NCBI RefSeq assembly: GCF_015291745.1
Contig: NZ_CP030059.1
Coordinates: forward strand, 5,793,501-5,857,500
Source of the DNA: Bradyrhizobium sp. CCBAU 53351
GTDB lineage: Bacteria; Pseudomonadota; Alphaproteobacteria; Rhizobiales; Xanthobacteraceae
Reading direction: 5' to 3'
Length of the DNA stretch: 64,000 nt
The notes below the pieces were generated by a model, which saw only the letters and a program-made list of their open reading frames with translations, made no database searches and was not told where the DNA came from. This document shows positions 1-64,000 of this stretch, piece after piece (positions within the stretch are counted from its first letter, which is position 1; every line of letters starts with the position of its first letter). The translations under genes were made by a program, and so were the position numbers.

Positions 1-250
1 GCACATGCCGGTCCCGCACGGTATCGGGATGATCGAGCACGTAGCGCGCCAGGGCTTGGCCGCCTGCCCAGGCAAAGGCCCAGAAGGGCGGGGGGAGGCC
101 AGCCTCGTTCAGCTCGTCCTCGGTCTGCTGCCAGATAGGCAACGATTCATCGGCGAGGAAGATAGCGATTTCCGGCACTAACGGCACCGACCGCAGTCGG
201 GTGTTGGCGCGGATGAAGGTTTGCCGGTCGGAAATGGTCGTGGCTGTCAA
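1..250 (-). CDS. class I SAM-dependent methyltransferase, N-terminal part (cut by window edge)
   Basis: About 83 codons of the N-terminal part are present and the gene runs off the left edge. The reading frame gives FIRANTRL, then VPEIAIFLADESLPIWQQTE, then PPPFWAFAWAGGQALARY. This is the N-terminal signature of the methyltransferase family related to protein-lysine/ETF-beta and nicotinamide N-methyltransferases. In that family the conserved FWAFAW segment precedes the SAM-binding GxGxG, which would lie outside the window. The start is uncertain: a TTG at 250 is the nearest candidate and a GTG at 289 is in the same frame. An AGGAGG lies between them and is poorly spaced for either. The substrate cannot be told from this fragment. 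Confidence 0.7.
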   Translation of the reverse strand, partial: MTATTISDRQTFIRANTRLRSVPLVPEIAIFLADESLPIWQQTEDELNEAGLPPPFWAFAWAGGQALARYVLDHPDTVRDRHV

Positions 251-342
251 GGCGGGCCGTCTCTGTCTCGGCCTCCTGATGACTAGCACGAACCGTCTCG
301 ACGCGAAGGCGGGCGCAGAGCTGCCGCAAATTGTGCGCTTGT

Positions 343-516
343 TCACATGGCGTTTGCCATAACGGTTCGCACCGACCGCCTCTCACGGCGTTTCGGCTTC
401 GGCCAGTGATCCCATGTCCGACCATCGAGGGTTCGCCCCGTCTTCTTCTTGTTCTTTCCACTCCATTGCTTGAAACGGAAAGCGACATCGCCTGCCGTCC
501 GCCGATCCAGTACCCT
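343..516 (-). pseudogene. remnant of a DUF5131 (phage Gp37/Gp68-like) gene, C-terminal end only
   Basis: A short minus-strand frame contains VAFRFKQWSGKNKKKTGR followed by TLDGRTWDHWP. This matches the C-terminal signature of DUF5131 proteins (phage Gp37/Gp68 family), where an FFFKQWGG element is followed by a basic stretch and LDGRTWDEMP. The rest of the protein (normally more than 200 residues) is missing. The upstream part of the frame is not recognisable, and a basic tail follows the motif. The rest of positions 251 to 655 holds no gene I can support. The fragment is taken as decayed mobile-element DNA. Confidence 0.5.
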
Positions 517-655
517 GGTGGTACCATCTCGAAAGCCTCGCACCGCGTTACCCCTTGAATTTTCTGGGCGACTCCGCGAAAATCGCGGACATTGAAGTGG
601 CGCCGGCTTGCAACTCCTCAAATCGCGCGACTTTCGGGACGGAAGCGATACCAAA

Positions 656-892
656 ATGTTATGGAGCCGCGAGAACACCGCCGGGCTTAAGCTGGATAGA
701 CCTTGGAAGTATCTCTTGATACCCGGTGCGGTCATCCAATGGTTCATCTACATGTTTCCCACCGGCACGTTCAGCTCCGTTGTTTCGGATACGCGGCACG
801 CCCGCAGTCCTATCATGACGTTCGTATACAGCGCCGGTTTCTGGGTGCTCTTGCTGTTCGCCGTCTTCGGGGCCCTGTCGGGCCCCAGGTAG
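656..892 (+). CDS. small two-helix membrane protein
   Basis: This 78-residue protein has two hydrophobic segments, one at about residues 16-34 (PWKYLLIPGAVIQWFIYMF) and one at about residues 53-73. A short polar loop joins them and the C-terminus is SGPR. I do not recognise the family. It ends 4 bases before the start of the J-domain membrane protein downstream, so the two are very probably co-transcribed and may act together in the membrane. The ATG at 656 is preferred because residues encoded upstream of it are not membrane-protein-like. The ribosome binding site is weak. Confidence 0.5.
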   Translation: MLWSRENTAGLKLDRPWKYLLIPGAVIQWFIYMFPTGTFSSVVSDTRHARSPIMTFVYSAGFWVLLLFAVFGALSGPR

Positions 893-896
893 CGCC

Positions 897-1991
897 ATGC
901 CCAGGAAAAGCAAGGACGGCGGTGCGTTCGAGCTGATGGCCTTCGCTGCCGTCGTAGTCGTGGTTGCCGCCTTCTTTCTCTTCAAGGTCGCGGTGACGGT
1001 CGCCGTTTTCGGAGCGCCGCTCATCGCATTCGTTTCGTACTTCGCTTTGGTCCAGAGGGAAAGTCCCGCCATTCCTAGGGCCGAGGAGTACGATAACGAC
1101 GAATTCCGCCGTGAAGTTATCGACCTGTTGGCAACTCGCGCTGCGCTGATGCAAAGACGAGAAGAGCTCTTTGCGCAGGGGCACGAAGCCGGAATCGATC
1201 TCACGAAGGGAAGCGACTATCAGCGCTTCCGGGAGAATTCTGCTCTGGGCCGCCGGTTGAATCAAGAGATCGACGAGACGAAAGATCTGATTGATCGGGC
1301 CGAGCAGTCGATCGATTTCGTCAAGCGCGCCGTGATCGTCACCTTCCCGCCCTGGGAGTCGGAGGTGGCGAGGTGGGTGAAGCGACAGAGCCTGGCCATC
1401 GCGATCAGACGGGCTGCGCTCTACGTCGTGCCGGCCTTCGCGCTGGGCCTTCTTGTGCCGGGCCGGCTGCACTGGCTCCAGTCGGTCTTGTTGGTCGATC
1501 CACCGGTCAATCTCGGCCCGCTCGTCTTAGGTGTCGGGGCGGGATACGTCGCGTTCCTGGTCCATTGGCTTATTGCGAAGGAATCCCTGGCCTCGAGCCT
1601 CGACCGGACGCCCTTCGACCAGTGGAGCGATTTGCGGTATCGATGGTCGGTGGATACGGGGTATGAGGAATTCCTTCCCGATGGAGCGCAGCCGCCGCAT
1701 CTTGAAGGAGACTCCTCGTCCGATGACAATGATGCTGCGAACGGCCGGACGGGAGACGATTACGGGGACCGGGAAGATCCGACCGAGGCCGTGCCGCCAT
1801 GGCCGGAAGTTCTGCAGGTCCCGCGCGACGCTCCGATCGCCGAGATCAAATCGGCGTACCGCAAGCAGCTCAAGGAAAACCATCCGGACAACGTCGCAAT
1901 GTTGGGCGCCCGGATCAGGGCCGCCGCGGAGCTGCAGTCGAAGTTGATCAACGCCGCCTATGAGGAAGCCCGTGCCGAGCGGCAGTTCTAG
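897..1991 (+). CDS. membrane-anchored J-domain (DnaJ-like) protein
   Basis: The protein has 364 residues. The N-terminus holds one or two strongly hydrophobic segments (residues about 11-50). A charged, probably coiled-coil stretch follows (about 60-135), then two more membrane segments (about 167-190 and 205-226), an acidic linker (about 265-295) and a C-terminal J domain (about 300-364). The HPD tripeptide that activates Hsp70 is at residues 329-331 in LKENHPDNVAMLG. J proteins stimulate DnaK ATPase and direct it to clients. This one would recruit DnaK to the inner membrane, with the J domain presumably in the cytoplasm. It forms a pair with the small membrane protein just upstream. The client is unknown. 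Confidence 0.75.
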   Translation: MPRKSKDGGAFELMAFAAVVVVVAAFFLFKVAVTVAVFGAPLIAFVSYFALVQRESPAIPRAEEYDNDEFRREVIDLLATRAALMQRREELFAQGHEAGIDLTKGSDYQRFRENSALGRRLNQEIDETKDLIDRAEQSIDFVKRAVIVTFPPWESEVARWVKRQSLAIAIRRAALYVVPAFALGLLVPGRLHWLQSVLLVDPPVNLGPLVLGVGAGYVAFLVHWLIAKESLASSLDRTPFDQWSDLRYRWSVDTGYEEFLPDGAQPPHLEGDSSSDDNDAANGRTGDDYGDREDPTEAVPPWPEVLQVPRDAPIAEIKSAYRKQLKENHPDNVAMLGARIRAAAELQSKLINAAYEEARAERQF

Positions 1992-2052
1992 CGAAGCGAT
2001 GGCACCGGGCCGAGCAAGCTCCTTCCGACCGCTCCGCGGGCCCGGATGAGCC

Positions 2053-2634
2053 ATGCACCAGATCTCGAAGAGCCTTCTGCTCGCTTCGACGAAATCGGCG
2101 ATCATGCAATATGCCGGCATGTCGAGGACGAATGCACCTCCTCCGGAATCCTTCGTTCAACACCTCTGCGCGCTCTATATTTGGCAGCAAACGGGGCGCA
2201 TCGTGCGCGTCGAATTTCCGGCACGCGACTGCGCTCATTTGAATTTCGATCGCTCGCGGTTTGAGCATTTGAGCCGCAATTTCCTGGTCGACCTGGTATG
2301 CCTACGGTCGGAGGCAAGGAATCCCGACGACATCGAGGCGCTGGTCGAATTCAAACTTTGGACTGCATCGAAACATGTCGGTGGCGACGTTTCTCGTCTG
2401 CGCGAGTTTTTGAGCTTTCTTCCCGCCCATGAAGGGGGCGGCGCGAAGGGATACGTCGTTTGCGTGCCACACTATCCGAACATCGCTCGGGTCAGAGAGG
2501 CAATATCCGCCTTCTCCGGGCGTTTTCGGCTCCCCGGCGACGATCCGCATACTTCAGAGGTTTTTGAGACCGGCAGTTCGGGCGCTGCGGCGGGCATCGT
2601 CGTTCTGGACGTCCAGGAGTGTCGGCTGTCGTAG
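2053..2634 (+). CDS. orphan protein with a possible PD-(D/E)XK nuclease core
   Basis: This 193-residue protein belongs to no family I recognise. Residues 77-101 read FLVDLVCL, a short loop, then ALVEFKLW. The Asp at 80 on one strand, followed by E99-x-K101 on the next, has the D...ExK spacing of the PD-(D/E)XK nuclease fold. Such proteins are common as restriction, repair or defence nucleases. The segment after it (YVVCVPHYPN) could be a further strand. The start at 2053 is the first ATG that gives a sensible N-terminus. It follows the J-domain gene by 61 bases on the same strand, so an operon is possible. The nuclease reading is inference from one motif. Confidence 0.5.
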   Translation: MHQISKSLLLASTKSAIMQYAGMSRTNAPPPESFVQHLCALYIWQQTGRIVRVEFPARDCAHLNFDRSRFEHLSRNFLVDLVCLRSEARNPDDIEALVEFKLWTASKHVGGDVSRLREFLSFLPAHEGGGAKGYVVCVPHYPNIARVREAISAFSGRFRLPGDDPHTSEVFETGSSGAAAGIVVLDVQECRLS

Positions 2635-2849
2635 AGATCGCCGGCGGCGTCCTCGGATCCGACCTCGGCGGCGGATCGCGCGAGTACCAAAACCTGGCTT
2701 TGCGTGGATGTCGACCTGCAGATCCTCGGAAATCACACCCTCGCGGGGATTCGCAGACGTCAAGACGACGGCGCCTGGCCGGAGTAATCGGGGCGCTGAC
2801 CAAACCCGCGAAAGCAGGGTATTCTAGGTCGATGACGTACGGAAAGCTG

Positions 2850-3203
2850 TCATTCCGCCAGCGTAACGCGCCTCTTCAAAAACTCGTCCACCGCCTGCAG
2901 CAGCAGAACATGCATCTTGGTCCTCTCTCGATGCGCGATCTCACGCAGCGCGTCGTAGGTCGCCGGCTCCAGATAGAGGGACATCTGGTGCGCTCGCTCC
3001 TTCAGTGTGGCACGCGGTGGCGAGGCTGGCGCGGCAGCCTCGCCAGGATGGGCCGACAACTGGCGAAGCGATTGGCGCTCGACCCGGGCGGCGCCGGGCG
3101 CCGGCGCCGCCCCATCGAAGCCACTACGTTCGGACGCGAGATCGGGCGCAAGCGCCGGCGCGTCTCCAACCAGATCTCTGATGGTGTTCTTCCGTTTCGA
3201 CAT
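2850..3203 (-). CDS. ribbon-helix-helix DNA-binding protein (ParG/CopG-like)
   Basis: The protein has 117 residues. An unstructured, Ala/Pro/Arg-rich N-terminal half is followed at about residues 70-112 by a ribbon-helix-helix domain: strand HQMSLYLEP, helix TYDALREIAHRE, then helix MHVLLLQAVDEFLKRR. RHH proteins bind DNA as dimers on short tandem boxes. A disordered N-terminal arm ahead of an RHH domain is typical of ParG/omega-type partition and repressor proteins. A run of 8-bp repeats lies 40 bases in front of the start codon and is a natural binding site. No ParA ATPase gene is seen in the window, so a partition role is only a possibility. Self-repression is equally likely. Confidence 0.65.
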   Translation of the reverse strand: MSKRKNTIRDLVGDAPALAPDLASERSGFDGAAPAPGAARVERQSLRQLSAHPGEAAAPASPPRATLKERAHQMSLYLEPATYDALREIAHRERTKMHVLLLQAVDEFLKRRVTLAE

Positions 3204-3243
3204 CCCGATCCGCTCGCTCCTCGGAGCCCTCGTGGCTGTCCTG

Positions 3244-3299
3244 TGATCCTCTGATCCTGTGACGCCCTGATCCCGTGATCGAGTGATCCTGCGATCACG
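3244..3299. promoter_or_regulatory. seven tandem 8-bp repeats, candidate RHH operator or centromere
   Basis: Copies start at exactly 8-base steps, at 3244, 3252, 3260, 3268, 3276, 3284 and 3292. They read TGATCCTC, TGATCCTG, TGACGCCC, TGATCCCG, TGATCGAG, TGATCCTG and CGATCACG. The consensus is TGATCCNG. The run ends about 40 bases upstream of the RHH gene that starts at 3203. Contiguous short boxes of this kind are what RHH repressors and partition proteins bind. The rest of positions 3300-3586 shows no gene. Confidence 0.6.
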
Positions 3300-3586
3300 G
3301 GAAATATGGACGGCGAAGCTTAAGAAGGGCTGTTGTGCTGGACGGGACCGGCTACCCCGGATCGGCGCCGATCCAGCTCGTCCGAGACGTCTCGGATGGC
3401 CCCGAAATCAGTCGAGATTGACGGCCCGAATCGGGTAACGGGTGGTACACGGCGGTGGTCGCAAATCCGATCGGGCTTTTTAGGAATCCTTGTTTTCCGC
3501 GGGTTTTCGCGCAATCGCGGCGAAGGGGAAGAGAGTCCCACTCTCTCCGCCAGTCAATCCTATGATTTGTTGACGAGGCTTCGCGC

Positions 3587-4063
3587 TCAGAACGGCAGCT
3601 TGCGCCCGTCGTCCTGCCAGATCGGCGGCCCGCAGCCTTCGGACTCTTCGCCTTGCCGGTCGCCCGGATCGACCATCCTGATGCGCAGACGGCGCATGGT
3701 CTTCTTGGTTTCTTCGATGCTGAAGCCGCGCGCCTGCAAGTCGGCCAGCGCCCGCCTCAGGAGGTCGTAGTCCGCCGGGGTCAGCATGTCCGACCAAGAC
3801 GAGGTCGCCAGCGCCGTCGCCAGCGCCAGGCCGACGTCTGTGGTCGTGGGAGCCTTGCGCCTGTCCATCTCGCTGCGCCACCGGGCCGTCCGCAGACGCT
3901 GCTGCGCCTTTTTGAGTTCGAGCGGCTGGCGCCGTCGACGAAGTTTCACGAACAGGTTGTCCGGCCTGTCCGGGTCACGCTGGAAATACGCGCCCCGGGC
4001 CTCGTCCATCTCCGCGATCCGGTCGGCGTCCGCTTGCGTCAGTTGCCGTCTGAGCTTCGCCAT
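3587..4063 (-). CDS. hypothetical protein of the mobile element
   Basis: This 158-residue protein is of no recognised family. It is highly charged and helical, with a basic N-terminal region (KLRRQLTQADADRIAEMDEA) and a segment rich in Arg and Lys (about residues 40-75). A short less charged stretch follows (about 80-105), and then a helix pair around ADYDLLRRALADLQARG and IEETKKTMRRLRIRM. It lies between the RHH gene and the Rep-like gene, all on the minus strand. That placement suggests a replication- or maintenance-related accessory role, but nothing in the sequence shows it. Confidence 0.55.
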   Translation of the reverse strand: MAKLRRQLTQADADRIAEMDEARGAYFQRDPDRPDNLFVKLRRRRQPLELKKAQQRLRTARWRSEMDRRKAPTTTDVGLALATALATSSWSDMLTPADYDLLRRALADLQARGFSIEETKKTMRRLRIRMVDPGDRQGEESEGCGPPIWQDDGRKLPF

Positions 4064-4258
4064 GCTCTCTCCATCGTTCCGACCGGGTCGACCGATCCGC
4101 TAAGCCTTGGTTATCCAGGCCAGCTCAGCAAGAATCAACAGATCGAACGACGTGGACAGAGACTTCGCATCGGCGGTCCGCAGGCCCTGCAGCCCGGGGC
4201 CCGGAGGCCTTCGACGACATGGAGGCCGAAGGCTCCGTCGGGCTCCAGAAGAATGCGA

Positions 4259-6631
4259 TCAGGATCCGACCGGCTCAGCATCGGGGCAGACGACCGCATC
4301 GCAGAGCATGTTGCCGAGCGCCGCAGGCATGGCAGACCGACGATGATCCAGCGATTTGGCCTCCGAAGGTCCGTCGACAGGGTCAAGCCAGGGAGGTTCG
4401 ATGGATTGGACCGGGTTCGCCGGAGCCGGAAAGGCCTCGAAGGCGCCCGTAGTCAGAGTCGAGGAGGAATGCTCGATGGTCTGATCTGGAGAGAGGGTGT
4501 GCTTTTTATCTTTGTACATGTTCGCGGAATCCCGGGACCGCGAAGCCCTGGGCCGCGGAACAGGCGCCGGGCTGTTGAAGATCAGGTCGATGGCCCTGTC
4601 CCAGTTGTCGTAGGCGAAGCTCTTGCCGACGAAGTCCAGGCCCTTGATGATCTCGGTCTTCCGGGCGGTCATCTCGTCGGCGACCAGGCCGGTCACGGAG
4701 AGCTGCTCGCACATCTTCCAGAGGGCGACGGCGGAGCGCGTGGCGCCGGAGCGCACGCCCCGCTTCTTGATGCGCTCTTCCGGCGTCATCAGGCGCTCGT
4801 TGCCGTCGGCATCGAGGATAGGCACGACCTTGAGATCGTCGTCGCGACCGCGGTTGATCGCGATGCGGCTGCGGCTCCTGTTGAGCTTGTCGATGCAGTA
4901 GCGGGCGGCGAAGGCGCAGCGCCCCTCAAGGACTCGGTCCAAAGACGCGCTGGCGGTGATCTCGGCCTCGACGTTGGGACGGATGCGGTCGTCGAACCAC
5001 TGCGTCAGCGTTTCGACTCCATCACGCGCGGCATCCAGGAAGGAGAGATCGCGGATGCGGAGCATCTTGGCGACCAAAGGCTCGATAGTCACGCCGATCG
5101 TCGCCCACATCAGGTTCGAGGGCGTCAGGATCTCGCCGTCATTTTTGGCGGCGTCGGCGCGCATCTCGGCGCCGCGCCTGGCAAGATCCGCCTCGTCGAC
5201 CTTCATCGAGAACTTCGGGATGGCGATGAAGTCGTCCAGCTCGCTCCAGTGGTCCTCATTCGCGAGCAAAGTCGTCCAAAAAGGCGAAAGCGGGTTCTTG
5301 GGTTTGAAGATGTTCCAGCAGCCAGGGTCGGCGCCGAGCGGCAGCAGACGGGCGACGAGACCGCGCTGTACGGCGTGATACTTCTCGATCGGGCCCTTGC
5401 GGCAGCGCTTGTCGCCGTAGATCTTGACCTCGCCCGTCGTCGGGTCGGTCGTCTCGCGATAGGGCTCGTTCCAGACGCAGGCGTCGCGGACTGTACCGTC
5501 CTTCGGGTCAACCACGTAGGGATTGAGAAACCAGATGCAGTGCGGCCGCGCGAACTGCCCGCTGCGGGTGATCCTGCCGACGATGAGGTTCGGCAGCATC
5601 TGGGCCGGCAGGTGCTGCAGCAGCGCGAGGCGGAATGCCGCGGCGGACGCCCACACGGTGTCGAACTCGACGACGATGCAGCAGTGGCGCGTGGTGTCCA
5701 GTTCGACGTACGGGCAATCGAGCGCGATCAACTTCGTCGCTGTAGAGAACAGCGCACCCTTGTCATAGCCAGCGCGGATGCGGCCGCGGCGCGGCACGAT
5801 CTGCGCGAAGCGGGCGAACGACGGCGACAGGTGGCTGCGCAGCACGCCCTTGCCGAGGAATTCGTGGAACGGGTCGTAATGGTCGCCGGCGTAAACGCCG
5901 GGCTTGGCGAGCAGGAAGCCGTGCTCCATGCGATCGGCGCTCTCGGCGGCCTGCTCGCGGGCTTTGGCGGCGAACTCCTCGGCCTTCTTGCGGGCAGCCG
6001 CCTTCTCGGCCTCGTCGACGACAACGGCCTCGGCCTCTACCTTGGTGCCCTGCTTCGCGAGACCCTTCATATGGCGCTCGGCGCGGCGCTGCTGCTTGTC
6101 GGCGTTCTTCTGCTTCTTCGCCTCGAACTGGGCCTGCGCCTTCTCCTGGCTTTCGGTTTGGAAGGCCAGCATGTGCCGATGGATGCTGTCAGGAATCCGG
6201 TCGACGTGGCGATAGAAGTCGGCTTCGAGCGCGACCTCCTCCGTGCTGTCGTCGATCACCTGCGCCAGCTGGGCGTCGGTGAAGCGGTCGCGGTCGTCCG
6301 GGTGGATGGTGGCGGCGAGCATGACCCGCTTGAGGACCAGCACGCCCTGCTCTGATCCGATGTTGCGCCGGGGCGCCTCGATTGGATTGCCCGCCCAGTC
6401 CGTCGGCTCGCCCATCTCGATGAGGCGACGGAGCGCAGGGCTGGTTGCCGATGCGAGATCGGCCTGGCGGCTCTCCTCGGCACGGGCGACCTTGGCCTGG
6501 TGCTCGGCGTCCTGCTTGCGCTTCGTCAGGTTGACGGGGCGCAGCTTAGGACCACGACGCTTCTTCGCCTTGCTGGCGGGCGCCGGGGCATGCGTCAAGG
6601 ATTCGAAATCTGGTGCGGTGTCCAGGTTCAT
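4259..6631 (-). CDS. large Rep / primase-like protein (ColE2-Rep or AEP-type core)
   Basis: The protein has 790 residues from the ATG at 6631. A Lys/Arg-rich N-terminus and a long Glu/Lys/Ala coiled-coil-like region (about 150-230) are followed by a core resembling plasmid Rep and archaeo-eukaryotic primase domains. The strand CIVVEFDT carries E322 and D324. It is followed by PNLIVGRITRSGQFARPHCI with H364, then WFLNPYV, matching the D-x-D and GxxxxH layout of such enzymes. A long C-terminal region ends in a Pro/Ser-rich tail. The first metal ligand is Glu rather than Asp. It probably starts replication of the element or primes DNA. An upstream in-frame extension to 6814 is rejected because it is arginine-rich and lacks a ribosome site. 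Confidence 0.6.
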   Translation of the reverse strand: MNLDTAPDFESLTHAPAPASKAKKRRGPKLRPVNLTKRKQDAEHQAKVARAEESRQADLASATSPALRRLIEMGEPTDWAGNPIEAPRRNIGSEQGVLVLKRVMLAATIHPDDRDRFTDAQLAQVIDDSTEEVALEADFYRHVDRIPDSIHRHMLAFQTESQEKAQAQFEAKKQKNADKQQRRAERHMKGLAKQGTKVEAEAVVVDEAEKAAARKKAEEFAAKAREQAAESADRMEHGFLLAKPGVYAGDHYDPFHEFLGKGVLRSHLSPSFARFAQIVPRRGRIRAGYDKGALFSTATKLIALDCPYVELDTTRHCCIVVEFDTVWASAAAFRLALLQHLPAQMLPNLIVGRITRSGQFARPHCIWFLNPYVVDPKDGTVRDACVWNEPYRETTDPTTGEVKIYGDKRCRKGPIEKYHAVQRGLVARLLPLGADPGCWNIFKPKNPLSPFWTTLLANEDHWSELDDFIAIPKFSMKVDEADLARRGAEMRADAAKNDGEILTPSNLMWATIGVTIEPLVAKMLRIRDLSFLDAARDGVETLTQWFDDRIRPNVEAEITASASLDRVLEGRCAFAARYCIDKLNRSRSRIAINRGRDDDLKVVPILDADGNERLMTPEERIKKRGVRSGATRSAVALWKMCEQLSVTGLVADEMTARKTEIIKGLDFVGKSFAYDNWDRAIDLIFNSPAPVPRPRASRSRDSANMYKDKKHTLSPDQTIEHSSSTLTTGAFEAFPAPANPVQSIEPPWLDPVDGPSEAKSLDHRRSAMPAALGNMLCDAVVCPDAEPVGS

Positions 6632-6812
6632 GCGAGCTATCCAGGGAACAGCAATAGACCGGACGCCCGCAAGCGGCAATGCCTTACGGCAGACTGTGGC
6701 AGACAGCCCACGAATCCTGCTGGGGGCCGCCGGCGCCGCCCACCTAGGCCCCGGAGCCACGGTCGGAACGCGCAGACGAGTCCGGGTCCGGACTCGGTTC
6801 GTGGCCCGGGCC

Positions 6813-6855
6813 ACGTTTCTAGACTCGAATTGTTGGAGGCAGACGTTTCTAGTCT
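6813..6855. repeat. direct repeats in the intergenic region upstream of the Rep-like gene
   Basis: The 10-mer ACGTTTCTAG occurs at 6813 and again at 6843, exactly 30 bases apart. It is continued by ACT in the first copy and TCT in the second. TCGAATTGT also recurs at about 6825 and 6961. The stretch 6812-6977 is locally richer in A+T than the genes on both sides. Its position between a Rep-like gene and an RHH gene fits a replication origin or operator, but the copy number is low. Confidence 0.4.
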
Positions 6856-6977
6856 AGCAACGTCGATATGGGGGCATCAGTCGATGGTGCGCGAAAGGTC
6901 AACCGACTGTAACGGCGTCGATTTCTCGAACGACAATTAGAGTCTTGTAACATCAAGATCTCGAATTGTGAGCGCGC

Positions 6978-7457
6978 CTACTTCTTCTTGAGACGGTGCG
7001 AGTTGTCGATGGGCGCGTCGGCAGGATCGGTCGCCTCGCCGTCCTGCTCGAGGTGGCCGCCGACAGGCGCTGGCCAGTAGGATTCGGCTTCCTCGAACCA
7101 ATCACGCGGTGGCGCCATGCCGAACAGCAGCTCATGAGCTGTGGAAAACCTCTGCCAGCGGTCGGCGGTCCGGAGCGGATCCCGCGATCTCATTTCATAG
7201 GGGGTTGGGCCCGGCTTGACGCGGCCCATGGCGTCGAGCTGCGGGTTGCGCGGGTCGGCGGTCAGCCAGCGGATCAGCAGCCGCTCGATGTAGTGCGACC
7301 GGGAGACGCCGGACTCATCGGCGCGCAGCGACAGCAGCTTGAGCAGGTCGTCGTGGGCCCGCAGCGTGATGCGCTCCGAGCGGTTCTCCCCGTCGTCACG
7401 GGCGGACGGTCCTGGCTTACGGCGCAGCTTCCTGTTCTTTGGGAATCCAGTAACCAT
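6978..7457 (-). CDS. ribbon-helix-helix / Arc-like hypothetical protein
   Basis: The protein has 159 residues. After a basic start (GFPKNRKLRRKPG) comes a probable RHH domain at about residues 27-70. The strand is SERITLRAHDDLL, followed by helix LKLLSLRADESGV and then RSHYIERLLIRWL, which has the usual SRSxYIExLI pattern. The C-terminal 80 residues are polar and unrecognised, ending in LKKK. The gene is divergent from the AAA+ ATPase gene, with 81 bases between them. It is therefore well placed to repress both promoters. The ATG at 7457 is the only convincing start. Confidence 0.6.
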   Translation of the reverse strand: MVTGFPKNRKLRRKPGPSARDDGENRSERITLRAHDDLLKLLSLRADESGVSRSHYIERLLIRWLTADPRNPQLDAMGRVKPGPTPYEMRSRDPLRTADRWQRFSTAHELLFGMAPPRDWFEEAESYWPAPVGGHLEQDGEATDPADAPIDNSHRLKKK

Positions 7458-7538
7458 GATCAGGCCAAATCCTTGCTTTTAGTGCATCTTTGTGCGCACA
7501 AAGATAGCCAATGGTGGCGACTTGGCGCGGGTGATAAC

Positions 7539-9011
7539 ATGGCTTCCAAGGATTCGTCGAGGGGCAAGAAGCGCTCCAACACCGCCGATCTGCTGCGCCT
7601 GATCGCCGAAGACCGAGCCGAGGGCGGCCGGCGGCCGCCGCCGACGTCGGGGCACCCTGCCCTGTCTTTGTTGCTCGTCGGACGCTGGGATGACGCATTC
7701 GGAATCCTGCATCAACTCTCCGAGGAGGTCATCGGCGCCGAGCGCGCGCAGCGCCTGCTGGACAAATGCGGCGACCGCGTCGCCGTGCAGGAGGAGATCC
7801 GCGAGACCATCGAGGCGCTCTACTCGCGCGGCAACCGGAAGGACGGCGAGCTGGCGCTGGCCTGGTCGATGATGACATGCCGCGCGACCCACCCGGCAAG
7901 CTTCCGCAGCGTGCTGCCGCAGCTCCAGTACGCGCTAGATGCCGCCGACCTCGATGCCGACGACGACGGCGACTGCCGCGACCGGCTTCGCTATTGGTGG
8001 CAGTGCGGCGCCGGCGCCTTCGCCCACGAAAAGCGCTCGCCGTTCGCGATCGCGGCGGCCATGCTATCCGGAGCTATCATCAAAGAGCCCGCCTTGGAGT
8101 CGCCGGCGAGCGAGGTCGACACGGCCCAGTGGTTTCGGTCCGCGTATCCAGGCCCGACGCTGGTCGTGATGCCGGCGTCCAGAGCTACGAAGCTGAACAA
8201 CCACAACAAGCCGTTCGCCGAGATCCTCGACAAGCCGCTGCCGCTCGTCTGCGCTCGCAACCTCGACGAGGCGCGGAGGCGCCTGGCGCAAGAATTCCCG
8301 CACGCAGCCACCGCGCTGTCGATGCTGTTTCGCGACCTGCGCGAAGGCGAGGCGGTGCTCGTCAAGCCCATGCTGCTAGTCGGGTCTCCCGGCGTTTCCA
8401 AGTCTCGGATTGTGAGGAAGTTTTCGGCCTATCTCAATCTTTACGTGCAAAGATATGACGGTGCATCCAGTAGTGACGGCCAGTTCGCGGGTACCTCTAA
8501 AGGCTGGTCGAACACCGAAGCATCCGTGCCCGCTCGCGCCGTGCTCGCGAGCCGGACGGCCAACCCCGTGGTGTTCGTCGACGAGATCGACAAAGCCAAG
8601 TCCAACCATCATGGCGGGCTGGTCAACTCGATCACGGGGTACCTCGACAAGGAGACATCTAAATTCATGCGGGATCAGTCGACCGACTGTGAATTTGATC
8701 TGTCCATGGTGTCGTACTTGGCCACCGCCAACGACGTCAGCGGGCTGCCGGAGCACATCCGCGACAGATTCCGCATCGTGCGCGTGCCCTCCCCGCGGCT
8801 CGTCGACCTGCCCCTGCTGGCGGCGTCGATCGTCGACGACATGCTCACCGAGGACGGCGACGAGTGGGCCGGTAGCGTGGCGCCGTTTGCGCCCGACGAG
8901 CTGCGCGTCATGGCGAAGGCCTGGGAGGCCCGCGGGTTCTCGATGCGAGCGCTGCAGAAGATCGTCGCGGCAACTTTGGAAGCCCGCGACGCCTGCCAGA
9001 TGAGGCACTGA
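7539..9011 (+). CDS. Lon-like AAA+ ATPase lacking a protease domain
   Basis: The protein has 490 residues from the ATG at 7539. The N-terminal 270 residues are helical and not recognised. A AAA+ module follows: Walker A GSPGVSKS at 282-289 (Lys288), Walker B VVFVDEIDK with D348-E349, and FDLSMVSYLATAND as the strand carrying sensor 1. PEHIRDRFRI contains the arginine-finger region. The sensor-2 helix is around GFSMRALQKI. These motifs and their order match the ATPase part of Lon, including DEIDK and FDLSxVxxxATAN, but the protein stops where the Ser-Lys protease would begin. The second Gly of the Walker A GxGKS is Ser. It probably remodels or unfolds a partner, and the small genes directly downstream (2 bases away) are likely partners. 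Confidence 0.75.
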   Translation: MASKDSSRGKKRSNTADLLRLIAEDRAEGGRRPPPTSGHPALSLLLVGRWDDAFGILHQLSEEVIGAERAQRLLDKCGDRVAVQEEIRETIEALYSRGNRKDGELALAWSMMTCRATHPASFRSVLPQLQYALDAADLDADDDGDCRDRLRYWWQCGAGAFAHEKRSPFAIAAAMLSGAIIKEPALESPASEVDTAQWFRSAYPGPTLVVMPASRATKLNNHNKPFAEILDKPLPLVCARNLDEARRRLAQEFPHAATALSMLFRDLREGEAVLVKPMLLVGSPGVSKSRIVRKFSAYLNLYVQRYDGASSSDGQFAGTSKGWSNTEASVPARAVLASRTANPVVFVDEIDKAKSNHHGGLVNSITGYLDKETSKFMRDQSTDCEFDLSMVSYLATANDVSGLPEHIRDRFRIVRVPSPRLVDLPLLAASIVDDMLTEDGDEWAGSVAPFAPDELRVMAKAWEARGFSMRALQKIVAATLEARDACQMRH

Positions 9012-9013
9012 CG

Positions 9014-9337
9014 ATGTCGAATAGTGGTTGGAAGCAAGACCTGGCGCGCGATCTCGAGAGCTTCACCCTCGGTGAGACGCCGAGCGCGTTCGAGCAGCTC
9101 CGCGCGCCGACAATCGAGAACTGGACGACGCAGGTCCGCCGCGTCGGCAAGGAGTTCAAACTGGTCATCAAGGGCCAGGCGCGGAAGCACCCTGACTACG
9201 ACGACGGCGAGGACATCTGCACCGCGGCGATCCACTGGTTCGACCGAAATGGCCGCTTCGCTCGTTCCGCGCACCGGCTCTATATGCTGGGCGAGCAGCG
9301 GGGCGACGAGATCCCGATCGAGGGGATCGACGAATAA
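9014..9337 (+). CDS. DUF6634-like small protein, first copy
   Basis: This 107-residue protein starts 2 bases after the stop of the AAA+ ATPase gene, so the two are surely co-expressed. An N-terminal helix (DLARDLESFTLG) is followed by APTIENWTTQVR, then LVIKGQARKHP. The ending is ICTAAIHWFDRNGRFARS, then HRLYMLGEQ. This pattern of helix, proline-starting loop, short strands and a closing W-x-D...R-x-x-x-x-YxLG resembles the DUF6634 family as I remember it. That family occurs next to AAA+ ATPases in rhizobia. The function is unknown. The assignment is by eye. Confidence 0.55.
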   Translation: MSNSGWKQDLARDLESFTLGETPSAFEQLRAPTIENWTTQVRRVGKEFKLVIKGQARKHPDYDDGEDICTAAIHWFDRNGRFARSAHRLYMLGEQRGDEIPIEGIDE

Positions 9338-9345
9338 CGCCCGAG

Positions 9346-9600
9346 ATGGCCCGCCTGCTGGAGCGCCTGCAGACCGGCTGGCGCCCTCGCCCAGATGAGA
9401 TCGACATGCGGATCCCCCAGCGGACGATGGCGAGGTGGGAATTCTGGCCGAGCCGCCACGCGAGCCGACCTCACATGCTGATCGCCGGCTGGCCCGTCGA
9501 CGACGACGGCGCGTGGCCGCAGTTCACTGAGCAGGTCCTCTGGATCGACGAGCGCCTCGAATGGGCGCTCTGCGAGGATGGATTCTGGTGGCTCCAGTGA
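9346..9600 (+). CDS. DUF6634-like small protein, second copy
   Basis: This 84-residue protein follows the previous gene by 8 bases. Its layout repeats that of the upstream copy: helix LLERLQTGWRP, then IPQRTMARWEFW, then MLIAGWPVDDDG, then FTEQVLWIDERLEWALCEDG and FWWL at the end. The FTEQVLWID segment aligns with CTAAIHWFD of the first copy. The identity is low, so if the two arose by duplication it is an old one. It presumably works with the AAA+ ATPase of the same operon. Confidence 0.5.
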   Translation: MARLLERLQTGWRPRPDEIDMRIPQRTMARWEFWPSRHASRPHMLIAGWPVDDDGAWPQFTEQVLWIDERLEWALCEDGFWWLQ

Positions 9601-9761
9601 AAGTTTTTCACTCAGAAGTCGTGAACGGTCAATTAGTTATCGTCGTGCAAAGGCGTGGCATGATGAGGAACACGTTGGCTCAGGTCGAGCGCGCGGTGTC
9701 TGAAGCGCTGGGCTGCGCCCGCGTCGCCGTCGTCACAGAGGCGCAGTGGTCGGCCCCATAG
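9588..9761 (+). CDS. very small hypothetical protein
   Basis: The protein has 57 residues if it starts at the GTG at 9588, which overlaps the end of the preceding gene by 13 bases. A GTG at 9597 is an alternative start. The sequence includes VKVFHSEVVNGQLVIVVQRR, an alternation typical of a beta-hairpin, and LAQVERAVSEALG, a helix. No family is recognised. The overlap with the upstream gene supports translation. Confidence 0.4.
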   Translation: MAPVKVFHSEVVNGQLVIVVQRRGMMRNTLAQVERAVSEALGCARVAVVTEAQWSAP

Positions 9762-10037
9762 GATACCTAAGACGGCTTAGCTTCCCAAAAGGCGCGAACT
9801 TCCATCGGACCTCCGGAAATTTTTCCGCGACCTGGCGCAGATTGCGCTTCGTCCTTGTCAAGGAGGCTGAGATGATTCCCGTCGTCCCAGGCGAACGAAC
9901 CAGGGCAGAGCGGCGATAATAGCGGGATGGCCTTCGGGACCCGCACCGCGGTTCAACTAGGCGAGCTCGACGCGGATCGAGACGACGGGTTGTGGGTGAC
10001 CCAGGAGGCGGAACCCTCGCTGATTTCGGAGGCGTGT

Positions 10038-10349
10038 ATGGACATCGCAGGACTGGAAGAATTGCGGAAGGGTGTTGGCCTGGGACCTGCAGCCTTCGCG
10101 AAGGCGCTAACGGTGGCGGCCGGACATATGGTCACAAAGCCACTGCGCGAGATCGAGCCGCACGAAGTGGCATACATCCACGCCGCGTGCGCCGATATCG
10201 TCGACTTGGGAAGCGTCTTGAGGCGTTGCTCTGATGCCGTCCGACCGCCGCCTGTTCGACAGCTCGTCGATGACGCCGCCGCCCGCGCCGGAGATCGACG
10301 CCGTGACGTGCAACTTGGAGCCCGTGGCCGGCGACGTCCACATCACTGA
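10038..10349 (+). CDS. hypothetical protein, C-terminal part doubtful
   Basis: The ATG at 10038 has a good ribosome site (GGAGG, five bases before it) and gives 103 residues. The first 65 or so look like a real globular protein (LEELRKGVGLGPAAFAKALT, EIEPHEVAYIHAACADIV). The remaining residues are Arg-rich and overlap the next gene by 116 bases. A frameshift around 10,230 is possible, or the protein may simply end in a low-quality tail. No family is recognised. Confidence 0.4.
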   Translation: MDIAGLEELRKGVGLGPAAFAKALTVAAGHMVTKPLREIEPHEVAYIHAACADIVDLGSVLRRCSDAVRPPPVRQLVDDAAARAGDRRRDVQLGARGRRRPHH

Positions 10350-10503
10350 CGATGTCATCTTCGTCACCATGGGTGTCGATGTCGCGCGGGGCTACGACCC
10401 AAACATGCACCCGCCGGCGCCGGCGTGGCCGCCGCGGATCCCGCTCTATCAGCGCGAGGTTCTCGCTTCACTATCGATGGGCAAGAAGGTGAGATTCATC
10501 TGA
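10234..10503 (+). CDS. hypothetical protein of the mobile element
   Basis: This 89-residue protein has a central beta-rich region (ITDDVIFVTMGVDVARGYDP) followed by a Pro-rich loop (HPPAPAWPPRIPLYQREVL) and the end MGKKVRFI. It overlaps the preceding hypothetical gene at its start. Its TGA stop overlaps the ATG of the next gene (TGATG at 10501-10505), which supports translation of both. No family is recognised. Confidence 0.4.
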   Translation: MPSDRRLFDSSSMTPPPAPEIDAVTCNLEPVAGDVHITDDVIFVTMGVDVARGYDPNMHPPAPAWPPRIPLYQREVLASLSMGKKVRFI

Positions 10504-10685
10504 TGCAGCGCGCCGTCGAAGATCTCGATATCACGGAGGTAGTCCACGCGGTGCGGGACGCCGTGCGGCCGGCGGGCCTCTTCTCGTTCGTGAGGGACAC
10601 TCTCCACCACCCGCGCAATCAGGTTGCGCGCGGCGACTGGGAGAAGCGCATGCCGAAGAAAAAGCGCAACAGGAGATCGAAGTGA
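10503..10685 (+). CDS. small basic hypothetical protein
   Basis: This 60-residue protein starts in a stop-start overlap with the preceding gene and ends in one with the following gene. It has an amphipathic N-terminal half (VEDLDITEVVHAVRDAVRP) and a very basic end (KKKRNRRSK), which suggests contact with nucleic acid. No family is recognised. It belongs to the tightly packed chain of small genes from 10,234 to 11,339. Confidence 0.45.
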   Translation: MQRAVEDLDITEVVHAVRDAVRPAGLFSFVRDTLHHPRNQVARGDWEKRMPKKKRNRRSK

Positions 10686-10879
10686 TGTCCGCGAAGCGCG
10701 ACGACCGCATCGCCGCCCGCGAGGCCGCCTATCGCGGTCCGACGAATCCTTTCGATCCCGGATCCCGGCGCCACCGGCTGTTCGCGAAGGCGCGCCAGCA
10801 CGTCGAGAACATGGACGCTGCGTTCAGGGATCTGGAGGCCGTCTACGGCACGATCGGACAGCGGAAGGAGAGCGTGTGA
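10685..10879 (+). CDS. small hypothetical protein
   Basis: This 64-residue protein starts at the ATG at 10685, which overlaps the upstream stop. A GTG at 10682 is an alternative. It is helical and charged (RDDRIAAREAAYRGPTNPFD, HVENMDAAFRDLEAVYG) with no recognised family. The stop overlaps the next start (TGATG), so the chain is translationally coupled. Confidence 0.45.
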   Translation: MSAKRDDRIAAREAAYRGPTNPFDPGSRRHRLFAKARQHVENMDAAFRDLEAVYGTIGQRKESV

Positions 10880-11151
10880 TGGGGTTCTGGGCTATCAAGC
10901 ACATCGGAGACCGCCAGTTCGACGACGCCAAGGCGTCAGACGACTGGGAAGCCTGCATGGTCGCCGAGCATTGGTGCGAGAGACTCTATGGGCCCGGCAA
11001 GCTTGGTGACGAGCCGAGCGATGTCGAGGTCAGATGGTGCGACCCTGGCAACGGTGTGCTGACTTACGGTTTACCCAAGCGCTATCGGGTCGCTGTCGAG
11101 ATGGGACCCGAAGACGGTCTTCCATACTTCATCGGCGAGGAGATCGCGTGA
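10879..11151 (+). CDS. small hypothetical protein
   Basis: This 90-residue protein has stop-start overlaps on both sides. It is a mixed alpha/beta protein rich in Trp, Asp and Gly (FWAIKHIGDRQFDD, DDWEACMVAEHWCERLYGPG, LTYGLPKRYRVAVEMGPE). No family is recognised. The aromatic residues and the absence of low-complexity sequence argue for a real folded protein. Confidence 0.5.
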   Translation: MGFWAIKHIGDRQFDDAKASDDWEACMVAEHWCERLYGPGKLGDEPSDVEVRWCDPGNGVLTYGLPKRYRVAVEMGPEDGLPYFIGEEIA

Positions 11152-11339
11152 TGGAGGACCGCAGCGCATTCCGCGCTTGGGCCGTCTTGATCGACGCCGC
11201 AACGGATTGCGATGGCGTCGTAGGATCAGGAGCTAGTGATCTCGTCAAGGCGTACGTAAACGGGCTCATCACTCTCGACGAGTTGCACGATCAGGCGCCG
11301 GTTCACCTGAAATCCGGCCAGCACCCGTCGTCCTCATGA
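11151..11339 (+). CDS. small hypothetical protein
   Basis: This 62-residue acidic, helical protein (FRAWAVLIDAATDCDG, LVKAYVNGLITLDELHDQ) starts in a stop-start overlap with the gene before it. Its 3' end overlaps by 37 bases the 3' end of the convergent zinc-ribbon gene. No family is recognised. Confidence 0.45.
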   Translation: MEDRSAFRAWAVLIDAATDCDGVVGSGASDLVKAYVNGLITLDELHDQAPVHLKSGQHPSSS

Positions 11340-11689
11340 CTCCCGGTCCTGATTTCGCAGCGTTCGTTCAGCAGCCGCTGACCGACGTCACGCCATAGAG
11401 CGTCGGCGCCCCAGCGTGCGATCAGGTCGCGTCGATACTCGCGGACGCCGCGCATGCAGCGCAGGCACGACACCGTCAATTCCTTCGCCTGGATCTCGCC
11501 GAGCGTCAGCCTGGCCGCCGGCCGGTCGGTCCCCGCTCGCGGATCCCGCAGGACCGCGTCCCACCAGGCGTCCTCGTCGTCGACGGAAACGCGGCGCCGC
11601 TGCGCCTCGGCCAGGCGGCGTGCCGTCTCCTCCGCCTTCTGTTGTTTCGCGGTTGGAAACCGCCACTCTGCACACCTTCTTCCGGCCAT
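11303..11689 (-). CDS. hypothetical protein with a C-terminal four-cysteine (zinc ribbon-like) module
   Basis: The protein has 128 residues from the ATG at 11689; an in-frame ATG at 11746 is an alternative. The N-terminal half is Arg/Ala-rich and helical. The C-terminus reads LTVSCLRCMRGVREYRRDLI, then ARWGADALWRDVGQRLL, NERCEIRTG and DDGCWPDF. The CxxC followed by two spaced Cys and the dGCW ending are typical of small rhizobial zinc-ribbon proteins of phages and islands. The module probably binds zinc and may contact nucleic acid. Confidence 0.55.
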   Translation of the reverse strand: MAGRRCAEWRFPTAKQQKAEETARRLAEAQRRRVSVDDEDAWWDAVLRDPRAGTDRPAARLTLGEIQAKELTVSCLRCMRGVREYRRDLIARWGADALWRDVGQRLLNERCEIRTGSHEDDGCWPDFR

Positions 11690-11762
11690 ACGCTGGACTC
11701 CAATTGACCGTAGAACGAATAGAGAACAACATGGCTTCTCCGTCAATCAGGAATCCTTCGCC

Positions 11763-11978
11763 ATGGCCGACCCCGTCGAGCAGCAACCCGTCGACGAGGC
11801 CGTCGAGCTGGAGGTCGCGGCCGCGCAGGCGATCGAGGCGTGCGGCGGCGACTTGATGCAGACGATCAAGGCGCTGATCGTCGCGAACGGGATGCTCGAG
11901 CAGGAGCTCGCCGACGTCTATGCCAAGGCCTCGCATGGATTCCTTCGCGGCCGGCGCGTGCCGAAGCGCAAGGACTAG
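11763..11978 (+). CDS. small hypothetical protein with island/phage-type pattern
   Basis: This 71-residue protein is acidic and helical: VDEAVELEVAAAQAIEACGG, LMQTIKALIVANGMLEQELA, then a Tyr/Lys segment and a basic end RGRRVPKRKD. This layout is common in short genes of rhizobial genomic islands and prophages. Its function is unknown. Its last 4 bases overlap the 3' end of the convergent metallophosphoesterase gene. Confidence 0.55.
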   Translation: MADPVEQQPVDEAVELEVAAAQAIEACGGDLMQTIKALIVANGMLEQELADVYAKASHGFLRGRRVPKRKD

Positions 11979-12793
11979 CGGAAGCGCGGACGGGGCGCCC
12001 AGTCCGGGATCTCGACGATGAGGTCGGGTATGAATCCGGGATTGATGGCCCAGGCGTAACCGTGCGGGTTCGCGATGACCCTCGTCCCGCCGCCGTCGCT
12101 GCCGACGGTATAATCATAGCTGTCGTGAACGTGCCCATGCACCCATAGCGATGGCTTGTACTTCTCGATGATGGCGGACAGATCGCTGATGAACGAAGCG
12201 TTGATCGCGCCCTCGTCGGAGTAGCGTTCGTGCAGCGAATTCGGGTGAACCCCATGATGGGTGATCACCACGGTCGGTCCGTCATGCTCCTCGGCGAGCC
12301 GATCGGTCAGCCAGCGCCGTTCGGCGACATGGCGCTTGTAGGCTTCCAATGGCGTGAACGGCGCCGGGAATTCCGCGCCTGGCGTGGTCCTGATGGACTT
12401 GTGGTCGTTGATCCACCGGCCGGCGCGGATGCCCTCTGCCTGGCTTTCCGCTTCGAACCTGTAGTCTGTCCACAAAGTGCAGCCGAGGAAGCGGACGCCG
12501 TCGATAATCGGCACCGCGTCGGCATCGAGGAAGGTCACGTTGGTGGGGCGCGTCCGCTCGCGGATCGTGGCGGCGGCGTCCTCCAGGATGGAGCCGTAGT
12601 ATTCGTGGTTGCCTGCGACGAACAGCACCGGTTTGCCCCACAGGCCGCGCTGGTTGGTCAGCCAGCTCGTCACGCGATGGGCATGATGCACGTCGCCGGC
12701 GAACACCGCGACGTCGAAGTCGAGGTTCTGCGGAACGGTGTAGCCGTGATCCCAGGCTTCGATGTGCAGGTCGGATGCGATGAACAGCTTCAT
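11975..12793 (-). CDS. calcineurin-type metallophosphoesterase
   Basis: This 272-residue protein carries all five metal-binding blocks of the metallophosphoesterase family: SDLHIE near residue 7, FAGDVHHAH, VAGNHEYYG, ITHHGVHP and WVHGHVHDSYDY. No signal peptide is seen, so it is cytoplasmic. Such enzymes hydrolyse phosphodiesters or phosphomonoesters; the substrate is not predictable here. Single-domain members of this kind are common as cargo in phages and islands. It is the last gene before the tRNA-Lys and points away from it. Confidence 0.85.
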   Translation of the reverse strand: MKLFIASDLHIEAWDHGYTVPQNLDFDVAVFAGDVHHAHRVTSWLTNQRGLWGKPVLFVAGNHEYYGSILEDAAATIRERTRPTNVTFLDADAVPIIDGVRFLGCTLWTDYRFEAESQAEGIRAGRWINDHKSIRTTPGAEFPAPFTPLEAYKRHVAERRWLTDRLAEEHDGPTVVITHHGVHPNSLHERYSDEGAINASFISDLSAIIEKYKPSLWVHGHVHDSYDYTVGSDGGGTRVIANPHGYAWAINPGFIPDLIVEIPDWAPRPRFR

Positions 12794-12934
12794 GGCCGGA
12801 CGATCGCGCCGGCGGCTGCAAGAGGCAACGCGATATGTTGGAGCGATTTGCCCCCAGTTCGCCCCCAGCGGCGCGAAGCGTCTTCTCGCGAAGGATCGCC
12901 AAGCGATTTACGTCAACGATATGAAAGGGAAGCT

Positions 12935-13010
<76 letters not shown>

Positions 13011-13121
13011 GAAAGGCCGGTCAAAGCCTTGCGAGGCCGGTCGTTTAGCAAAGCGATCCGGGTCTGGCAAGCGATCGGACGCAAGTTTTCCAAGGTTCTT
13101 CCACAACGCCGGAAAAGCGAA

Positions 13122-13144
13122 AAGCCGCTGGATTCCAGCGGCTT
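13122..13144 (-). terminator. intrinsic terminator of the LTXXQ gene
   Basis: Ten-base arms AAGCCGCTGG and CCAGCGGCTT are separated by ATT. On the minus strand the hairpin is followed by TTCGCTTTTCC. It lies 47 bases after the stop of the minus-strand LTXXQ gene. Confidence 0.75.
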
Positions 13145-13190
13145 CGCCAAGGTTAATTTCGGGGCTGATCCCCGCAAGAGCCCGCTTTGT

Positions 13191-13805
13191 TCAGAGCCGG
13201 CCCTCGCGGTCGCGGCCCTCCCCGCCGTCGCGGTCGAAACGCTCGTGATGGAAGTGCTCCATGCCGCGATCCATCATGCGGCCCATGCCGCGTTCCATGA
13301 AGTGGCGCGGGCCGTCCTCGCCGCCGCCGAACGGCCCGCGGTGGCGGGTCAGCACGGCGAGGCGCCGTTTCTGGCCGTCGTCCAGGGTCTTGTAGAGCGG
13401 GTCGGCGGCATCGGCGATCTTCTTCAGGGCCGCGGAGCTGGCGCCCATGTCCTCGGCGCGCTGACGCAGGCGGGCGATCGGATCTTCCGGCCTGTCGGCG
13501 TCCTTTGCAGCGTCCTTGCCGGCGTCGCCGGGACCATTCATCCGCGCATTGGCGCGATCGATGCGCAGCTTGGCGAAGTCGCGCACGGCGGCCTCGACCG
13601 GCGGCCACAGCTTCTCCTGATCGGCGTTGAGCTTCAGCCCGGCATGGACGGCGGCGATCCGCGCGTCGACGAAGGCGGCGCGGTCCTCCGGGTTCATGCG
13701 CATGTGGCGGACATGCTCCATCCACGGGCGATGATATTGGGCATAGACCGCGCCCGAGCCGGCAATGCTGAGCACGGCGATGGCGGCGATGGTGAACTTT
13801 CTCAT
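13191..13805 (-). CDS. periplasmic LTXXQ-motif (Spy/CpxP-like) protein
   Basis: This 204-residue protein has a signal peptide (residues 1 to about 22, ending AVYA). A helical region rich in Arg, Asp and Ala carries LKLNADQEKLWPPVEAAVRD and, later, YKTLDDGQKRRLAVL. These are the two LTxxQ-type elements of the Spy/CpxP family of periplasmic chaperones and stress regulators. The C-terminus is rich in Met, His, Arg and Gly (HFMERGMGRMMDRGMEHFHH), which could bind metal. A strong ribosome site (AGAGGAGG) precedes the ATG. It stands alone between two terminators. Confidence 0.8.
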   Translation of the reverse strand: MRKFTIAAIAVLSIAGSGAVYAQYHRPWMEHVRHMRMNPEDRAAFVDARIAAVHAGLKLNADQEKLWPPVEAAVRDFAKLRIDRANARMNGPGDAGKDAAKDADRPEDPIARLRQRAEDMGASSAALKKIADAADPLYKTLDDGQKRRLAVLTRHRGPFGGGEDGPRHFMERGMGRMMDRGMEHFHHERFDRDGGEGRDREGRL

Positions 13806-13951
13806 GACGTACCTCCTCTGGAAGGATGTTCATGAAGATGGGCGCGGTGCGGCTGACACGCAACTTACAACTTGGACAGGGAGCGCGTCCTTACCAAGAT
13901 GTAACGACCGATTTTACCTCCGGCCGCAAGCTGGAAATCATTCGCAACAAA

Positions 13952-13982
13952 AAGGCTTCCGTGCAGGCCGCACGGAAGCCTT
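13952..13982 (-). terminator. intrinsic terminator downstream of dctP
   Basis: Thirteen-base arms AAGGCTTCCGTGC and GCACGGAAGCCTT flank the loop AGGCC. On the minus strand the hairpin is followed by TTTTGTTGCG. It lies between the end of dctP and the LTXXQ promoter. Confidence 0.85.
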
Positions 13983-14017
13983 CGTTCATCGCTCGGACGG
14001 ATCGGTTCGCCGTGCCC

Positions 14018-14067
14018 TCAGTTGGTCGCGCTCTTAATTTGTGGCGCTCTCAATTTGTGGCGCTCTT
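14018..14067. repeat. three tandem copies of the dctP stop region
   Basis: Read on the minus strand, AAGAGCGCCACAAATTGA (ending the gene as KSATN-stop) is followed at 16-base steps by AGAGCGCCACAAATTA and then AGAGCGCGACCAACTGA. Taken with its own preceding bases and frame, the second copy encodes ESATN-stop and the third KSATN-stop. The distal copy keeps the codon use of the rest of the gene and is probably the ancestral end. Confidence 0.75.
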
Positions 14068-15054
14068 GGCCTCTTTCAGGAATTCGTCGATCAGCGGCTG
14101 GCCGATGCGGCCCGCGGCGTCCTTGTAGACCGGCTCCATCGCCTTGCGCATCGCCTCGCTCTGCTCCGCCGTGAGCTTGATGATCTCGCTCTTGCCGCTC
14201 TTCTTGATCTCGGCGAGCGCATCGTCGTTCTCCTTCTGCGACTGCGCATTGCCGAAGTCGGTGGCTTCCTTCATCGCCATGGTGAGGGGATCGCGGATGT
14301 CCGCCGGCAGATCGTCCCAGAACTTCTTGTTCACGATCACGACGTAGCCGATGTAGCCGTGATTGGTCTCGGTGATGTACTTCTGCACCTCGTGCATCTT
14401 CTGGGTATAGATGTTCGACCAGGTGTTCTCCTGGCCGTCGACCACGCCGGTCTGCAGCGCCTGGTAGACTTCCGAGAACGCCATCACCTGCGGCAGCGAG
14501 CCGAGCGCCTTGAACTGGGCCTGCAGCACGCGCGAGGACTGGATGCGGAACTTGACGCCCTGGTAGTCGGCGGGCGTCACCAGCTTCTTGTTGGCGCTCA
14601 TCTGCTTGAAGCCGTTGTCCCAATAGGCAAGGCCGGTGATGCCCTTGGCGTCCAGCAGCTTGAGCAGCCGCGTGCCGAGCGGCCCTTCCGTCACCTTCCG
14701 CAGCGTCTTCAGGTCGGGCAGGATGTAGGGCAGATCGAACACCTCGAACTCGCGGATGCCGAGCGGTCCGAACTTGGAGTTGGACGGTGCCAGCATCTGC
14801 ACGCTGCCGAGCTGCAGCGCCTCGAGCTCTTCCTTGTCCTTGTACAGCGTCGAGTTCGGGTAGACCTCGACCTTGACCTTGCCGGCGGTGTACTTCTCGG
14901 CGAGTTCCTTGAACTTCTCCGCTGCCTTGCCCTTCGGCGTGTCAGTGGCGACGACGTGGCTGAATTTGATGACGATCGGCGATTGAGCCGACGCCGGCCC
15001 GGCCAGCCCGAGTGCCAATGCCGCGATGGACGCGGCGATCGCGAAGGTGCGCAT
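14050..15054 (-). CDS. dctP: TRAP transporter substrate-binding protein, DctP family
   Basis: This 334-residue protein has a Sec signal peptide (ends PASAQ, about residue 24) and begins its mature part with IVIKFSHVVATDTPKGKAA, typical of DctP. Conserved family elements follow: VKVEVYPNSTLYKD, FEVFDLPYIL, WDNGFKQMSANK, the binding-site strand VKFRIQSS, and QTGVVDGQENTW. It would bind a carboxylate in the periplasm and deliver it to a DctQ-DctM permease. No dctQ or dctM lies next to it, so it is an orphan or its permease is elsewhere. The coding end carries a short tandem repeat, and a terminator follows. Confidence 0.92.
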   Translation of the reverse strand: MRTFAIAASIAALALGLAGPASAQSPIVIKFSHVVATDTPKGKAAEKFKELAEKYTAGKVKVEVYPNSTLYKDKEELEALQLGSVQMLAPSNSKFGPLGIREFEVFDLPYILPDLKTLRKVTEGPLGTRLLKLLDAKGITGLAYWDNGFKQMSANKKLVTPADYQGVKFRIQSSRVLQAQFKALGSLPQVMAFSEVYQALQTGVVDGQENTWSNIYTQKMHEVQKYITETNHGYIGYVVIVNKKFWDDLPADIRDPLTMAMKEATDFGNAQSQKENDDALAEIKKSGKSEIIKLTAEQSEAMRKAMEPVYKDAAGRIGQPLIDEFLKEAKSATN

Positions 15055-15180
15055 GTTCTCTCCCTGTTATTATCTGGACCGCCCGGCGCGCGGGCGGCCA
15101 ATCCTCATGCCGACAGAATCAATACAGGCCGTCGGGCTACGCTGCTATTGGCCGTTAGCAGGGCAGGCATCTCTCAGACT

Positions 15181-15260
15181 GTCATTCCGGGATGGTCCGA
15201 AGGACCAGACCCGGAATCTCGAGATTCCGGGTTCGATGCTTCGCATCGCCCCGGAATGAC
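15181..15260. repeat. palindromic intergenic repeat (Bradyrhizobium type)
   Basis: The outer arms GTCATTCCGG (15181-15190) and CCGGAATGAC (15251-15260) enclose a perfect 22-bp palindrome at 15210-15231 built on CCCGGAATCTC and its reverse. It lies between leuA and dctP. It is a REP-like element of a kind dispersed in these genomes. Confidence 0.7.
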
Positions 15261-15272
15261 CAACTTCGTCCG

Positions 15273-16835
<1,563 letters not shown>

Positions 16836-16875
16836 TTCAAATTTCCTTTTGAGCTTTTGCGCCGTTCAGGCCGTC

Positions 16876-16959
16876 TTGGTCCCTGGCGCTTGAGGTGTCC
16901 GGTGATCTCGACCAACCCCTGAGCGCCCAGGCGCATGGCGCCCAGCCGGCCCTCAGGGG
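16876..16959 (-). promoter_or_regulatory. leuA leader RNA with alternative hairpins
   Basis: Two inverted repeats lie between the leader peptide and leuA. CCCCTGAG pairs with CTCAGGGG (16952-16959 with 16916-16923), and its first arm contains the leader stop codon. TTGGTC pairs with GACCAA (16910-16915 with 16876-16881). Inside the first, GGGCGC and GCGCCT can also pair around CAT. There is no T-run, so a classic intrinsic terminator is not evident. Control may act through the leuA ribosome site or through Rho. Confidence 0.5.
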
Positions 16960-17072
16960 CAGCTAAGAAGAAGCCCGCCAATCAGGAGGGTGGGCAGCAG
17001 CGCAGCCGGGATCGTGGCGGCGGCCAGAGCCACCTCCCCCGAAATCCCCTCGATTTGGCCGCGAATCAGCAT
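16953..17072 (-). CDS. leucine-rich leader peptide of leuA
   Basis: This 39-residue ORF ends 117 bases upstream of leuA. The ATG at 17072 has an AAGGG seven bases before it. Nine of 39 residues are leucine. The end of the peptide reads AALLPTLLIGGLLLSCP, with three consecutive CTT codons (16965-16973) just before the stop. Such a leucine run next to alternative hairpins is the hallmark of ribosome-mediated attenuation of leucine genes. When charged tRNA-Leu is scarce, a ribosome would stall at the CTT codons, changing the RNA fold ahead of leuA. The peptide itself need have no function. Confidence 0.7.
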   Translation of the reverse strand: MLIRGQIEGISGEVALAAATIPAALLPTLLIGGLLLSCP

Positions 17073-17520
17073 TGCCAGACCCTTTTGAGCCCACAAATTC
17101 TCGGTCAAAACCGTTGACGGTTGGTTGCCGGGAGGCTCAGTGGCCTGTTTCTAGACGAGAAATGGCCGCAACTGCAACGCCAAAAGATGGTCAAGAGGGC
17201 TGACTTGATTGCCACCCCTTCCCCCGCTTCGTGCCTGGACCCGCTGCAGGCGCGCAAGCGATGCGGCGCAGAGCCGAGACCCAAAGGCGGCAGGCAATCC
17301 GAAATCCCTCCGCGGAGGCAGTTCTGGCTTGCTTCGTTGCGCACGGGGACTACCCGCCCTGCTCGTCCCCTCTCGTGCCGACGCTGCCGCGTCCACCGTA
17401 AGCCCGGCTCGCGATCAAGACGAGTTCGAGATCGCCCTCTGGATGAGCCGGGATGGGCGACATATGCGCCATTTCCGAATTTCGGTAAAGTGGAATATTT
17501 CTGCGCGAGTGGACTTGCCC
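17073..17520. other. intergenic stretch without recognisable gene
   Basis: This 448-base stretch carries the leuA promoter region on its left side, since the leader starts at 17072. I see no supportable ORF, tRNA or clear repeat. All frames that are open here are arginine-rich and lack ribosome sites. Confidence 0.5.
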
Positions 17521-17784
17521 CTATCCCGCGCGGCGGGCGCGGGCTCTCGTCTCCCAGCGGCTCAGCATCTGGCCGAGCTCGCCGTTGACCACGGGCACTG
17601 CCGTGATGGCGCTGGCGATGTCGTTGGTGTTGGCGGGTGGGTTGGCGGGAAGCCAATCCGGTTCGCTATATTCCCGCCAGCGGCGAGCTTCGGCGCGCCG
17701 CTTGTTGGAGATGGTGTCACGCGTGAAATAGCCGGCCGCGAACGCGACCCCCAGCAATACGATCAATACGACGACGCCAGCCAC
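17521..17784 (-). CDS. small membrane-anchored hypothetical protein
   Basis: The protein has 87 residues from the GTG at 17784, which has GGAG six bases before it. A TTG at 17790 is an alternative start. A single N-terminal membrane segment (GVVVLIVLLGVAFAAGYF) is followed by a charged region (ISNKRRAEARRWREY) and a Pro/Asn-rich periplasmic or cytoplasmic tail. No family is recognised. It is divergently placed relative to the SMP-30 gene. Confidence 0.55.
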   Translation of the reverse strand: MAGVVVLIVLLGVAFAAGYFTRDTISNKRRAEARRWREYSEPDWLPANPPANTNDIASAITAVPVVNGELGQMLSRWETRARARRAG

Positions 17785-18108
17785 TCTCAACTCCGTTCAT
17801 TGCCCCCGCACGGTGTCTGCGTGGCAATCCGCGCGAAATCATGGCTTGAAGCGGGCCGAATGCGTGACATGCCGCGCTTTGCCGCAGGCAGATTTTTGCT
17901 CAAGCCGGCGGAACATTTTCGAGCCTTGCAAACGGCGCAAAGAGGACGCGAAGCGCGTCCGCGCCGAACGCATTCGAATATGACGGGATTGCGGCTCCGG
18001 CGCATCGTGCGCATCCAATTCCACCCTCGCAACCGGCGCTGGACCGCATTAACCTCCAGTTGCTCGGCCGGATCAACCGGCCAGCCGAACATGACTTGGG
18101 AGGACGCG
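17785..18108. other. intergenic stretch without recognisable gene
   Basis: This 324-base region separates two divergent genes and must hold both promoters. I see no gene or strong repeat, only a short GACGCG/CGCGTC inverted element around 17,950. Confidence 0.4.
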
Positions 18109-19326
18109 ATGACACGCCAGGAACAGCGTGAGCAGGAGCTTGCGCTTTCACGACGAACACTTGTCCGGGGGCTTGCGCTTGGCGCCGCCGCCACCATCGC
18201 TGGCCCTGCGCTGGCCCAGACCGGACCCGCCGCACCGCCGACCACCATCACGACCCCGCCGCGCGATTTCGGCCCGCACGGCGCGCCGACGACTTATTTC
18301 TGGGACCCCGACATCATCGCGGTCGATCCGTCCTTCAACGATCTCGCGCAGCCCAACACCGCGATCAAGCGCCTCTACACCGGCGTGTTGTGGGCCGAGG
18401 GCCCGGCTTGGAGCGCGCAAGGCCGATATCTGCTCTGGAGCGACATTCCCAACAACCGGCAGATGCGCTGGAGCGAGGACGACGGCCGCGTCAGTGTATT
18501 TCGCACCCCGTCCAACAATTCCAACGGCAACTCCTTCGACTTCCAGGGCCGCCAGCTCTCCTGCGAGCATTTGACCCGCCGGGTGACGCGCTACGAGCAT
18601 GACGGTACCGCCACGGTTCTCTGCGACAATTACAACGGCAAGAAACTGAATTCGCCGAACGACGTCGTCGCGCATCCCGACGGCAGCTACTGGTTCACCG
18701 ATCCGCCCTATGGCGGCCAGCTCTACGAGGGCGAGCCGGATGCGGCGGGGGGCGCGAGCAATGCCGGCGGCAAGCTCAATCCGCGGATCGGACAGCCAGC
18801 CGGCTTCACACCGGGCAAGCGCGAGCTGCCGACCAATTGCTATCGCATCGATCCTTCCGGCCGCATCGACCTCGTCGTCACCGAGGAGCAGGTGCCCGAT
18901 CCGAACGGCCTCTGCTTCTCGCCGGACTACAAGAAGCTCTACGTCGCCTCGACCGGCAAGGGACCGGGCGATACCGGACCCGGCGGCAAGGGCGAGATCT
19001 TCGTGTTCGACGTCGGCAGCGACAACAAGCTGTCGAACCTCAAGAAGTTCAGCGAATGCGTGGTCGACGGCGTGAAGTGCGGGCCGGACGGCGTGCGCTG
19101 CGACGTCAACGGCAATGTCTGGGCCTCCAGCAATGCCGGCCGCGCCGTCGGCTACAGCGGCGTGACGGTGTGGTCACCGGAGGGCAAGTTGCTCGGCCGC
19201 ATCCGCCTGCCGGAGGTGTGCGGCAACATCACCTTCGGCGGCCCCAAGCGCAACCGGCTGTTCATGGCCGCAAGCCAGTCGCTTTACGCGGTGTTCACGG
19301 CAACGCAGGGCGCGGGGCCCGGCTGA
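18109..19326 (+). CDS. Tat-exported SMP-30/gluconolactonase-family protein
   Basis: This 405-residue protein has a twin-arginine signal (SRRTLVRGLALGAAATIAG, cleavage near ALAQ), so it is exported folded to the periplasm. The mature part is a six-bladed beta-propeller of the SMP-30/gluconolaconase/LRE type: LWAEGPAWSAQGRYLLWSD, then SNGNSFDFQGRQLSCEH, LNSPNDVVAHPDGSYWFTDP, DPNGLCFSPDYKKLYV and GPDGVRCDVNGNVWAS. The Glu, Asn and Asp expected to bind the metal are present in these blocks. It probably hydrolyses a sugar lactone. GGGAGG six bases before the ATG at 18109 fixes the start over an ATG 18 bases upstream. Confidence 0.88.
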   Translation: MTRQEQREQELALSRRTLVRGLALGAAATIAGPALAQTGPAAPPTTITTPPRDFGPHGAPTTYFWDPDIIAVDPSFNDLAQPNTAIKRLYTGVLWAEGPAWSAQGRYLLWSDIPNNRQMRWSEDDGRVSVFRTPSNNSNGNSFDFQGRQLSCEHLTRRVTRYEHDGTATVLCDNYNGKKLNSPNDVVAHPDGSYWFTDPPYGGQLYEGEPDAAGGASNAGGKLNPRIGQPAGFTPGKRELPTNCYRIDPSGRIDLVVTEEQVPDPNGLCFSPDYKKLYVASTGKGPGDTGPGGKGEIFVFDVGSDNKLSNLKKFSECVVDGVKCGPDGVRCDVNGNVWASSNAGRAVGYSGVTVWSPEGKLLGRIRLPEVCGNITFGGPKRNRLFMAASQSLYAVFTATQGAGPG

Positions 19327-19340
19327 GGGCGAGCCAGCTA

Positions 19341-19440
19341 TCGTCGGGTGGGCAATGGCGCAAAGCGCCGTGCCCACCATCTCCCTTCGTCTCAAAGGGA
19401 TCGTGGGCACGCTTCCGCCTTCGCTTTTCGAGCTGCAGCG
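19341..19440. repeat. palindromic intergenic repeat (GGTGGGCA family)
   Basis: GGTGGGCA (19347-19354) and TGCCCACC (19371-19378) form a hairpin around a GCGCAAAGCGC core. A related GTGGGCACGCTTCCGCC follows at about 19412. The rest of 19327-19658 has no supportable gene. Confidence 0.6.
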
Positions 19441-19658
19441 GACAAGTCGTTTTGCCCACTCCGCGCGACACCGGGTTTCATGACAGCCTGACGACGCGCG
19501 CGCGCCGATGACGTTCCCCGGCCGCAATCAAGCTGCACCGCGGGCCAATCTCCGCCATCAAAGCAAAGATGATGTGTGACGCGGCAGGGCCGCAGTGCGG
19601 CGCGCGGGCATGATGCTCGCCGCGCTCCGCGCCGGATATGAACTGGGGAGCCTTCGCG

Positions 19659-20840
19659 ATGCGCCATATGCCAAACGACACGATCATCACCAACGTGGGA
19701 AGCCAGGAGCTCGTGCTCGTATACGGCGATCCCGGTCTGCCGATCGACGGCCGCGGCGGCAACGACACCATGATCGCAACAGTCGATGGCGGGCCCAGCA
19801 CCCTGCTGCTGGTCGGCGACGATGAGGATCTGCAAGGACGGTCGCACGGCGGCAACGACCATTTCGTCGCTGATGTCGCAGGCTTCGGCGTCTATGTCAC
19901 CGTCGATGGCGACGCGCGGACGATGTCCGGCCATGCCCATGGCGGCAATGACGTTCTCAACGTCGACGCCACAGATACGATCTATACGACCACCTCTCTG
20001 TTCGGCGACGCCGAGATGGCGATGAGCGGAGACGCGCGCGGAGGCAATGATTTCATCACAGGCACGATGGGAGACAGGGCGTACGGGACGTTCGTCGGCG
20101 ATGCGGGCACGACCATGAACGACGAGACCCGAGGCGGCAACGACATCATCAACGTCACCCAGGCCGGCGTCTATGGCGCCGCATCGATCTTCGGCGATGC
20201 GCTCGACATGCTGGGCGAGGCACGTGGCGGCAACGATATTCTCGTCTACACGGTTGGCACCGAAGCGCGATCCGGGGGTGCGTTCATGGCCGGGGACGCG
20301 GACTACATGAGCGGCAACGCCCGCGGCGGCGACGACGTGCTGATCGCAGCCGTCGACGGCAATCCCGATTCGACGTCGATCACCATGTTCGGTGATGCCT
20401 CGAACATGTCAGGCAACGCGCATGGCGGCAACGACATCCTCGTGGGCAGCGCGCGCGGCGACTGGCTGTATGGCGATGCCAACACCTACGCCCCGGCCGT
20501 GGGCAGCTCGATCACGGGCGGCCGCGACCTCCTCAACGGCGGCGGCGGCGATGATCAGCTCTGGGGCGGGCCGAACAACGATCTGTTCGTGTTCAACGCA
20601 GGCTCGGGCCAGGACGTGATCAACGATTTCGATCAGGGCAACAAGGCCGCCGGCAGCACCGCGCGGGAGCATGATGTGATCGACGTCCACGCTTACGGCT
20701 TTGCAGGCTGGGCCGATCTGAAGAGCCTGATCAGCGACGACAGCGCCGGCAATGCGGTGATTCACCTGACGGCCAGCGACACGATCACGCTGGACGGCGT
20801 CCATGCCGCCGATCTCAACGCCAGGGACTTCATCGTCTGA
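19659..20840 (+). CDS. GGND-repeat (RTX-like) calcium-binding protein, probable type I secretion substrate
   Basis: This 393-residue protein consists almost wholly of about eight repeats of 35 to 45 residues, each with a GGND or GGDD element (GRGGNDTMIA, SHGGNDHFVA, HGGNDVLNVD, RGGNDFITG, RGGNDIINVT, RGGNDILVY, RGGDDVLIA, HGGNDILVGS) and an intervening GDA-x-x-M. The C-terminal part has tighter RTX nonapeptides (LLNGGGGDDQLWGGPNNDLF) and then FNAGSGQDVINDFDQG. It ends LNARDFIV, resembling type I secretion signals. There is no N-terminal signal peptide. It is probably exported by an ABC-type exporter and binds calcium outside the cell. GGGGAG eight bases before 19659 selects this start. Confidence 0.75.
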   Translation: MRHMPNDTIITNVGSQELVLVYGDPGLPIDGRGGNDTMIATVDGGPSTLLLVGDDEDLQGRSHGGNDHFVADVAGFGVYVTVDGDARTMSGHAHGGNDVLNVDATDTIYTTTSLFGDAEMAMSGDARGGNDFITGTMGDRAYGTFVGDAGTTMNDETRGGNDIINVTQAGVYGAASIFGDALDMLGEARGGNDILVYTVGTEARSGGAFMAGDADYMSGNARGGDDVLIAAVDGNPDSTSITMFGDASNMSGNAHGGNDILVGSARGDWLYGDANTYAPAVGSSITGGRDLLNGGGGDDQLWGGPNNDLFVFNAGSGQDVINDFDQGNKAAGSTAREHDVIDVHAYGFAGWADLKSLISDDSAGNAVIHLTASDTITLDGVHAADLNARDFIV

Positions 20841-20930
20841 GGGGCGGCTTGCTGGCCGCCGAACGCCTCTTGCAAGGTCCCGCCCTGCCACCGCAGGGCG
20901 ATCGCCTTTGGCAGCGAGCTCGGCCGCGAC

Positions 20931-20977
20931 CATCCTTCGAGACGCCCGCCGTTGGCGGGCGCTCAGGCTGAGGATCG
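20931..20977. repeat. palindromic intergenic repeat
   Basis: CCTTCGAGACGCCCGCC is followed by GGCGGGCG and CTCAGGCTGAGGAT, a hairpin with GCCCGCC/GGCGGGC arms. It lies between the RTX-like gene and the UvrA-like gene and resembles dispersed elements of these genomes. Confidence 0.5.
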
Positions 20978-21095
20978 CCTGCGCGGCATCCGTTTCGACA
21001 AGCGCTCATGCTGTTTAGCCTTGCAGGCGCGCTGGCATCAAAGGACCCATCCTGCGATCCTGCCGTTGTTCCCCACGGGGGCCGAAGGAGGCGAG

Positions 21096-23603
21096 ATGGA
21101 CGATCGACCAAGACAATCCGACAGCCTGCTGCAGGACGACGGCTTCGTCCGGGTCCGCGGCGCGCGCGAGCACAACCTGAAGAACGTCGACGTCCGCATT
21201 CCCCGCAACGCCCTCGTCGTGTTCACGGGCGTATCGGGCTCCGGCAAATCCTCACTCGCCTTTGGAACGATCTACGCCGAGGCGCAGCGGCGCTATCTGG
21301 AATCGGTGTCGCCCTATGCGCGGCGCCTGTTCCACCAGATGCAGATCCCTGAGGTCGACGACATCGAGGGCCTGCCGCCTGCGGTCGCGCTGCAGCAGCA
21401 GCGGGGGGCGCCGACGACGCGGTCATCGGTCGGCAGCGTCACCACCATCTCGAACCTGCTCCGGATGCTCTATTCCCGCGCCGGCGACTACCCGCGCGGA
21501 CAAGCGATGCTCTATGCGGAATCGTTCTCGCCGAACACGCCGGAGGGCGCCTGCCCGACCTGCCACGGCATCGGCCGGATGCTCGACGTGACCGAGAAGT
21601 CGATGGTGCCCGACGACACCAAGACCATCCGCGAGCGTGCCGTCGCGGCCTGGCCGAGCGCCTGGCAGGGGCAGAACCTGCGCGACATCCTGACGACGCT
21701 CGGCTACGACGTCGACAAGCCCTGGCGCGAGCTGCCCAAGAAGGACCGCGACTGGATCCTGTTCACCGAGGAGCAGCCGACCGTTCCTGTTTATGCCGGC
21801 TACGATGCCGCCGAGGTCAGGCGCGCCCTGCGCCGCAAGGAAGAGCCGAGCTATCAGGGCACCTTCACCGGCGCGAAGCGCTACGTGATGCAGACCTATG
21901 CCAAGTCCGAGAGCGCGATGATGAAGCGCCGCGTCGCGCAATTCATGATCACCCAGGACTGCCCGACCTGCCATGGCTCGCGGCTGAAGCCCGAGGCACT
22001 CAAGGTGAAATTCGCCGGGCTCGACATCGCCGAGATGTCGCATTTGCCGCTCAAGCAGCTGCACGAGTTGATCAGGCCGTTCGCAAAGGCCTCGGCGGAC
22101 AAGTCGGAGAAGATCGTCGTCGCAAGGCGCATCTGCGAGGATCTGACGGCGCGCCTCGCCGTGCTGCTCGACCTCGGCCTCGGCTATCTCGCCTGCGAAC
22201 GCAGCACGCCGACGCTGTCGCCCGGTGAATTGCAGCGCCTGCGCCTGGCGACGCAGGTCCGCTCCAATTTGTTCGGCGTCGTCTACGTGCTCGACGAGCC
22301 GTCCGCCGGCCTGCATCCCGCCGACACCGAGGCGCTGCTGCGGGCGCTGGACCGGCTGAAGCGCGCGGGCAATTCGATCTTCGTGGTCGAGCACGAGATC
22401 GAGGTGATCAGGCATGCCGACTGGCTGGTGGATGTCGGTCCCGACGCCGGCGACGGCGGCGGACTCATCCTCTATAGCGGGCCGCCGGCTGGGCTCGGCG
22501 ACATCGCACAATCGCGAACGGCCCATTATCTCTCGCGACCAAGAAAGCCGCTGCCGGCTGATCGCCGCGAGCCGAAGGGGCACCTGAAGATCAGGGGCGT
22601 CGTCCGCAACAATCTTCGCGGCCTCGACGTCGACATTCCGCTCGGCGTCATCACCGGCGTCACCGGCGTATCGGGCTCCGGCAAGTCGAGCCTGATCAGC
22701 CAGTTCCTGGTCGACACCGTGGCCGCGCATCTCGGCCATACGCTCGCCGCTGACGACGACGACAGCCTGGCCCCGACGGTCGAGACCCTCGGTGGCAAGA
22801 TCGTTGGCGGCCTCGACCAGGTGAGCCGCCTCGTCGTCGTGGATCAGAAGCCGATCGGCCGCACGCCGCGCTCCAACCTTGCGACCTATACCGGGCTGTT
22901 CGACCATGTGCGAAAACTGTTCGCGGCGACGCCGCAGGCAAGGTCGCGCCGCTACGATGCCGGGCGCTTTTCGTTCAATGTCGCGAAAGGCCGCTGTGCA
23001 ACCTGCGAGGGTGAGGGGTTCGTCTGCGTCGAGCTGCTGTTCCTGCCGAGCGTCTATGCGCCCTGCCCGACCTGCAAGGGCGCGCGTTACAACGACAAGA
23101 CGCTGGAGGTGAAGATCCGCGGCAAGTCCATCGCGGACGTGCTGGCGATGCGCGTCGACGAGGCCTTCGTCTTCTTCGAGGGCGATGCCACGCTGAACCG
23201 TTCCCTGTCGGTTGTCCGCGAGGTCGGCCTCGGCTATATCCGGCTCGGCCAGTCCGCCACCGAATTGTCCGGCGGCGAAGCCCAGCGCATCAAGCTCGCG
23301 ACCGAGCTGATGCGGCCGCAGCGCGGGCCCACGCTCTATGTGCTGGACGAGCCCACCACCGGCCTGCACCCGCGCGATGTCGAACGGCTGATTGCCCAGC
23401 TCGAGCGGATCGTCGACGCCGGCAGTAGCGTGATCGTGATCGAGCATGACATGGACGTCGTCGCGCACAGCGACTGGATCATCGATCTCGGCCCCGGCGC
23501 CGGCGACGAGGGCGGCCGCATCGTCGCGGCGGGGACGCCCGAGCAAGTCGCCAAGGCCGGCGGCAAGACGGCGCGTTATCTGGCCAGCCGTCTCAGGCAG
23601 TGA
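21096..23603 (+). CDS. UvrA-like excision protein, short class II form
   Basis: This 835-residue protein is a double ABC ATPase of the UvrA type. The first Walker A is GVSGSGKSS near residue 47 and is followed by the family [21 protein letters not shown] zinc-finger module with CPTCHG lies near residues 153-156, and another CPTCHG is found near residue 292. The first signature is [12 protein letters not shown] and the second [12 protein letters not shown]. The second Walker [10 protein letters not shown], lies near residue 530, and CATCEGEG with [10 protein letters not shown] is the C-terminal zinc finger. The length is about 100 residues below canonical UvrA, as in class II UvrA proteins, which lack the UvrB-binding region. 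The role may be damage recognition or drug tolerance. GGAGG precedes the ATG. Confidence 0.88.
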
Positions 23604-23769
23604 CCACGCGGCGTTGGCCGCCGGGCCATCTCGCCGTCATTTCGCAAGTGCGTTCCAGGACGCCGCGGACAGACCTCGACTTTCGCCATGTTGACTTTCT
23701 TCGATCCGGTTCCCCATACTTCGCGGAACAATAACAACCAAACACAAGACGGTTTTGAGGGAGGATAGG

Positions 23770-25080
23770 ATGCCGACTTCACGCAGGCAGCTGCTGAAGG
23801 GTACGGCGGCTGCCGCCGCCACACTCAGCCTCGATTGGACCAGGGCCCAGGCGCAGGCCGAGAATTTGCGCATCGGCCTGATCTACGACCTCACCGGGCC
23901 GTTCGCGGCCGGCGGCTCGGTCGCCTCCTCGGTCGGCGCGCAGATCGCGATCGACCTCGTCAACGAAAAGGGCGGCATCGGCGGCAAGACCAAGATCGTG
24001 CCCGTTGCGGCGGATTCCCAGAGCAAGGCCGACGTCGCCATCAACGAGGCCGAGCGGCTGATCAGCCAGGAAAAGATCGACATCATCAACGGCGTCTATT
24101 CCAGCGCGCACGCGGTGCCGATGGCGGCCAAGGTCGAGCAGCAGAAGAAGATCCTCTGGATCACGACCGCGGTCTCGACCGCCGTGTTCAAGGACAAGAA
24201 CCTGCAATACGTGTTCCGCGCGCAGATTCATTCCGACCAGTACGGCCAGGCCTTTGCCGGCTTCCTCGCCGAGCACGCGCAAGCCAAGCTCGGCATGGAT
24301 CCCAAAGAGGTCAAGGTCGCGCTGATCCACGAGGATGGGCCCTACGGCGTCGGCGTCGCCGCCGCCGACGAGGCCTATGCCAAGCAGGCCGGCATCCAGG
24401 TCGTGCTGCGCGAGGGCTATTCGGCCTCGGCGCCCGACCTGTCGGTGCTGGTGACGAAGATCAAGCGCGCCAAGGCCGACGTGATCTCGCATGCCGGCTA
24501 CAACCCCGACATCACCCTGTTCCTGCGCCAGGCACGCGAGAGCGGATTGCGCTTCAAGATGCTGTTCGGCGCCGGCGCGGGCTACAGCCAGCTCGACAAG
24601 CTGCGCGCCACCTTTGGCGCCGACATCGACAATTTCTGCAACATCGATCCGGTGCCGGCGCAATTGCTCGATCCGTCCAAACTCGCGCCGGGCATGGGCG
24701 ATCTGATCAAGACCATGGTCTCGCGCTACCAGGCCAAGACCGGCGCCACCGACGTGCCGCCGCATTGCTCGATGGGCTTCAACCAGACCTGGGTGCTGCT
24801 CAACAACGTGCTGCCGGTCGCCAAGGAGAAGTACGGCAGCTTCGAGCCCGAGGCCATTCGCAAAGCCGCCCTCGACGTCGACATTCCCGCCGGCGGCACC
24901 ATCCAGGGCTACGGCGTGAAATTCTTCCCGCCGGGCACCCCGCTCTCCGGCCAGAACGAGCGCTCGACCCCGGTGGTGATGCAGAATGCCGGCGAGCACA
25001 TCTCGGTGGTGTGGCCGACCAACATCCGCACACAAGACCCAGTGTTTCCGCTGCCAAAGGGATCGACCTACGGGACGTAG
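23770..25080 (+). CDS. Tat-type Liv-family ABC substrate-binding protein (orphan)
   Basis: This 436-residue protein has SRRQLLKG at the N-terminus, a twin-arginine signal. The mature part is a type I periplasmic binding fold of the branched-chain amino-acid family: RIGLIYDLTGPFAAGG, SSVGAQIAIDLVNEKGGIGG, ISQEKIDIINGVYSSAHAVP, then VKVALIHEDGPYGVG and SHAGYNPDITLFLRQA. It ends with an FPLPKGSTYG motif that is nearly identical in the binding protein at 55,400-56,710. No permease or ATPase genes are adjacent, so it may share the Liv transporter encoded near 52-55 kb. GGGAGG precedes the ATG. Confidence 0.9.
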   Translation: MPTSRRQLLKGTAAAAATLSLDWTRAQAQAENLRIGLIYDLTGPFAAGGSVASSVGAQIAIDLVNEKGGIGGKTKIVPVAADSQSKADVAINEAERLISQEKIDIINGVYSSAHAVPMAAKVEQQKKILWITTAVSTAVFKDKNLQYVFRAQIHSDQYGQAFAGFLAEHAQAKLGMDPKEVKVALIHEDGPYGVGVAAADEAYAKQAGIQVVLREGYSASAPDLSVLVTKIKRAKADVISHAGYNPDITLFLRQARESGLRFKMLFGAGAGYSQLDKLRATFGADIDNFCNIDPVPAQLLDPSKLAPGMGDLIKTMVSRYQAKTGATDVPPHCSMGFNQTWVLLNNVLPVAKEKYGSFEPEAIRKAALDVDIPAGGTIQGYGVKFFPPGTPLSGQNERSTPVVMQNAGEHISVVWPTNIRTQDPVFPLPKGSTYGT

Positions 25081-25118
25081 TATTGAACGCGCTGAAATCG
25101 ATAGCGAGCATAGGCGCC

Positions 25119-25279
25119 GTCTTCCCCTCTCCCTTGTGGGAGAGGGTGGCTCGCCGCGAAGCGGCGAGACGGGTGAGGGGTCTCTCTCCACGCGTGAACC
25201 TCTCGCCGTCTGAATTCTCGGATAGATACCCCTCATCCGGCGCTTCGCGCCACCTTCTCCCACAAGGGGAGAAGGGATA
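25119..25279. repeat. long intergenic repeat, copy 1 (CTTCTCCC palindrome family)
   Basis: The element is about 160 bases. CCCCTCTCCCTTGTGGGAG at one end matches the reverse of CTTCTCCCACAAGGGGAG at the other. Between them lie GGCTCGCCGCGAAGCGGCGA and CCGGCGCTTCGCGCCACC, which form internal hairpins. A second copy lies at 30,788-30,941. Confidence 0.8.
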
Positions 25280-25308
25280 GCAGCGTGCCTGTGGTCTCTT
25301 CAGCGGCC

Positions 25309-26478
25309 CTACAACACCACCCGCCGTCCCTCCTCCGCCGCCCAATACCCAGCGTAATTTACCTTGATCGTTTCGTAGGCCAGCGCGAGGTCCGACAGCG
25401 GCTGCCGGCCCGTCGCCACGCATTCCATGAAATCCTGGATCTCCTGCAGATAGCCGCGCGTCCATTCCTCCTCGAGGCAGACATATTGCCAGCCGGTTTT
25501 GCGATCGACCTTTTCGGTGATGTAGACGCTGGCGAGCTTCTCCTCGCTGGTCTGGTAGCTCATCAGATGATTGTTGGGGGTGATGTTGGCGAACAGCGAG
25601 CCGCCGCTGGTGTAGGTCTCGATCAGGTTGCGCACGCCGCCCATGATCATGTCGCCGGAAAACACGGTCGCCTTGGTGCCGTCGGAGAAGGTGGTGGTGA
25701 GCGTGCCCCAGTCTTCGACATCGACGGGATTGGCCTTGATGTAGCCGCGCTCCTCGGGCTTGAGAGACGCGGTGACGTTGCCGACGTCGCCGGTGACGCT
25801 GGCGACGCGAATGGTCTCGCCGCGCGCCTTGGCCTCGACCTGCTTGAGATAGAGCACGGCCGAGAGCGGATGGCAGCCCATGCGGATCAGCGAGCCGCCG
25901 CCGGTCATCGCCCATTGCGCGGCATGGGCCGCGTGCGAGCCGGAATGACTTTCCTCGCCCTTCATGAACAGGATCTTGTCTTTCGTCGCCCTGATGATCT
26001 CCGCCGTCTTGGTCACCGCGGGCGCGTAGACCCAGTCCTCGGCGTACATGAAGAGTTTTCCGGTGCGCTCGATCGCGGCGCGGGTCTTGTCCATTTCCTC
26101 GATCACGCGCTGGTACATCAGGGCCTTCGGCACGTGCTTGCCGATCGGCTGCGCGTCGCCGTCGCGGCCGAAATAGCCGGCGAACGGCTTTTCGCAGATC
26201 ACATGCTTGCCGGCCTGCATGGCACCGACGATCATTTCGGCATGAAGATTGGGCGGGGTGCAGATGTCGACGACGTCGATCTCGCCGTCGGCGATCAGCT
26301 CTGCAAAGCTGCGATAGACGCGCGGGATATTGTGGTGCTGCGCGAACGGGATGACTTTCTCGCCACGCGCGGCGACCGCCGCGACCTCGACGTCCACGCC
26401 ATAGACCCGCCGGAACGCATACATGTGCAGCTCCGACACGAAGCCGCAGCCGACGAGTCCCACCCTGATTCCTGCCAT
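25309..26478 (-). CDS. Gfo/Idh/MocA-family NAD(P)-dependent oxidoreductase
   Basis: This 389-residue protein has an N-terminal Rossmann fold, VGLVGCGFVSELHM (GxGxxS), with VDICTPPNLHAEM and GKHVICEKPFAG. The last is the conserved EKP of the family. The C-terminal alpha/beta domain contains GGGSLIRMGCHPLS, in which the H is the usual catalytic-site residue (GGG-x-L-x-D-x-G-x-H form with R-M-G-C-H here). It oxidises or reduces a sugar or polyol with NAD(P). The substrate is unknown. The ATG at 26478 has GGGGAG ahead of it and is preferred over an in-frame start nine codons upstream. Confidence 0.85.
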   Translation of the reverse strand: MAGIRVGLVGCGFVSELHMYAFRRVYGVDVEVAAVAARGEKVIPFAQHHNIPRVYRSFAELIADGEIDVVDICTPPNLHAEMIVGAMQAGKHVICEKPFAGYFGRDGDAQPIGKHVPKALMYQRVIEEMDKTRAAIERTGKLFMYAEDWVYAPAVTKTAEIIRATKDKILFMKGEESHSGSHAAHAAQWAMTGGGSLIRMGCHPLSAVLYLKQVEAKARGETIRVASVTGDVGNVTASLKPEERGYIKANPVDVEDWGTLTTTFSDGTKATVFSGDMIMGGVRNLIETYTSGGSLFANITPNNHLMSYQTSEEKLASVYITEKVDRKTGWQYVCLEEEWTRGYLQEIQDFMECVATGRQPLSDLALAYETIKVNYAGYWAAEEGRRVVL

Positions 26479-26523
26479 CGTGCTCCCCAATGCTTTGGGC
26501 AGCACTATAGCGTGCGGTCCGGC

Positions 26524-26838
26524 CTATTCCACGGAGACTCGCACCACGCCGGCGCTCATCATGCCGAGTGCGCGGGCGGCGGGCACCGAGAGATCGACGA
26601 TACGGCCGCGGATGAACGGGCCGCGATCGTTGACACGGCATTGGATCGAGCGGCTGCCATAGGACACCCTGAGCACGCTGCCGAACGGGCGCGTGCGGTG
26701 GGCGCAGGTGAGTTCGCCGCCTTTACCGGCTTTTCCATAGCCGTAGTAAGAGGCAAGCCCGCTTTCGGCGCGGGCAACGGAAACGACTGAAAATGAAAAC
26801 ATGGCTAGGCAAAACAATAGCGTCGGCTGCGCTCGCAC
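26524..26838 (-). CDS. RlpA-like double-psi beta-barrel protein, secreted
   Basis: The protein has 104 residues from the GTG at 26838. The signal peptide ends VARAES. The mature part is a single RlpA domain: GLASYYGYGKAGKGGE, then RPFGSVLRVSYGSRSIQCRV, NDRGPFIRGRIVDLS and AARALGMMSAG. These match the conserved NDRGP and DLS-x-x-AA of RlpA. Unlike the second RlpA protein at 38,110-38,628, no lipobox is present. It probably acts on the peptidoglycan at the septum or in the periplasm. The start is uncertain; GGGAGCG precedes the GTG. Confidence 0.75.
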   Translation of the reverse strand: MRAQPTLLFCLAMFSFSVVSVARAESGLASYYGYGKAGKGGELTCAHRTRPFGSVLRVSYGSRSIQCRVNDRGPFIRGRIVDLSVPAARALGMMSAGVVRVSVE

Positions 26839-27053
26839 GGCACCGCTCCCGGTTGGCCCGCCCGGCACTGCAAACGACGATTTGTTCCCTGGAGTTCCAA
26901 ACCTGCGGCGCGCAACGTGCGGCCGTGCCATCACACATTGTTACTTCCGCGAAAGAGCAGTCCACGCCGGCCGGCTCCATCGCAACGCGATTGTGCGCGC
27001 AAACACGGAACGCGTTTGCGCGCGGATCATGCTCAAAGCCAGAGCCCGAGGGC

Positions 27054-27482
27054 TCACCAATAGCGGCGATAATAGTGACGGTGATAAACCCGGTACGGGC
27101 GGTAGCCGTAGCCATAGCCGTAATACGGACGATACGGCCGATAATATCGCGGATAGACCGGGGCGTAACCGTAGCCGCCGTAATAGGCCGGCGCATAACC
27201 ATAGCCGTAGCCCGGATAGCCATAGCCGCCGTAATAAGGACCGCCGTAATAGCCATAACCGCCGCTGGCGATGGCGCCGCCGATGATCGCGCCGGCGGCG
27301 AGACCGCCAAGGCCCCAGCCCCAGCCGCCGCCGCGCCAATGCACCTGCGTGACGTCATTGCTGGCTGCGGCCTTCATGGTCGCGACGTTGGTCGGCAGCG
27401 GGGCCGCCGCCGCCTGCTGAATTTCGCCGGCGACGACCGCGCCGGCCAGCGCACAGGCAATTGCCGTTCTCCAGATCCTCAT
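27054..27482 (-). CDS. secreted glycine/tyrosine-rich protein
   Basis: This 142-residue protein has a clear signal peptide (residues 1 to about 26, IACALAGAVVAGEIQQAAAA). A short segment with HWRGGGWGWGLG leads to a glycine-zipper-like stretch (AAGAIIGGAIASGG) and then an extreme Gly/Tyr/Pro-rich tail (GYGYYGGPYYGGYGYPGYG and more) ending in Arg/Tyr/His. Such tails occur in envelope proteins of rhizobia. No enzymatic motif is seen. A GGGAG lies six bases before the ATG. It is divergent from glgC. Confidence 0.7.
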   Translation of the reverse strand: MRIWRTAIACALAGAVVAGEIQQAAAAPLPTNVATMKAAASNDVTQVHWRGGGWGWGLGGLAAGAIIGGAIASGGYGYYGGPYYGGYGYPGYGYGYAPAYYGGYGYAPVYPRYYRPYRPYYGYGYGYRPYRVYHRHYYRRYW

Positions 27483-27774
27483 CGTCTTACTCCCTGTCTG
27501 ACTTTGCTTGGAAAAGGATCGCAACGCCATGATCGGGCATCCTTGCGCCAAGTCAAAGTCCGGATTCAAAACCCGGATTTGCGTGCGGCGCACAAGTCCC
27601 GCGCATGGCGCGCTGCTGGATAGCCAAGTCGAAAGCATTAAGCTTCCCGCGTTCGCAACCAACAACCTACTTCCCGATTTACTATGCGTACCGTTACTAT
27701 CGGTTCCAGTGGGCGCGGGACCGCGGGGCTTCTGGCGACAAAAAGCCTCGAATGCCAGAGTTTGGGAGGATGAC

Positions 27775-29037
27775 ATGAGTGCCGTCGGTAGTGAACCGCT
27801 CGCCCGTCAGGCGTTGGCGTTCGTCCTGGCGGGCGGACGCGGCAGCCGGCTCCTGGAGCTGACTGACCGGCGCGCCAAGCCGGCCGTCTATTTCGGCGGC
27901 AAGTCCCGGATCATCGATTTCGCGCTGTCGAACGCCGTCAATTCGGGCATCCGCCGGATCGCGGTCGCGACCCAGTACAAGGCGCACAGCCTGATCCGAC
28001 ACCTTCAGATGGGCTGGAACTTCTTCCGCCCCGAGCGCAACGAGAGCTTCGACATCCTCCCCGCCAGCCAGCGCGTCTCCGAGAACATGTGGTATGTCGG
28101 CACGGCAGATGCGGTCTACCAGAATATCGACATCATCGAATCCCACGCCTGCCGCTTCATCGTCGTGCTGGCTGGCGACCATATCTACAAGATGGATTAC
28201 GAGGTGATGCTGCGCCAGCATGTCGAGAGCGGTGCCGACGTCACGGTCGGCTGCCTCGAGATGCCGCGCGCGGAATCCAGTGGCTTCGGCATCATGCATA
28301 TCGACGAGAACGGCTGGATCCAGGAGTTCCTGGAGAAGCCGAAAGATCCACCGCCGATGCCCGGCAAGCCGGACGTCTCGCTCGCCAGCATGGGCATCTA
28401 CGTCTTCAACGCCAGATTCCTGTTCGACCAGCTCAGGCGCGATGCCGAGGATCCGAACTCCAACCACGATTTCGGCAAGGATATCATTCCCTATCTCGTC
28501 AAGAACGGCCGCGCGATCGCGCACCAGTTCTCGACCTCCTGCGTCCGCTCCAGCCGCAACAACACCGCCTACTGGCGCGACGTCGGCACCGTCGACGCCT
28601 ACTGGTCCGCCAACATCGATCTCACCGACGTGGTGCCGGAGCTCGATCTGTTCGACCGCGCCTGGCCGATCTGGTCCTATTCGGAAATCACGCCGCCGGC
28701 CAAATTCGTCCATGACGAGGAAAGCCGGCGCGGCCAGGCCGTGAGCTCGCTGGTCTCAGGCGGCTGCATCATCTCGGGCGCCTCGCTGCGGCGCTCGCTG
28801 CTGTTCACCGGCGTGCGCATCAACTCCTACGCCAATGTCGAAAACGCGGTGATCATGCCCTATGTGAATGTCGGCCGCGGAGCGCGGCTGAAGAACGTCG
28901 TGATCGACCGCGGCGTCGAGATTCCCGAAGGGCTCGTCGTCGGCGAAGACCCCGAATTCGACGCGAAGCGATTCCGCACCACCGAACAGGGCATCTCGCT
29001 GATCACCCAGCCGATGATCGACGGGCTCAATAAATGA
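27775..29037 (+). CDS. glgC: glucose-1-phosphate adenylyltransferase
   Basis: This 420-residue protein makes ADP-glucose, the committed step of glycogen synthesis. The N-terminal catalytic domain has [20 protein letters not shown] with the activator and nucleotide-binding elements. Then come [31 protein letters not shown] and [13 protein letters not shown], and the [15 protein letters not shown] glucose-binding block. A C-terminal left-handed beta-helix follows from about residue 300. GGGAGGATGAC before the ATG at 27775 sets the start. The stop overlaps the start of glgA, so the two are coupled. Confidence 0.97.
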
Positions 29038-30488
29038 CGCCTGTTCGCGTCCTCGCGGTCGCTTCTGAAGTCTATCCCATCGTCAAGACCGGCGGCCTCG
29101 CGGATGTCGCCGGCGCGCTGCCGATCGCGCTGAAGGCGCACGGCGTCGAGATGCGCACCTTGATGCCGGGCTATCCCGACGTGATGCGGCTGGTTTCCGG
29201 CGCGGCGGAGCTCCGGACCTGGCCCGATTATTTCGGCGGTCCCGGGCGGCTGCTTGCCGGCTCCCACGAGGGGCTCGATTTGTTCGTGCTCGACGTGCCG
29301 CATCTCTATGCGCGGCCCGGCAATCCCTACGTCACCTCCGAGGGCGTCGACTGGCCGGACAACGGCGTGCGCTTTGCGGCGCTGTCCCGTGTCGCCGCCG
29401 ATATCGGTCACGGCCTCGTTCCGACGTTCGTTCCCGATGTCGTGCACGCCCATGACTGGCAGGCCGGGCTCGCACCCGCCTATCTGCATTATGACCATCG
29501 GCCGCGGCCCGCGACCGTGATGACCATCCACAACATGGCCTATCAGGGCAAGTTCGCGCCGGAGCTGATCGGGGCGATCGGCCTGCCCTGGGGCTCGTTC
29601 AACGTCAACGAGCTCGAATATTTCGGCGGCATCAGCTTCCTGAAAGCCGGCCTGCAATTCGCCGACCGCATCACCACGGTATCTCCGACCTATGCGCGGG
29701 AGATCCAGAGCGACGAAGGCGGCATGGGGTTCGGCGGCCTGTTGCGCGCACGCGCAAGCGTGCTCAGCGGCATCCTCAACGGCATCGACATCTCCGTGTG
29801 GAATCCGCAGGACGATCCGCACATCGCCTACCGCTACGGCGCGGAGGACCTCACGTTCCGGGCCGCGAACAAGGCGGTGCTGCAGCAGCAGTTCAACCTC
29901 GATTCCTCGGATGAGGCGCCGCTGCTCGGCGTCATCAGCCGGCTGTCGTGGCAGAAGGGTCTCGATCTCCTGCTCGAGGCGATTCCGACCATTTTGCGCG
30001 AAGGCATGCAGCTGGCGCTGCTCGGCAGCGGCGACCGTGATCTCCAGGACCGCTATCAGGCAGCCGCCCGCGCCAATCCCGGCCGGATCGGCGTCGTGAT
30101 CGGCTATGACGAGATCTTGGCGCACCTGCTCCAGGCCGGATCGGACGCGCTGATCGTGCCTTCGCGCTTCGAGCCCTGCGGCCTGACCCAGCTCTGCGCG
30201 CTGCGCTATGGCGCCGTCCCGATCGTCTCACGCGTCGGCGGGCTCGAGGACACCATCCTCGATATCGGCGAGGCCGACGCCTCCGGCCGCGATGCCACCG
30301 GTTTCAAGTTCGCACCCGTGACGGCGGAGGCCCTCGCCGGCAGCTTGCGCAAGGCCAACACCGCCTTCCACGACAAGCCGATCTGGCGCCGGCTGCAGCG
30401 AAACGGCCTTGCGACCGACGTCTCCTGGCGTGGCCGCGCTGGCGAATATGCCGCGCTGTATCGTGATCTCATGACTTCCCGCGCCTGA
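29034..30488 (+). CDS. glgA: glycogen synthase (ADP-glucose)
   Basis: This 484-residue GT5 glycosyltransferase transfers glucose from ADP-glucose to glycogen. It has [20 protein letters not shown] (the KTGGL ADP-glucose motif near residue 18), [20 protein letters not shown], and the C-terminal [14 protein letters not shown] and [17 protein letters not shown]. In the last of these the Glu is catalytic. The stop-start overlap with glgC (ATGA at 29034) indicates translational coupling. No glgB, glgP or glgX is in the window. Confidence 0.97.
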
Positions 30489-30525
30489 AGCATGACCGTC
30501 CTCGAATCCATGTTATAGAGCCGGC

Positions 30526-30786
30526 ATGGACCCCTTCGTCATCAAGCTGATCGGCTTTGCCGCCGCTACCTGCACCACCGTGGCCTACGCGCCGCAAGCC
30601 ATCAAGGTGTGGAAGACCCGCTCCACCGGAGACATCTCGCTCGGCATGTTCCTGGTCATGGTGCTGGGCCTGGTGCTCTGGCTGATCTACGGCCTGCTCT
30701 CCGGCGACGCCCCGCTCGTCGCCGCCAACGCCATCACCATCGTGCTCGCCGGATGCATTCTGGTGATGAAGCTGCGATACGGGTGA
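30526..30786 (+). CDS. SemiSWEET sugar transporter
   Basis: This 86-residue protein has three transmembrane helices, as in the SemiSWEET family, which function as dimers. Helix 1 carries the PQ-loop motif VAYAPQAIKVWKTRST. GDISLGMFLVMVLGLVLWLI and the third helix ANAITIVLAGCILVMK follow. It moves sugars or sugar-like metabolites by facilitated diffusion across the inner membrane. It begins 37 bases after glgA on the same strand, so it may be co-transcribed with the glycogen genes, although the link to glycogen is inference. Confidence 0.85.
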   Translation: MDPFVIKLIGFAAATCTTVAYAPQAIKVWKTRSTGDISLGMFLVMVLGLVLWLIYGLLSGDAPLVAANAITIVLAGCILVMKLRYG

Positions 30787-30787
30787 A

Positions 30788-30941
30788 TGTCCCTCTCCCC
30801 TTGTGTGCGAGGGTGGCTCGCCGCGTAGCGGCGAGACGGGTGAGGGGTCTCTCTCCGCACATGAACCTCTCGCATTTGAGTTCGCTGAAGCAACCCCTCA
30901 TCCGGCGCTTCGCGCCACCTTCTCCCACAAGGGGAGAAGGA
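30788..30941. repeat. long intergenic repeat, copy 2 (CTTCTCCC palindrome family)
   Basis: It is about 155 bases and similar to copy 1 at 25,119-25,279: CCCTCTCCCCTTGTGTGCGAG, GGCTCGCCGCGTAGCGGCGA, GGTCTCTCTCCGCACATGAA, CCCCTCATCCGGCGCTTCGC and TTCTCCCACAAGGGGAGAAG. The middle (ATTTGAGTTCGCTGAAGC) differs most. Confidence 0.8.
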
Positions 30942-30949
30942 GGAATCAA

Positions 30950-31744
30950 TCATCCAAACACATAGGACGCCATCGCGACGCTCGCGACTTCGTCGACGAA
31001 GACGCGCCGGCCGACGTCGCGGCCGGCGGCGCCAGCGGCCACCATCAGCGGCAGCAGATGGTCTTCGCGCGGATGCGCCAGGCGCGCGCTGGGTGCATTC
31101 TCCCAATCCACCAGCATCGCGTTGCGGCGGGCCGGATCCGGATTGCTGATCGCCTCGTTCAGATAGGCCTCGAAATCGTAGGAGACGGGCTTGGACTCCG
31201 GCCGGTTGAAGCCGCGCATGTTGTGATAGGTCAGCCCGCTGCCGATGATCAGGATGCCTTCGTCGCGCAGCGATGCGATCGCCTCGCCGACCTTGACGTG
31301 CTCGGCCGGATCGTAAGCCGACTTCAGCGAAAGCAGCACGATCGGCATGTCGGCATCGGGATACATCAGCCCGAGCGGCACGAAGGTGCCGTGATCGAAA
31401 CCCTGATTGGGATCTTCGCGGCAATCGAGACCCGCGTGCGTCAGCAGCGCCTTCACTTGCGCGGCAAGCTCCGGCCTGCCCGGCGCCGGATATTTGATGT
31501 GGTAGGTATGCTCGGGGAAACCGTAATAATCGTACACCATCGGCGGATGCGCCGAGGTCGATACGGTGAAGGCGTCGGCCTCCCAATGGCCGGTGATGAC
31601 GAGCACGGCCTTTGGCCGCGCGGGAAGCAGTTGCGGCAGCCGGCCGAACTCCTGGGCGGTCTTGGCATATTGCACCCGCCTGTCCTCCATGAACGGCCAG
31701 GGGCCGCCACCATGCGACAGAAACAGGGTCGGAATTCGCGTCAT
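30950..31744 (-). CDS. DODA-type extradiol ring-cleaving dioxygenase (LigB/YgiD family)
   Basis: This 264-residue protein begins with TLFLSHGGGPWPF, whose His is a typical iron or zinc ligand. It continues with VLVITGHWEADAF, PMVYDYYGFPEHTY, the second His in GFDHGTFVPLGLMYPDADM, GSGLTYHNMRGF, and REDHLLPLMVAAG near the C-terminus. These are the blocks of the 4,5-DOPA dioxygenase family (class III extradiol). It would open a catechol ring with O2 using Fe(II). The natural substrate is unknown. No other aromatic degradation gene lies beside it. Confidence 0.88.
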   Translation of the reverse strand: MTRIPTLFLSHGGGPWPFMEDRRVQYAKTAQEFGRLPQLLPARPKAVLVITGHWEADAFTVSTSAHPPMVYDYYGFPEHTYHIKYPAPGRPELAAQVKALLTHAGLDCREDPNQGFDHGTFVPLGLMYPDADMPIVLLSLKSAYDPAEHVKVGEAIASLRDEGILIIGSGLTYHNMRGFNRPESKPVSYDFEAYLNEAISNPDPARRNAMLVDWENAPSARLAHPREDHLLPLMVAAGAAGRDVGRRVFVDEVASVAMASYVFG

Positions 31745-31898
31745 GGGGCTCGTCTCAATGGCAACAGGCGCGTGCCAGTGCCCGCGCGACCGGCGGCGAG
31801 CATAGGCAAACCGGCATGGTTAGCAAGCCGTTAACGATTTGCCGCCCAAAATCCTGATGTGGCCGAAGCAGTCGGCCTGAAGACAAGTGAGACGTGAG

Positions 31899-32078
31899 AT
31901 GAAGAAGTTTGCGCTGGGGGACGTCGTCAACAGTGACAAGGGCCGCCGCGGCATCGTGCGCGCCGCCTTCAAGTCGCGGGACGGCCAGCAGTTCTACGCC
32001 GTCGAGAAGGACGGCGCGATGGACTATCTCGAGGAAGACCGGCTCACGCCGGCTCCCCGCGTCGAGCTCGCGGCTTAA
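31899..32078 (+). CDS. small beta-rich hypothetical protein
   Basis: This 59-residue protein (KKFALGDVVNSDKGRRGIVR, AAFKSRDGQQFYAVEKDGAM, DYLEEDRLTP) has the alternating pattern of a small SH3-like beta-barrel. ALGDVV then GIVRAAF then FYAVE then DYLEEDRL correspond to the strands. Similar short proteins are frequent in Bradyrhizobium. The function is unknown. The ATG at 31899 is chosen over one 12 bases upstream. Confidence 0.6.
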   Translation: MKKFALGDVVNSDKGRRGIVRAAFKSRDGQQFYAVEKDGAMDYLEEDRLTPAPRVELAA

Positions 32079-32099
32079 AGCCCACTCCATTCTATGGCG

Positions 32100-33560
32100 C
32101 TAGCGCGCGAGCCGGTCGAGACGCTCCGCGAATGGATCGTCGCCGCTCGCGATGCGATCGTTCGTGATCAGCAGCAGGCGATCGCGGCCCGCCGCAGCGT
32201 CCCAATGCGGCAGATCGAGGCCGTTGGGATCGCCGCTCCTGGCGAAGTTGATCCAATAGGATCGCATGCGCCTCGCAACCTCGCGATCACCGCGCGAGAA
32301 GATGCCCGCCCCGGGTACGCCTTCCGCACCGAAGATGAATTGCAGCTCCCGCCCGTGCCCGCCCTCGGGACTGGCGCGCCGGGCTTCCGGCACATAGGCG
32401 AAGCGATAGCGAAAGGTTGCCGTGCCGCTTGCGGCATGCAGGCGGGTCAGCAGTCTTGCCGGCTCGGAAAAGACCTTGTCGGTATAGAACCTTGCCGCAA
32501 GGTCTGAGGACCTGACGATCTCGGGATAGAGCTTGCGCAGCTCATCGCTCGGGATACCTGACGCTGCAACCTCCTCCTTGGTATCGAACTCGCTGTCGAA
32601 GCCGGTCTCGTCGTCGTTGGAGCCGATGATCAGGGGAATGCGGCTTTGATGTCCGGCCGCAAAGCCGGCTGCAATGTCCTCGGTCACCAGGCTTCCATCC
32701 CTCATCGGCGCGAAGCTGCGCCGCGACGTCTCCAAGAGACGATTTTGAGAGGCCAGCAGGCGACGCGGCTCTGCGGCGCGCACATCCGCCTGCGGTCCCA
32801 GCGCCGCCACGAACTGCCGGCCGATCGCCTCCGCATCCTGCACCGAGCGCAGCCGCGCGCGCGCGGGGAGTGATTGCAGGATGGCTTTCTGGAACAGACC
32901 ACGCGCTTGCGCGGACAGCATCAGAAGCGCGATCGACGTCGCGCCTGCGTCGCTGCCGAACAAGGTGACGTTATTAGGATCGCCGCCGAAGGCCGCGATG
33001 TTGTCGCGAACCCAATGCAGCACCGCGATCTGGTCCATCAGGCCATAGTTGCCGGAGCCGCCTTCCGACAGCGCGGGATCTGCCAACCAGCCGAGTGCGC
33101 CGAGGCGATAATTGGCGGTCACGACGATGAGGCCGGCCTGCGCCAGCCTCGCCCCATCGAACAGATGCTCATTGGCCGTGCCGCCGACAAAGCCGCCGCC
33201 ATGAATGAACATCATCACCGGCAGCGGACCGTCGACCCCGAAGGGACGGAACACGTTCAGCGTGAGACAATCCTCGCTCGCATCACGCAGCGCCGGTTGA
33301 AGGCACGGCGCGCCATAAGCGTAGGCGGTGTGCATCTCCGAGCTTTCGGGTGTCGGCTGCGGCGGACGCCAGCGCAGCGCGCCGACCGGCGGGGCCGCAT
33401 AGGACAGTCCTTTGAACGATGCCACTTCGCCTTCGACGGCGCCGAGCATCTGTCCTTCACGCGTCAGTGCGAACGGAAACTGTCCGACCGGCTGAGCCAC
33501 GGCCGAGCCGGCGAGCAAAAGAAATGCGGAAGCCGCAATGAGCGCAAGCAGGGATCGCAT
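32100..33560 (-). CDS. type B carboxylesterase-like protein with altered nucleophile motif
   Basis: This 486-residue protein has an N-terminal signal peptide (ends AVAQP), so it is periplasmic or secreted. The fold markers of type B carboxylesterases are there: FKGLSYAAPPVGALRWRPP, SEDCLTLNVFRP, the oxyanion loop FIHGGGFVGG and VTANYRLGALGW. NYGLMDQIAVLHWVRDNIAA precedes the nucleophile elbow. The elbow normally reads FGESAG; here it is FGSDAGA, with Asp204 where the catalytic Ser should be. The likely acid (SNDDETGFDS) and the His in GGHGRELQF are still present. It may be inactive as an esterase or use Asp as the nucleophile. Confidence 0.85.
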   Translation of the reverse strand: MRSLLALIAASAFLLLAGSAVAQPVGQFPFALTREGQMLGAVEGEVASFKGLSYAAPPVGALRWRPPQPTPESSEMHTAYAYGAPCLQPALRDASEDCLTLNVFRPFGVDGPLPVMMFIHGGGFVGGTANEHLFDGARLAQAGLIVVTANYRLGALGWLADPALSEGGSGNYGLMDQIAVLHWVRDNIAAFGGDPNNVTLFGSDAGATSIALLMLSAQARGLFQKAILQSLPARARLRSVQDAEAIGRQFVAALGPQADVRAAEPRRLLASQNRLLETSRRSFAPMRDGSLVTEDIAAGFAAGHQSRIPLIIGSNDDETGFDSEFDTKEEVAASGIPSDELRKLYPEIVRSSDLAARFYTDKVFSEPARLLTRLHAASGTATFRYRFAYVPEARRASPEGGHGRELQFIFGAEGVPGAGIFSRGDREVARRMRSYWINFARSGDPNGLDLPHWDAAAGRDRLLLITNDRIASGDDPFAERLDRLAR

Positions 33561-33636
33561 CTCGGGATCTCGATGCGCGGACAGGTTCCCGTGAGGTTAT
33601 GTCCGCGGCGCGCCAGGAGGCAAGCCTCGCGGCGGC

Positions 33637-33849
33637 TCACTGATCGCGTTTTGCGAGAATCTCCGCCAGCGCGTGCCGCGCGACGATGCCGAGCTCACCG
33701 AGCGTGGCGTGGCCGGCCTGCGCGGCCTCGATCAGGCGCTCGGCGATGAACCTGCGACTGTCGTGATCGCCGCCATGCGGCAATTGCCGGCATGTCTCCT
33801 CCAGGACGACGTCCATGTTCGCTTTGGTCCGCTCACTCAACTCTGGCAT
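33637..33849 (-). CDS. small hypothetical protein
   Basis: This 70-residue helical protein (MDVVLEETCRQLPHGGDHDS, RRFIAERLIEAAQAGHATLG, ELGIVARHALAEIL) is of a type common in Bradyrhizobium. No function is known. It starts at 33849 and stands alone. Residue pattern and codon use support it as a real gene. Confidence 0.55.
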   Translation of the reverse strand: MPELSERTKANMDVVLEETCRQLPHGGDHDSRRFIAERLIEAAQAGHATLGELGIVARHALAEILAKRDQ

Positions 33850-34077
33850 GACGCTCGGTCGCTACGCGTGGCTTGTAACCGCAAGCATACACAGGCGGAT
33901 CGGGCATGATTATCCGGGTAATCACGGCCATTGTGCATCGCGATGCGTGTAGCGCCGCGACATTCACGTGGCCACGATGCCGCCGCAAACGACCACCGAA
34001 GATTGCACTTGCTCTGATGACAAGCTGAACCTGCAGCGATAGCCTGCCGGCAAAACGAAACATACGGGAGGAATGCG

Positions 34078-36747
34078 ATGTCTGACGCAATGGTTGCTAC
34101 TCGTGCCACCGAGAAACGCGGAACCGCTCAGCAGGTCGATGTCGCCGTGGTCGGCGCCGGATTTGCTGGCCTCTATCTGCTGCATCGCCTGCGCAAGGCC
34201 GGTTTCTCGACCGTCGGCCTCGACGAGGCCGGTGACGTCGGCGGCACCTGGTATTGGAACCGCTACCCCGGCGCGCGCTGCGACATCCAGACCATCGATT
34301 ACAGTTACACCTTCGATCCTGAGCTCGAGACCGCCTGGACCTGGTCGGAGAAATACGCGACCCAACCCGAAATCCTGCGCTATCTCGGCTTCATCGCCGA
34401 CCGCTACGATCTCAGGCGCGACATCCGCTTCAAGACCAAGGTCACCGAAGCCAAATGGGACGAGCAGGCCGAGCGCTGGCTCATCACCACCGACAATGGC
34501 GAACCGGTTTCCTGCCGCCATTACATCATGGCCACCGGCTGCCTCTCGGCGCCGAAGCCGCCGGAGATCGACGGCGTCAAGGATTTCAAGGGCGAGGTCT
34601 ATTTCACCGGACGCTGGCCGCATGACGGCGTCAATCTCGCGGGCAAGCGCGTCGCGGTGATCGGCACCGGCTCGTCGGCCATCCAGTCGATCCCACTGAT
34701 CGCCGAGCAGGCAGCGCATCTGACCGTGTTCCAGCGCACGCCGAACTTCGCACTGCCGGCGCATAACGGCCCGGCGCCGTCGGACCGCAAGACCTTCTTT
34801 GAAAGCGATCGCGCGGCCTATCGCGAGCAGGCGCGCCAGTCGATGGCCGGCGTGCCCTATCCGCAGCAAACGGTCGTGAGCTGGCAGCTCAGTGACGCCG
34901 AACGTCGCGAGCGGTTCGAACGGGCCTGGGCGGCGGGCGACCTCGTCCACATCCTGACCCAGCTCTGGGCCGATCAGGCCGTCGACGTCGACGGCAACAA
35001 GATCGTCCAGGACCTCATCCGCGAGAAGATCCGCGCGGCCGTGAAGGATCCCGAAACGGCGGCTGCGCTGATGCCGGATGACCATCCCTTCGGCGCCAAG
35101 CGCCCCTGCCTGGAGACCAACTACTACGCGACCTACAACCGGCCGAACGTCACCCTGGTCAATCTACGCCAGGAGCCGATTAAGGCGATCACCGCCGGCG
35201 GCATCACGACGGCCAAGCGCAATTTCGACGTCGATGTCATCGTGTTCGCGACCGGGTTCGATGCCATGACCGGCGCGATCCGCGCCGTGCATCCGATCAC
35301 CGGGCGCGGCGGCAAATCGCTCACCGACGTCTGGGCGCAGGGACCGCAGAGCTATCTCGGGCTCACGGTGGAAGGCTTCCCGAACTTCTTCATGATCACC
35401 GGGCCAGGCAGCCCGTCGGTACTGTCGAACATGGCGGTGTCGATCGAGCAGCATGTCGACTGGGTGGTCGACCGCTTGGCTGCGCTGCGCGATGCCGGCT
35501 TCACCACGATGGAGCCGACAGAGACGGCGCAGGCCGGCTGGAACAGGCACATGGCCGACTGCTCGATGCTGACGCTGCACCGGCTCGCCAACACCTGGTA
35601 CACGGGCGCCAATGTGCCCGGCAAGGTGCAGGGCCTGATGCCCTATACCGGCGGCGTCGGCCCCTATCGCAGCATCTGCGACGAGGTGGTCAGCCGCGGC
35701 ATGCTCGGTTTCAAGCTCACCGGTCCCGGAGGCGCCGCGCAATGCAATGACGGCGAGGTGGTGCGCCTGCAGCCGGACGTGCGGCTGGTGCTGGGCCTGC
35801 TCGCGACACTGAACCTGCCGCCGATCGAGTCGATGGGCGCGGAAGGCGCGCGCGCCTTCGTCAACGAGTTCAACAAGGGCCGGCCCGCGGGGCGGCCGAT
35901 CGGCGACATCGTCGATGGCACCCTGCCCGTCACGGGCGGCGCGTTGCCTTACCGCGTCTACAAGCCGGCCTCGCCGGGACCGCATAAGGTCGTGGTCTAC
36001 TTCCACGGCGGCGGCTGGGTGCTCGGCGACGAGCAATCGGACGAGCCGTTCTGCCGCGACATGGTGCGGCGGACCGGCATGATGTTCGCCAGCGTCGGCT
36101 ATCGGCACGCGCCGGAGCATCGCTTCCCGACCGCGGCCGAAGACGGCTATGCCGCAACGCGCTGGATCGCCGAGCACGCCGAGCAGCTCGGTGGCAGCCC
36201 GGGCCCGGTGCTGGTCGCGGGGTGGAGCGCCGGCGGCAACGTCGCCGCCGTCACCTGCCAGCTCGCCCGCGATCGCGGCGGGCCCGAGATCGCCGGCCAG
36301 CTGCTGATCTGCCCGGTCACCGATTGCACCTTCGATCGACCCTCCTACAACGACAATGCGGTCGGCTACTTCCTGACGCGCTCGTTGATGTACTGGTTCT
36401 GGGACCTCTATTGCTCGCCCGCCGACCGCAGCGATCCGCGGGTCTCGCCGCTGCGCGGCAAGGTCGCCGGACTGCCGCCGGCCTTCGTGGCGACCTGCGA
36501 ATTCGATCCGCTGCGCGACGAAGGCATCGCCTATGCCGAGGCGATGTCGGCCGCAGGCGTCCCGGTCGAGCAGTTGAAGGCGCACGGCCATTTCCACTCG
36601 TCCTTCACCATGGTCGACGTGGTGATCACCGGCGTGCCGGGCCGGGTGCAGATGGCGGAAGCCTTGCGGCGCTATGCCGGGCTGCCGCCCGAGGTCAGTC
36701 GCGACGAGCCTGGCCCTGGCTTCAAGATCGCGGCGGCGGCGAGCTGA
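34078..36747 (+). CDS. fused Baeyer-Villiger-type monooxygenase and HSL-family esterase
   Basis: The protein has 889 residues. Residues 20 to about 570 form a flavin monooxygenase: FAD-binding GAGFAG at 26-31, DVGGTWYWNRYPGARCD, a second Rossmann motif VIGTGSSAIQ near 197, and the BVMO fingerprint region FKGEVYFTGRWP (170-181). Residues about 610-880 form an alpha/beta hydrolase of the hormone-sensitive lipase type: HGGGW at 643-647, GWSAGGN with S717, D810 in CEFDPLRDE and H840 in GHFHSSF. The two parts would turn a ketone into an ester and split it in one polypeptide. The fingerprint His is Phe176. GGGAGG precedes the ATG. Confidence 0.92.
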   Translation: MSDAMVATRATEKRGTAQQVDVAVVGAGFAGLYLLHRLRKAGFSTVGLDEAGDVGGTWYWNRYPGARCDIQTIDYSYTFDPELETAWTWSEKYATQPEILRYLGFIADRYDLRRDIRFKTKVTEAKWDEQAERWLITTDNGEPVSCRHYIMATGCLSAPKPPEIDGVKDFKGEVYFTGRWPHDGVNLAGKRVAVIGTGSSAIQSIPLIAEQAAHLTVFQRTPNFALPAHNGPAPSDRKTFFESDRAAYREQARQSMAGVPYPQQTVVSWQLSDAERRERFERAWAAGDLVHILTQLWADQAVDVDGNKIVQDLIREKIRAAVKDPETAAALMPDDHPFGAKRPCLETNYYATYNRPNVTLVNLRQEPIKAITAGGITTAKRNFDVDVIVFATGFDAMTGAIRAVHPITGRGGKSLTDVWAQGPQSYLGLTVEGFPNFFMITGPGSPSVLSNMAVSIEQHVDWVVDRLAALRDAGFTTMEPTETAQAGWNRHMADCSMLTLHRLANTWYTGANVPGKVQGLMPYTGGVGPYRSICDEVVSRGMLGFKLTGPGGAAQCNDGEVVRLQPDVRLVLGLLATLNLPPIESMGAEGARAFVNEFNKGRPAGRPIGDIVDGTLPVTGGALPYRVYKPASPGPHKVVVYFHGGGWVLGDEQSDEPFCRDMVRRTGMMFASVGYRHAPEHRFPTAAEDGYAATRWIAEHAEQLGGSPGPVLVAGWSAGGNVAAVTCQLARDRGGPEIAGQLLICPVTDCTFDRPSYNDNAVGYFLTRSLMYWFWDLYCSPADRSDPRVSPLRGKVAGLPPAFVATCEFDPLRDEGIAYAEAMSAAGVPVEQLKAHGHFHSSFTMVDVVITGVPGRVQMAEALRRYAGLPPEVSRDEPGPGFKIAAAAS

Positions 36748-36878
36748 TTGCGACAAGGCGGCCGGGAACCTTTGTCCGGCTGCTGCGTTGGGTCGCCGTG
36801 GCATTGAGATGCAGCGACAGGTGTAGGCCCCGGCCCGCGAACTTGCGTGCTGGGGCATTTTTTGCGTGAGGCGAGACG

Positions 36879-37151
36879 ATGGGGGACGTTGTCGGAGAGT
36901 CCAAGGTCGATTTCGGTGCGCCTGCGGTTTTGTACAAATGGCCTTCCCTGGCAAATCAGCGCCGGGAGGATAGTGCGCCCTATCAGGTGATCGAGGGCAC
37001 GCTGGACGAATGCATTTCTGCTTTCACGGCAAAGCCGGCGACGACCCGGCATCTCTATGAGATCCGCACGGCAGCGCAACCGCCGCTGGTGACCGAAGTC
37101 CTCTCGCCCGAACACATCATCGAGCTGTCGCGCTGGAGAGAGTTTCTCTGA
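36879..37151 (+). CDS. small hypothetical protein
   Basis: This 90-residue protein (VLYKWPSLANQRREDSAPYQ, IEGTLDECISAFTAKP, TRHLYEIRTAAQPPL, LSPEHIIELSRWREFL) has a mixed pattern that looks folded and is of a kind seen widely in Bradyrhizobium. No function is known. It lies downstream of the monooxygenase-esterase but with its own start 131 bases later. Confidence 0.6.
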   Translation: MGDVVGESKVDFGAPAVLYKWPSLANQRREDSAPYQVIEGTLDECISAFTAKPATTRHLYEIRTAAQPPLVTEVLSPEHIIELSRWREFL

Positions 37152-37246
37152 CACTTCACGGGATCGCGGAGGAACCTTCTGCTGGTTTTTCCCGTTAACG
37201 CGGATCGGAAGCCAAGTCCGGAAGCCAAGTCGCGAGTGCCCTGAGG

Positions 37247-37552
37247 ATGCTTGAAGCTGGCGTATCGTCCCCCGTCGTGCCCTATGGCGCAGACCAGACC
37301 TTGTTCGTGGTGATCGATCGCCGCGACGAGGCGACCGAAATTCGCATCGAACGCAACGATCTCGAAGCGACCATCGGCGAGCTCGTCGCCGGCTGCTTCA
37401 ACGATCCCATCAAGGTGATCTCGTTCAACACGCTCGAGCATTGGATGAAGGACATCTCGACCGACGTCGCCGGCGAGATCCGCGCGCGCTGCGACATCGA
37501 CGGAATAGAGCTGCCGGACTATCTCAGCGACTTCGTCGAAAGCCATTCATAG
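37247..37552 (+). CDS. small hypothetical protein
   Basis: This 101-residue acidic protein (FVVIDRRDEATEIRIERND, LEATIGELVAGCFNDPIKVI, SFNTLEHWMKDISTDVAGEI, IDGIELPDYLSDFVESHS) has beta strands then helices. No family name is known to me. A GTG at 37277 in the same frame is an equally good start. Similar proteins are common in Rhizobiales. Confidence 0.6.
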   Translation: MLEAGVSSPVVPYGADQTLFVVIDRRDEATEIRIERNDLEATIGELVAGCFNDPIKVISFNTLEHWMKDISTDVAGEIRARCDIDGIELPDYLSDFVESHS

Positions 37553-37623
37553 AAAGAATTCATAGAAGGCCATTCGTGGATAGTCCGGCGCGCTAGAAGT
37601 GCCGCGCTGTTTGCGCCGGCAAC

Positions 37624-37651
37624 AAAAAAGCGCCGCTTCCGCGGCGCTTTT
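37624..37651. terminator. bidirectional intrinsic terminator
   Basis: The arms AAAAGCGCCGC and GCGGCGCTTTT enclose TTCC, with A-rich and T-rich flanks on the two sides. It serves the convergent genes ending at 37,552 (plus) and 37,666 (minus). Confidence 0.85.
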
Positions 37652-37665
37652 CGTGTGACACCCAC

Positions 37666-37752
37666 TTAGTGGTGCCAGAACAATGCCAGCAGCAGAACGA
37701 TCGGCAGCGGCACGCCAAGCAACCAAAGCAAAGCACCTCGTCCAAAACCCAT
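37666..37752 (-). CDS. tiny membrane protein (28 residues)
   Basis: The ATG at 37752 has a perfect AGGAGG five bases before it. The peptide starts MGFGRGALLWLLGVPLP and continues as one hydrophobic helix, ending FWHH. Near-identical tiny proteins occur in many Rhizobiales, to my knowledge without an assigned function. The terminator at 37,624-37,651 follows its stop by 14 bases. This, together with the strong ribosome site, argues that it is a genuine gene. It is probably inserted in the inner membrane. Confidence 0.7.
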   Translation of the reverse strand: MGFGRGALLWLLGVPLPIVLLLALFWHH

Positions 37753-37856
37753 GATGTCCTCCTCTTCTCTCCTGCCCAGATGACGCAGGAGGCGCGAAGA
37801 AGTTCCCCGGTTCGCGGGGAGGACGAATGCGTTCAGAGCATGGTTTGCTGGAGCTA

Positions 37857-38051
37857 AGCGCGCCGGTACTTGCCGGCGATGACGTCGATCTCGCGGCGGC
37901 GTTCGTCGGCAAAGGCCAGGAGCTTTTCGATCGTCAGCGTATCCGTGATCCGTTTGGCGAGCCGCTCGGCGCGCGCGGCCTGATCTTCGAGATACTGGAT
38001 CGTGTTCAAGCGTCCGACTCCCCAACAGCCCCAAATTGTCCGGACACTCAT
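37857..38051 (-). CDS. small helical hypothetical protein
   Basis: The protein has up to 64 residues. The conserved-looking part is TIQYLEDQAARAERLAKR, then ITDTLTIEKLLAFADERRRE, then IDVIAGKYRRA, a charged helical pair. The first 14 residues from the ATG at 38051 look less natural, and a TTG at about 38009 is an alternative start. Proteins of this type are frequent in Bradyrhizobium. The function is unknown. Confidence 0.55.
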
Positions 38052-38109
38052 GGTGCTTGAGAAGCCGCTAACAGCCGGTTAAGCGCGCCGCGTTGTCTTG
38101 ACGAGCGCG

Positions 38110-38628
38110 CTATTGCACGACCTCGAGGCGGACGTTGGTGATGCCCTTGTCGACCATGCCGAGCGCCTCGGCCGCGGACGGCGAGATGTCGACCACGCGC
38201 CCGCGAACATAGGGCCCGCGATCGTTGACCCTGACCGTGACGAAACGGCCGGAGTTGGTATCGGTGACGCGGAGCTTGGTGCCGAACGGCAGGCTGGGAT
38301 GCGCCGCGGTCAACTCGTTCTTGTCGAACCGCTCGCCGCTCGCGGTCTCCGTATCGGAATAGAAGCTGGCGAGGCCATGCGACGCGGTCTGCTTGGCGTT
38401 ACCGTCGGGGACGCGCGCCCGGCTGATCGGGCGCGGATGCAGCGCCGCCACGCGGTGCGGCCGCTCGACCGCGGCCTGCCTGTTGGCGCCGGCGAGATCG
38501 GCCTTCTGGCGGCCGACCGGCGATTGCGCGCAGGCCGCAAGCGAGGCGGCGCCGGCAATGGCCAGCAGCAGCCGGCACGAGATTGCGAAGGAAATCCGGG
38601 CAGTTTCGGCACGTGCAATGCAAGACAT
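38110..38628 (-). CDS. rlpA: RlpA family septal-ring lipoprotein
   Basis: This 172-residue protein has a lipoprotein signal with lipobox LAACA. A polar linker follows, and then the RlpA double-psi barrel: GLASFYSDTETASGERFDKN, LTAAHPSLPFGTKLRVTDT, VTVRVNDRGPYVRGRVVDIS and AAEALGMVDKG. The family acts as a lytic transglycosylase or septal protein on denuded glycan. The SPOR domain of E. coli RlpA is absent, as is usual in rhizobial short forms. An ATG at 38628 with GGAGGGG upstream is chosen over the in-frame start at 38667. Confidence 0.85.
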   Translation of the reverse strand: MSCIARAETARISFAISCRLLLAIAGAASLAACAQSPVGRQKADLAGANRQAAVERPHRVAALHPRPISRARVPDGNAKQTASHGLASFYSDTETASGERFDKNELTAAHPSLPFGTKLRVTDTNSGRFVTVRVNDRGPYVRGRVVDISPSAAEALGMVDKGITNVRLEVVQ

Positions 38629-38781
38629 GGTACGCCCCTCCGAACGGGAGCGATTTTCGGTGGGCAATGAGGGCAGAACCTTGTCGGAACAAAAGCAGGC
38701 GTAGGGCCGCCGCCGTTTCGCGCCAGCTGTGACGATTCCACCACAGTGACGCGTCCTGAATCGGGACAGATTCGCCGGGAA

Positions 38782-38949
38782 TCAGCGCGATACGATGCGC
38801 CAGATGATGATGGGCCGCGTGTCCGGCCGGCTCTCGGCCGGCTCCGCATCACCCTTCAGGAGCTGCGCGAACTCACGCCAATAGAGTCGTCGCCAGGTCG
38901 TCTTCAAGCTGGCGAGAAAATCGAGCTCTCGTTGCGTCAGCGTGCACAT
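38782..38949 (-). CDS. short ORF at the end of the DUF1800-DUF1501 operon
   Basis: This 55-residue ORF starts 6 bases after the stop of the DUF1501 gene. It reads MCTLTQRELDFLASLKTTW, then RRLYWREFAQLLKGD, a Pro/Glu-rich stretch and RPIIIWRIVSR. The composition is natural and the spacing suggests coupling with the gene upstream. No family is recognised. It could be a small partner of DUF1501 or a chance frame. Confidence 0.4.
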   Translation of the reverse strand: MCTLTQRELDFLASLKTTWRRLYWREFAQLLKGDAEPAESRPDTRPIIIWRIVSR

Positions 38950-38955
38950 CGCGCC

Positions 38956-40206
38956 TCAGGCCACAAGGCCTCCCATCGGTTTGACGTCCGCGCTGCCGGG
39001 GAAGACCATATCCGCCAGCACCTTCTCCTCGACGCGCAGATGATCTCTGAGCAGGCCTTTCAGCACGGCGCGCAGATCGGTAGTCGGCTTGAGGTCGCGG
39101 TCTTCGAACAGCTGCGCCGGCTTCAGGCCCGGCCAGTCCGCGATCACGCGGCCGCCCGCGAGCCCGCCGCCGATCAGGAACGCGACCGTGCCCGTGCCAT
39201 GATCTGTGCCCTGCGTGCCGTTGATGCGCGCGGTGCGCCCGAACTCGGTGACGACGGCGACCACAGTCTCCTTCCATGCCTCGCCCATGTTGGTCTCAAT
39301 CGCGGCGAACGCGCCATCGAGTGCACCGAGCAGATTGTAGAGCTGGCCCGAGGCCGCCCCTTCCGCGATGTGGGTGTCCCAGCCGACGAAGCCCATGGCG
39401 CCGACGCGCGGACCGTCCTGCTTGGCGAGGTAGCGCGCGGCGGTGCCGGCCGCTTCCGCAAAATAAGCGCGCACGCGCGCGATGCCCGGTGGCGCCAGCG
39501 TCGGATCGTCCGACATCGCTTCGCCTGCGCCCGGTGCCCCGCCGAGCGAAGCGAGCTTCATGCGTGCCTGCAGCACGGTGGCGAGCTTCGGGTCGGTGTG
39601 CCGGTAGAGATCGAGCAGGCGGCTCTGGGTGTCCTCGCTCGCCGGCAAGAGCTTTTGCGGCACCCATGTCATCACAGGCGCGGAGCCGCGCACCACCAGC
39701 GGCGTCACCGAACCGATGCCGAGCGCGCGGCTGCCGCGCGGATCGACGCGGCCGCCCCCTTCCAGGGCAAGCAGCGCGCGGTTGAGCCAGCCCGAGGCGG
39801 TTGCGCCCGGCTTGGTGAAGCCGCTCTCCAGCACGTCCTGGCCGTCGAAATGCGAGCGCTCGCGATAGGGCGTCGCGGTGGCATGGACGATCGCGGCCTT
39901 GCCGCTCTTGTAGAGCCGGTGCAGGTTCGGCATCGCCGGATTGAGCGCGAAGAAGGAATCCAGCGGCAGCGCCGGCGGCTTGCCGTCCAGCACCAGCGCG
40001 CGGTCGCCGCGCAGCGAGATCCAGTCGGGATCGCCGACCGGCGCGACCGCACCGAGGCCATCGAGCGCACCGCGCAGGACGATGACGAGCAGCCGCGGAT
40101 CGCGTCCTTCGGCGCGCGCGATCCTGGGCATCTGGCTCCAGGCGAACAGCGCACCGGAGCCGGCCAGAAGTTCGCGCCGCGTCGGCAGGTGATTGACGAT
40201 GCCCAT
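38956..40206 (-). CDS. DUF1501 family protein, Tat-exported
   Basis: This 416-residue protein begins with PTRRELLAGSGALFAW, a twin-arginine signal, so it is exported folded. The body matches DUF1501, a sulfatase/alkaline-phosphatase-like superfamily member: LLVIVLRGALDGLGAVAPVG, HATATPYRERSHFDGQDVLE, GFVGWDTHIAEG, VVAVVTEFGRTARINGTQGT and DHGTGTVAFLIGG. The role is unknown. DUF1501 genes are usually found with DUF1800, as here. The ATG at 40206 has AGGAGG six bases before it, and a GTG at 40212 is too close to that site. The upstream DUF1800 stop overlaps the ribosome site. Confidence 0.9.
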   Translation of the reverse strand: MGIVNHLPTRRELLAGSGALFAWSQMPRIARAEGRDPRLLVIVLRGALDGLGAVAPVGDPDWISLRGDRALVLDGKPPALPLDSFFALNPAMPNLHRLYKSGKAAIVHATATPYRERSHFDGQDVLESGFTKPGATASGWLNRALLALEGGGRVDPRGSRALGIGSVTPLVVRGSAPVMTWVPQKLLPASEDTQSRLLDLYRHTDPKLATVLQARMKLASLGGAPGAGEAMSDDPTLAPPGIARVRAYFAEAAGTAARYLAKQDGPRVGAMGFVGWDTHIAEGAASGQLYNLLGALDGAFAAIETNMGEAWKETVVAVVTEFGRTARINGTQGTDHGTGTVAFLIGGGLAGGRVIADWPGLKPAQLFEDRDLKPTTDLRAVLKGLLRDHLRVEEKVLADMVFPGSADVKPMGGLVA

Positions 40207-40208
40207 GC

Positions 40209-41663
40209 TCACCTCCTCTGAAAATCCGCCGACATGAACAGCAATGCCAGCGCCTGCTGGCGGCTCTCGGCGCGGCCGACCGCCTGCTTCACCTCGCTCG
40301 CGATCTCCGATGCAAAGACGTCCTCGATGATGGCTTGCGGATCGGTCGTGCCTGCGAGGCGCTCGGCTAGATTGTTGGCGACATCGAGCCGCCGGCCGAC
40401 GCCGTCGATCCAGCTCGCCTCGTCATCCGGATAGCCTTTTGGCGCGGACGGGCGCCACAGCGGCTCGCCGAGCAGCTCCTGGCCGCCGGTGTAGCGGACC
40501 GGATCGACCTGGGTGATGCCGGTCGCACGTGCCATGCCCACGACCCATTCGCCGGGCCGCTTGAGCTTTGACGGCGGCCCGCGCCATGCCTCGTCCGACG
40601 ACACCATCGCGATCGCGACCTGCTTGAGATCGCCATCGGTGTCGCGAAAGGTTGTCGCCAGCTGCTCGACCAGGACCGGCGGCGGCTCGTCGGCGACGAA
40701 GTGGCGGGCAAGCTTGGTCGCGACATGGGTCGCGGTCGCCGGATGCGCGGCGAGATCGCGCAGCACGGCGCGGCCCTGCTCGACGTCCTCCTGCTCATAG
40801 CGCTTGCCGAGCACGGTCTGGCCGCCGGGCTCATGCAGCCGCGGATTGAAGATGAACTCGCCGCCATGCTGGGGATCGGCGCCCGGCGGCACCAGCGTCC
40901 AGCCGGTCATGACGTTCGCGAAGCTGATGACGTCGTCCTGGGTGTAGCCGGTGCGCACACCGAGCGTATGCAGCTCCATGATCTCGCGCGCGATGTTCTC
41001 GTTGAGACCGCGGCTGCGGTTGATGCCGGCGATCGAGTTCGCCCCCATCGAGCCGAGATTGTCGAGATAGAACAGCATGGCCGGATGGCTTTCGGCCGCC
41101 AGCAGGAGATCGACGAAATGGCCTAGCGCGTGGGCGCGAACCGCCTCGCGCTCATAGGCGCCGGACATGCTCTGGATCTTGTTGGCCGAGATGCAGAAAT
41201 GATTGGACCAGAACCACACCAGCCGTTCGGCAAAGCCGATCTCGGCAGTGAGCGCAGCTTCGGTCCGCAGCTTGGCTTCCTGCAAATAGATCGGACGGCC
41301 GGGATCGGGGACGGCATCGGCCGCCTGCTTCGCCGCCATCTCGGCGGCGTCCTTCTCCTGGGCATAGCCCTGTGCCCGGCCCTCGGGCTGCGCCTGATCC
41401 GCCGACGCCATCTGCTGCTTCTTGACCTGCTGCTGCGCCTGCTTGGCCCGCGCCGTCCGCCGCGCATTGGCATCGGCAACGGTGCGATAGGCCTTTGCGC
41501 TGGGGGGAAGGCTGGCGGCGGCGCTCAGTGTGAGCGGCCGGTCGAGCTCGGCAACCAGCGCGCCGCGCGGGTCGGTCCCGATCGCGGCCATCGATCCCGG
41601 CCGCGGTCCCATCCCGAAGCGATGCAGCGCCAGCAGGGCTTCTGTCTTGGCAGAATTGCTCAT
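40209..41663 (-). CDS. DUF1800 family protein
   Basis: This 484-residue protein is of the DUF1800 family: ALLALHRFGMGPRPG at the N-terminus, FAERLVWFWSNHFCIS, GAYEREAVRAHALGHF, NENIAREIMELHTLGV, DVISFANVMTGW and HVATKLARHFVADEPPP. No signal peptide is seen. It is the usual partner of DUF1501, whose gene starts 3 bases after its stop codon. The pair is suspected to act on an extracellular or periplasmic polymer or on surface attachment, but no activity is established that I can name. A perfect palindrome matching a BlaI operator lies 50 to 77 bases before the start. Confidence 0.9.
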   Translation of the reverse strand: MSNSAKTEALLALHRFGMGPRPGSMAAIGTDPRGALVAELDRPLTLSAAASLPPSAKAYRTVADANARRTARAKQAQQQVKKQQMASADQAQPEGRAQGYAQEKDAAEMAAKQAADAVPDPGRPIYLQEAKLRTEAALTAEIGFAERLVWFWSNHFCISANKIQSMSGAYEREAVRAHALGHFVDLLLAAESHPAMLFYLDNLGSMGANSIAGINRSRGLNENIAREIMELHTLGVRTGYTQDDVISFANVMTGWTLVPPGADPQHGGEFIFNPRLHEPGGQTVLGKRYEQEDVEQGRAVLRDLAAHPATATHVATKLARHFVADEPPPVLVEQLATTFRDTDGDLKQVAIAMVSSDEAWRGPPSKLKRPGEWVVGMARATGITQVDPVRYTGGQELLGEPLWRPSAPKGYPDDEASWIDGVGRRLDVANNLAERLAGTTDPQAIIEDVFASEIASEVKQAVGRAESRQQALALLFMSADFQRR

Positions 41664-41712
41664 GGCGATCGCCTCTTTCTTCGCGCCTGCCCTGATCGCG
41701 AGTCGTTAGAAG

Positions 41713-41740
41713 CTACGATTTGTAATGCTACAAATCGTAG
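41713..41740. promoter_or_regulatory. candidate BlaI-family operator upstream of the DUF1800-DUF1501 operon
   Basis: A perfect inverted repeat has 12-base arms CTACGATTTGTA and TACAAATCGTAG separated by ATGC. The core TGTAATGCTACA matches the TGTA-N4-TACA form used by BlaI/MecI repressors. It shares the TGTAAYGCTACA core with the site upstream of the blaI-like gene. It lies between the M56 gene and the DUF1800 start. Confidence 0.7.
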
Positions 41741-41810
41741 CATTCACATTGCCGGCCGACAAGCGGAGATTGCGACGCCTCCGTCAAGAAATCGCGAGCC
41801 GCCACCCTGC

Positions 41811-44330
41811 CTAGAAATTCGGGCCGAGCGCGATCTTGGTGATGGTGCCGTTCCGGACGCCGATGCGCCATTCCGCCGAGCCATTGGCGAACTGGGCGAT
41901 GTAGATGTCGCTGTCGAGCGCGGTGACGCCGCGGAACGAGACCGCCCGCAACGCGCCGAGCTTGGCCAGGATCGCCTGGTCGAACGGCAGCTGCTGGCGC
42001 GTGATCTCGGCGACCTCCGACGTCATGAGCTCGTAATCGGGCTGTCCCTTGCCGACGCCCTCGATATAGCGGCGCAGCATCTCCTCGCCATTGGCGATCG
42101 GAACGGCGCGGCGTGCGGCGCGCCCCGGCTTCGCGCCGAGGTTCGAAGCCTCCACGTTGTGGAAGCGCGTCTGCCGGCCCGGCATCAAGACCTCGAGGCA
42201 CCGCCCCGACTTGTCGGCAATGACCCAGGGATTGTTCACGGTGGTGGTGACAGCCCAACTCATATTGGGCCTGACGACGCTCTGCGCCTTGCGATTGCCG
42301 TCGGCGTCGAGATTGAAGATGCGGATGTCCTCGCCCATCTCGTTGTAGAGCATGATCCGGATCGGCGAGGTGCCGGCGCGACCGCGCACATTCGCCTGTT
42401 CGGCGCAGGGCATGATGCCGCCGAGCTCGTCATTGCCGTCGGCCCGGAAGATGACGTCGCCGGCCTTGCCGTCGGGCTCGAGCAGCAGGCGGAATTCCGC
42501 CGTGCCGTTCTCGAACTTGGCGCCATAGATGTCGTAGCCGCCGGGGCCGACGCCGCGGAAGAAGATCGATTCGAGGGCGCCGAGCGCCACGAAGGTGGCC
42601 TGCGTCTCGTTGAGCTGTCGATGGATCTTGGCCGCCAGCGGCGCACTCATGCGGTCGTAATTCGGCCTGCCTTGGCGCATGTCCTCGATCCCGCGCAGGA
42701 TCATCTCCTTGCTGCCGGCAACCGGGACCTGCTCGCGGAAACGATCCGGGACTTCCGCGACACGGCGCGCAAAGTCGGCCTCGATCGCCTGCGCCACCGC
42801 CGCGTCGATCCGCGGCGCGAGACGCGCGCCGGCGACCGCGTTCTGGACCAGCACGCGCGAGACCCTGGCCTGCTCGTCGCGCAGGAAGATCAGGAGGTTG
42901 TGGCCATGGATCGAGAAGGCATCGGCACCTTCGGCGAGAGCTGTCGCCGGGCCCTGCACGGTCTCCTGCACCTGCAGCCGATCCCCATCGCGGCGCACGG
43001 TGAGCACGCGGTTCGGCGCCAGCCGGTACCAGCCGACATATTGATCGAGCGGCGCGGGCTCCGCAGCGGTGGTCGGCATCTCCGCGACACGAACCGCGCG
43101 GATGTCGCGGCCGTTCATGCGCAAGCTCAGCTCGGCCGAGCGATGCTCGGCATCGAGCGGGAACGTGATCTCGCCGGACGAGGCCGGATAGGACGCCGTG
43201 CCGTCGCGGCCCACCGTCAGGCGCAATTTGCGCTGCCCGGTCATCTGGCCGTAGAGATCGTCGCCCTCGCGGAAGATGGCGAACACCGAGGCCGGACCCA
43301 TGGCGTAGAAATTGACGAACGGGCGATAATGCTGGGCCGGCGCCTCACCGAGATCGGCGATGGGTGCGGGATCCGGCGCGCGATAGGCGATCATGCCGGC
43401 GGACATGATCACGACGGGTGCGATCGCGCTCGCGATCCAGAGCCGCTTGCGCCAGCCGACCGCAGCTGGCATCGCGGCCGCCGCGATGATGCGCTCGACG
43501 CGGGCGCGCACGGTCGAGGCCCGCGCCATCGCGAGCTCGACCGACCGCGGCCTCACCGTGCTGGCGAAATCGAGCAGGATTTCCGCATAGGACAGCCGGT
43601 CCTCGATGACCTCGATCGCCTCGATGTCGCTGATGATCTCGGCGAGCTCGGCGAGGCGTGCGAGCTGCCACCATGCGAACGGGCTGAACCAGAACATTGC
43701 CCGATTGAGCGACGCCAGCAGCAGGACATAGAAGTCGCGGTTGGCGACATGCGCGCCCTCATGCGCGAGCACGGCGAGGCGCTTCTTGGCGTCCCAGCCG
43801 GCGAACTGCGGCGGCACCAGAATGGTCGAGCCGAAGGTGACGGGACCGCCGACATCGCGGCTGACGCGCACGTCGGTGCCGGTCATCGGCAAGCCGCGCA
43901 GCGGTTTTGCCGCCCGCGCCAGCCGCCAGGTCAGGAAAAGACCGATCGCGAGCCGCAGCAGCAACAGGCCGGCAACGCCGGCATAGACGAGGGTGGCGAT
44001 CAGCCACCAATTGATCGGCAGACCACTTCGCATCACCGGCGGCGCGACGGCACCGGCGGGAGCGCCGGACAGCGCGGGCTGCGGCGTCTCCAGCATCGAG
44101 ATGTCGGCCGGCAGGAAATCATCCGGCACGGAGACCGGCAAAGGCAGCCGGCTGATCGTGAGCGTCGGCCAATGCATCACGAACGGCATCGCCAGCGACG
44201 CCAGCAGCACGACGATCCACGCCGTCATGTGAACGCGCGGATTGCGCGCGCAGAAAAGATTGAGACCGAACCAGACGACGCCTCCCAGCACAAGGGAGCG
44301 CAGTGCCGCCTCCGCCAGAGTTGCGATCAT
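41811..44330 (-). CDS. M56 (BlaR1/MecR1-like) membrane metallopeptidase with duplicated C-terminal domain
   Basis: This 839-residue protein has about four membrane segments in its first 290 residues. The zinc motif HEGAH is at residues 190-194 in VLAHEGAHVANRDFYVLLL, and FAWWQLARLAELAEIISDIE follows as the family third-ligand region. The rest is periplasmic. It carries no penicillin-binding domain of the BlaR1 kind. It ends in two copies of about 95 residues, one with YDRMSAPLAAKIHRQL and GALESIFFRGV, the other with YELMTSEVAEITRQQL and GALRAVSFRGV. It would sense an unknown periplasmic signal and cleave or inactivate the BlaI repressor encoded just upstream (ATGA overlap). Confidence 0.85.
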   Translation of the reverse strand: MIATLAEAALRSLVLGGVVWFGLNLFCARNPRVHMTAWIVVLLASLAMPFVMHWPTLTISRLPLPVSVPDDFLPADISMLETPQPALSGAPAGAVAPPVMRSGLPINWWLIATLVYAGVAGLLLLRLAIGLFLTWRLARAAKPLRGLPMTGTDVRVSRDVGGPVTFGSTILVPPQFAGWDAKKRLAVLAHEGAHVANRDFYVLLLASLNRAMFWFSPFAWWQLARLAELAEIISDIEAIEVIEDRLSYAEILLDFASTVRPRSVELAMARASTVRARVERIIAAAAMPAAVGWRKRLWIASAIAPVVIMSAGMIAYRAPDPAPIADLGEAPAQHYRPFVNFYAMGPASVFAIFREGDDLYGQMTGQRKLRLTVGRDGTASYPASSGEITFPLDAEHRSAELSLRMNGRDIRAVRVAEMPTTAAEPAPLDQYVGWYRLAPNRVLTVRRDGDRLQVQETVQGPATALAEGADAFSIHGHNLLIFLRDEQARVSRVLVQNAVAGARLAPRIDAAVAQAIEADFARRVAEVPDRFREQVPVAGSKEMILRGIEDMRQGRPNYDRMSAPLAAKIHRQLNETQATFVALGALESIFFRGVGPGGYDIYGAKFENGTAEFRLLLEPDGKAGDVIFRADGNDELGGIMPCAEQANVRGRAGTSPIRIMLYNEMGEDIRIFNLDADGNRKAQSVVRPNMSWAVTTTVNNPWVIADKSGRCLEVLMPGRQTRFHNVEASNLGAKPGRAARRAVPIANGEEMLRRYIEGVGKGQPDYELMTSEVAEITRQQLPFDQAILAKLGALRAVSFRGVTALDSDIYIAQFANGSAEWRIGVRNGTITKIALGPNF

Positions 44331-44719
44331 TCTTTCTTCACTCCCCTCGCCTTCTTCGCCTTGGCCACCTGGTCGGCCAGCTCGCGCAATTGCTGCTGGT
44401 CGAGCATCTTGTTGTCCACCATGCCGACGAGGACCTCCTCGATCGAGCCATTGCAGAACCAGTCGACGATGCGCTGCACCGCCTTGGCCGCCACCTTCGC
44501 GCGCTCTTCGGCGGCGTGATAGACATAGGTGCGGCCGTCCACGGTGTGGCGAGCATAGCCCTTTTCCTCCAGCCGGCGCAGCACCGTACGAACCGTCGAT
44601 TCCTTCAGCCGCCGCGACAGACGTTCACGCACGATCTCGGCCGTGACGGGACCATGGGCCCAAACCAATTGCATGACCTCGCGCTCGAGGTCGCCCAGTT
44701 CGGGCAAACGATCGTCCAT
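44327..44719 (-). CDS. BlaI/MecI/CopY family transcriptional repressor
   Basis: This 130-residue protein has an N-terminal winged helix-turn-helix: LPELGDLEREVMQLVWAHGP, VTAEIVRERLSRRL, KESTVRTVLRRLEEKGYARH and VDGRTYVYHAAEERA. The C-terminal dimerisation part includes VDWFCNGSIEEVLVGMVDN. These are BlaI-family markers. It shares an ATGA overlap with the M56 gene downstream, the standard layout of BlaI-BlaR1 pairs. A TGTA-N4-TACA site lies 31-42 bases before its ATG, consistent with autorepression. The start at 44719 is chosen because upstream residues are not conserved-looking. Confidence 0.9.
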   Translation of the reverse strand: MDDRLPELGDLEREVMQLVWAHGPVTAEIVRERLSRRLKESTVRTVLRRLEEKGYARHTVDGRTYVYHAAEERAKVAAKAVQRIVDWFCNGSIEEVLVGMVDNKMLDQQQLRELADQVAKAKKARGVKKE

Positions 44720-44749
44720 GGCATCTGACCTTGCGGCTTGAGTTCTTCT

Positions 44750-44769
44750 TGTAACGCTACAGATTGTCG
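44750..44769. promoter_or_regulatory. candidate BlaI-family operator upstream of blaI-M56
   Basis: The core TGTAACGCTACA (44750-44761) differs by one base from the core of the DUF1800 operator (TGTAATGCTACA). The right flank GATTGTCG resembles AATCGTAG of the first site, while the left flank is degenerate. It lies 31 bases before the blaI start. Confidence 0.6.
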
Positions 44770-44873
44770 CATATAGCGCCGCGCGACACAACGCCGATTC
44801 CACCTGAGATGGTGCCGGTGGGCTGACCTGACTGCCGGTTCGTGAATGTGAGACAGGCGAAAAATGCGAGGTC

Positions 44874-44902
44874 GTCATGCCCAAGCCTGTCCCGGGCATG
44901 AC
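44874..44902. repeat. short palindromic intergenic repeat
   Basis: GTCATGCCC and GGGCATGAC enclose AAGCCTGTCCC. It is a single REP-type hairpin between blaI and the malic enzyme gene. Confidence 0.6.
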
Positions 44903-44953
44903 GATGCGGAAACGTGGCGCCGTTATCGCGCCGTTCGAGCGCGGGGCGACCGC

Positions 44954-46606
44954 TCAGTAATGCGGCTCGTACATCTGCGACTGCACAAGGGCCTTGACGT
45001 CATTGGGCGCCGGCCCGTCCGCGAGCCCGCGCTGATAGGCAACGTCGGCGACGGCCGCGGCGATGCGGACCGAGACTTCGCGGATGCGCGGCAGCGCCGG
45101 ATAGAGACTGCCCTGCGCGAGATCGTCCTTGCCGACGCAATCGGCGAGCGTATGGGCCGCCGCCATGAACATCTCGTCGGTGACGAGGCGCGAGCCACTG
45201 GCGATGACGCCGAGGCCGACGCCCGGGAAGATGTAGGAATTGTTGCCCTGGCGCGGCACGAAGCTGCGGCCGTTCAGCTTGACCGGATCATACGGGCTGC
45301 CGCAGGCGAACAGCGCACGGCCCTCGGTGTAGCGATAGGCATCCTCCGCCGAGCATTCGGCCTTCGAGGTCGGATTGGAGAGCGCGAACACGATCGGCTG
45401 TTCGTTGAGCTCCGCCATCGTCTTGAGCACCTCCGGCGTGAAGGCGCCGCCGACCGCGGCGACGCCGATGATCGCCGTCGGCTTCAGCGTCTTGATCGCG
45501 GTGAGGAAGTCGGCGATCGGCGCCTGATCGGTGTGGGCATAGCGGAGCTTGTGGCCGGACAGACCTTCGCGTCCGCCGACGACGAGACCGCGGGAATCCA
45601 CCAGCCAGTTGCGGCGGAGCGCGTCCGCCTCGGAGGCGCCTTCCGCCATCATTGCGGACACCACGAGATCGGCGATGCCGGTTGCCGCCTCGCCGGCGCC
45701 CAGGAACAGGATCATCTGGTCCTTCAGCTTGCCGCCATTCACACGCAGCGCCGAGAACAGGCCGGCCAGCGCCACCGCCGCGGTGCCCTGGATGTCGTCG
45801 TTGAAGACGCAGGCTTCATCGCGATATTTGTGCAGCAGCTTGAATGCCGAATGATTGGCGAAATCCTCGAACTGGATCAGCACGCCCGGAAAGGTCTTTC
45901 GCGCCGCCTGCATGAACTCGTCGACGAAGCTGTCATAGGCTTCGCCCGTGAGCCGCCGCTCGCGCAGGCCGAGATAATAGGGATCGCTCAAAAGCTCTTC
46001 GTTGTTGGTGCCGACGTCGAGTACGATCGGCAGGCACGCCTCCGGATGCACGCCGGCGCAGGCCGAATAGAGCGAGAGCTTGCCGACCGGGATGCCCATG
46101 CCGTTGGCGCCGAGATCGCCAAGTCCCAGAATGCGTTCGCCGTCGGTGACGACGATCAGCTTGGCCTGATAGGGCCAGTTCTCCAGGAGCTCGGTGATCT
46201 GGCCGCGATCGCGCGAGGAGATGAACATGCCGCGCGGCCGCTGGAAGATCAGGCCGTATTTCTGGCAGGCGAGCCCGACCGTCGGCGTGTAGATGATCGG
46301 CTGAATCTCGTCGATATTGTCGACGACGACGCGGAAGAACAGCGCCTCGTTGCGGTCATGCAGCGCGTTCAGCGCGACGTATTTTTCGAGGTCCGTCGGC
46401 AGCGTGCGCAGGTTGGTGAGGACGCGCTGCGCCTGCGTCTCCATCGTCAGCACGCAAGGCGGCAGCAGGCCGCGCAGGCCGAGTGCTTCGCGCTCGGATT
46501 CCGTGAAAGCGGTGCCCTTGTTGAGCAAGGGATCGCGCAGCAGCGCCATGCCTTGCGGCGGATTTGACGACGTCGATTGGGCAACGACCCGGGCAGGTCT
46601 ATTCAC
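44954..46606 (-). CDS. NAD-type malic enzyme (MaeA/SfcA-like)
   Basis: This 550-residue protein oxidatively decarboxylates malate to pyruvate. It shows the malic signature FNDDIQGTAAVALAGL with the metal-binding Asp. The N-terminal domain has PIIYTPTVGLACQKYGLIF and RGMFISSRDRG, and the Rossmann part has ILFLGAGEAATGIADLV. PIVFALSNPTSKAECSAEDA and IFPGVGLGVIASGSRLVTDE complete the fold. The length is that of single-domain bacterial and eukaryotic-type enzymes, not the long rhizobial Dme/Tme chimeras with a phosphotransacetylase tail. The GTG at 46606 with GGGGGA ahead is the likely start; an ATG at 46627 is in frame. Confidence 0.92.
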   Translation of the reverse strand: MNRPARVVAQSTSSNPPQGMALLRDPLLNKGTAFTESEREALGLRGLLPPCVLTMETQAQRVLTNLRTLPTDLEKYVALNALHDRNEALFFRVVVDNIDEIQPIIYTPTVGLACQKYGLIFQRPRGMFISSRDRGQITELLENWPYQAKLIVVTDGERILGLGDLGANGMGIPVGKLSLYSACAGVHPEACLPIVLDVGTNNEELLSDPYYLGLRERRLTGEAYDSFVDEFMQAARKTFPGVLIQFEDFANHSAFKLLHKYRDEACVFNDDIQGTAAVALAGLFSALRVNGGKLKDQMILFLGAGEAATGIADLVVSAMMAEGASEADALRRNWLVDSRGLVVGGREGLSGHKLRYAHTDQAPIADFLTAIKTLKPTAIIGVAAVGGAFTPEVLKTMAELNEQPIVFALSNPTSKAECSAEDAYRYTEGRALFACGSPYDPVKLNGRSFVPRQGNNSYIFPGVGLGVIASGSRLVTDEMFMAAAHTLADCVGKDDLAQGSLYPALPRIREVSVRIAAAVADVAYQRGLADGPAPNDVKALVQSQMYEPHY

Positions 46607-46773
46607 GAATTCCCCCAAGAAGCACATTGAACCGCGCACATTGTCGGCCAGCGCTCCATTGAGATCAAGGACGCAGACACTGAGGCCCCGATTGTGATCT
46701 CGCACCGCAGCGAGATTTGCGCCAACGATTGGCAGTTGCGCGCGTAAAAGTTAACGCGGCAAGCTACCCCTCG

Positions 46774-47766
46774 TCATTCCGGCTGGATGTTGGCCGCCTC
46801 CACGATCGGCCACCATTTCTCGGTCTCGGCCTTCTGGAACGCAGCGAGCGCTGCGGGCGTCTGCTGGTCGGTTGGCGGTATCTCCTGCCCGAGTTCGGTA
46901 AAGCGCTGCTTGACCGCGGCATCGGCGAGCGCGGCGACGATCGCCGTGTTGATCCGGGCGACGATGTCCTTTGGCGTGTTCTTCGGTGCCCAGATGCCGT
47001 GCCAATAGGAAATATAGAGCCCTGACAGGCCCGCCTCGTCGACGGTCGGAATGTCGGGAGCGGAGGCAAGCCGCGTCGGCGATGTCACCGCGAACGCCTT
47101 GACCGCGCCGCTCTTGACGTGTGCCAGCGAGTTCGCCGCCTGGTCGAACATGATGTCGATCTGGCCTGCGACGAGATCGATCATGGCGGGCCCCGCGCCG
47201 CGATAGGGCACGAACTGGAAGTCGGTGCCTGTTTTATCCTTGAAGAAGACGGCGGCGACATGGGCTCCCGTACCCGCCCCTGAAGTTCCCGCGGTGGCCT
47301 TACCGGAATTGGCCTTCAGCCACGCAATCAGCTCCTTGAGATTGTTCGCCTCGAGCGACTTCCGGCCGACGATGAGTTGCGTGCCCATCGCGATCATTGC
47401 GACCGGCTCGAAATCGCTCACGACGTCATAAGGCAGCTTGAGGATCGCGCCGTTCAGCACATGAGTGCCCCAATGACCGATCGTGATCGTCGTGCCGTCA
47501 GGCGTCGCGCGGGCGGCGCGGGCACCTGCAATGCTGCCGGAGGCACCGGCGACGTTCTCGACCACGACCGTGGTGTGCAGCTCGGCGGCGATCCGCTCCG
47601 ACAGGATCCGCGCCAGCGTGTCGGTCGGACCGCCCGCGGCGAACGGTACGATGAGGGTGATGGGCCGCGATGACTGAGCGCCTGCCGGCGCGCACCACAT
47701 CGCGCATGCGATCAACCCGCCAATGACGATCGCATGACCGCGCAACACAGCCCACAGCCCCCGCAT
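46774..47766 (-). CDS. Bug-family (TctC-type) periplasmic solute-binding protein
   Basis: This 330-residue protein has a signal peptide (ends PAGAQS). The mature protein begins SRPITLIVPFAAGGPTDTLA, the characteristic Bug/TctC start. VVENVAGASGSIAGARAARA, TITIGHWGTHVLNG and FVPYRGAGPAMIDLVAGQID follow, then PDIPTVDEAGLSG. Bug proteins bind carboxylates and other small compounds in the periplasm, often without adjacent transporter genes, as here. The ligand is unknown. Confidence 0.92.
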   Translation of the reverse strand: MRGLWAVLRGHAIVIGGLIACAMWCAPAGAQSSRPITLIVPFAAGGPTDTLARILSERIAAELHTTVVVENVAGASGSIAGARAARATPDGTTITIGHWGTHVLNGAILKLPYDVVSDFEPVAMIAMGTQLIVGRKSLEANNLKELIAWLKANSGKATAGTSGAGTGAHVAAVFFKDKTGTDFQFVPYRGAGPAMIDLVAGQIDIMFDQAANSLAHVKSGAVKAFAVTSPTRLASAPDIPTVDEAGLSGLYISYWHGIWAPKNTPKDIVARINTAIVAALADAAVKQRFTELGQEIPPTDQQTPAALAAFQKAETEKWWPIVEAANIQPE

Positions 47767-47868
47767 CAGTCTCTCCCACCCTTTTTGCCGCCCGCATTTT
47801 GGCAGCGGGCCGGAGGGCGAGTGAACGCTGCCGGGCGAGCTGAGGCAAGCGGTAAGTTGATAGCGCTT

Positions 47869-50208
47869 CTATCCGGCCGCGCGCCGCGGCGTCAGATTGG
47901 CGGCGCTATCGGCCGGCGGCGCGATATGCATCAGGATGGTCTGGGTGGCGGATGCGACGTTGATGCCGTTCTGCTGGAAGCGCAGCTTCATGCGCCGGTT
48001 GAATTCGCGCTGGACCGGCCAGCGCCCGGCTTCGGTGCAGCGGATCTGGCCGACGATCGACACCATCGCGCCGTCCACCTTGTCGATGCCCCAGAGATCG
48101 AGGTCGCCACGGATCAATGCGCGGAAATCCGGCTCGCGGCGCATCTCGTCGACGATGTCCTTGAGGATCTGGCTGGCGCGGTCGGTGTCTTCCTTATAGG
48201 CGACATTGACGCTGACGGAGGCGTTGCCTGCGCCGCGGCTCGCATTGGTGATGGTCGTGACCGCGCTGAACGGCACGATGTGCACGGCGCCGTCGCCCGC
48301 GCGCAGACGTATCGTTCGAATGGAAACGTTCTCGACCACCCCTGACAGGCCCGACACGCTGACATTGTCGCCGACCTGTACCGTGTTCTCCAGCAGCAGG
48401 AACAGCCCGGTGATGAGGTCCTGCACCAGCTTCTGCGAGCCGAAGCCGATGGCGATGCCGACGATGCCGGCACCCGCCAGCAGCGGCGCGACATTGACGC
48501 CGATCTCGCTCAGCGCGGTGAGGCCGACGATCGTGGCGATCAGGCAGAGCAGCGCGGTGCGCAGCATCGGCTGGAAGGTGCGCAAGCGCGCGGCGCGGGC
48601 GTAGTGCCCGTCCCGCGACAGCGTGTTGATCTGGCGGTCCAGAAGCGCGTTGCTGGCTTCCCAGATCGCGGCTGCGATGAATACGGCGAGGCCGATCGTC
48701 ACCACGGCGGAGATCAGCCGGCTGCCGATCTGGCCGCCATAGAACCAGACGATGGCGTCCACACCCCAGACTTCGAGCATCGCCACGAAACCGATGAAGA
48801 CGATCACGCCGGAGACGATCCTGCGCAGCAGCGGCAGATAGCGGTTGGCGCGGATCTCCAGACCCGGAAAGCGCTGCAGGATCTCCGGCTGGATGCGGAA
48901 GCCACGGTCGATCAGGCTCAGCGTCAGCATGATGGCAACGCGCGTGATCACGGCAACGACGACAGTGCCGACGAAATATTGCAGCAGCAGCGAATAACCG
49001 TTGCGGATGTTGAGCGCCCACACCGCCCAGAGCGCGAGATCGAGCGCGATGGCGAGATAATGCCATCCGCCGGCGATGCGGTTGCGCAGGCGGGCCGCGA
49101 TGCCCTGCCGGTCGGCCGGCGCCCGAATGGCCTCGGCGACCTGCCGGCGGCATTGCAGGATGATGACGACGACGAAGAGATGCACGATCAGCATCACCAT
49201 GCGGAGCAGCGCGGCATAGCCGGCGCGGTGCAGGCCGAGCAGCAGCGCGACATTGGCAAAAGCGATGCCGGAGACGCCGACGCCGACGATGCGGCGCGCC
49301 CAGATCTCGACATAGGCCGCCGTCTCGGCGCGCACCGGAAACAGACCGAACGGCCCGGCCAGCGCCCGGAAGACGCAGATGAGTCCGCGCGAAAACGCAT
49401 AGGCGTTGACGACCGCGAGGATCACGAGGCGAACGGTGGTGGGCTGTCCGATCTCGGTGCCGAGCAGCGCCGTCGCGACGCCGACGAAGAGGAGCACGGG
49501 AAGCAATTCGAGGACGAGGCGCCCGAACACGAAAGGCAGGCGCTGCATGATCTGCCAGACGCGCGCCAGGCTGTGACGGCGCTTGTGCAGTTCGGGCGCG
49601 GGGGTGACATCGGCAACCGACGACGGCGGATCCGCAATCGGCAACACCTGCGCCGGCAGATGCGCGGTTTGCGGCACACGCCCCTCGAGGAAGGCAACCG
49701 GGCGCCGGATCAGGCGGAACAGTACCCATTCGGCCGCGAGCGCGCAGCCGACCACCAAGGCGAGCTTCCAGGCGATCTCGATCAGAAGGTTATAGGCCGC
49801 GGGATCGTTCGCCGTTCGCACGATCCAGTAATAGAACGCCGGGAAATGCGTGATCGTCCGCGCCACGCTGGCGATCTCGCTCGAGATCTCGCCAATCTCC
49901 TCCGACACCGTGAGCAGGAGCTGCGCACCGAGTCCGTCGGCCGAGAGCGGGATCGGCGACTTGCGCTCGGGCGCGGGCGTCGCAGGTTGCTGCGGACCGG
50001 ACGCATTGGCGATCAGGCGCAGCGTATCGATCATCTGCGCGCGCTTCTTGTCGTCCTGAAGCGTCTCGAGCGCACGCTTGGCCTCGTCCGGCGACAACGC
50101 GGCGGCATTGTTCGCGGCCGGCTGAGGCGGCTGGGCGCGAACGCTCGGGAAGGAGAAGAACGCGAGGAAGAGAACGGCGAGAACCACCGGGGCAAGCTTA
50201 TGCGACAC
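47869..50208 (-). CDS. large MscS-family mechanosensitive channel
   Basis: This 779-residue protein has a signal peptide, a periplasmic N-terminal region (about 30-150) and about ten membrane segments. The C-terminal MscS core has the pore helix around VNVAPLLAGAGIVGIAIGFG and QKLVQDLITGLFLLLENTVQ, then VGDNVSVSGLSGVVENVSIR and a beta domain with IVPFSAVTTITNASRGAG. The architecture is close to YbiO/YnaI-type large channels. It opens under membrane tension at osmotic downshock. A GTG start with AAGGA is used at 50208. Confidence 0.9.
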   Translation of the reverse strand: MSHKLAPVVLAVLFLAFFSFPSVRAQPPQPAANNAAALSPDEAKRALETLQDDKKRAQMIDTLRLIANASGPQQPATPAPERKSPIPLSADGLGAQLLLTVSEEIGEISSEIASVARTITHFPAFYYWIVRTANDPAAYNLLIEIAWKLALVVGCALAAEWVLFRLIRRPVAFLEGRVPQTAHLPAQVLPIADPPSSVADVTPAPELHKRRHSLARVWQIMQRLPFVFGRLVLELLPVLLFVGVATALLGTEIGQPTTVRLVILAVVNAYAFSRGLICVFRALAGPFGLFPVRAETAAYVEIWARRIVGVGVSGIAFANVALLLGLHRAGYAALLRMVMLIVHLFVVVIILQCRRQVAEAIRAPADRQGIAARLRNRIAGGWHYLAIALDLALWAVWALNIRNGYSLLLQYFVGTVVVAVITRVAIMLTLSLIDRGFRIQPEILQRFPGLEIRANRYLPLLRRIVSGVIVFIGFVAMLEVWGVDAIVWFYGGQIGSRLISAVVTIGLAVFIAAAIWEASNALLDRQINTLSRDGHYARAARLRTFQPMLRTALLCLIATIVGLTALSEIGVNVAPLLAGAGIVGIAIGFGSQKLVQDLITGLFLLLENTVQVGDNVSVSGLSGVVENVSIRTIRLRAGDGAVHIVPFSAVTTITNASRGAGNASVSVNVAYKEDTDRASQILKDIVDEMRREPDFRALIRGDLDLWGIDKVDGAMVSIVGQIRCTEAGRWPVQREFNRRMKLRFQQNGINVASATQTILMHIAPPADSAANLTPRRAAG

Positions 50209-51096
50209 GAGGAGTCCTTAAAAAAATGCATGCGCCGGCGGCATCGGGACCACCGAAACACATGCGTCATGTCGGATTGAAGCTATTCGCCTCGCGCCTG
50301 TGTCGGAAGTTGGCCTTCGAGGCGACATTCTCTTGGCATTTGCCGCAATGCGGGGGCGGGGAACCTCGTCTCAGCAGAGTTCAGACGCCGACGAAGCGCG
50401 GTCCGTGCAACGCGATCCGTCCATTGCGGGATTCCCGCAGTTCGACTTTACGAGTCGTCACGCCCGGGCTTGTCCCGGGCATCCACGTTCTTCGCGCCTC
50501 GGGCCAAGGCCGTGGATGGCCGGGACAAGCCCGGCCATGGCGATGTGGTGACCAGTGCACCCCAATGCACAAATCATCCGCGGATCGCTCCGTCATTCCG
50601 GGAAGCGGCCCGGAATGACGGCGAGGAGGAAGGAGGGAGAAACGCAGGATGTCAAAGGCAGCTATCGCGGTCGGCCTCGTCAAGACCATCCACACGATCG
50701 GCGACCAAAATACAGCGCCGGGAAGGTAGGGGCTCTGCCTTACTGATGCAGCCCGCTAAACCTTGACCCGGCGTGCCGTTCGCGGTTTCTGCCGCTATGC
50801 GATAGTCCGAACGAGCTCCATCGCACTTAACGCGGCTGGATTTGCGGAGGTGGTGTCATAGACCTCCCCTTGCTCATGAGGTGGACGTTGCGTGTCGCTT
50901 GTTTGCGACCGGCGGCATGGTCCTCCTGTGCCACAAGACTGTCAAGCGGGATCAATCGGCGAGAGATCACAATTGAGCACGCCGGTTCCGGGAATGATCG
51001 GAACAGCGCCTGTTTTGCCCGACGCAGCAACTCCATTTCGTATAAATCGAACTGCCTCTTCAACGATCGGCAAGCCATTGATTTTGTTCACGCCGT
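50209..51096. other. 888-base intergenic region with palindromic repeats only
   Basis: It carries the GCCCGGGCTTGTCCCGGGC-type and CATTCCGGGAAGCGG-type repeats described separately. Several open frames are translations of these repeats. A minus-strand frame at 50,827-51,078 is not convincing. I see no gene. Confidence 0.5.
50458..50620. repeat. compound palindromic repeats (REP-type)
   Basis: CGCCCGGGCTTGTCCCGGGC at about 50,460 is followed by its inverted partner GGCCGGGACAAGCCCGGCC at about 50,519. The two flank TTCGCGCCTCGGGCCAAGGC and form a long imperfect hairpin. A separate hairpin CGTCATTCCGGG/CCCGGAATGACG lies at about 50,591-50,620. Confidence 0.7.
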
Positions 51097-52047
51097 CTAC
51101 TGTGCATGGGGTTGTTTTCGCGATTTCTTCGCCTGGCTCCTCTTGTCTTCCTTCTCCAGCGCCATGCGCACCGCGTCGAACTCCTTCAGCGAGGCCTTGT
51201 CGGCGCGGGGGAAGCGCAGGTCGAGTTTTTCGAGCGTCGCATTGATCACGGAGCCGATCACGACGCGCGCGAACCATTTGTGATCGGCCGGCACGACATA
51301 CCACGGCGCATGGGCCGTCGCGGTGTGCCGGACGATGTCCTGATAGACCGCCTGGTAACGCGGCCACAGCGCGCGCTCCTTGATGTCGTCCATCGAGAAT
51401 TTCCACTGCTTGGCCGGGTCCTCCAGCCGGTCGAGGAAGCGCTCGCGCTGCTCGTCCTTGGACACGTTGAGGAAGAACTTCAGCACCACGGTGCCGTTGC
51501 GGCAGAGATAGCGTTCCCATGCCGAGATGTCCTCGAACCGCTCCTTCCAGATGTTCTTGGTCGGCAACTTCTGCGGCAGCTTCTCCTTGGCGAGAAGCTC
51601 CGGGTGCACGCGCGTCACCAGGCATTCCTCGTAATGGGAGCGGTTGAAGATGCCGATATGACCGCGTTCGGGCAGCGCGATCACATGGCGCCAGAGGAAG
51701 TCGTGATCAAGCTCCTTGCTGCTCGGCGCCTTGAAGGCGTGGACCTCGCAGCCCTGCGGATTGATGCCCTCGAAGATCGCCTTGATGGCGCTGTCCTTGC
51801 CGCCGGCGTCCATGGCCTGGAACACGATCAGGAGCGACCAGCGGTCCTGGGCGTAGAGCTTCTCCTGAAACTCGACCAGCCGTTTCTTGTTGACGTCGAG
51901 AAGCGCCTGCGCCGTCTCCTTGTCGAGATCGCCCTTCTCGCTGGTCTTGTGATCCTTGAGATGAAACTTGCCCGAACCGTCATAGCGGAATGGCGTGATG
52001 TAGCGGTCAAGTTCCTGGGCGGGCGATTTGGACGGCTTCTTGCTCAT
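51097..52047 (-). CDS. ppk2: polyphosphate kinase 2 family protein
   Basis: This 316-residue protein has the PPK2 Walker A VFQAMDAGGKDSAIKAIFEG near residue 80. FKAPSSKELDHDFLWRH, GHIGIFNRSHYEECLVTRVH (Walker B and lid region) and VLKFFLNVSKDEQRERFLDR follow, and later WKFSMDDIKERALW. It transfers phosphate between polyphosphate and nucleotides (ADP/GDP or AMP). The subclass is not decided by eye. Its start overlaps the end of livM by 41 bases, so it is the last gene of the Liv-type operon and is likely translated from the same message. Confidence 0.92.
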   Translation of the reverse strand: MSKKPSKSPAQELDRYITPFRYDGSGKFHLKDHKTSEKGDLDKETAQALLDVNKKRLVEFQEKLYAQDRWSLLIVFQAMDAGGKDSAIKAIFEGINPQGCEVHAFKAPSSKELDHDFLWRHVIALPERGHIGIFNRSHYEECLVTRVHPELLAKEKLPQKLPTKNIWKERFEDISAWERYLCRNGTVVLKFFLNVSKDEQRERFLDRLEDPAKQWKFSMDDIKERALWPRYQAVYQDIVRHTATAHAPWYVVPADHKWFARVVIGSVINATLEKLDLRFPRADKASLKEFDAVRMALEKEDKRSQAKKSRKQPHAQ

Positions 52048-53026
52048 GAGCGCGGGGCACCTTGCGTTGCGGCTTCAGTCGGTCGAGCAAGCTACCAAGG
52101 ATGCCCTTGGGAAGGAATATGATGAAGAGCACGAGCAGCACGCCGTAGACGAGATTGTCCCAGCCGACGGCCTTGGTGCCGAAGCCGATGCGCAGGGTCT
52201 CGGCCAGCAGAATGGTGATGATGGCGCCGAAGGTCGGGCCGAGCGAGACGAACAGGCCGCCGACGATGGCCGCGAACACCATCTGCAGAGACACTGCGAT
52301 GCCGCTGACGGTGTCGGGGGTGATGAACATCTGGTACTGGCAGTAGATCGCGCCCGCGAGCGCCGTCATCAGCGCGCTCAGCAGCGTGATCTTCAGCTTC
52401 TCCGCGGTCACGTCGACGCCGGCGGCCGCCGCCGCGTCCTCGTCCTCCGAGATCGCCTCAAGCGCATAGCGGGCCATGCTGCGGTCGACCCAGTGCCAGA
52501 CCACGATGCCGAAGAGCCAGACCCCGAGCGCGATCAGATACCAGGTCGTCTTGTCGTCGAACTGCAGCGCCCACAGCTTGTTGCCGGATGCGCGGTTCGG
52601 CGTGTAGCCGAGCGAGCCGCCGGTATAGTCGCGTGTCGCGGTGATGACCTGGAGCACGATGCCCGACAGCGCCAGCGTCACCAGCACGAAATAGTGGCCG
52701 GTGATGCGGAAGCGGAAGCAGGGATAACCGACGATCAGCGCCAGCGCGCCGGCCGCGACCATGCCGATGGGAATGCCAATCCAGGGCGACAGGCCGAGAT
52801 GATTCCAGAGCAGCGCGGTGACATAGGCGCCGATCCCCATGAAGCCGCCATGGCCGAGCGAGACGAGGCCGAACCGCCCCATCATCGACCAGGAGGTGTA
52901 GGCGAACGACCAGATCAGGATCAGCACCAGGATGTGCAGATGATAGGGGTCGCGATAGACGAAGGGCAGCGCGACCAGTGCCGCGAGCCCAATGCCCCAG
53001 GCTGCAAGCCTCCCCTGCCCCATCAT
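52007..53026 (-). CDS. livM: branched-chain amino-acid-type ABC permease LivM
   Basis: This 339-residue inner-membrane protein has eight to ten helices. Family marks are GRFGLVSLGHGGFMGIGAYV near residue 50 and RITGHYFVLVTLALSGIV, with DRSMARYALEAISEDEDAAA as the EAA-type cytoplasmic loop, LAGAIYCQYQMFITPDTV, and FVSLGPTFGAIITILLAETL. It forms the channel with LivH. The ATG at 53026 overlaps the livH stop by 4 bases. A further in-frame extension to 53104 is a shadow of livH. Confidence 0.93.
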   Translation of the reverse strand: MMGQGRLAAWGIGLAALVALPFVYRDPYHLHILVLILIWSFAYTSWSMMGRFGLVSLGHGGFMGIGAYVTALLWNHLGLSPWIGIPIGMVAAGALALIVGYPCFRFRITGHYFVLVTLALSGIVLQVITATRDYTGGSLGYTPNRASGNKLWALQFDDKTTWYLIALGVWLFGIVVWHWVDRSMARYALEAISEDEDAAAAAGVDVTAEKLKITLLSALMTALAGAIYCQYQMFITPDTVSGIAVSLQMVFAAIVGGLFVSLGPTFGAIITILLAETLRIGFGTKAVGWDNLVYGVLLVLFIIFLPKGILGSLLDRLKPQRKVPRAHEQEAVQIARPGT

Positions 53027-53904
53027 CGGCGCCTCGCCAGGAGGCCCGCGGGCCGGATGAACATCATGACGATGAAAAAGGCGAAGGCGAGCACGTAGCC
53101 CCATTCGAGGTCGGAGAACAGGCCACCGAGCGAGATGATCTCGGCGAACACGAAGGCGGCGATGAAGCCGCCGATGAAATTGCCGAGGCCCCCGAGCACG
53201 CAGATCAGGAAGGTGATCGGCCCAAACGACAGCCCGACGAAGGGGTGCACGTCATATTGCAGCACCAGAAGGCAGGCGGCGAGCCCGGCCAGCGCGCCGC
53301 CGAGTGCGGAGGTGATGAGATAGATTCTCTTGGTGTCGACGCCCATCAGCGCCATGATCTGGCGGTCCTGCGAGATGGCGCGGATCGCGGTGCCGGTGAA
53401 GGTGCGCGTCATGAACAGATAGACCGCGACCATGCCGACCAGCGCCGCCAGGAACGACAGCAGCCGGGCATAACTGAAATTCATGTCGCCGAAGGCAAGC
53501 ACCGGCAGGCGGATGCCGAGGTTGCGGAAGTCGATGCCGAAGGCGACGGTGGCAAAGCTCTGCAGCACGAACAGAACCCCGCCGGTCGCAAGCAGCTGGT
53601 TGATCGGCGGCGCGGTCAAGAGCGGCGCGATCACGAGGTAATGCAGCGCTGCGCCGAGCAGCGCGACCAGGACAACGGTGAGAGGCGCTGCGACGAAATA
53701 GCTGAGGCCGTAGACCTGCACCATGAAGTACATGGCATACATGCCGATCATCACGAGCTCGGCGTAGCAGATCCAGGTCACGTCGATGACGCCGAAGATC
53801 AAATTGAGCCCGAGCGCCAGCAGCGCCAGCACGCCGCCGAGCAGGATGCCGTTGATCACGGCCTCCAGCAAATAGATGTCGAAAATGTCCAGGAACGCCT
53901 GCAT
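53023..53904 (-). CDS. livH: branched-chain amino-acid-type ABC permease LivH
   Basis: This 293-residue protein has eight or so membrane helices: EAVINGILLGGVLALLALGL, NLIFGVIDVTWICYAELVMI, then ALLGAALHYLVIAPLLTAPP and the cytoplasmic loop GTAIRAISQDRQIMALMGVD (the EAA-like ATPase contact). GFIAAFVFAEIISLGGLF follows. It is the second pore subunit. It starts 5 bases after the livF stop, inside a five-gene operon running from 56,710 to 51,097. Confidence 0.93.
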   Translation of the reverse strand: MQAFLDIFDIYLLEAVINGILLGGVLALLALGLNLIFGVIDVTWICYAELVMIGMYAMYFMVQVYGLSYFVAAPLTVVLVALLGAALHYLVIAPLLTAPPINQLLATGGVLFVLQSFATVAFGIDFRNLGIRLPVLAFGDMNFSYARLLSFLAALVGMVAVYLFMTRTFTGTAIRAISQDRQIMALMGVDTKRIYLITSALGGALAGLAACLLVLQYDVHPFVGLSFGPITFLICVLGGLGNFIGGFIAAFVFAEIISLGGLFSDLEWGYVLAFAFFIVMMFIRPAGLLARRR

Positions 53905-53909
53905 CAGCC

Positions 53910-54613
<704 letters not shown>

Positions 54614-54617
<4 letters not shown>

Positions 54618-55387
54618 GCGCCTCCCGCGCGGCGGCGCGCTTCGGCGGCCGCGGCCTGCGTGGTCTCGGCATCGGTGCCGAGATAGACCTCGATGACGCG
54701 CGGATCGCCCGCTACCGCACTCGGCAGGCCTTCCGAGATCTTCTCGCCGTGGTCGAGCACCATGACGCGATCGACGACGCGCATCAGCACGCCCATGATG
54801 TGCTCGACCCAGATGATGGTGATGCCGAGCTCGTCGCGGATGTTGCGCAGCATGTCGGCGGCCTGATCCATCTCGGCCTCGTCGAGGCCGCCGAGGCTTT
54901 CATCGGCCAGCAGCAGCTTAGGCGCCGTGGCGAGCGCCTTGGCGAGCTCGAGCTTCTTCAGGCCGGCGGCGCCGAGACCATCGACGCTGGCGTGGCGATC
55001 GGTCGGCAGGCCGACCATCGCGAGGGATCGCTCGGCTGCCTCTTCCGCCTTGACGCGGCTATGTCGGCCCTGGCCGTAGAAACCGGCGAGCGCGACGTTC
55101 TCGAAAATGGTCAGGCGGCGAAAGGGGCGCGGAATCTGGAAGGTGCGGCCGACGCCGCTGTTGATGATCCGGTGCGGCGCAAGGCCCGCGATCTCATGCC
55201 CGGCAAACATGATCGAGCCCGAGGTCGGCGCCAGCGTGCCGGAGAGCATGTTGAAGATCGTGCTCTTGCCCGAGCCGTTGGGGCCGATCAGGCCGAGAAT
55301 CTCGCCCTGATCGACCCGAAACGACACGTTGTTGACGGCGGTGAAGCCGCCGAACCGCTTCACCAATCCGCTGACTTCCAGCACCAA
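54614..55387 (-). CDS. livG: ABC transporter ATPase LivG
   Basis: This 257-residue ATPase has Walker A IGPNGSGKSTIF near residue 36, the Q-loop with GVGRTFQIPRPFRRLTIFEN, and Walker B PKLLLADESLGGLD. The H-loop is IIWVEHIMGVLM. The signature is DGLGAAGLKKLELAKALA, a degenerate form as is often found in LivG of this branch. It pairs with LivF. It starts 12 bases after the binding-protein stop. Confidence 0.94.
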
Positions 55388-55399
55388 AGCCCTCCGCTG

Positions 55400-56710
55400 C
55401 TACTGGTTGCTGTAGGTGGTGCCCTTCGGCAGCGGCAGCACGGCGTCGCGCTGCGCCTGGCTCTTCGGCCACACCACGTGAGACTTGTCGTCGAGATACT
55501 GGATCACGACAGGGAACGAGCGCTCGTTCTGCCCGGCCATCGGCGTGCCCTCGCCGTAGAACTTCACGCCGAAGCCGAGCATGGTGCCGCCTTCGGGGAT
55601 GTCGGTGTCGAGCGCCGCCTTGCGCAGCGCCTCGGGATCGACGCCGCCATATTTCTTGATCGCCCGCGGCAGCACATCCGCCATGAACACATAAGTGTTG
55701 GAGGCACCGATGCCGACATGGGCGGAGCGGATGGCGACGCCGGGCTTGATCTTGTCGAACTCCTCGCCGACCATCTTGATGACGGGCGGGAGCTTCGGAT
55801 CCATGGTCTTCTGGTTGGCCAGCCAGATCGAGATCGGGTCGGTGTTGAAGATATAGGCGGCGTCGGCCCCCATGCCTTCCTTCAGCTTCTCATAGACGCC
55901 ATAGCCGGCGCCATGGCCCATCAGCGCACCGAACTTCAGCCCCTGCTCGCGGGCCTGGCGCAGCAGCAGGGTGATGTCCGGATTGTAGCCGGTGTGGAAG
56001 ATGACGTCGGGCTTGGCGCGCTTCAGCTTGGTCACCAGCGGGGACAGATCGGGCGCGGTCGCCGAATAGCCCTCTTTGAGCACGACGTTGAAGCCGGCCT
56101 TCTTCGCGCCGGCCTCGTTGCCCTTGGAGACGTCGACGCCATAGGCGCCGTCCTCGTGGATGATGGCGACGCGCAAATCCTTCGGTTCCTTGCCGAGCTT
56201 CTCCTTGGCGTTCTGCGCGATGAAATCCATCGTCATCATGCCGAACTGGTCGCCGCTCGCCTGCGGGCGGAACACGTATTTGTAGCCTTTCTCGTTGAAC
56301 ACGGCCGACGAGATGCAGGTCGTCATCCACATGAACTTCTTGAGCTGCTCGACGCGGGCGGCCACCGGCACGCATTGGGCCGAGGAGAAGAAGCCGAGTA
56401 CCATGTCGACCTTCTCCTGCTCGAGCAGGCGGACGGATTCGTTGATGGCGATGTCGGGCTTGCTCTGCGCGTCGGCATAGACCGCCTCGATCTTGTAGCC
56501 CTCCACGCCGGTCTTGGCGAAATGGTCGAGGATGATCTTCGCGCCGACATAATTGAGCTCGGAGCCGCCGCCGGCCAGAGGCCCGGTCAAATCAAAGACG
56601 ACGCCGATCTTGATCTTCTTGTCCTGGGCCTGGGCGGACGCCGCCAAGCCCGTCGCTGCTATCGCGACCACCAGCCCATGTAGCAACCGGGCAGCCATGC
56701 GCAGGCGCAT
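55400..56710 (-). CDS. Liv-family ABC substrate-binding protein
   Basis: This 436-residue protein has a Sec signal peptide (ends SAQAQ) and the type I binding-protein fold: IKIGVVFDLTGPLAGGGSEL, NYVGAKIILDHFAKTGVEGY, QEKVDMVLGFFSSAQCVPVA and VAIIHEDGAYGVDVSKGNEA. FHTGYNPDITLLLRQAREQG and PVVIQYLDDKSHVVWP follow, and FPLPKG-like LPLPKGTTYS ends it. It is the dedicated binding protein of the livGFHM genes after it. It is a clear paralogue of the orphan protein at 23,770-25,080. GGGAGG precedes the ATG at 56710. Confidence 0.93.
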   Translation of the reverse strand: MRLRMAARLLHGLVVAIAATGLAASAQAQDKKIKIGVVFDLTGPLAGGGSELNYVGAKIILDHFAKTGVEGYKIEAVYADAQSKPDIAINESVRLLEQEKVDMVLGFFSSAQCVPVAARVEQLKKFMWMTTCISSAVFNEKGYKYVFRPQASGDQFGMMTMDFIAQNAKEKLGKEPKDLRVAIIHEDGAYGVDVSKGNEAGAKKAGFNVVLKEGYSATAPDLSPLVTKLKRAKPDVIFHTGYNPDITLLLRQAREQGLKFGALMGHGAGYGVYEKLKEGMGADAAYIFNTDPISIWLANQKTMDPKLPPVIKMVGEEFDKIKPGVAIRSAHVGIGASNTYVFMADVLPRAIKKYGGVDPEALRKAALDTDIPEGGTMLGFGVKFYGEGTPMAGQNERSFPVVIQYLDDKSHVVWPKSQAQRDAVLPLPKGTTYSNQ

Positions 56711-56803
56711 CAAAACCTCCCTGGACGATTGTGCATTGCATTCGTCTTGATCTTGCTTGCCCCCATCACATGGGCAGAGCGCAGGGATGTCAAGTCTTGC
56801 GCA

Positions 56804-57508
56804 TCAGCGCGAGGCGAACTGCTGCTCGACAAAGGCCGTGACAAATCGCGGCATGGTCGGCCTGAGATCACTCATCCCGCGCACGAGATGAATGGCCGAC
56901 AATTCGGGCTCGTCCTCGCTGGCGAGGTTGGCTTCGATGCGGGCGCGCGCCTCCTCGCCGGACATATCCAGGTTGAGTACCTGCATCATCGCAATCGCAG
57001 GGCCACTGACGATGCAGTGCCAGTCCGGCTCGGCCCGAAAGTCCGCCGCGGTGAGGCCGGTCTCTTCCTCGAGCTCGCGGACGACGCTGCCGGGAATGTC
57101 CAGCGTGTCACCCCTGACGTCGTCGAGATCGGGCGTGCCCGAGGGGAAATAGATACGGCCCGCATTGGCGGTGTGCGGCGCCATCTCACCCATGACGAAG
57201 GCGCCGTCGGCGCTGCGCAGCGCGCCCATGCCAAAACCGTTGAACACGGCAGGCCCAGGAAAGCCCCAGTCACGCCAGGCGAGGAAGCTGGCGAAATCGG
57301 TCTCGAAATAGGTCGCAGCGAAACAGCCGTCCGCGAACACGGGATCGCGCCCGAGCAGGACGCGGCCGTTCCAGATCTTTGGCCGCTCGCGCTGCTTTTC
57401 GGCGAAATGCGCCGCGATCTCGTCGCGCCATTCCTCCGCGAACGGCCAGACGATCGGCCGCACGGCAAGATCGAGCGTGGTGACGCGATGAATGATCGGC
57501 GACGTCAT
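56804..57508 (-). CDS. NUDIX hydrolase family protein
   Basis: This 234-residue protein has the NUDIX box near residues 140-160: DTLDIPGSVVRELEEETGL with the R-E-x-x-E-E-x-G core, preceded by IYFPSGTPDLDDVRG. Its N-terminal 100 residues (VRPIVWPFAEEWRDEIAAHF, FAATYFETDFASFLAWRDWG) are not part of the NUDIX fold and may set the substrate. The family cleaves nucleoside diphosphates linked to other groups. The substrate is not predictable. It stands alone between two binding-protein genes on the same strand. Confidence 0.85.
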   Translation of the reverse strand: MTSPIIHRVTTLDLAVRPIVWPFAEEWRDEIAAHFAEKQRERPKIWNGRVLLGRDPVFADGCFAATYFETDFASFLAWRDWGFPGPAVFNGFGMGALRSADGAFVMGEMAPHTANAGRIYFPSGTPDLDDVRGDTLDIPGSVVRELEEETGLTAADFRAEPDWHCIVSGPAIAMMQVLNLDMSGEEARARIEANLASEDEPELSAIHLVRGMSDLRPTMPRFVTAFVEQQFASR

Positions 57509-57537
57509 GAGCGACGGCTACCTCATCTTCGCGTCAG

Positions 57538-58563
57538 CTATTTGGCATTCCCCGTGGTCTTCTTGGCCTGCTCGACGAACTTGTTGGTGAAGGTCTTGCC
57601 GACATCGATCTTGGCATTGGCGACCTCGGGCGAGCCGACGCTGAACACCGAGAGCACGGCGTCGGCGCCCTTCGGGTCCATCTTGCCGGTCTCCGAGTAC
57701 ATCGGGATCGTGTTCTTCAGCGCGGCGAGATAGAGGTCCTTGTTCTTGCCGACCGTCTCCTCCGGCATCTTCGCCATGATCTCCTCGGGGGAGTGCGAAT
57801 GGATCCAGGCGAGCGTGGCGAGGATCGCGTCGGTGAGCGCCTGCGTCTCCTTCTCGTGCTTGGCAACCCAGGCCGCCGTCGAGTACAGCGCGCCGCCCGG
57901 ATATTCGCCGCCGAAAGTCTCGAGCGTGTCCTTCTGCGTGCGGGTGTCGGAGAGGATGCGCAGATCCTTGTGGCTGCCCTGGAGGACGGTGACGGAGGGG
58001 TCGAGCATCACGGCCGCGTCGATCTGGCCCTGCTCCATCGCGGCGACCGCGGTGGCGCCGAGACCGACGCCGATCACGGCGGCGCTGGTGGGATCGACAC
58101 CGTTCTTCTTGAGCATGTATTTCAGGAAGAAGTCGGTGGAGGAGCCGGGCGCGCTGACGCCGACCTTCTTGCCGGCGAGATCCTTGACCGACTTGATGTC
58201 GTTGGTGCGCGAGGGCGCGACTACCAGCACGAGGCCGGGATAGCGGTCATAGACCACGAAGGACTGCAGCTCCTGCTTCTTGGCGGCCAGATTGACGCAA
58301 TGGTCGAAATAGCCGGAGACCACGTCGGCGCTGCCGCCGAGCACGGCCTTGAGCGCGTCCGAGCCGCCCTTGAGGTCCACGAGCTCGACATTGAGGCCGG
58401 CCTTCTCGTATTCGCCGAGCTGCTTGGCCAGCACCGTCGGCAGATAGCACAGGCAGGAGCCGCCGCCGACCGCGATGGTGACCTTGCTTTGCGCCGCGGC
58501 AAATCCGGTGGTGAGCGTCAGCGCGAGCAGCGCGCCGGCGAGCCTGGCAATCGTGTTCTTCAT
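57538..58563 (-). CDS. NMT1/THI5-type ABC substrate-binding protein
   Basis: This 341-residue protein has a signal peptide (ends FAAAQS). The type II binding fold shows KVTIAVGGGSCLCYLPTVLA, EYEKAGLNVELVDLKGGSDA, LAGKKVGVSAPGSSTDFFLK and IGVGLGATAVAAMEQGQIDA, then VMLDPSVTVL. These mark the NMT1/THI5/SsuA family, which binds thiamine precursors, sulfonates, nitrate-type compounds or similar. Here the SCLCY near the start is unusual for the family and the ligand is unknown. An ABC permease-ATPase pair of matching type lies 4 kb away at 62,670-64,000. GGAGGAAACCA precedes the ATG. Confidence 0.9.
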   Translation of the reverse strand: MKNTIARLAGALLALTLTTGFAAAQSKVTIAVGGGSCLCYLPTVLAKQLGEYEKAGLNVELVDLKGGSDALKAVLGGSADVVSGYFDHCVNLAAKKQELQSFVVYDRYPGLVLVVAPSRTNDIKSVKDLAGKKVGVSAPGSSTDFFLKYMLKKNGVDPTSAAVIGVGLGATAVAAMEQGQIDAAVMLDPSVTVLQGSHKDLRILSDTRTQKDTLETFGGEYPGGALYSTAAWVAKHEKETQALTDAILATLAWIHSHSPEEIMAKMPEETVGKNKDLYLAALKNTIPMYSETGKMDPKGADAVLSVFSVGSPEVANAKIDVGKTFTNKFVEQAKKTTGNAK

Positions 58564-58700
58564 TGGTTTCCTCCGTTCGGCCGGCGGCACCATAGAGCAG
58601 CAGGACCGGCTTGAGAAGCGCGCCTTAAGGCTCTGGCCATCGGCCTTTCGGCGCAATAGCATGGACGCACAAGAACAATTCCTGATGGGGAGGATCATCC

Positions 58701-59150
58701 ATGAATCGCTTCACTGCCGGGCTCGCGCTGGCCGCCGCCTTTGCCGCCGGATGCGGCGCGAACCAACTGCTCCGGCCGGCGCTGGCCGCGGAAAACATCA
58801 CCGCGCAGATCATCCACACCGGCGAGACGGAAGGCGACGCGCTCGGCCCCGCCAACGCCGTCGGCTACCGCTCGAAAATGTTCGCGAGCGCCGACGGCGC
58901 CACGATCTCGATCCAGGTCGGCAACGTGCCCAAGCACATGCACCCCAACACCAACGAGATCCAGTACATCCTGGACGGGACCGGGACGATCTGGCTCGGC
59001 GACAAGGAAGTGACGGTCAAGCCGGGCGACCTCGTCATCATCCCGAAGGGCACGCCGCACGGCGGCACCAAGCCGATCTCGGGACAGGTCAAGGCGATCG
59101 CGATCAAGACGCCGCCGCAGGCGCCTGATGATACCAAGCTGCTGGATTGA
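58701..59150 (+). CDS. periplasmic single-domain cupin protein
   Basis: This 149-residue protein has a signal peptide (MNRFTAGLALAAAFAAGCG, possibly a lipobox at AAGC). The cupin motif 1 is GNVPKHMHPNTNEIQYILDG, with His, His and Glu as metal ligands. Motif 2 is VKPGDLVIIPKGTPHGGTKP, with the final His. It probably binds a metal and a small ligand in the periplasm. GGGGAGG precedes the ATG. It faces away from the minus-strand genes on both sides. Confidence 0.85.
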   Translation: MNRFTAGLALAAAFAAGCGANQLLRPALAAENITAQIIHTGETEGDALGPANAVGYRSKMFASADGATISIQVGNVPKHMHPNTNEIQYILDGTGTIWLGDKEVTVKPGDLVIIPKGTPHGGTKPISGQVKAIAIKTPPQAPDDTKLLD

Positions 59151-59222
59151 GACCCCTCGATCGGCGCGGGGCGAATGCTCGGGCTCGCGCCGCTGCGCGG
59201 ACCCGCTTGGTCAATTCCCGCG

Positions 59223-59996
59223 CTAGATCGGGCGCGCCTGCTTCCGAATCTCGTTCGCGATCGGCTTGAGAGTCTCCCCCGGAAGCTGGCCAACGAGCGT
59301 GTAACCCATGCCGCCATCCGCCCACACGAAGCCCGCGACATCGCCGGTCGATTGCGGCATCATCGGCGTGTCCAGGTTGCGGTTGCTCATCGGGCGCGTC
59401 AGTACAACGAGGCGATCCCCGCGATCGTCATCGTACATGAACATCGCGGCCGGGCCATGGGACGTCGCAACCAGGCGCCCCCCCATCAGCCTGTAGCCCG
59501 AGACAGAGAGGTCCGGCACCTTCACCGGCTGCTTCAGCCGAGTCGAGACCCATCGCGTGAGCTCCGCACTCTCGGAGGCGCGAATCTCGACCGGACGCAC
59601 GCGGTCCGGTGCGTAGACGCCATAAGAATAGGCTGCTTCCCGCGCCAGCGCAGACAGTCCGTTGGAACCCTCCTGCAACACGCTGCGCATGGTCCACCCG
59701 CCGAGACCGCCGATACCGAGGAGCAACATCGCAGCGATCGCTCCCCACGTTCGCAGGGGACGCCGTCTTCGGCTCTCGATGATGCGCGACAAGTTCAATT
59801 CTGCCGGCAACGGCTCGTCGGCGATCGGCGCAAGCGCGCCGCGCAGCTGCTCGCGCTGGGTAGCGAAGGCGGCAACGCGCGCAGCAACATCCGGATGATC
59901 GTTCAGGTAGGATGCGACCTCCGCGCGACGCTCGGGCTCGAGCGCCTGGTCCACATAGGCGTGGAGGTCATCCTCGGTGATCGGCCGATGGTTCAT
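59223..59996 (-). CDS. anti-sigma factor (transmembrane, ECF partner)
   Basis: This 257-residue protein has an N-terminal cytoplasmic domain, ITEDDLHAYVDQALEPERRA and HPDVAARVAAFATQREQLRG, in the style of ECF anti-sigma factors. A single membrane helix (WGAIAAMLLLGIGGLGGW, about residues 85-102) and a periplasmic domain follow (YSYGVYAPDRVRPVEI, LSVSGYRLMGGRLVATSHGP, GMGYTLVGQLP). No clear HxxxCxxC zinc motif is visible. It should bind and hold the sigma factor encoded just upstream, with which it overlaps by 4 bases. Confidence 0.88.
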   Translation of the reverse strand: MNHRPITEDDLHAYVDQALEPERRAEVASYLNDHPDVAARVAAFATQREQLRGALAPIADEPLPAELNLSRIIESRRRRPLRTWGAIAAMLLLGIGGLGGWTMRSVLQEGSNGLSALAREAAYSYGVYAPDRVRPVEIRASESAELTRWVSTRLKQPVKVPDLSVSGYRLMGGRLVATSHGPAAMFMYDDDRGDRLVVLTRPMSNRNLDTPMMPQSTGDVAGFVWADGGMGYTLVGQLPGETLKPIANEIRKQARPI

Positions 59997-60526
59997 TTCA
60001 CGCTCCGCAAGGCCACGACATTTCCCGCCGCAGTGCCATCCATCTCCTGCTGCAGCCTCTCCCGCGCACGCGACAGGCGCGACATCACGGTCCCGATCGG
60101 GATGTTCAGCACCACTGCCGCATCCGCGTAGGAGAGATCCTCGACTGCGACCAGCAACAACACGGCCCGCTGCTCCTCCGGGAGTTTCGCAAGCTTGCCA
60201 AGGACGTCCTGATAGATCAGCCTGTGCTCTTGCTCCGCCGCGCTGACAAGTTCCCGCTCGCCCGCATCGTCGATCGGCATATGCCTGCCCCGCGCTGTCG
60301 CCTGGCGAAACTGAGTGACAGCCAGGTTGTGAAGGATGGTGAACAGCCAGGCGCGCACGCTGCCGTCGCGCCGCTGGTGCCAGCGGCTGACGGCGCGCTC
60401 CAGGCAATCCTGAACCAGATCGTCGGCCGCGGCGCGTTCGCGCGTGAGCGCGCGGGCATAGCGGCGGAGCGCAGGGATTAGCGGCTCGACTTGAACCAGC
60501 ATGTCCTTCATCAAGCGCTCCGCCAT
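59993..60526 (-). CDS. ECF-type RNA polymerase sigma factor
   Basis: This 177-residue protein has region 2 (LIPALRRYARALTRERAAAD, DLVQDCLERAVSRWHQRRDG, VRAWLFTILHNLAVTQFRQA) and region 4 (LGKLAKLPEEQRAVLLLVAV, EDLSYADAAVVLNIPIGTVM, SRLSRARERLQQEM). Regions 1 and 3 are absent, as in ECF sigma factors. It is followed by its anti-sigma gene in a 4-base overlap and preceded by DUF305 and beta-propeller genes. This operon layout suggests an envelope-stress or metal-stress response. A GGAAT-N16-CGTC promoter lies upstream of the operon. Confidence 0.95.
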   Translation of the reverse strand: MAERLMKDMLVQVEPLIPALRRYARALTRERAAADDLVQDCLERAVSRWHQRRDGSVRAWLFTILHNLAVTQFRQATARGRHMPIDDAGERELVSAAEQEHRLIYQDVLGKLAKLPEEQRAVLLLVAVEDLSYADAAVVLNIPIGTVMSRLSRARERLQQEMDGTAAGNVVALRSVK

Positions 60527-60551
60527 CTCGCGATTGGCGTTCGAACCGGAA

Positions 60552-62021
60552 TCATTGAGCCTCGATCTGGACCGCCTCGCCCGGCATCGCCGCGTCGCCG
60601 GACGCGATCACCAAATAGCGCTTTGCGGCCGCGGCAGACTGGTCGACGATCTGCCGGATCGGACCGGCCGCGTTGACGATAGCGGATCCCGCCGGATTGG
60701 TCATGAAGGCTGCCAGCGGCTGCAATGGGCCGCCCCCGTCACTACGCTCCGCAAGCGCCAACACATATTTCCGCTTGGGCTGAAGTCCCGTCACTGAAGC
60801 CTGCAGGATCTGGATCAGGCCTTGATCGAAGAGCGAGACCGTGGTCGGCGCCTTACCGTGCTTTGTGCCGCCTATCGACGCGAGCGCCAGATGAGCCACC
60901 TGGCCAGCCACGCCGAGCGCCTGCAGGTTCTGGCGGTCATCCGGGTCAGGCGCAGCATTCGGAACATAGGCGATCGCTTGCGGCGCCTGGCCGATCGGAA
61001 CGTTCCCAACCACTTTGTTGGTCGCGGTGTCGATGGCCGCGAGCGCGTCGGCGTTCTCCAGCCCCACATAGATGCGCGTGCCGTCGCCGGACGGCCACAC
61101 GCCGTGCGGCAGATTGCCGACCGGGATCGTGGCGACTTGCGAGAAGTCGTCGGTGCGGAACACCTTCAATTCGTTCAAGCCGCCGACGGTGACATAGGCG
61201 AACGTGCCTTTGGCGGTGTGCGCGAAGTTGACGTGATTGGTGATCGGCCCGGTGTCGATCGTCTTGATTGCATTGAACGGTGGCCTTGCGTTGAACACTT
61301 GTGTCCGGCCGACGTCCTTCAGCGTGAACCACACCTGATCTCCATCGGGCGTCGCCGCAATGTTCGGACAGAACGGACTTTCTTGCTTCACCGTAGCGAT
61401 GATCTTGTGCTCGACGACTGAGACGACATCGGTCTCGGGATTGAAGGACGAGCAGATGTAGCCGTATTTGCCGTCAGGTGAGAATATCTGCATCCCCGGC
61501 CCGTTCGGCGTCGTGATGCGGGTCTTCTCCTTGAAGCTCGTTGGATCGATGACGGAGATGTAATTCTCGCCGCGGACGGTAACCCAGACCTCCTTGCCGT
61601 CGGGTGTAAAGAACGCCTCGTGTGGCGACCGCCCGACATAGGTCACGTGCTTGACCGCGTTGGTCGCAGTGTCGATGAAGCTCACTGAGTTCGAGCCGAT
61701 CGACACTACGGCCAGCGTCTTGTGATCGGGCGAGAAACCCATGCCGTGCACGAGCACCTGCCCCTTGTAGAGCGGGCTGAAATTGCCGGGCTGCGGGTCA
61801 CCAAGCCGGATTACGCCAAGCAGTTTGTTGTCGGCAGGGTCGGTGACCGAAACCGTGTTCGAGAACTGCTCAGCCGCGTAGACCCGATCGTGATGACTAA
61901 TCGGAATGTCGGGGGAGGACAGCGCGCCAGGCGCCTGCCCCGCTCATGCGACGGAGCCGGTGGCGAGCATGGTGGCCGCCAGGAAAATGGTCCTCATCAT
62001 ATGGCTTCGAGACTTGGTCAT
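60552..62021 (-). pseudogene. YncE-like beta-propeller gene interrupted by an in-frame TGA
   Basis: The frame from the ATG at 62021 begins as a normal signal peptide (MTKSRSHMMRTIFLAATMLA, TGSVA) and meets TGA at codon 26 (61944-61946). It then continues in the same frame as AGQAPGALSSPDIPISHHDR and 460 further intact residues of a seven-bladed YncE-type beta-propeller: VYAAEQFSNTVSVTDPADNK, SPHEAFFTPDGKEVWVTVRG, DGTRIYVGLENADALAAIDT. The TGA sits where Trp (TGG) would complete a VAWAGQ cleavage site. Either the gene is newly broken, or the TGA is read through, or this is a base error. The protein would be periplasmic. Confidence 0.7.
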
Positions 62022-62030
62022 CTGCCGCTC

Positions 62031-62567
62031 CTACTTCTTCATTCCAGTGGACATGTCCATCTGCATCACAGGATGATGATGATGAACAGTTGCGATGGGA
62101 ACGGATTGCGGCTGGGTCGGAGCAGGCGTGGTGTCGGTCGCCGGCTCGCCGATGGCGAGCTTCATGGCAGCGATCTCCTGCATCTGGTCGACGATGATTT
62201 CCTGAGCGATGCGCCGAAGCTGCTCGTTCTTACCGTACCGCAGCTCGATCACGGCCATGTCGATGGCGCCCTGATGATGCGGGCTCATCATCGCGACAAA
62301 GTCGCGATCGATGTCGCCGGTCGGTTTGACCGCCATGTCGTTCATCATCCTGGCCATGGCGGCATCGTTCTCTTGCAGGAAGGCGCTCTCTTCCGTGCTC
62401 GGCGCAGCAGGCGGGTTCGGATGGGTCTCGTGCGCGAAGACGATTGGAGGAAGCGCGAAAGCGACGAGAATGCGCGCGGCAAGGAACGCTGTGCCGAGCC
62501 CGAGCCTCGGCCATCGACATCTGCCTGCACGCGCCGCTACCGCGGGGCGAAACTGTGAGGGGGGCAT
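62031..62567 (-). CDS. DUF305 family protein (CopM-like), periplasmic
   Basis: This 178-residue protein has a long N-terminus that holds a membrane segment or signal (WPRLGLGTAFLAARILVAFA). The DUF305 domain follows: AFLQENDAAMARMMNDMAVK, DIDRDFVAMMSPHHQGAIDM (with the HHQGA motif), and AVIELRYGKNEQLRRIAQEI then IVDQMQEIAAMKLAIG. Met/His-rich patches (HHHHPVMQMDMSTGM) lie at the C-terminus. Members bind copper or other metals in the periplasm. It is the first gene of the sigma-factor operon. GGGAGTTCAGG before the ATG at 62567 fixes the start. Confidence 0.88.
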   Translation of the reverse strand: MPPSQFRPAVAARAGRCRWPRLGLGTAFLAARILVAFALPPIVFAHETHPNPPAAPSTEESAFLQENDAAMARMMNDMAVKPTGDIDRDFVAMMSPHHQGAIDMAVIELRYGKNEQLRRIAQEIIVDQMQEIAAMKLAIGEPATDTTPAPTQPQSVPIATVHHHHPVMQMDMSTGMKK

Positions 62568-62575
62568 CCTGAACT

Positions 62576-62597
62576 CCCATGCAGGTGGTTGCATGGG
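62576..62597. promoter_or_regulatory. inverted repeat in the 5' leader of the DUF305 operon
   Basis: CCCATGCA and TGCATGGG are perfect 8-base arms with a 6-base loop (GGTGGT). It lies between the candidate promoter and the DUF305 start and reaches to 9 bases before the ATG. It could mask the ribosome site or bind a regulator. Confidence 0.5.
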
Positions 62598-62602
62598 GGT
62601 TT

Positions 62603-62627
62603 GACGCGTGGGCGCGCGTTCTATTCC
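62603..62627 (-). promoter_or_regulatory. candidate ECF sigma promoter of the DUF305-YncE-sigma operon
   Basis: On the minus strand GGAAT is followed after 16 bases by CGTC, giving GGAAT-N16-CGTC. This is the spacing and type of ECF-recognised promoters. It lies 36 bases before the DUF305 start, so the operon may be driven by its own sigma factor. Confidence 0.55.
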
Positions 62628-62669
62628 GGCCGGTCGATCACATAAATGTCAGCCGTCGGGGGCGGCGGC

Positions 62670-63455
62670 CTAGCCGCGCCCGTCCACGGTCGGCCGCCAC
62701 ACCAGCAGGCGCCGCTCGACCAGCGTCACCCCGAAGTCGATCAGGATGACGAAGGCCGACAGCACGAACATGCCGGCGAACACGCCGGCGACGTCGAACA
62801 CGCCTTCGGCCTGCTGGATGAGATAGCCAAGGCCCGCCGCCGATCCCAGATATTCGCCGACGACCGCGCCGACCACGGCGAAGCCAACCGAGGTGTGCAG
62901 CGAGGAGAACATCCAGGACAGCGCCGAGGGCCAATAGACGTGCTGCATCAACTGCCGCTCGCTCATGCCGAGCATGCGGCCGTTGTCGAGCACGGTGCGG
63001 CTGACCTCCTTGACGCCCTGATAGACGTTGAAGAACACGATGAAGAACACCAGCGTCACGCCGAGCGCGACCTTGGACCAGATGCCGAGGCCGAGCCACA
63101 GCGCGAAGATCGGCGCCAACACGACGCGCGGCAGCGCGTTGACCATCTTGACGTAGGGGTCGAACACCGCGGCCACCAGCGGCTGGCGCGCGAACCAGAA
63201 GCCGATCAATACGCCGCCAGCCGATCCGATCACGAAGGCGAGGATCGATTCCGTCAGCGTGATGGCGAGATGCTTCCAGATCACGCCGGAGGCGAACCAC
63301 TTTACGATCTGGCTGAAGACGTCGAGCGGGTTGGAGAAGAAGAACGGCGGCAGCAGGACCTTGCCGAACACCGGGACGGTCGACAGCACCTGCCACAGCA
63401 CGATGCAGACGACCGCGACCAGGACCTGCAGCGCGAACAGCGTCGGGCGCGACAT
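62670..63455 (-). CDS. ABC transporter permease (NMT1/SsuC type)
   Basis: This 261-residue protein has about six membrane helices and the binding-protein-dependent permease loop VNALPRVVLAPIFALWLGLG. NGRMLGMSERQLMQHVYWPS then ALSWMFSSLHTSVGFAVVGA match the EAA-type ATPase contact region of the SsuC/TauC/NrtB family. It moves a small anion or thiamine-precursor-like ligand. Its start overlaps the ATPase stop by 3 bases. It may work with the NMT1-type binding protein at 57,538-58,563, or with one beyond the window. Confidence 0.9.
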   Translation of the reverse strand: MSRPTLFALQVLVAVVCIVLWQVLSTVPVFGKVLLPPFFFSNPLDVFSQIVKWFASGVIWKHLAITLTESILAFVIGSAGGVLIGFWFARQPLVAAVFDPYVKMVNALPRVVLAPIFALWLGLGIWSKVALGVTLVFFIVFFNVYQGVKEVSRTVLDNGRMLGMSERQLMQHVYWPSALSWMFSSLHTSVGFAVVGAVVGEYLGSAAGLGYLIQQAEGVFDVAGVFAGMFVLSAFVILIDFGVTLVERRLLVWRPTVDGRG

Positions 63456-64000
63456 CAGACCGCCTCCGCCGCTTGCGTGGATTGCGCGTAGCCCTTCATC
63501 ACCTCGTCCTTGAGCACGCTCCAGATCTCGCGATGCAGCTCGTGGAACTCCTTGTCCAGCCGCACCTCGAAGATGTCGCGCGGGCGGGCCAAGCCGACGC
63601 GCCAGTCGCCGATGATGCGCGAGGACGGACCAGCCGACATGATCACGACGCGGTCGGCGAGCGCGATGGCTTCTTCCAGATCGTGGGTCACGAACAGCAC
63701 CGCCTTGCGGTCGGCGTTCCACAGATCGAGCAGCAGATTTCCCATCACCTGGCGGGTCTGTGCATCGAGCGGCCCGAACGGCTCGTCCATCAAGAGGATC
63801 TTGGGATCGCGGATCAGCACCTGTGCGAGCGCCACGCGCTTGCGCTGGCCGCCAGAGAGCATGTGCGGATAGCGGCCCGCGAAGGCGCCAAGGCCGACGG
63901 AGGTCAGCCATTGCTGCGCACGCGGCAGCGCTTCGGCCCGTGGCGTGCCCTTGATCTCGAGCCCGATCGCGACATTGTCGAGCGCGGTCTTCCAGGGGAA
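63455..64000 (-). CDS. ABC transporter ATPase, N-terminus beyond the window
   Basis: About 181 C-terminal codons are present, starting FPWKTALDNVAIGLEIKG, which is the Q-loop region and its continuation. The signature is MLSGGQRKRVALAQVLIRDP, Walker B is ILLMDEPFGPLDAQTRQVMG, and the H-loop is VLFVTHDLEEAIALADRVVI. These mark the SsuB/TauB/NrtD type. Walker A lies off the right edge. The stop overlaps the permease start. It supplies energy for the permease downstream. Confidence 0.92.
   Translation of the reverse strand, partial: FPWKTALDNVAIGLEIKGTPRAEALPRAQQWLTSVGLGAFAGRYPHMLSGGQRKRVALAQVLIRDPKILLMDEPFGPLDAQTRQVMGNLLLDLWNADRKAVLFVTHDLEEAIALADRVVIMSAGPSSRIIGDWRVGLARPRDIFEVRLDKEFHELHREIWSVLKDEVMKGYAQSTQAAEAV

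Follow-up and report, generated by a model that had tools for sequence, protein, structure and literature searches.

Gene Content of the Locus

The window analyzed in this study, i.e., the whole stretch of 64,000 nucleotides from Bradyrhizobium sp. CCBAU 53351, harbors five genes arranged in a row on the minus strand, an order that had been proposed in the initial annotation and was confirmed by open reading frames and profile matches. The gene blaI (44327..44719) encodes a protein of 130 aa matching the family PF03965 (103.3 bits, cut-off 22.6), and its stop codon overlaps with the start codon of the M56 membrane metalloprotease gene (41811..44330; PF05569 with 51.2 bits, cut-off 31) in the sequence ATGA. 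These genes are followed by a DUF1800 gene (40209..41663; PF08811 with 384.6 bits over residues 12–483, cut-off 26.1), a DUF1501 gene (38956..40206; PF07394 with 105.3 bits, cut-off 27) featuring a Tat-like N-terminus (TRRELL), and a conserved small ORF of 55 aa (MCTLTQRELDFLASLK...; 38782..38949), the last gene of the predicted operon.

In the complete genome, profile searches detected a single PF03965 gene and two DUF1501 genes. The second DUF1800–DUF1501 pair of the genome has neither an adjoining BlaI gene nor nearby operator matches. On the plus strand of the window, an ORF of 889 aa (34078–36747) combines a flavin-dependent monooxygenase-like half (FMO/Pyr_redox) with an Abhydrolase_3 domain (residues 639–841), and possibly represents a fused Baeyer–Villiger-type oxidase and esterase.

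The BlaI Repressor and the M56 Protease

BlaI is a winged-helix repressor of the BlaI/MecI/CopY family with a single cysteine and no CxC motif, and the solved structures nearest to it are MecI and BlaI. The NCBIfam BlaI/MecI models were matched with 45.2 and 38.4 bits (cut-offs 180 and 250), and the best-scoring NCBIfam model was CopY/TcrY (71.7 bits, cut-off 121.95). An identity as CopY copper repressor was rejected because of the missing CxC motif and a score below the cut-off of the model. Within the plasmid collection, BlaI homologues were found in 113 records, 95 of them from Enterococcus and 112 featuring less than 60% identity; most of the 15 listed carry the annotation TcrY, a copper repressor.

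The segment at the bond cleaved in MecI and BlaI reads VLVG/M (slash at the bond) in all 44 BlaI sequences compared, with isoleucine after the bond in four distant rows and with the partial match at locus L065 left out of the count. It aligns with LVLN/F of MecI, for which the accessible text of PMC9834060 gives Asn101–Phe102 as the cleavage site and describes Phe at P1′ as almost invariant. The classical Phe is thus replaced by Met or Ile, so that the putative site keeps a bulky P1′ residue, yet is not classical. Since it is non-classical, cleavage of BlaI is a step that we infer.

The M56 protein consists of a transmembrane and protease part (aa 1–277), a beta-barrel region at about aa 345–508, and a VHL-like beta domain at aa 647–731, the latter two being suggested by structure model and fold search; DUF3471 was located at aa 421–471 (PF11954, 30 bits). 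By eye, two alpha+beta segments at about 540–640 and 748–835 resemble each other. A fold match to residues 1–292 of BlaR1 was also obtained. All 19 aligned M56 proteins have the HExxH motif. Eighteen of them also have Glu at +41 as third ligand; in the one exception, a short stretch between the two is deleted. With PF05569 and the HExxH...E zinc site, the protein belongs to peptidase family M56. The NCBIfam model blaR1_generic was matched with 32.4 bits only (cut-off 400). The outer part was modeled as a hydrolase-type beta-barrel plus the VHL-like beta domain, and its best non-protease fold matches were D-aminopeptidase (1ei5) and the PBP-type cyclase Ulm16 (8fek). No transpeptidase family appeared among the matches listed up to E = 10, no SxxK motif occurs after residue 313 of the window's M56 protein, and, in an alignment of 16 orthologues, a single SxxK common to half the rows was found, at column 268 in the protease part. 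In line with the initial proposal, a penicillin-binding domain is thus not visible in this M56 protein.

Candidate Operator Sites and Promoters in the Window and Its Genome

The core sequence TGTAAYGCTACA is located at 41721–41732 and 44750–44761, at distances of 57 and 30 bases from the start codons of DUF1800 and blaI, respectively. Allowing up to one mismatch, the window contains two matches, compared to 0.08 expected from shuffled sequences. In the whole genome of 8,343,321 bases, only these two exact matches exist, namely at the blaI and DUF1800 promoters, which verifies the earlier observation of a core shared between the region before blaI and a perfect palindrome before DUF1800. Genome-wide, up to one mismatch yielded 12 matches for the core and 53 for the reversed-pattern control.

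The operator at the blaI promoter, GCGAC-AATCT-GTAGC-GTTAC (44751..44770, minus strand), overlaps with the core at 44750–44761, whereas the operator at the DUF1800 promoter, GCTAC-GATTT-GTAGC-ATTAC-AAATC-GTAG (41713..41741, minus strand), holds the perfect palindrome CTACGATTTGTA-GCAT-TACAAATCGTAG (41713–41740), a 12-bp inverted repeat located past the M56 stop codon and ahead of DUF1800. An operator search of the genome with up to two mismatches returned 12 matches (146 for the reversed control), comprising the two known sites (one exact, one with a single mismatch), one match to the DUF1800 palindrome on the other strand, and nine that look like chance. No third promoter carrying an operator site with up to one mismatch was found in this genome.

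The half-sites at both sites follow KAC-N5-GTA. They do not fit the BlaI/MecI/CopY operator form TACANNTGTA, which, according to the accessible text of PMC7253601, implies a half-site spacing of N4, and are one base longer. Hence, TGTA-N4-TACA sites, as anticipated for both promoters, were found in terms of position, but with a spacing of N5. Judged by sequence, a BlaI-type operator is the likely reading of these sites. The doubled dyad may resemble the staphylococcal mec operator, a likeness which was not used as evidence.

Both operators overlap with candidate promoters on the minus strand. The blaI promoter (44763..44791) features a −35-like TTGTGT (44786–44791), a 17-bp spacer, and a −10-like GACAAT (44763–44768) inside the operator. 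For the DUF1800 promoter (41734..41762), a −35-like TTGTCG (41757–41762), a 17-bp spacer, and a −10-like TACGAT (41734–41739), again inside the operator, were found. Taking the third base of the dyad as the start of the −10 box, the spacer to a TTG measures 17 bp in all 55 target promoters and in 54 of the 57 blaI promoters (16 bp in three), and most flanking positions vary much more among the aligned loci. A generic sigma-70 consensus scan called neither promoter, so the promoter assignment is based on conservation. Owing to the conserved distance between TTG and the dyad, the operator is predicted to cover the −10 box and the probable start site, as expected for an occluding repressor.

Conservation of the Putative Operator in Related Genomes

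The element that stays constant among relatives reads G[CT][TG]AC-N5-GTA[AG]C-R-[CT]TAC, and a further GTAGC half-site is often present at the DUF1800 promoter. What is conserved is the wider dyad GCTAC-N5-GTAGC followed by RYTAC, and not the perfect palindrome, which is a local form of this element. The element lies upstream of blaI in all 58 loci studied (the window and 57 named loci), with a score of 15 out of 15 in 54 and of 14 in four. It was likewise found ahead of DUF1800 or the small ORF at each of 55 loci (score 15 in 53, 14 in two); a target was missing within reach at L115 (run of N), L118 (contig end), and L142, the last having BlaI–M56 with the blaI operator and no recognized target alongside. 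In 1130 base-shuffled sequences, the score never exceeded 13. Accordingly, conservation of the neighborhood and of sites at both promoters was established across Bradyrhizobium, with the dyad being kept in place of the palindrome.

Because some of the counted loci had also served to derive the pattern, the genome-wide search represents the stronger test. With the 20-base operator pattern, 69 matches were found in 42 of 117 genus genomes, 62 of them at the BlaI–M56 locus. A match was present in 41 of the 44 genomes with M56 and, among the 73 others, only in G034. The reversed control was no rarer than the 20-base pattern (two matches each in the window's genome) and often gave one to four matches in genomes where the pattern had none, so the weight is on the position of the matches rather than on their rarity. 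Operator sites thus appear to occur almost only where the BlaI–M56 pair occurs.

Seven of the 69 matches lie off the locus. The one in G034 (contig C83, near 415259) belongs to a decayed copy (L092): blaI still appears to have an open frame behind the operator, but M56 is fragmented and, by eye, a remnant of the small ORF comes next, so that this repressor may be left without its protease. In G112 (L087, 3996–4015), an operator is found about 50 bases before a gene of the S9 prolyl-oligopeptidase family. The other five were viewed as ORF lists; among them, the match in G082 lies about 100 bases before an ORF of 620 aa and the one in G071 inside an ORF. In G021 (L090, 3763), a match with one more GTAGC half-site behind it, possibly due to chance, lies upstream of a gene named recA by eye. 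A second kind of BlaI–M56 pair in the genus was observed at L082–L085, L164, and L167. Its M56 protein is shorter (~543 aa), and the dyad ahead of its blaI is a variant resembling TGCTAC-N5-GTAAC-GTTATC.

Conservation and Distribution of the Unit

M56 matches at E ≤ 1e-10 were obtained in 60 of the 117 genus genomes, 44 of which were counted as having orthologues, i.e., 43 full-length proteins (at least 52% identity) and a split one in G090. DUF1800 of the type found in this unit (at least 700 bits) is present in 36 of these 44 genomes and in none of the 73 others (Fisher p about 1e-22, uncorrected for kinship), while any DUF1800 match, including a paralogue of about 48% identity, was detected in 109 genomes. 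The genomes compared are related, and such counts are not independent.

BlaI directly precedes M56 in all 46 loci inspected (window and L041–L085). Among the 42 loci with an orthologous sensor (window and L041–L081), DUF1800–DUF1501 follow in 33, and the small ORF was found in 38, weakly in L074–L079. Six of the 42 (L076–L081) keep the unit in other chromosomal surroundings, where the malic-enzyme and RlpA-type neighbors are missing. The maximum-likelihood tree of the 42 M56 proteins requires two changes of the DUF1800 label, and the absences of DUF1800–DUF1501 are best read as two losses, one in a clade of seven and one in a single genome. These putative losses imply that the pair would be dispensable to the circuit.

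Furthermore, 84,980 species genomes were scanned, and 74 named loci were obtained from the best 80 of 347 matches. DUF1800 and DUF1501 closely follow M56 in 43 of them; the remaining ones include the seven-member loss clade, contig ends, and distant BlaI–M56 pairs. L158 is the single named locus with DUF1800 outside the Bradyrhizobium group. The expected conservation of M56–BlaI beside DUF1800–DUF1501 in related genomes was thus found across Bradyrhizobium.

Among 152 alphaproteobacterial genomes, DUF1501 was matched in 44 (41 over the cut-off) and PF03965 in 27 (19 over the cut-off). BlaI and DUF1501 were not seen together in the 151 genomes other than the window's own, which are mostly distant and mostly one per family. 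In G138, the two families are 69 kb apart, and other genomes with both have them more than 69 kb apart or on different contigs, where drafts could still hide nearness. A general BlaI–DUF1501 link across Alphaproteobacteria was therefore rejected (1 of 152 genomes, the window's own), which makes the link a trait of the Bradyrhizobium group as sampled. The association of BlaI–M56 with DUF1800–DUF1501 looks lineage-restricted, its boundary being coarse at mostly one genome per family.

Predicted Outputs of the Circuit

DUF1800 and DUF1501 are both named as being of unknown function in Pfam. The DUF1800 domain starts at residue 12 and no signal peptide is visible by eye, so co-export with DUF1501 is a guess; no relative with a solved structure was found for DUF1800 by sequence. 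All 11 aligned DUF1501 proteins keep the twin-arginine pair unchanged. The 50 Foldseek matches listed for DUF1501 consist of sulfatases, phosphodiesterases, YejM, and similar proteins (best E 6.2e-3). As the underlying model is poor (pLDDT 45), the resemblance to the alkaline phosphatase superfamily is suggestive only.

The small ORF forms a conserved family (alignment of 16 sequences) with a single match in the window's genome. It matched 464 database proteins, and the named ones among the 120 listed belong to Bradyrhizobium, except one deposited as Frankia. The 55-aa ORF is a real protein family. It is kept behind the operator without DUF1800–DUF1501 in the clade of seven (L064 and L067–L072) and in a Tardiphaga MAG (L146). 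Conversely, DUF1800–DUF1501 occur without a detected small ORF at L080, L081, L143, L145, and L151; L153 and L147 apparently stem from the genomes of L080 and L081 as well. The view of DUF1800–DUF1501 as the only target consequently needs amendment: the pair is linked via the operator, but the small ORF is integral and outlasts the pair in one clade.

A few relatives appear to enlarge the proposed regulon of DUF1800–DUF1501 by a serine hydrolase of the beta-lactamase family or by an S9 peptidase. At L107 (12520–14757), a PF00144 (beta-lactamase-family) serine hydrolase with a PDZ domain is inserted between M56 and DUF1800 on the same strand. A divergent PF00144 plus PDZ serine hydrolase at L078 (10590–10811) has its own operator-like site at ~10679–10699. 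In the Hyphomicrobiales MAG (L158, 12324 onward), an S9 peptidase is located behind the operator within the unit.

Proposed Regulatory Circuit and Alternative Explanations

The comparison shows that the genes are conserved and linked, that the operators, promoters, and protease ligands are conserved, and that the sites are confined almost exclusively to this locus. The locus probably represents a self-contained unit of one repressor and one protease with two operators and DUF1800, DUF1501, and the small ORF as its output. Beyond this, we infer BlaI binding and cleavage, the operon structure, export, and the enzymatic role. Dimers of BlaI would bind the two operators over the −10 boxes and start regions of both promoters, one operator autoregulating the blaI–M56 promoter and the doubled one controlling DUF1800, DUF1501, and the small ORF. 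A ligand would be met by the periplasmic part of M56, i.e., the beta-barrel and VHL-like domains in place of a penicillin-binding domain, upon which the inward-facing zinc protease would cut BlaI at the Gly–Met bond aligned with the BlaI/MecI cleavage site, leading to derepression of both operons. The presumably Tat-exported and probably alkaline-phosphatase-like DUF1501 protein would then act in the envelope, perhaps together with its DUF1800 partner. Chances are roughly even that the system constitutes a new receptor class, in which an M56 protein with a D-aminopeptidase-type barrel and a VHL-like domain reads a non-beta-lactam ligand and induces Tat-exported DUF1501, DUF1800, and the 55-aa partner.

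A cell-wall or beta-lactam stress switch, whose sensor would respond to peptidoglycan damage or related peptides, with targets that remodel or detoxify the envelope, is conceivable, albeit rather doubtful. It would accommodate the PF00144 hydrolases in the units of L107 and L078, one with its own operator-like site, and the D-aminopeptidase and PBP-type cyclase folds of the sensor; moreover, in Bacillus, a peptidoglycan fragment acts on BlaI, as described in the accessible part of PMC3305447. However, the sensor has no visible SxxK or transpeptidase domain, and the window's genome shows no third promoter with a site at up to one mismatch. It is unlikely that the second operator chiefly serves the small ORF, with the 55-aa protein as the real output and DUF1800–DUF1501 as passengers: eight units (the clade of seven and the Tardiphaga MAG) do combine M56, the operator, and the small ORF without the pair, but DUF1800–DUF1501 are spread throughout the M56 tree with only two losses, and five loci keep them without a detected small ORF. 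The palindrome itself, as a 12-bp perfect inverted repeat behind the M56 stop codon, could suggest a hairpin or terminator at the RNA level, or else a binding site for some unrelated regulator. This explanation is highly improbable considering that the perfect repeat is unconserved while the dyad and promoter are conserved, and that the motif also lies ahead of blaI and goes along with the presence of BlaI–M56. With no terminator call and no Rfam match for the palindrome, the hairpin or terminator reading was rejected.

Based on sequence comparison, we consider this lineage-conserved BlaI–M56 switch to be real, including its sensor, in which no penicillin-binding domain is seen, and its regulon of two promoters, which leads to DUF1800, DUF1501, and a small conserved protein. 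Among the open-access papers searched, ten name DUF1501 and four DUF1800, and the few papers found offer little beyond the adjacency of the two and the Tat signal. With two sites and a sensor of its own, the regulon opens their role to direct testing. A BlaI/M56 proteolytic switch apparently equipped with a different sensor would extend the range of a mechanism that is chiefly known for beta-lactam resistance and, if the new receptor class is true, give DUF1800 and DUF1501 an inducible, ligand-controlled setting.

Comparison with Known Systems

According to the title of PMC12565901, BlaI reportedly regulates cell division and growth in mycobacteria, and a BlaI regulon beyond beta-lactamase is therefore not new in itself. 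No open-access literature on M56/BlaR1 with a periplasmic sensor in Proteobacteria was found; PMC7593790, the single paper found that has BlaI, M56, and Bradyrhizobium together, mentions Bradyrhizobium for FixK2 in its accessible part.

Regarding the pair DUF1800–DUF1501, the accessible text of PMC5122149 describes it beside bacterial chitin synthase genes, with a Tat motif in DUF1501. The same pair with a Tat-type DUF1501 is present here; that text names no BlaI–M56 for the chitin-synthase-linked pairs, and the second pair of the genome studied is also without BlaI. Compared to D-aminopeptidase 1ei5 and the PBP-type cyclase Ulm16 (8fek), no catalytic serine domain was recognized in M56. The CopY/TcrY copper repressors share the Pfam family and the TAC/GTA half-sites with the system described here, but differ from it by the CxC motif (one Cys here), the protease partner found here, and the operator spacing. 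The closest parallels are BlaI–BlaR1 and MecI–MecR1 of S. aureus and B. licheniformis, in which, as in the present locus, a PF03965 repressor adjoins an M56 protease with HExxH...E, and dyad operators are located at the repressor's own and at the target promoters. In contrast to these systems, neither a class-D beta-lactamase-like sensor nor its SxxK was seen here, the spacing is N5, P1′ is occupied by Met or Ile, and the predicted target consists of DUF1800, DUF1501, and the small ORF.
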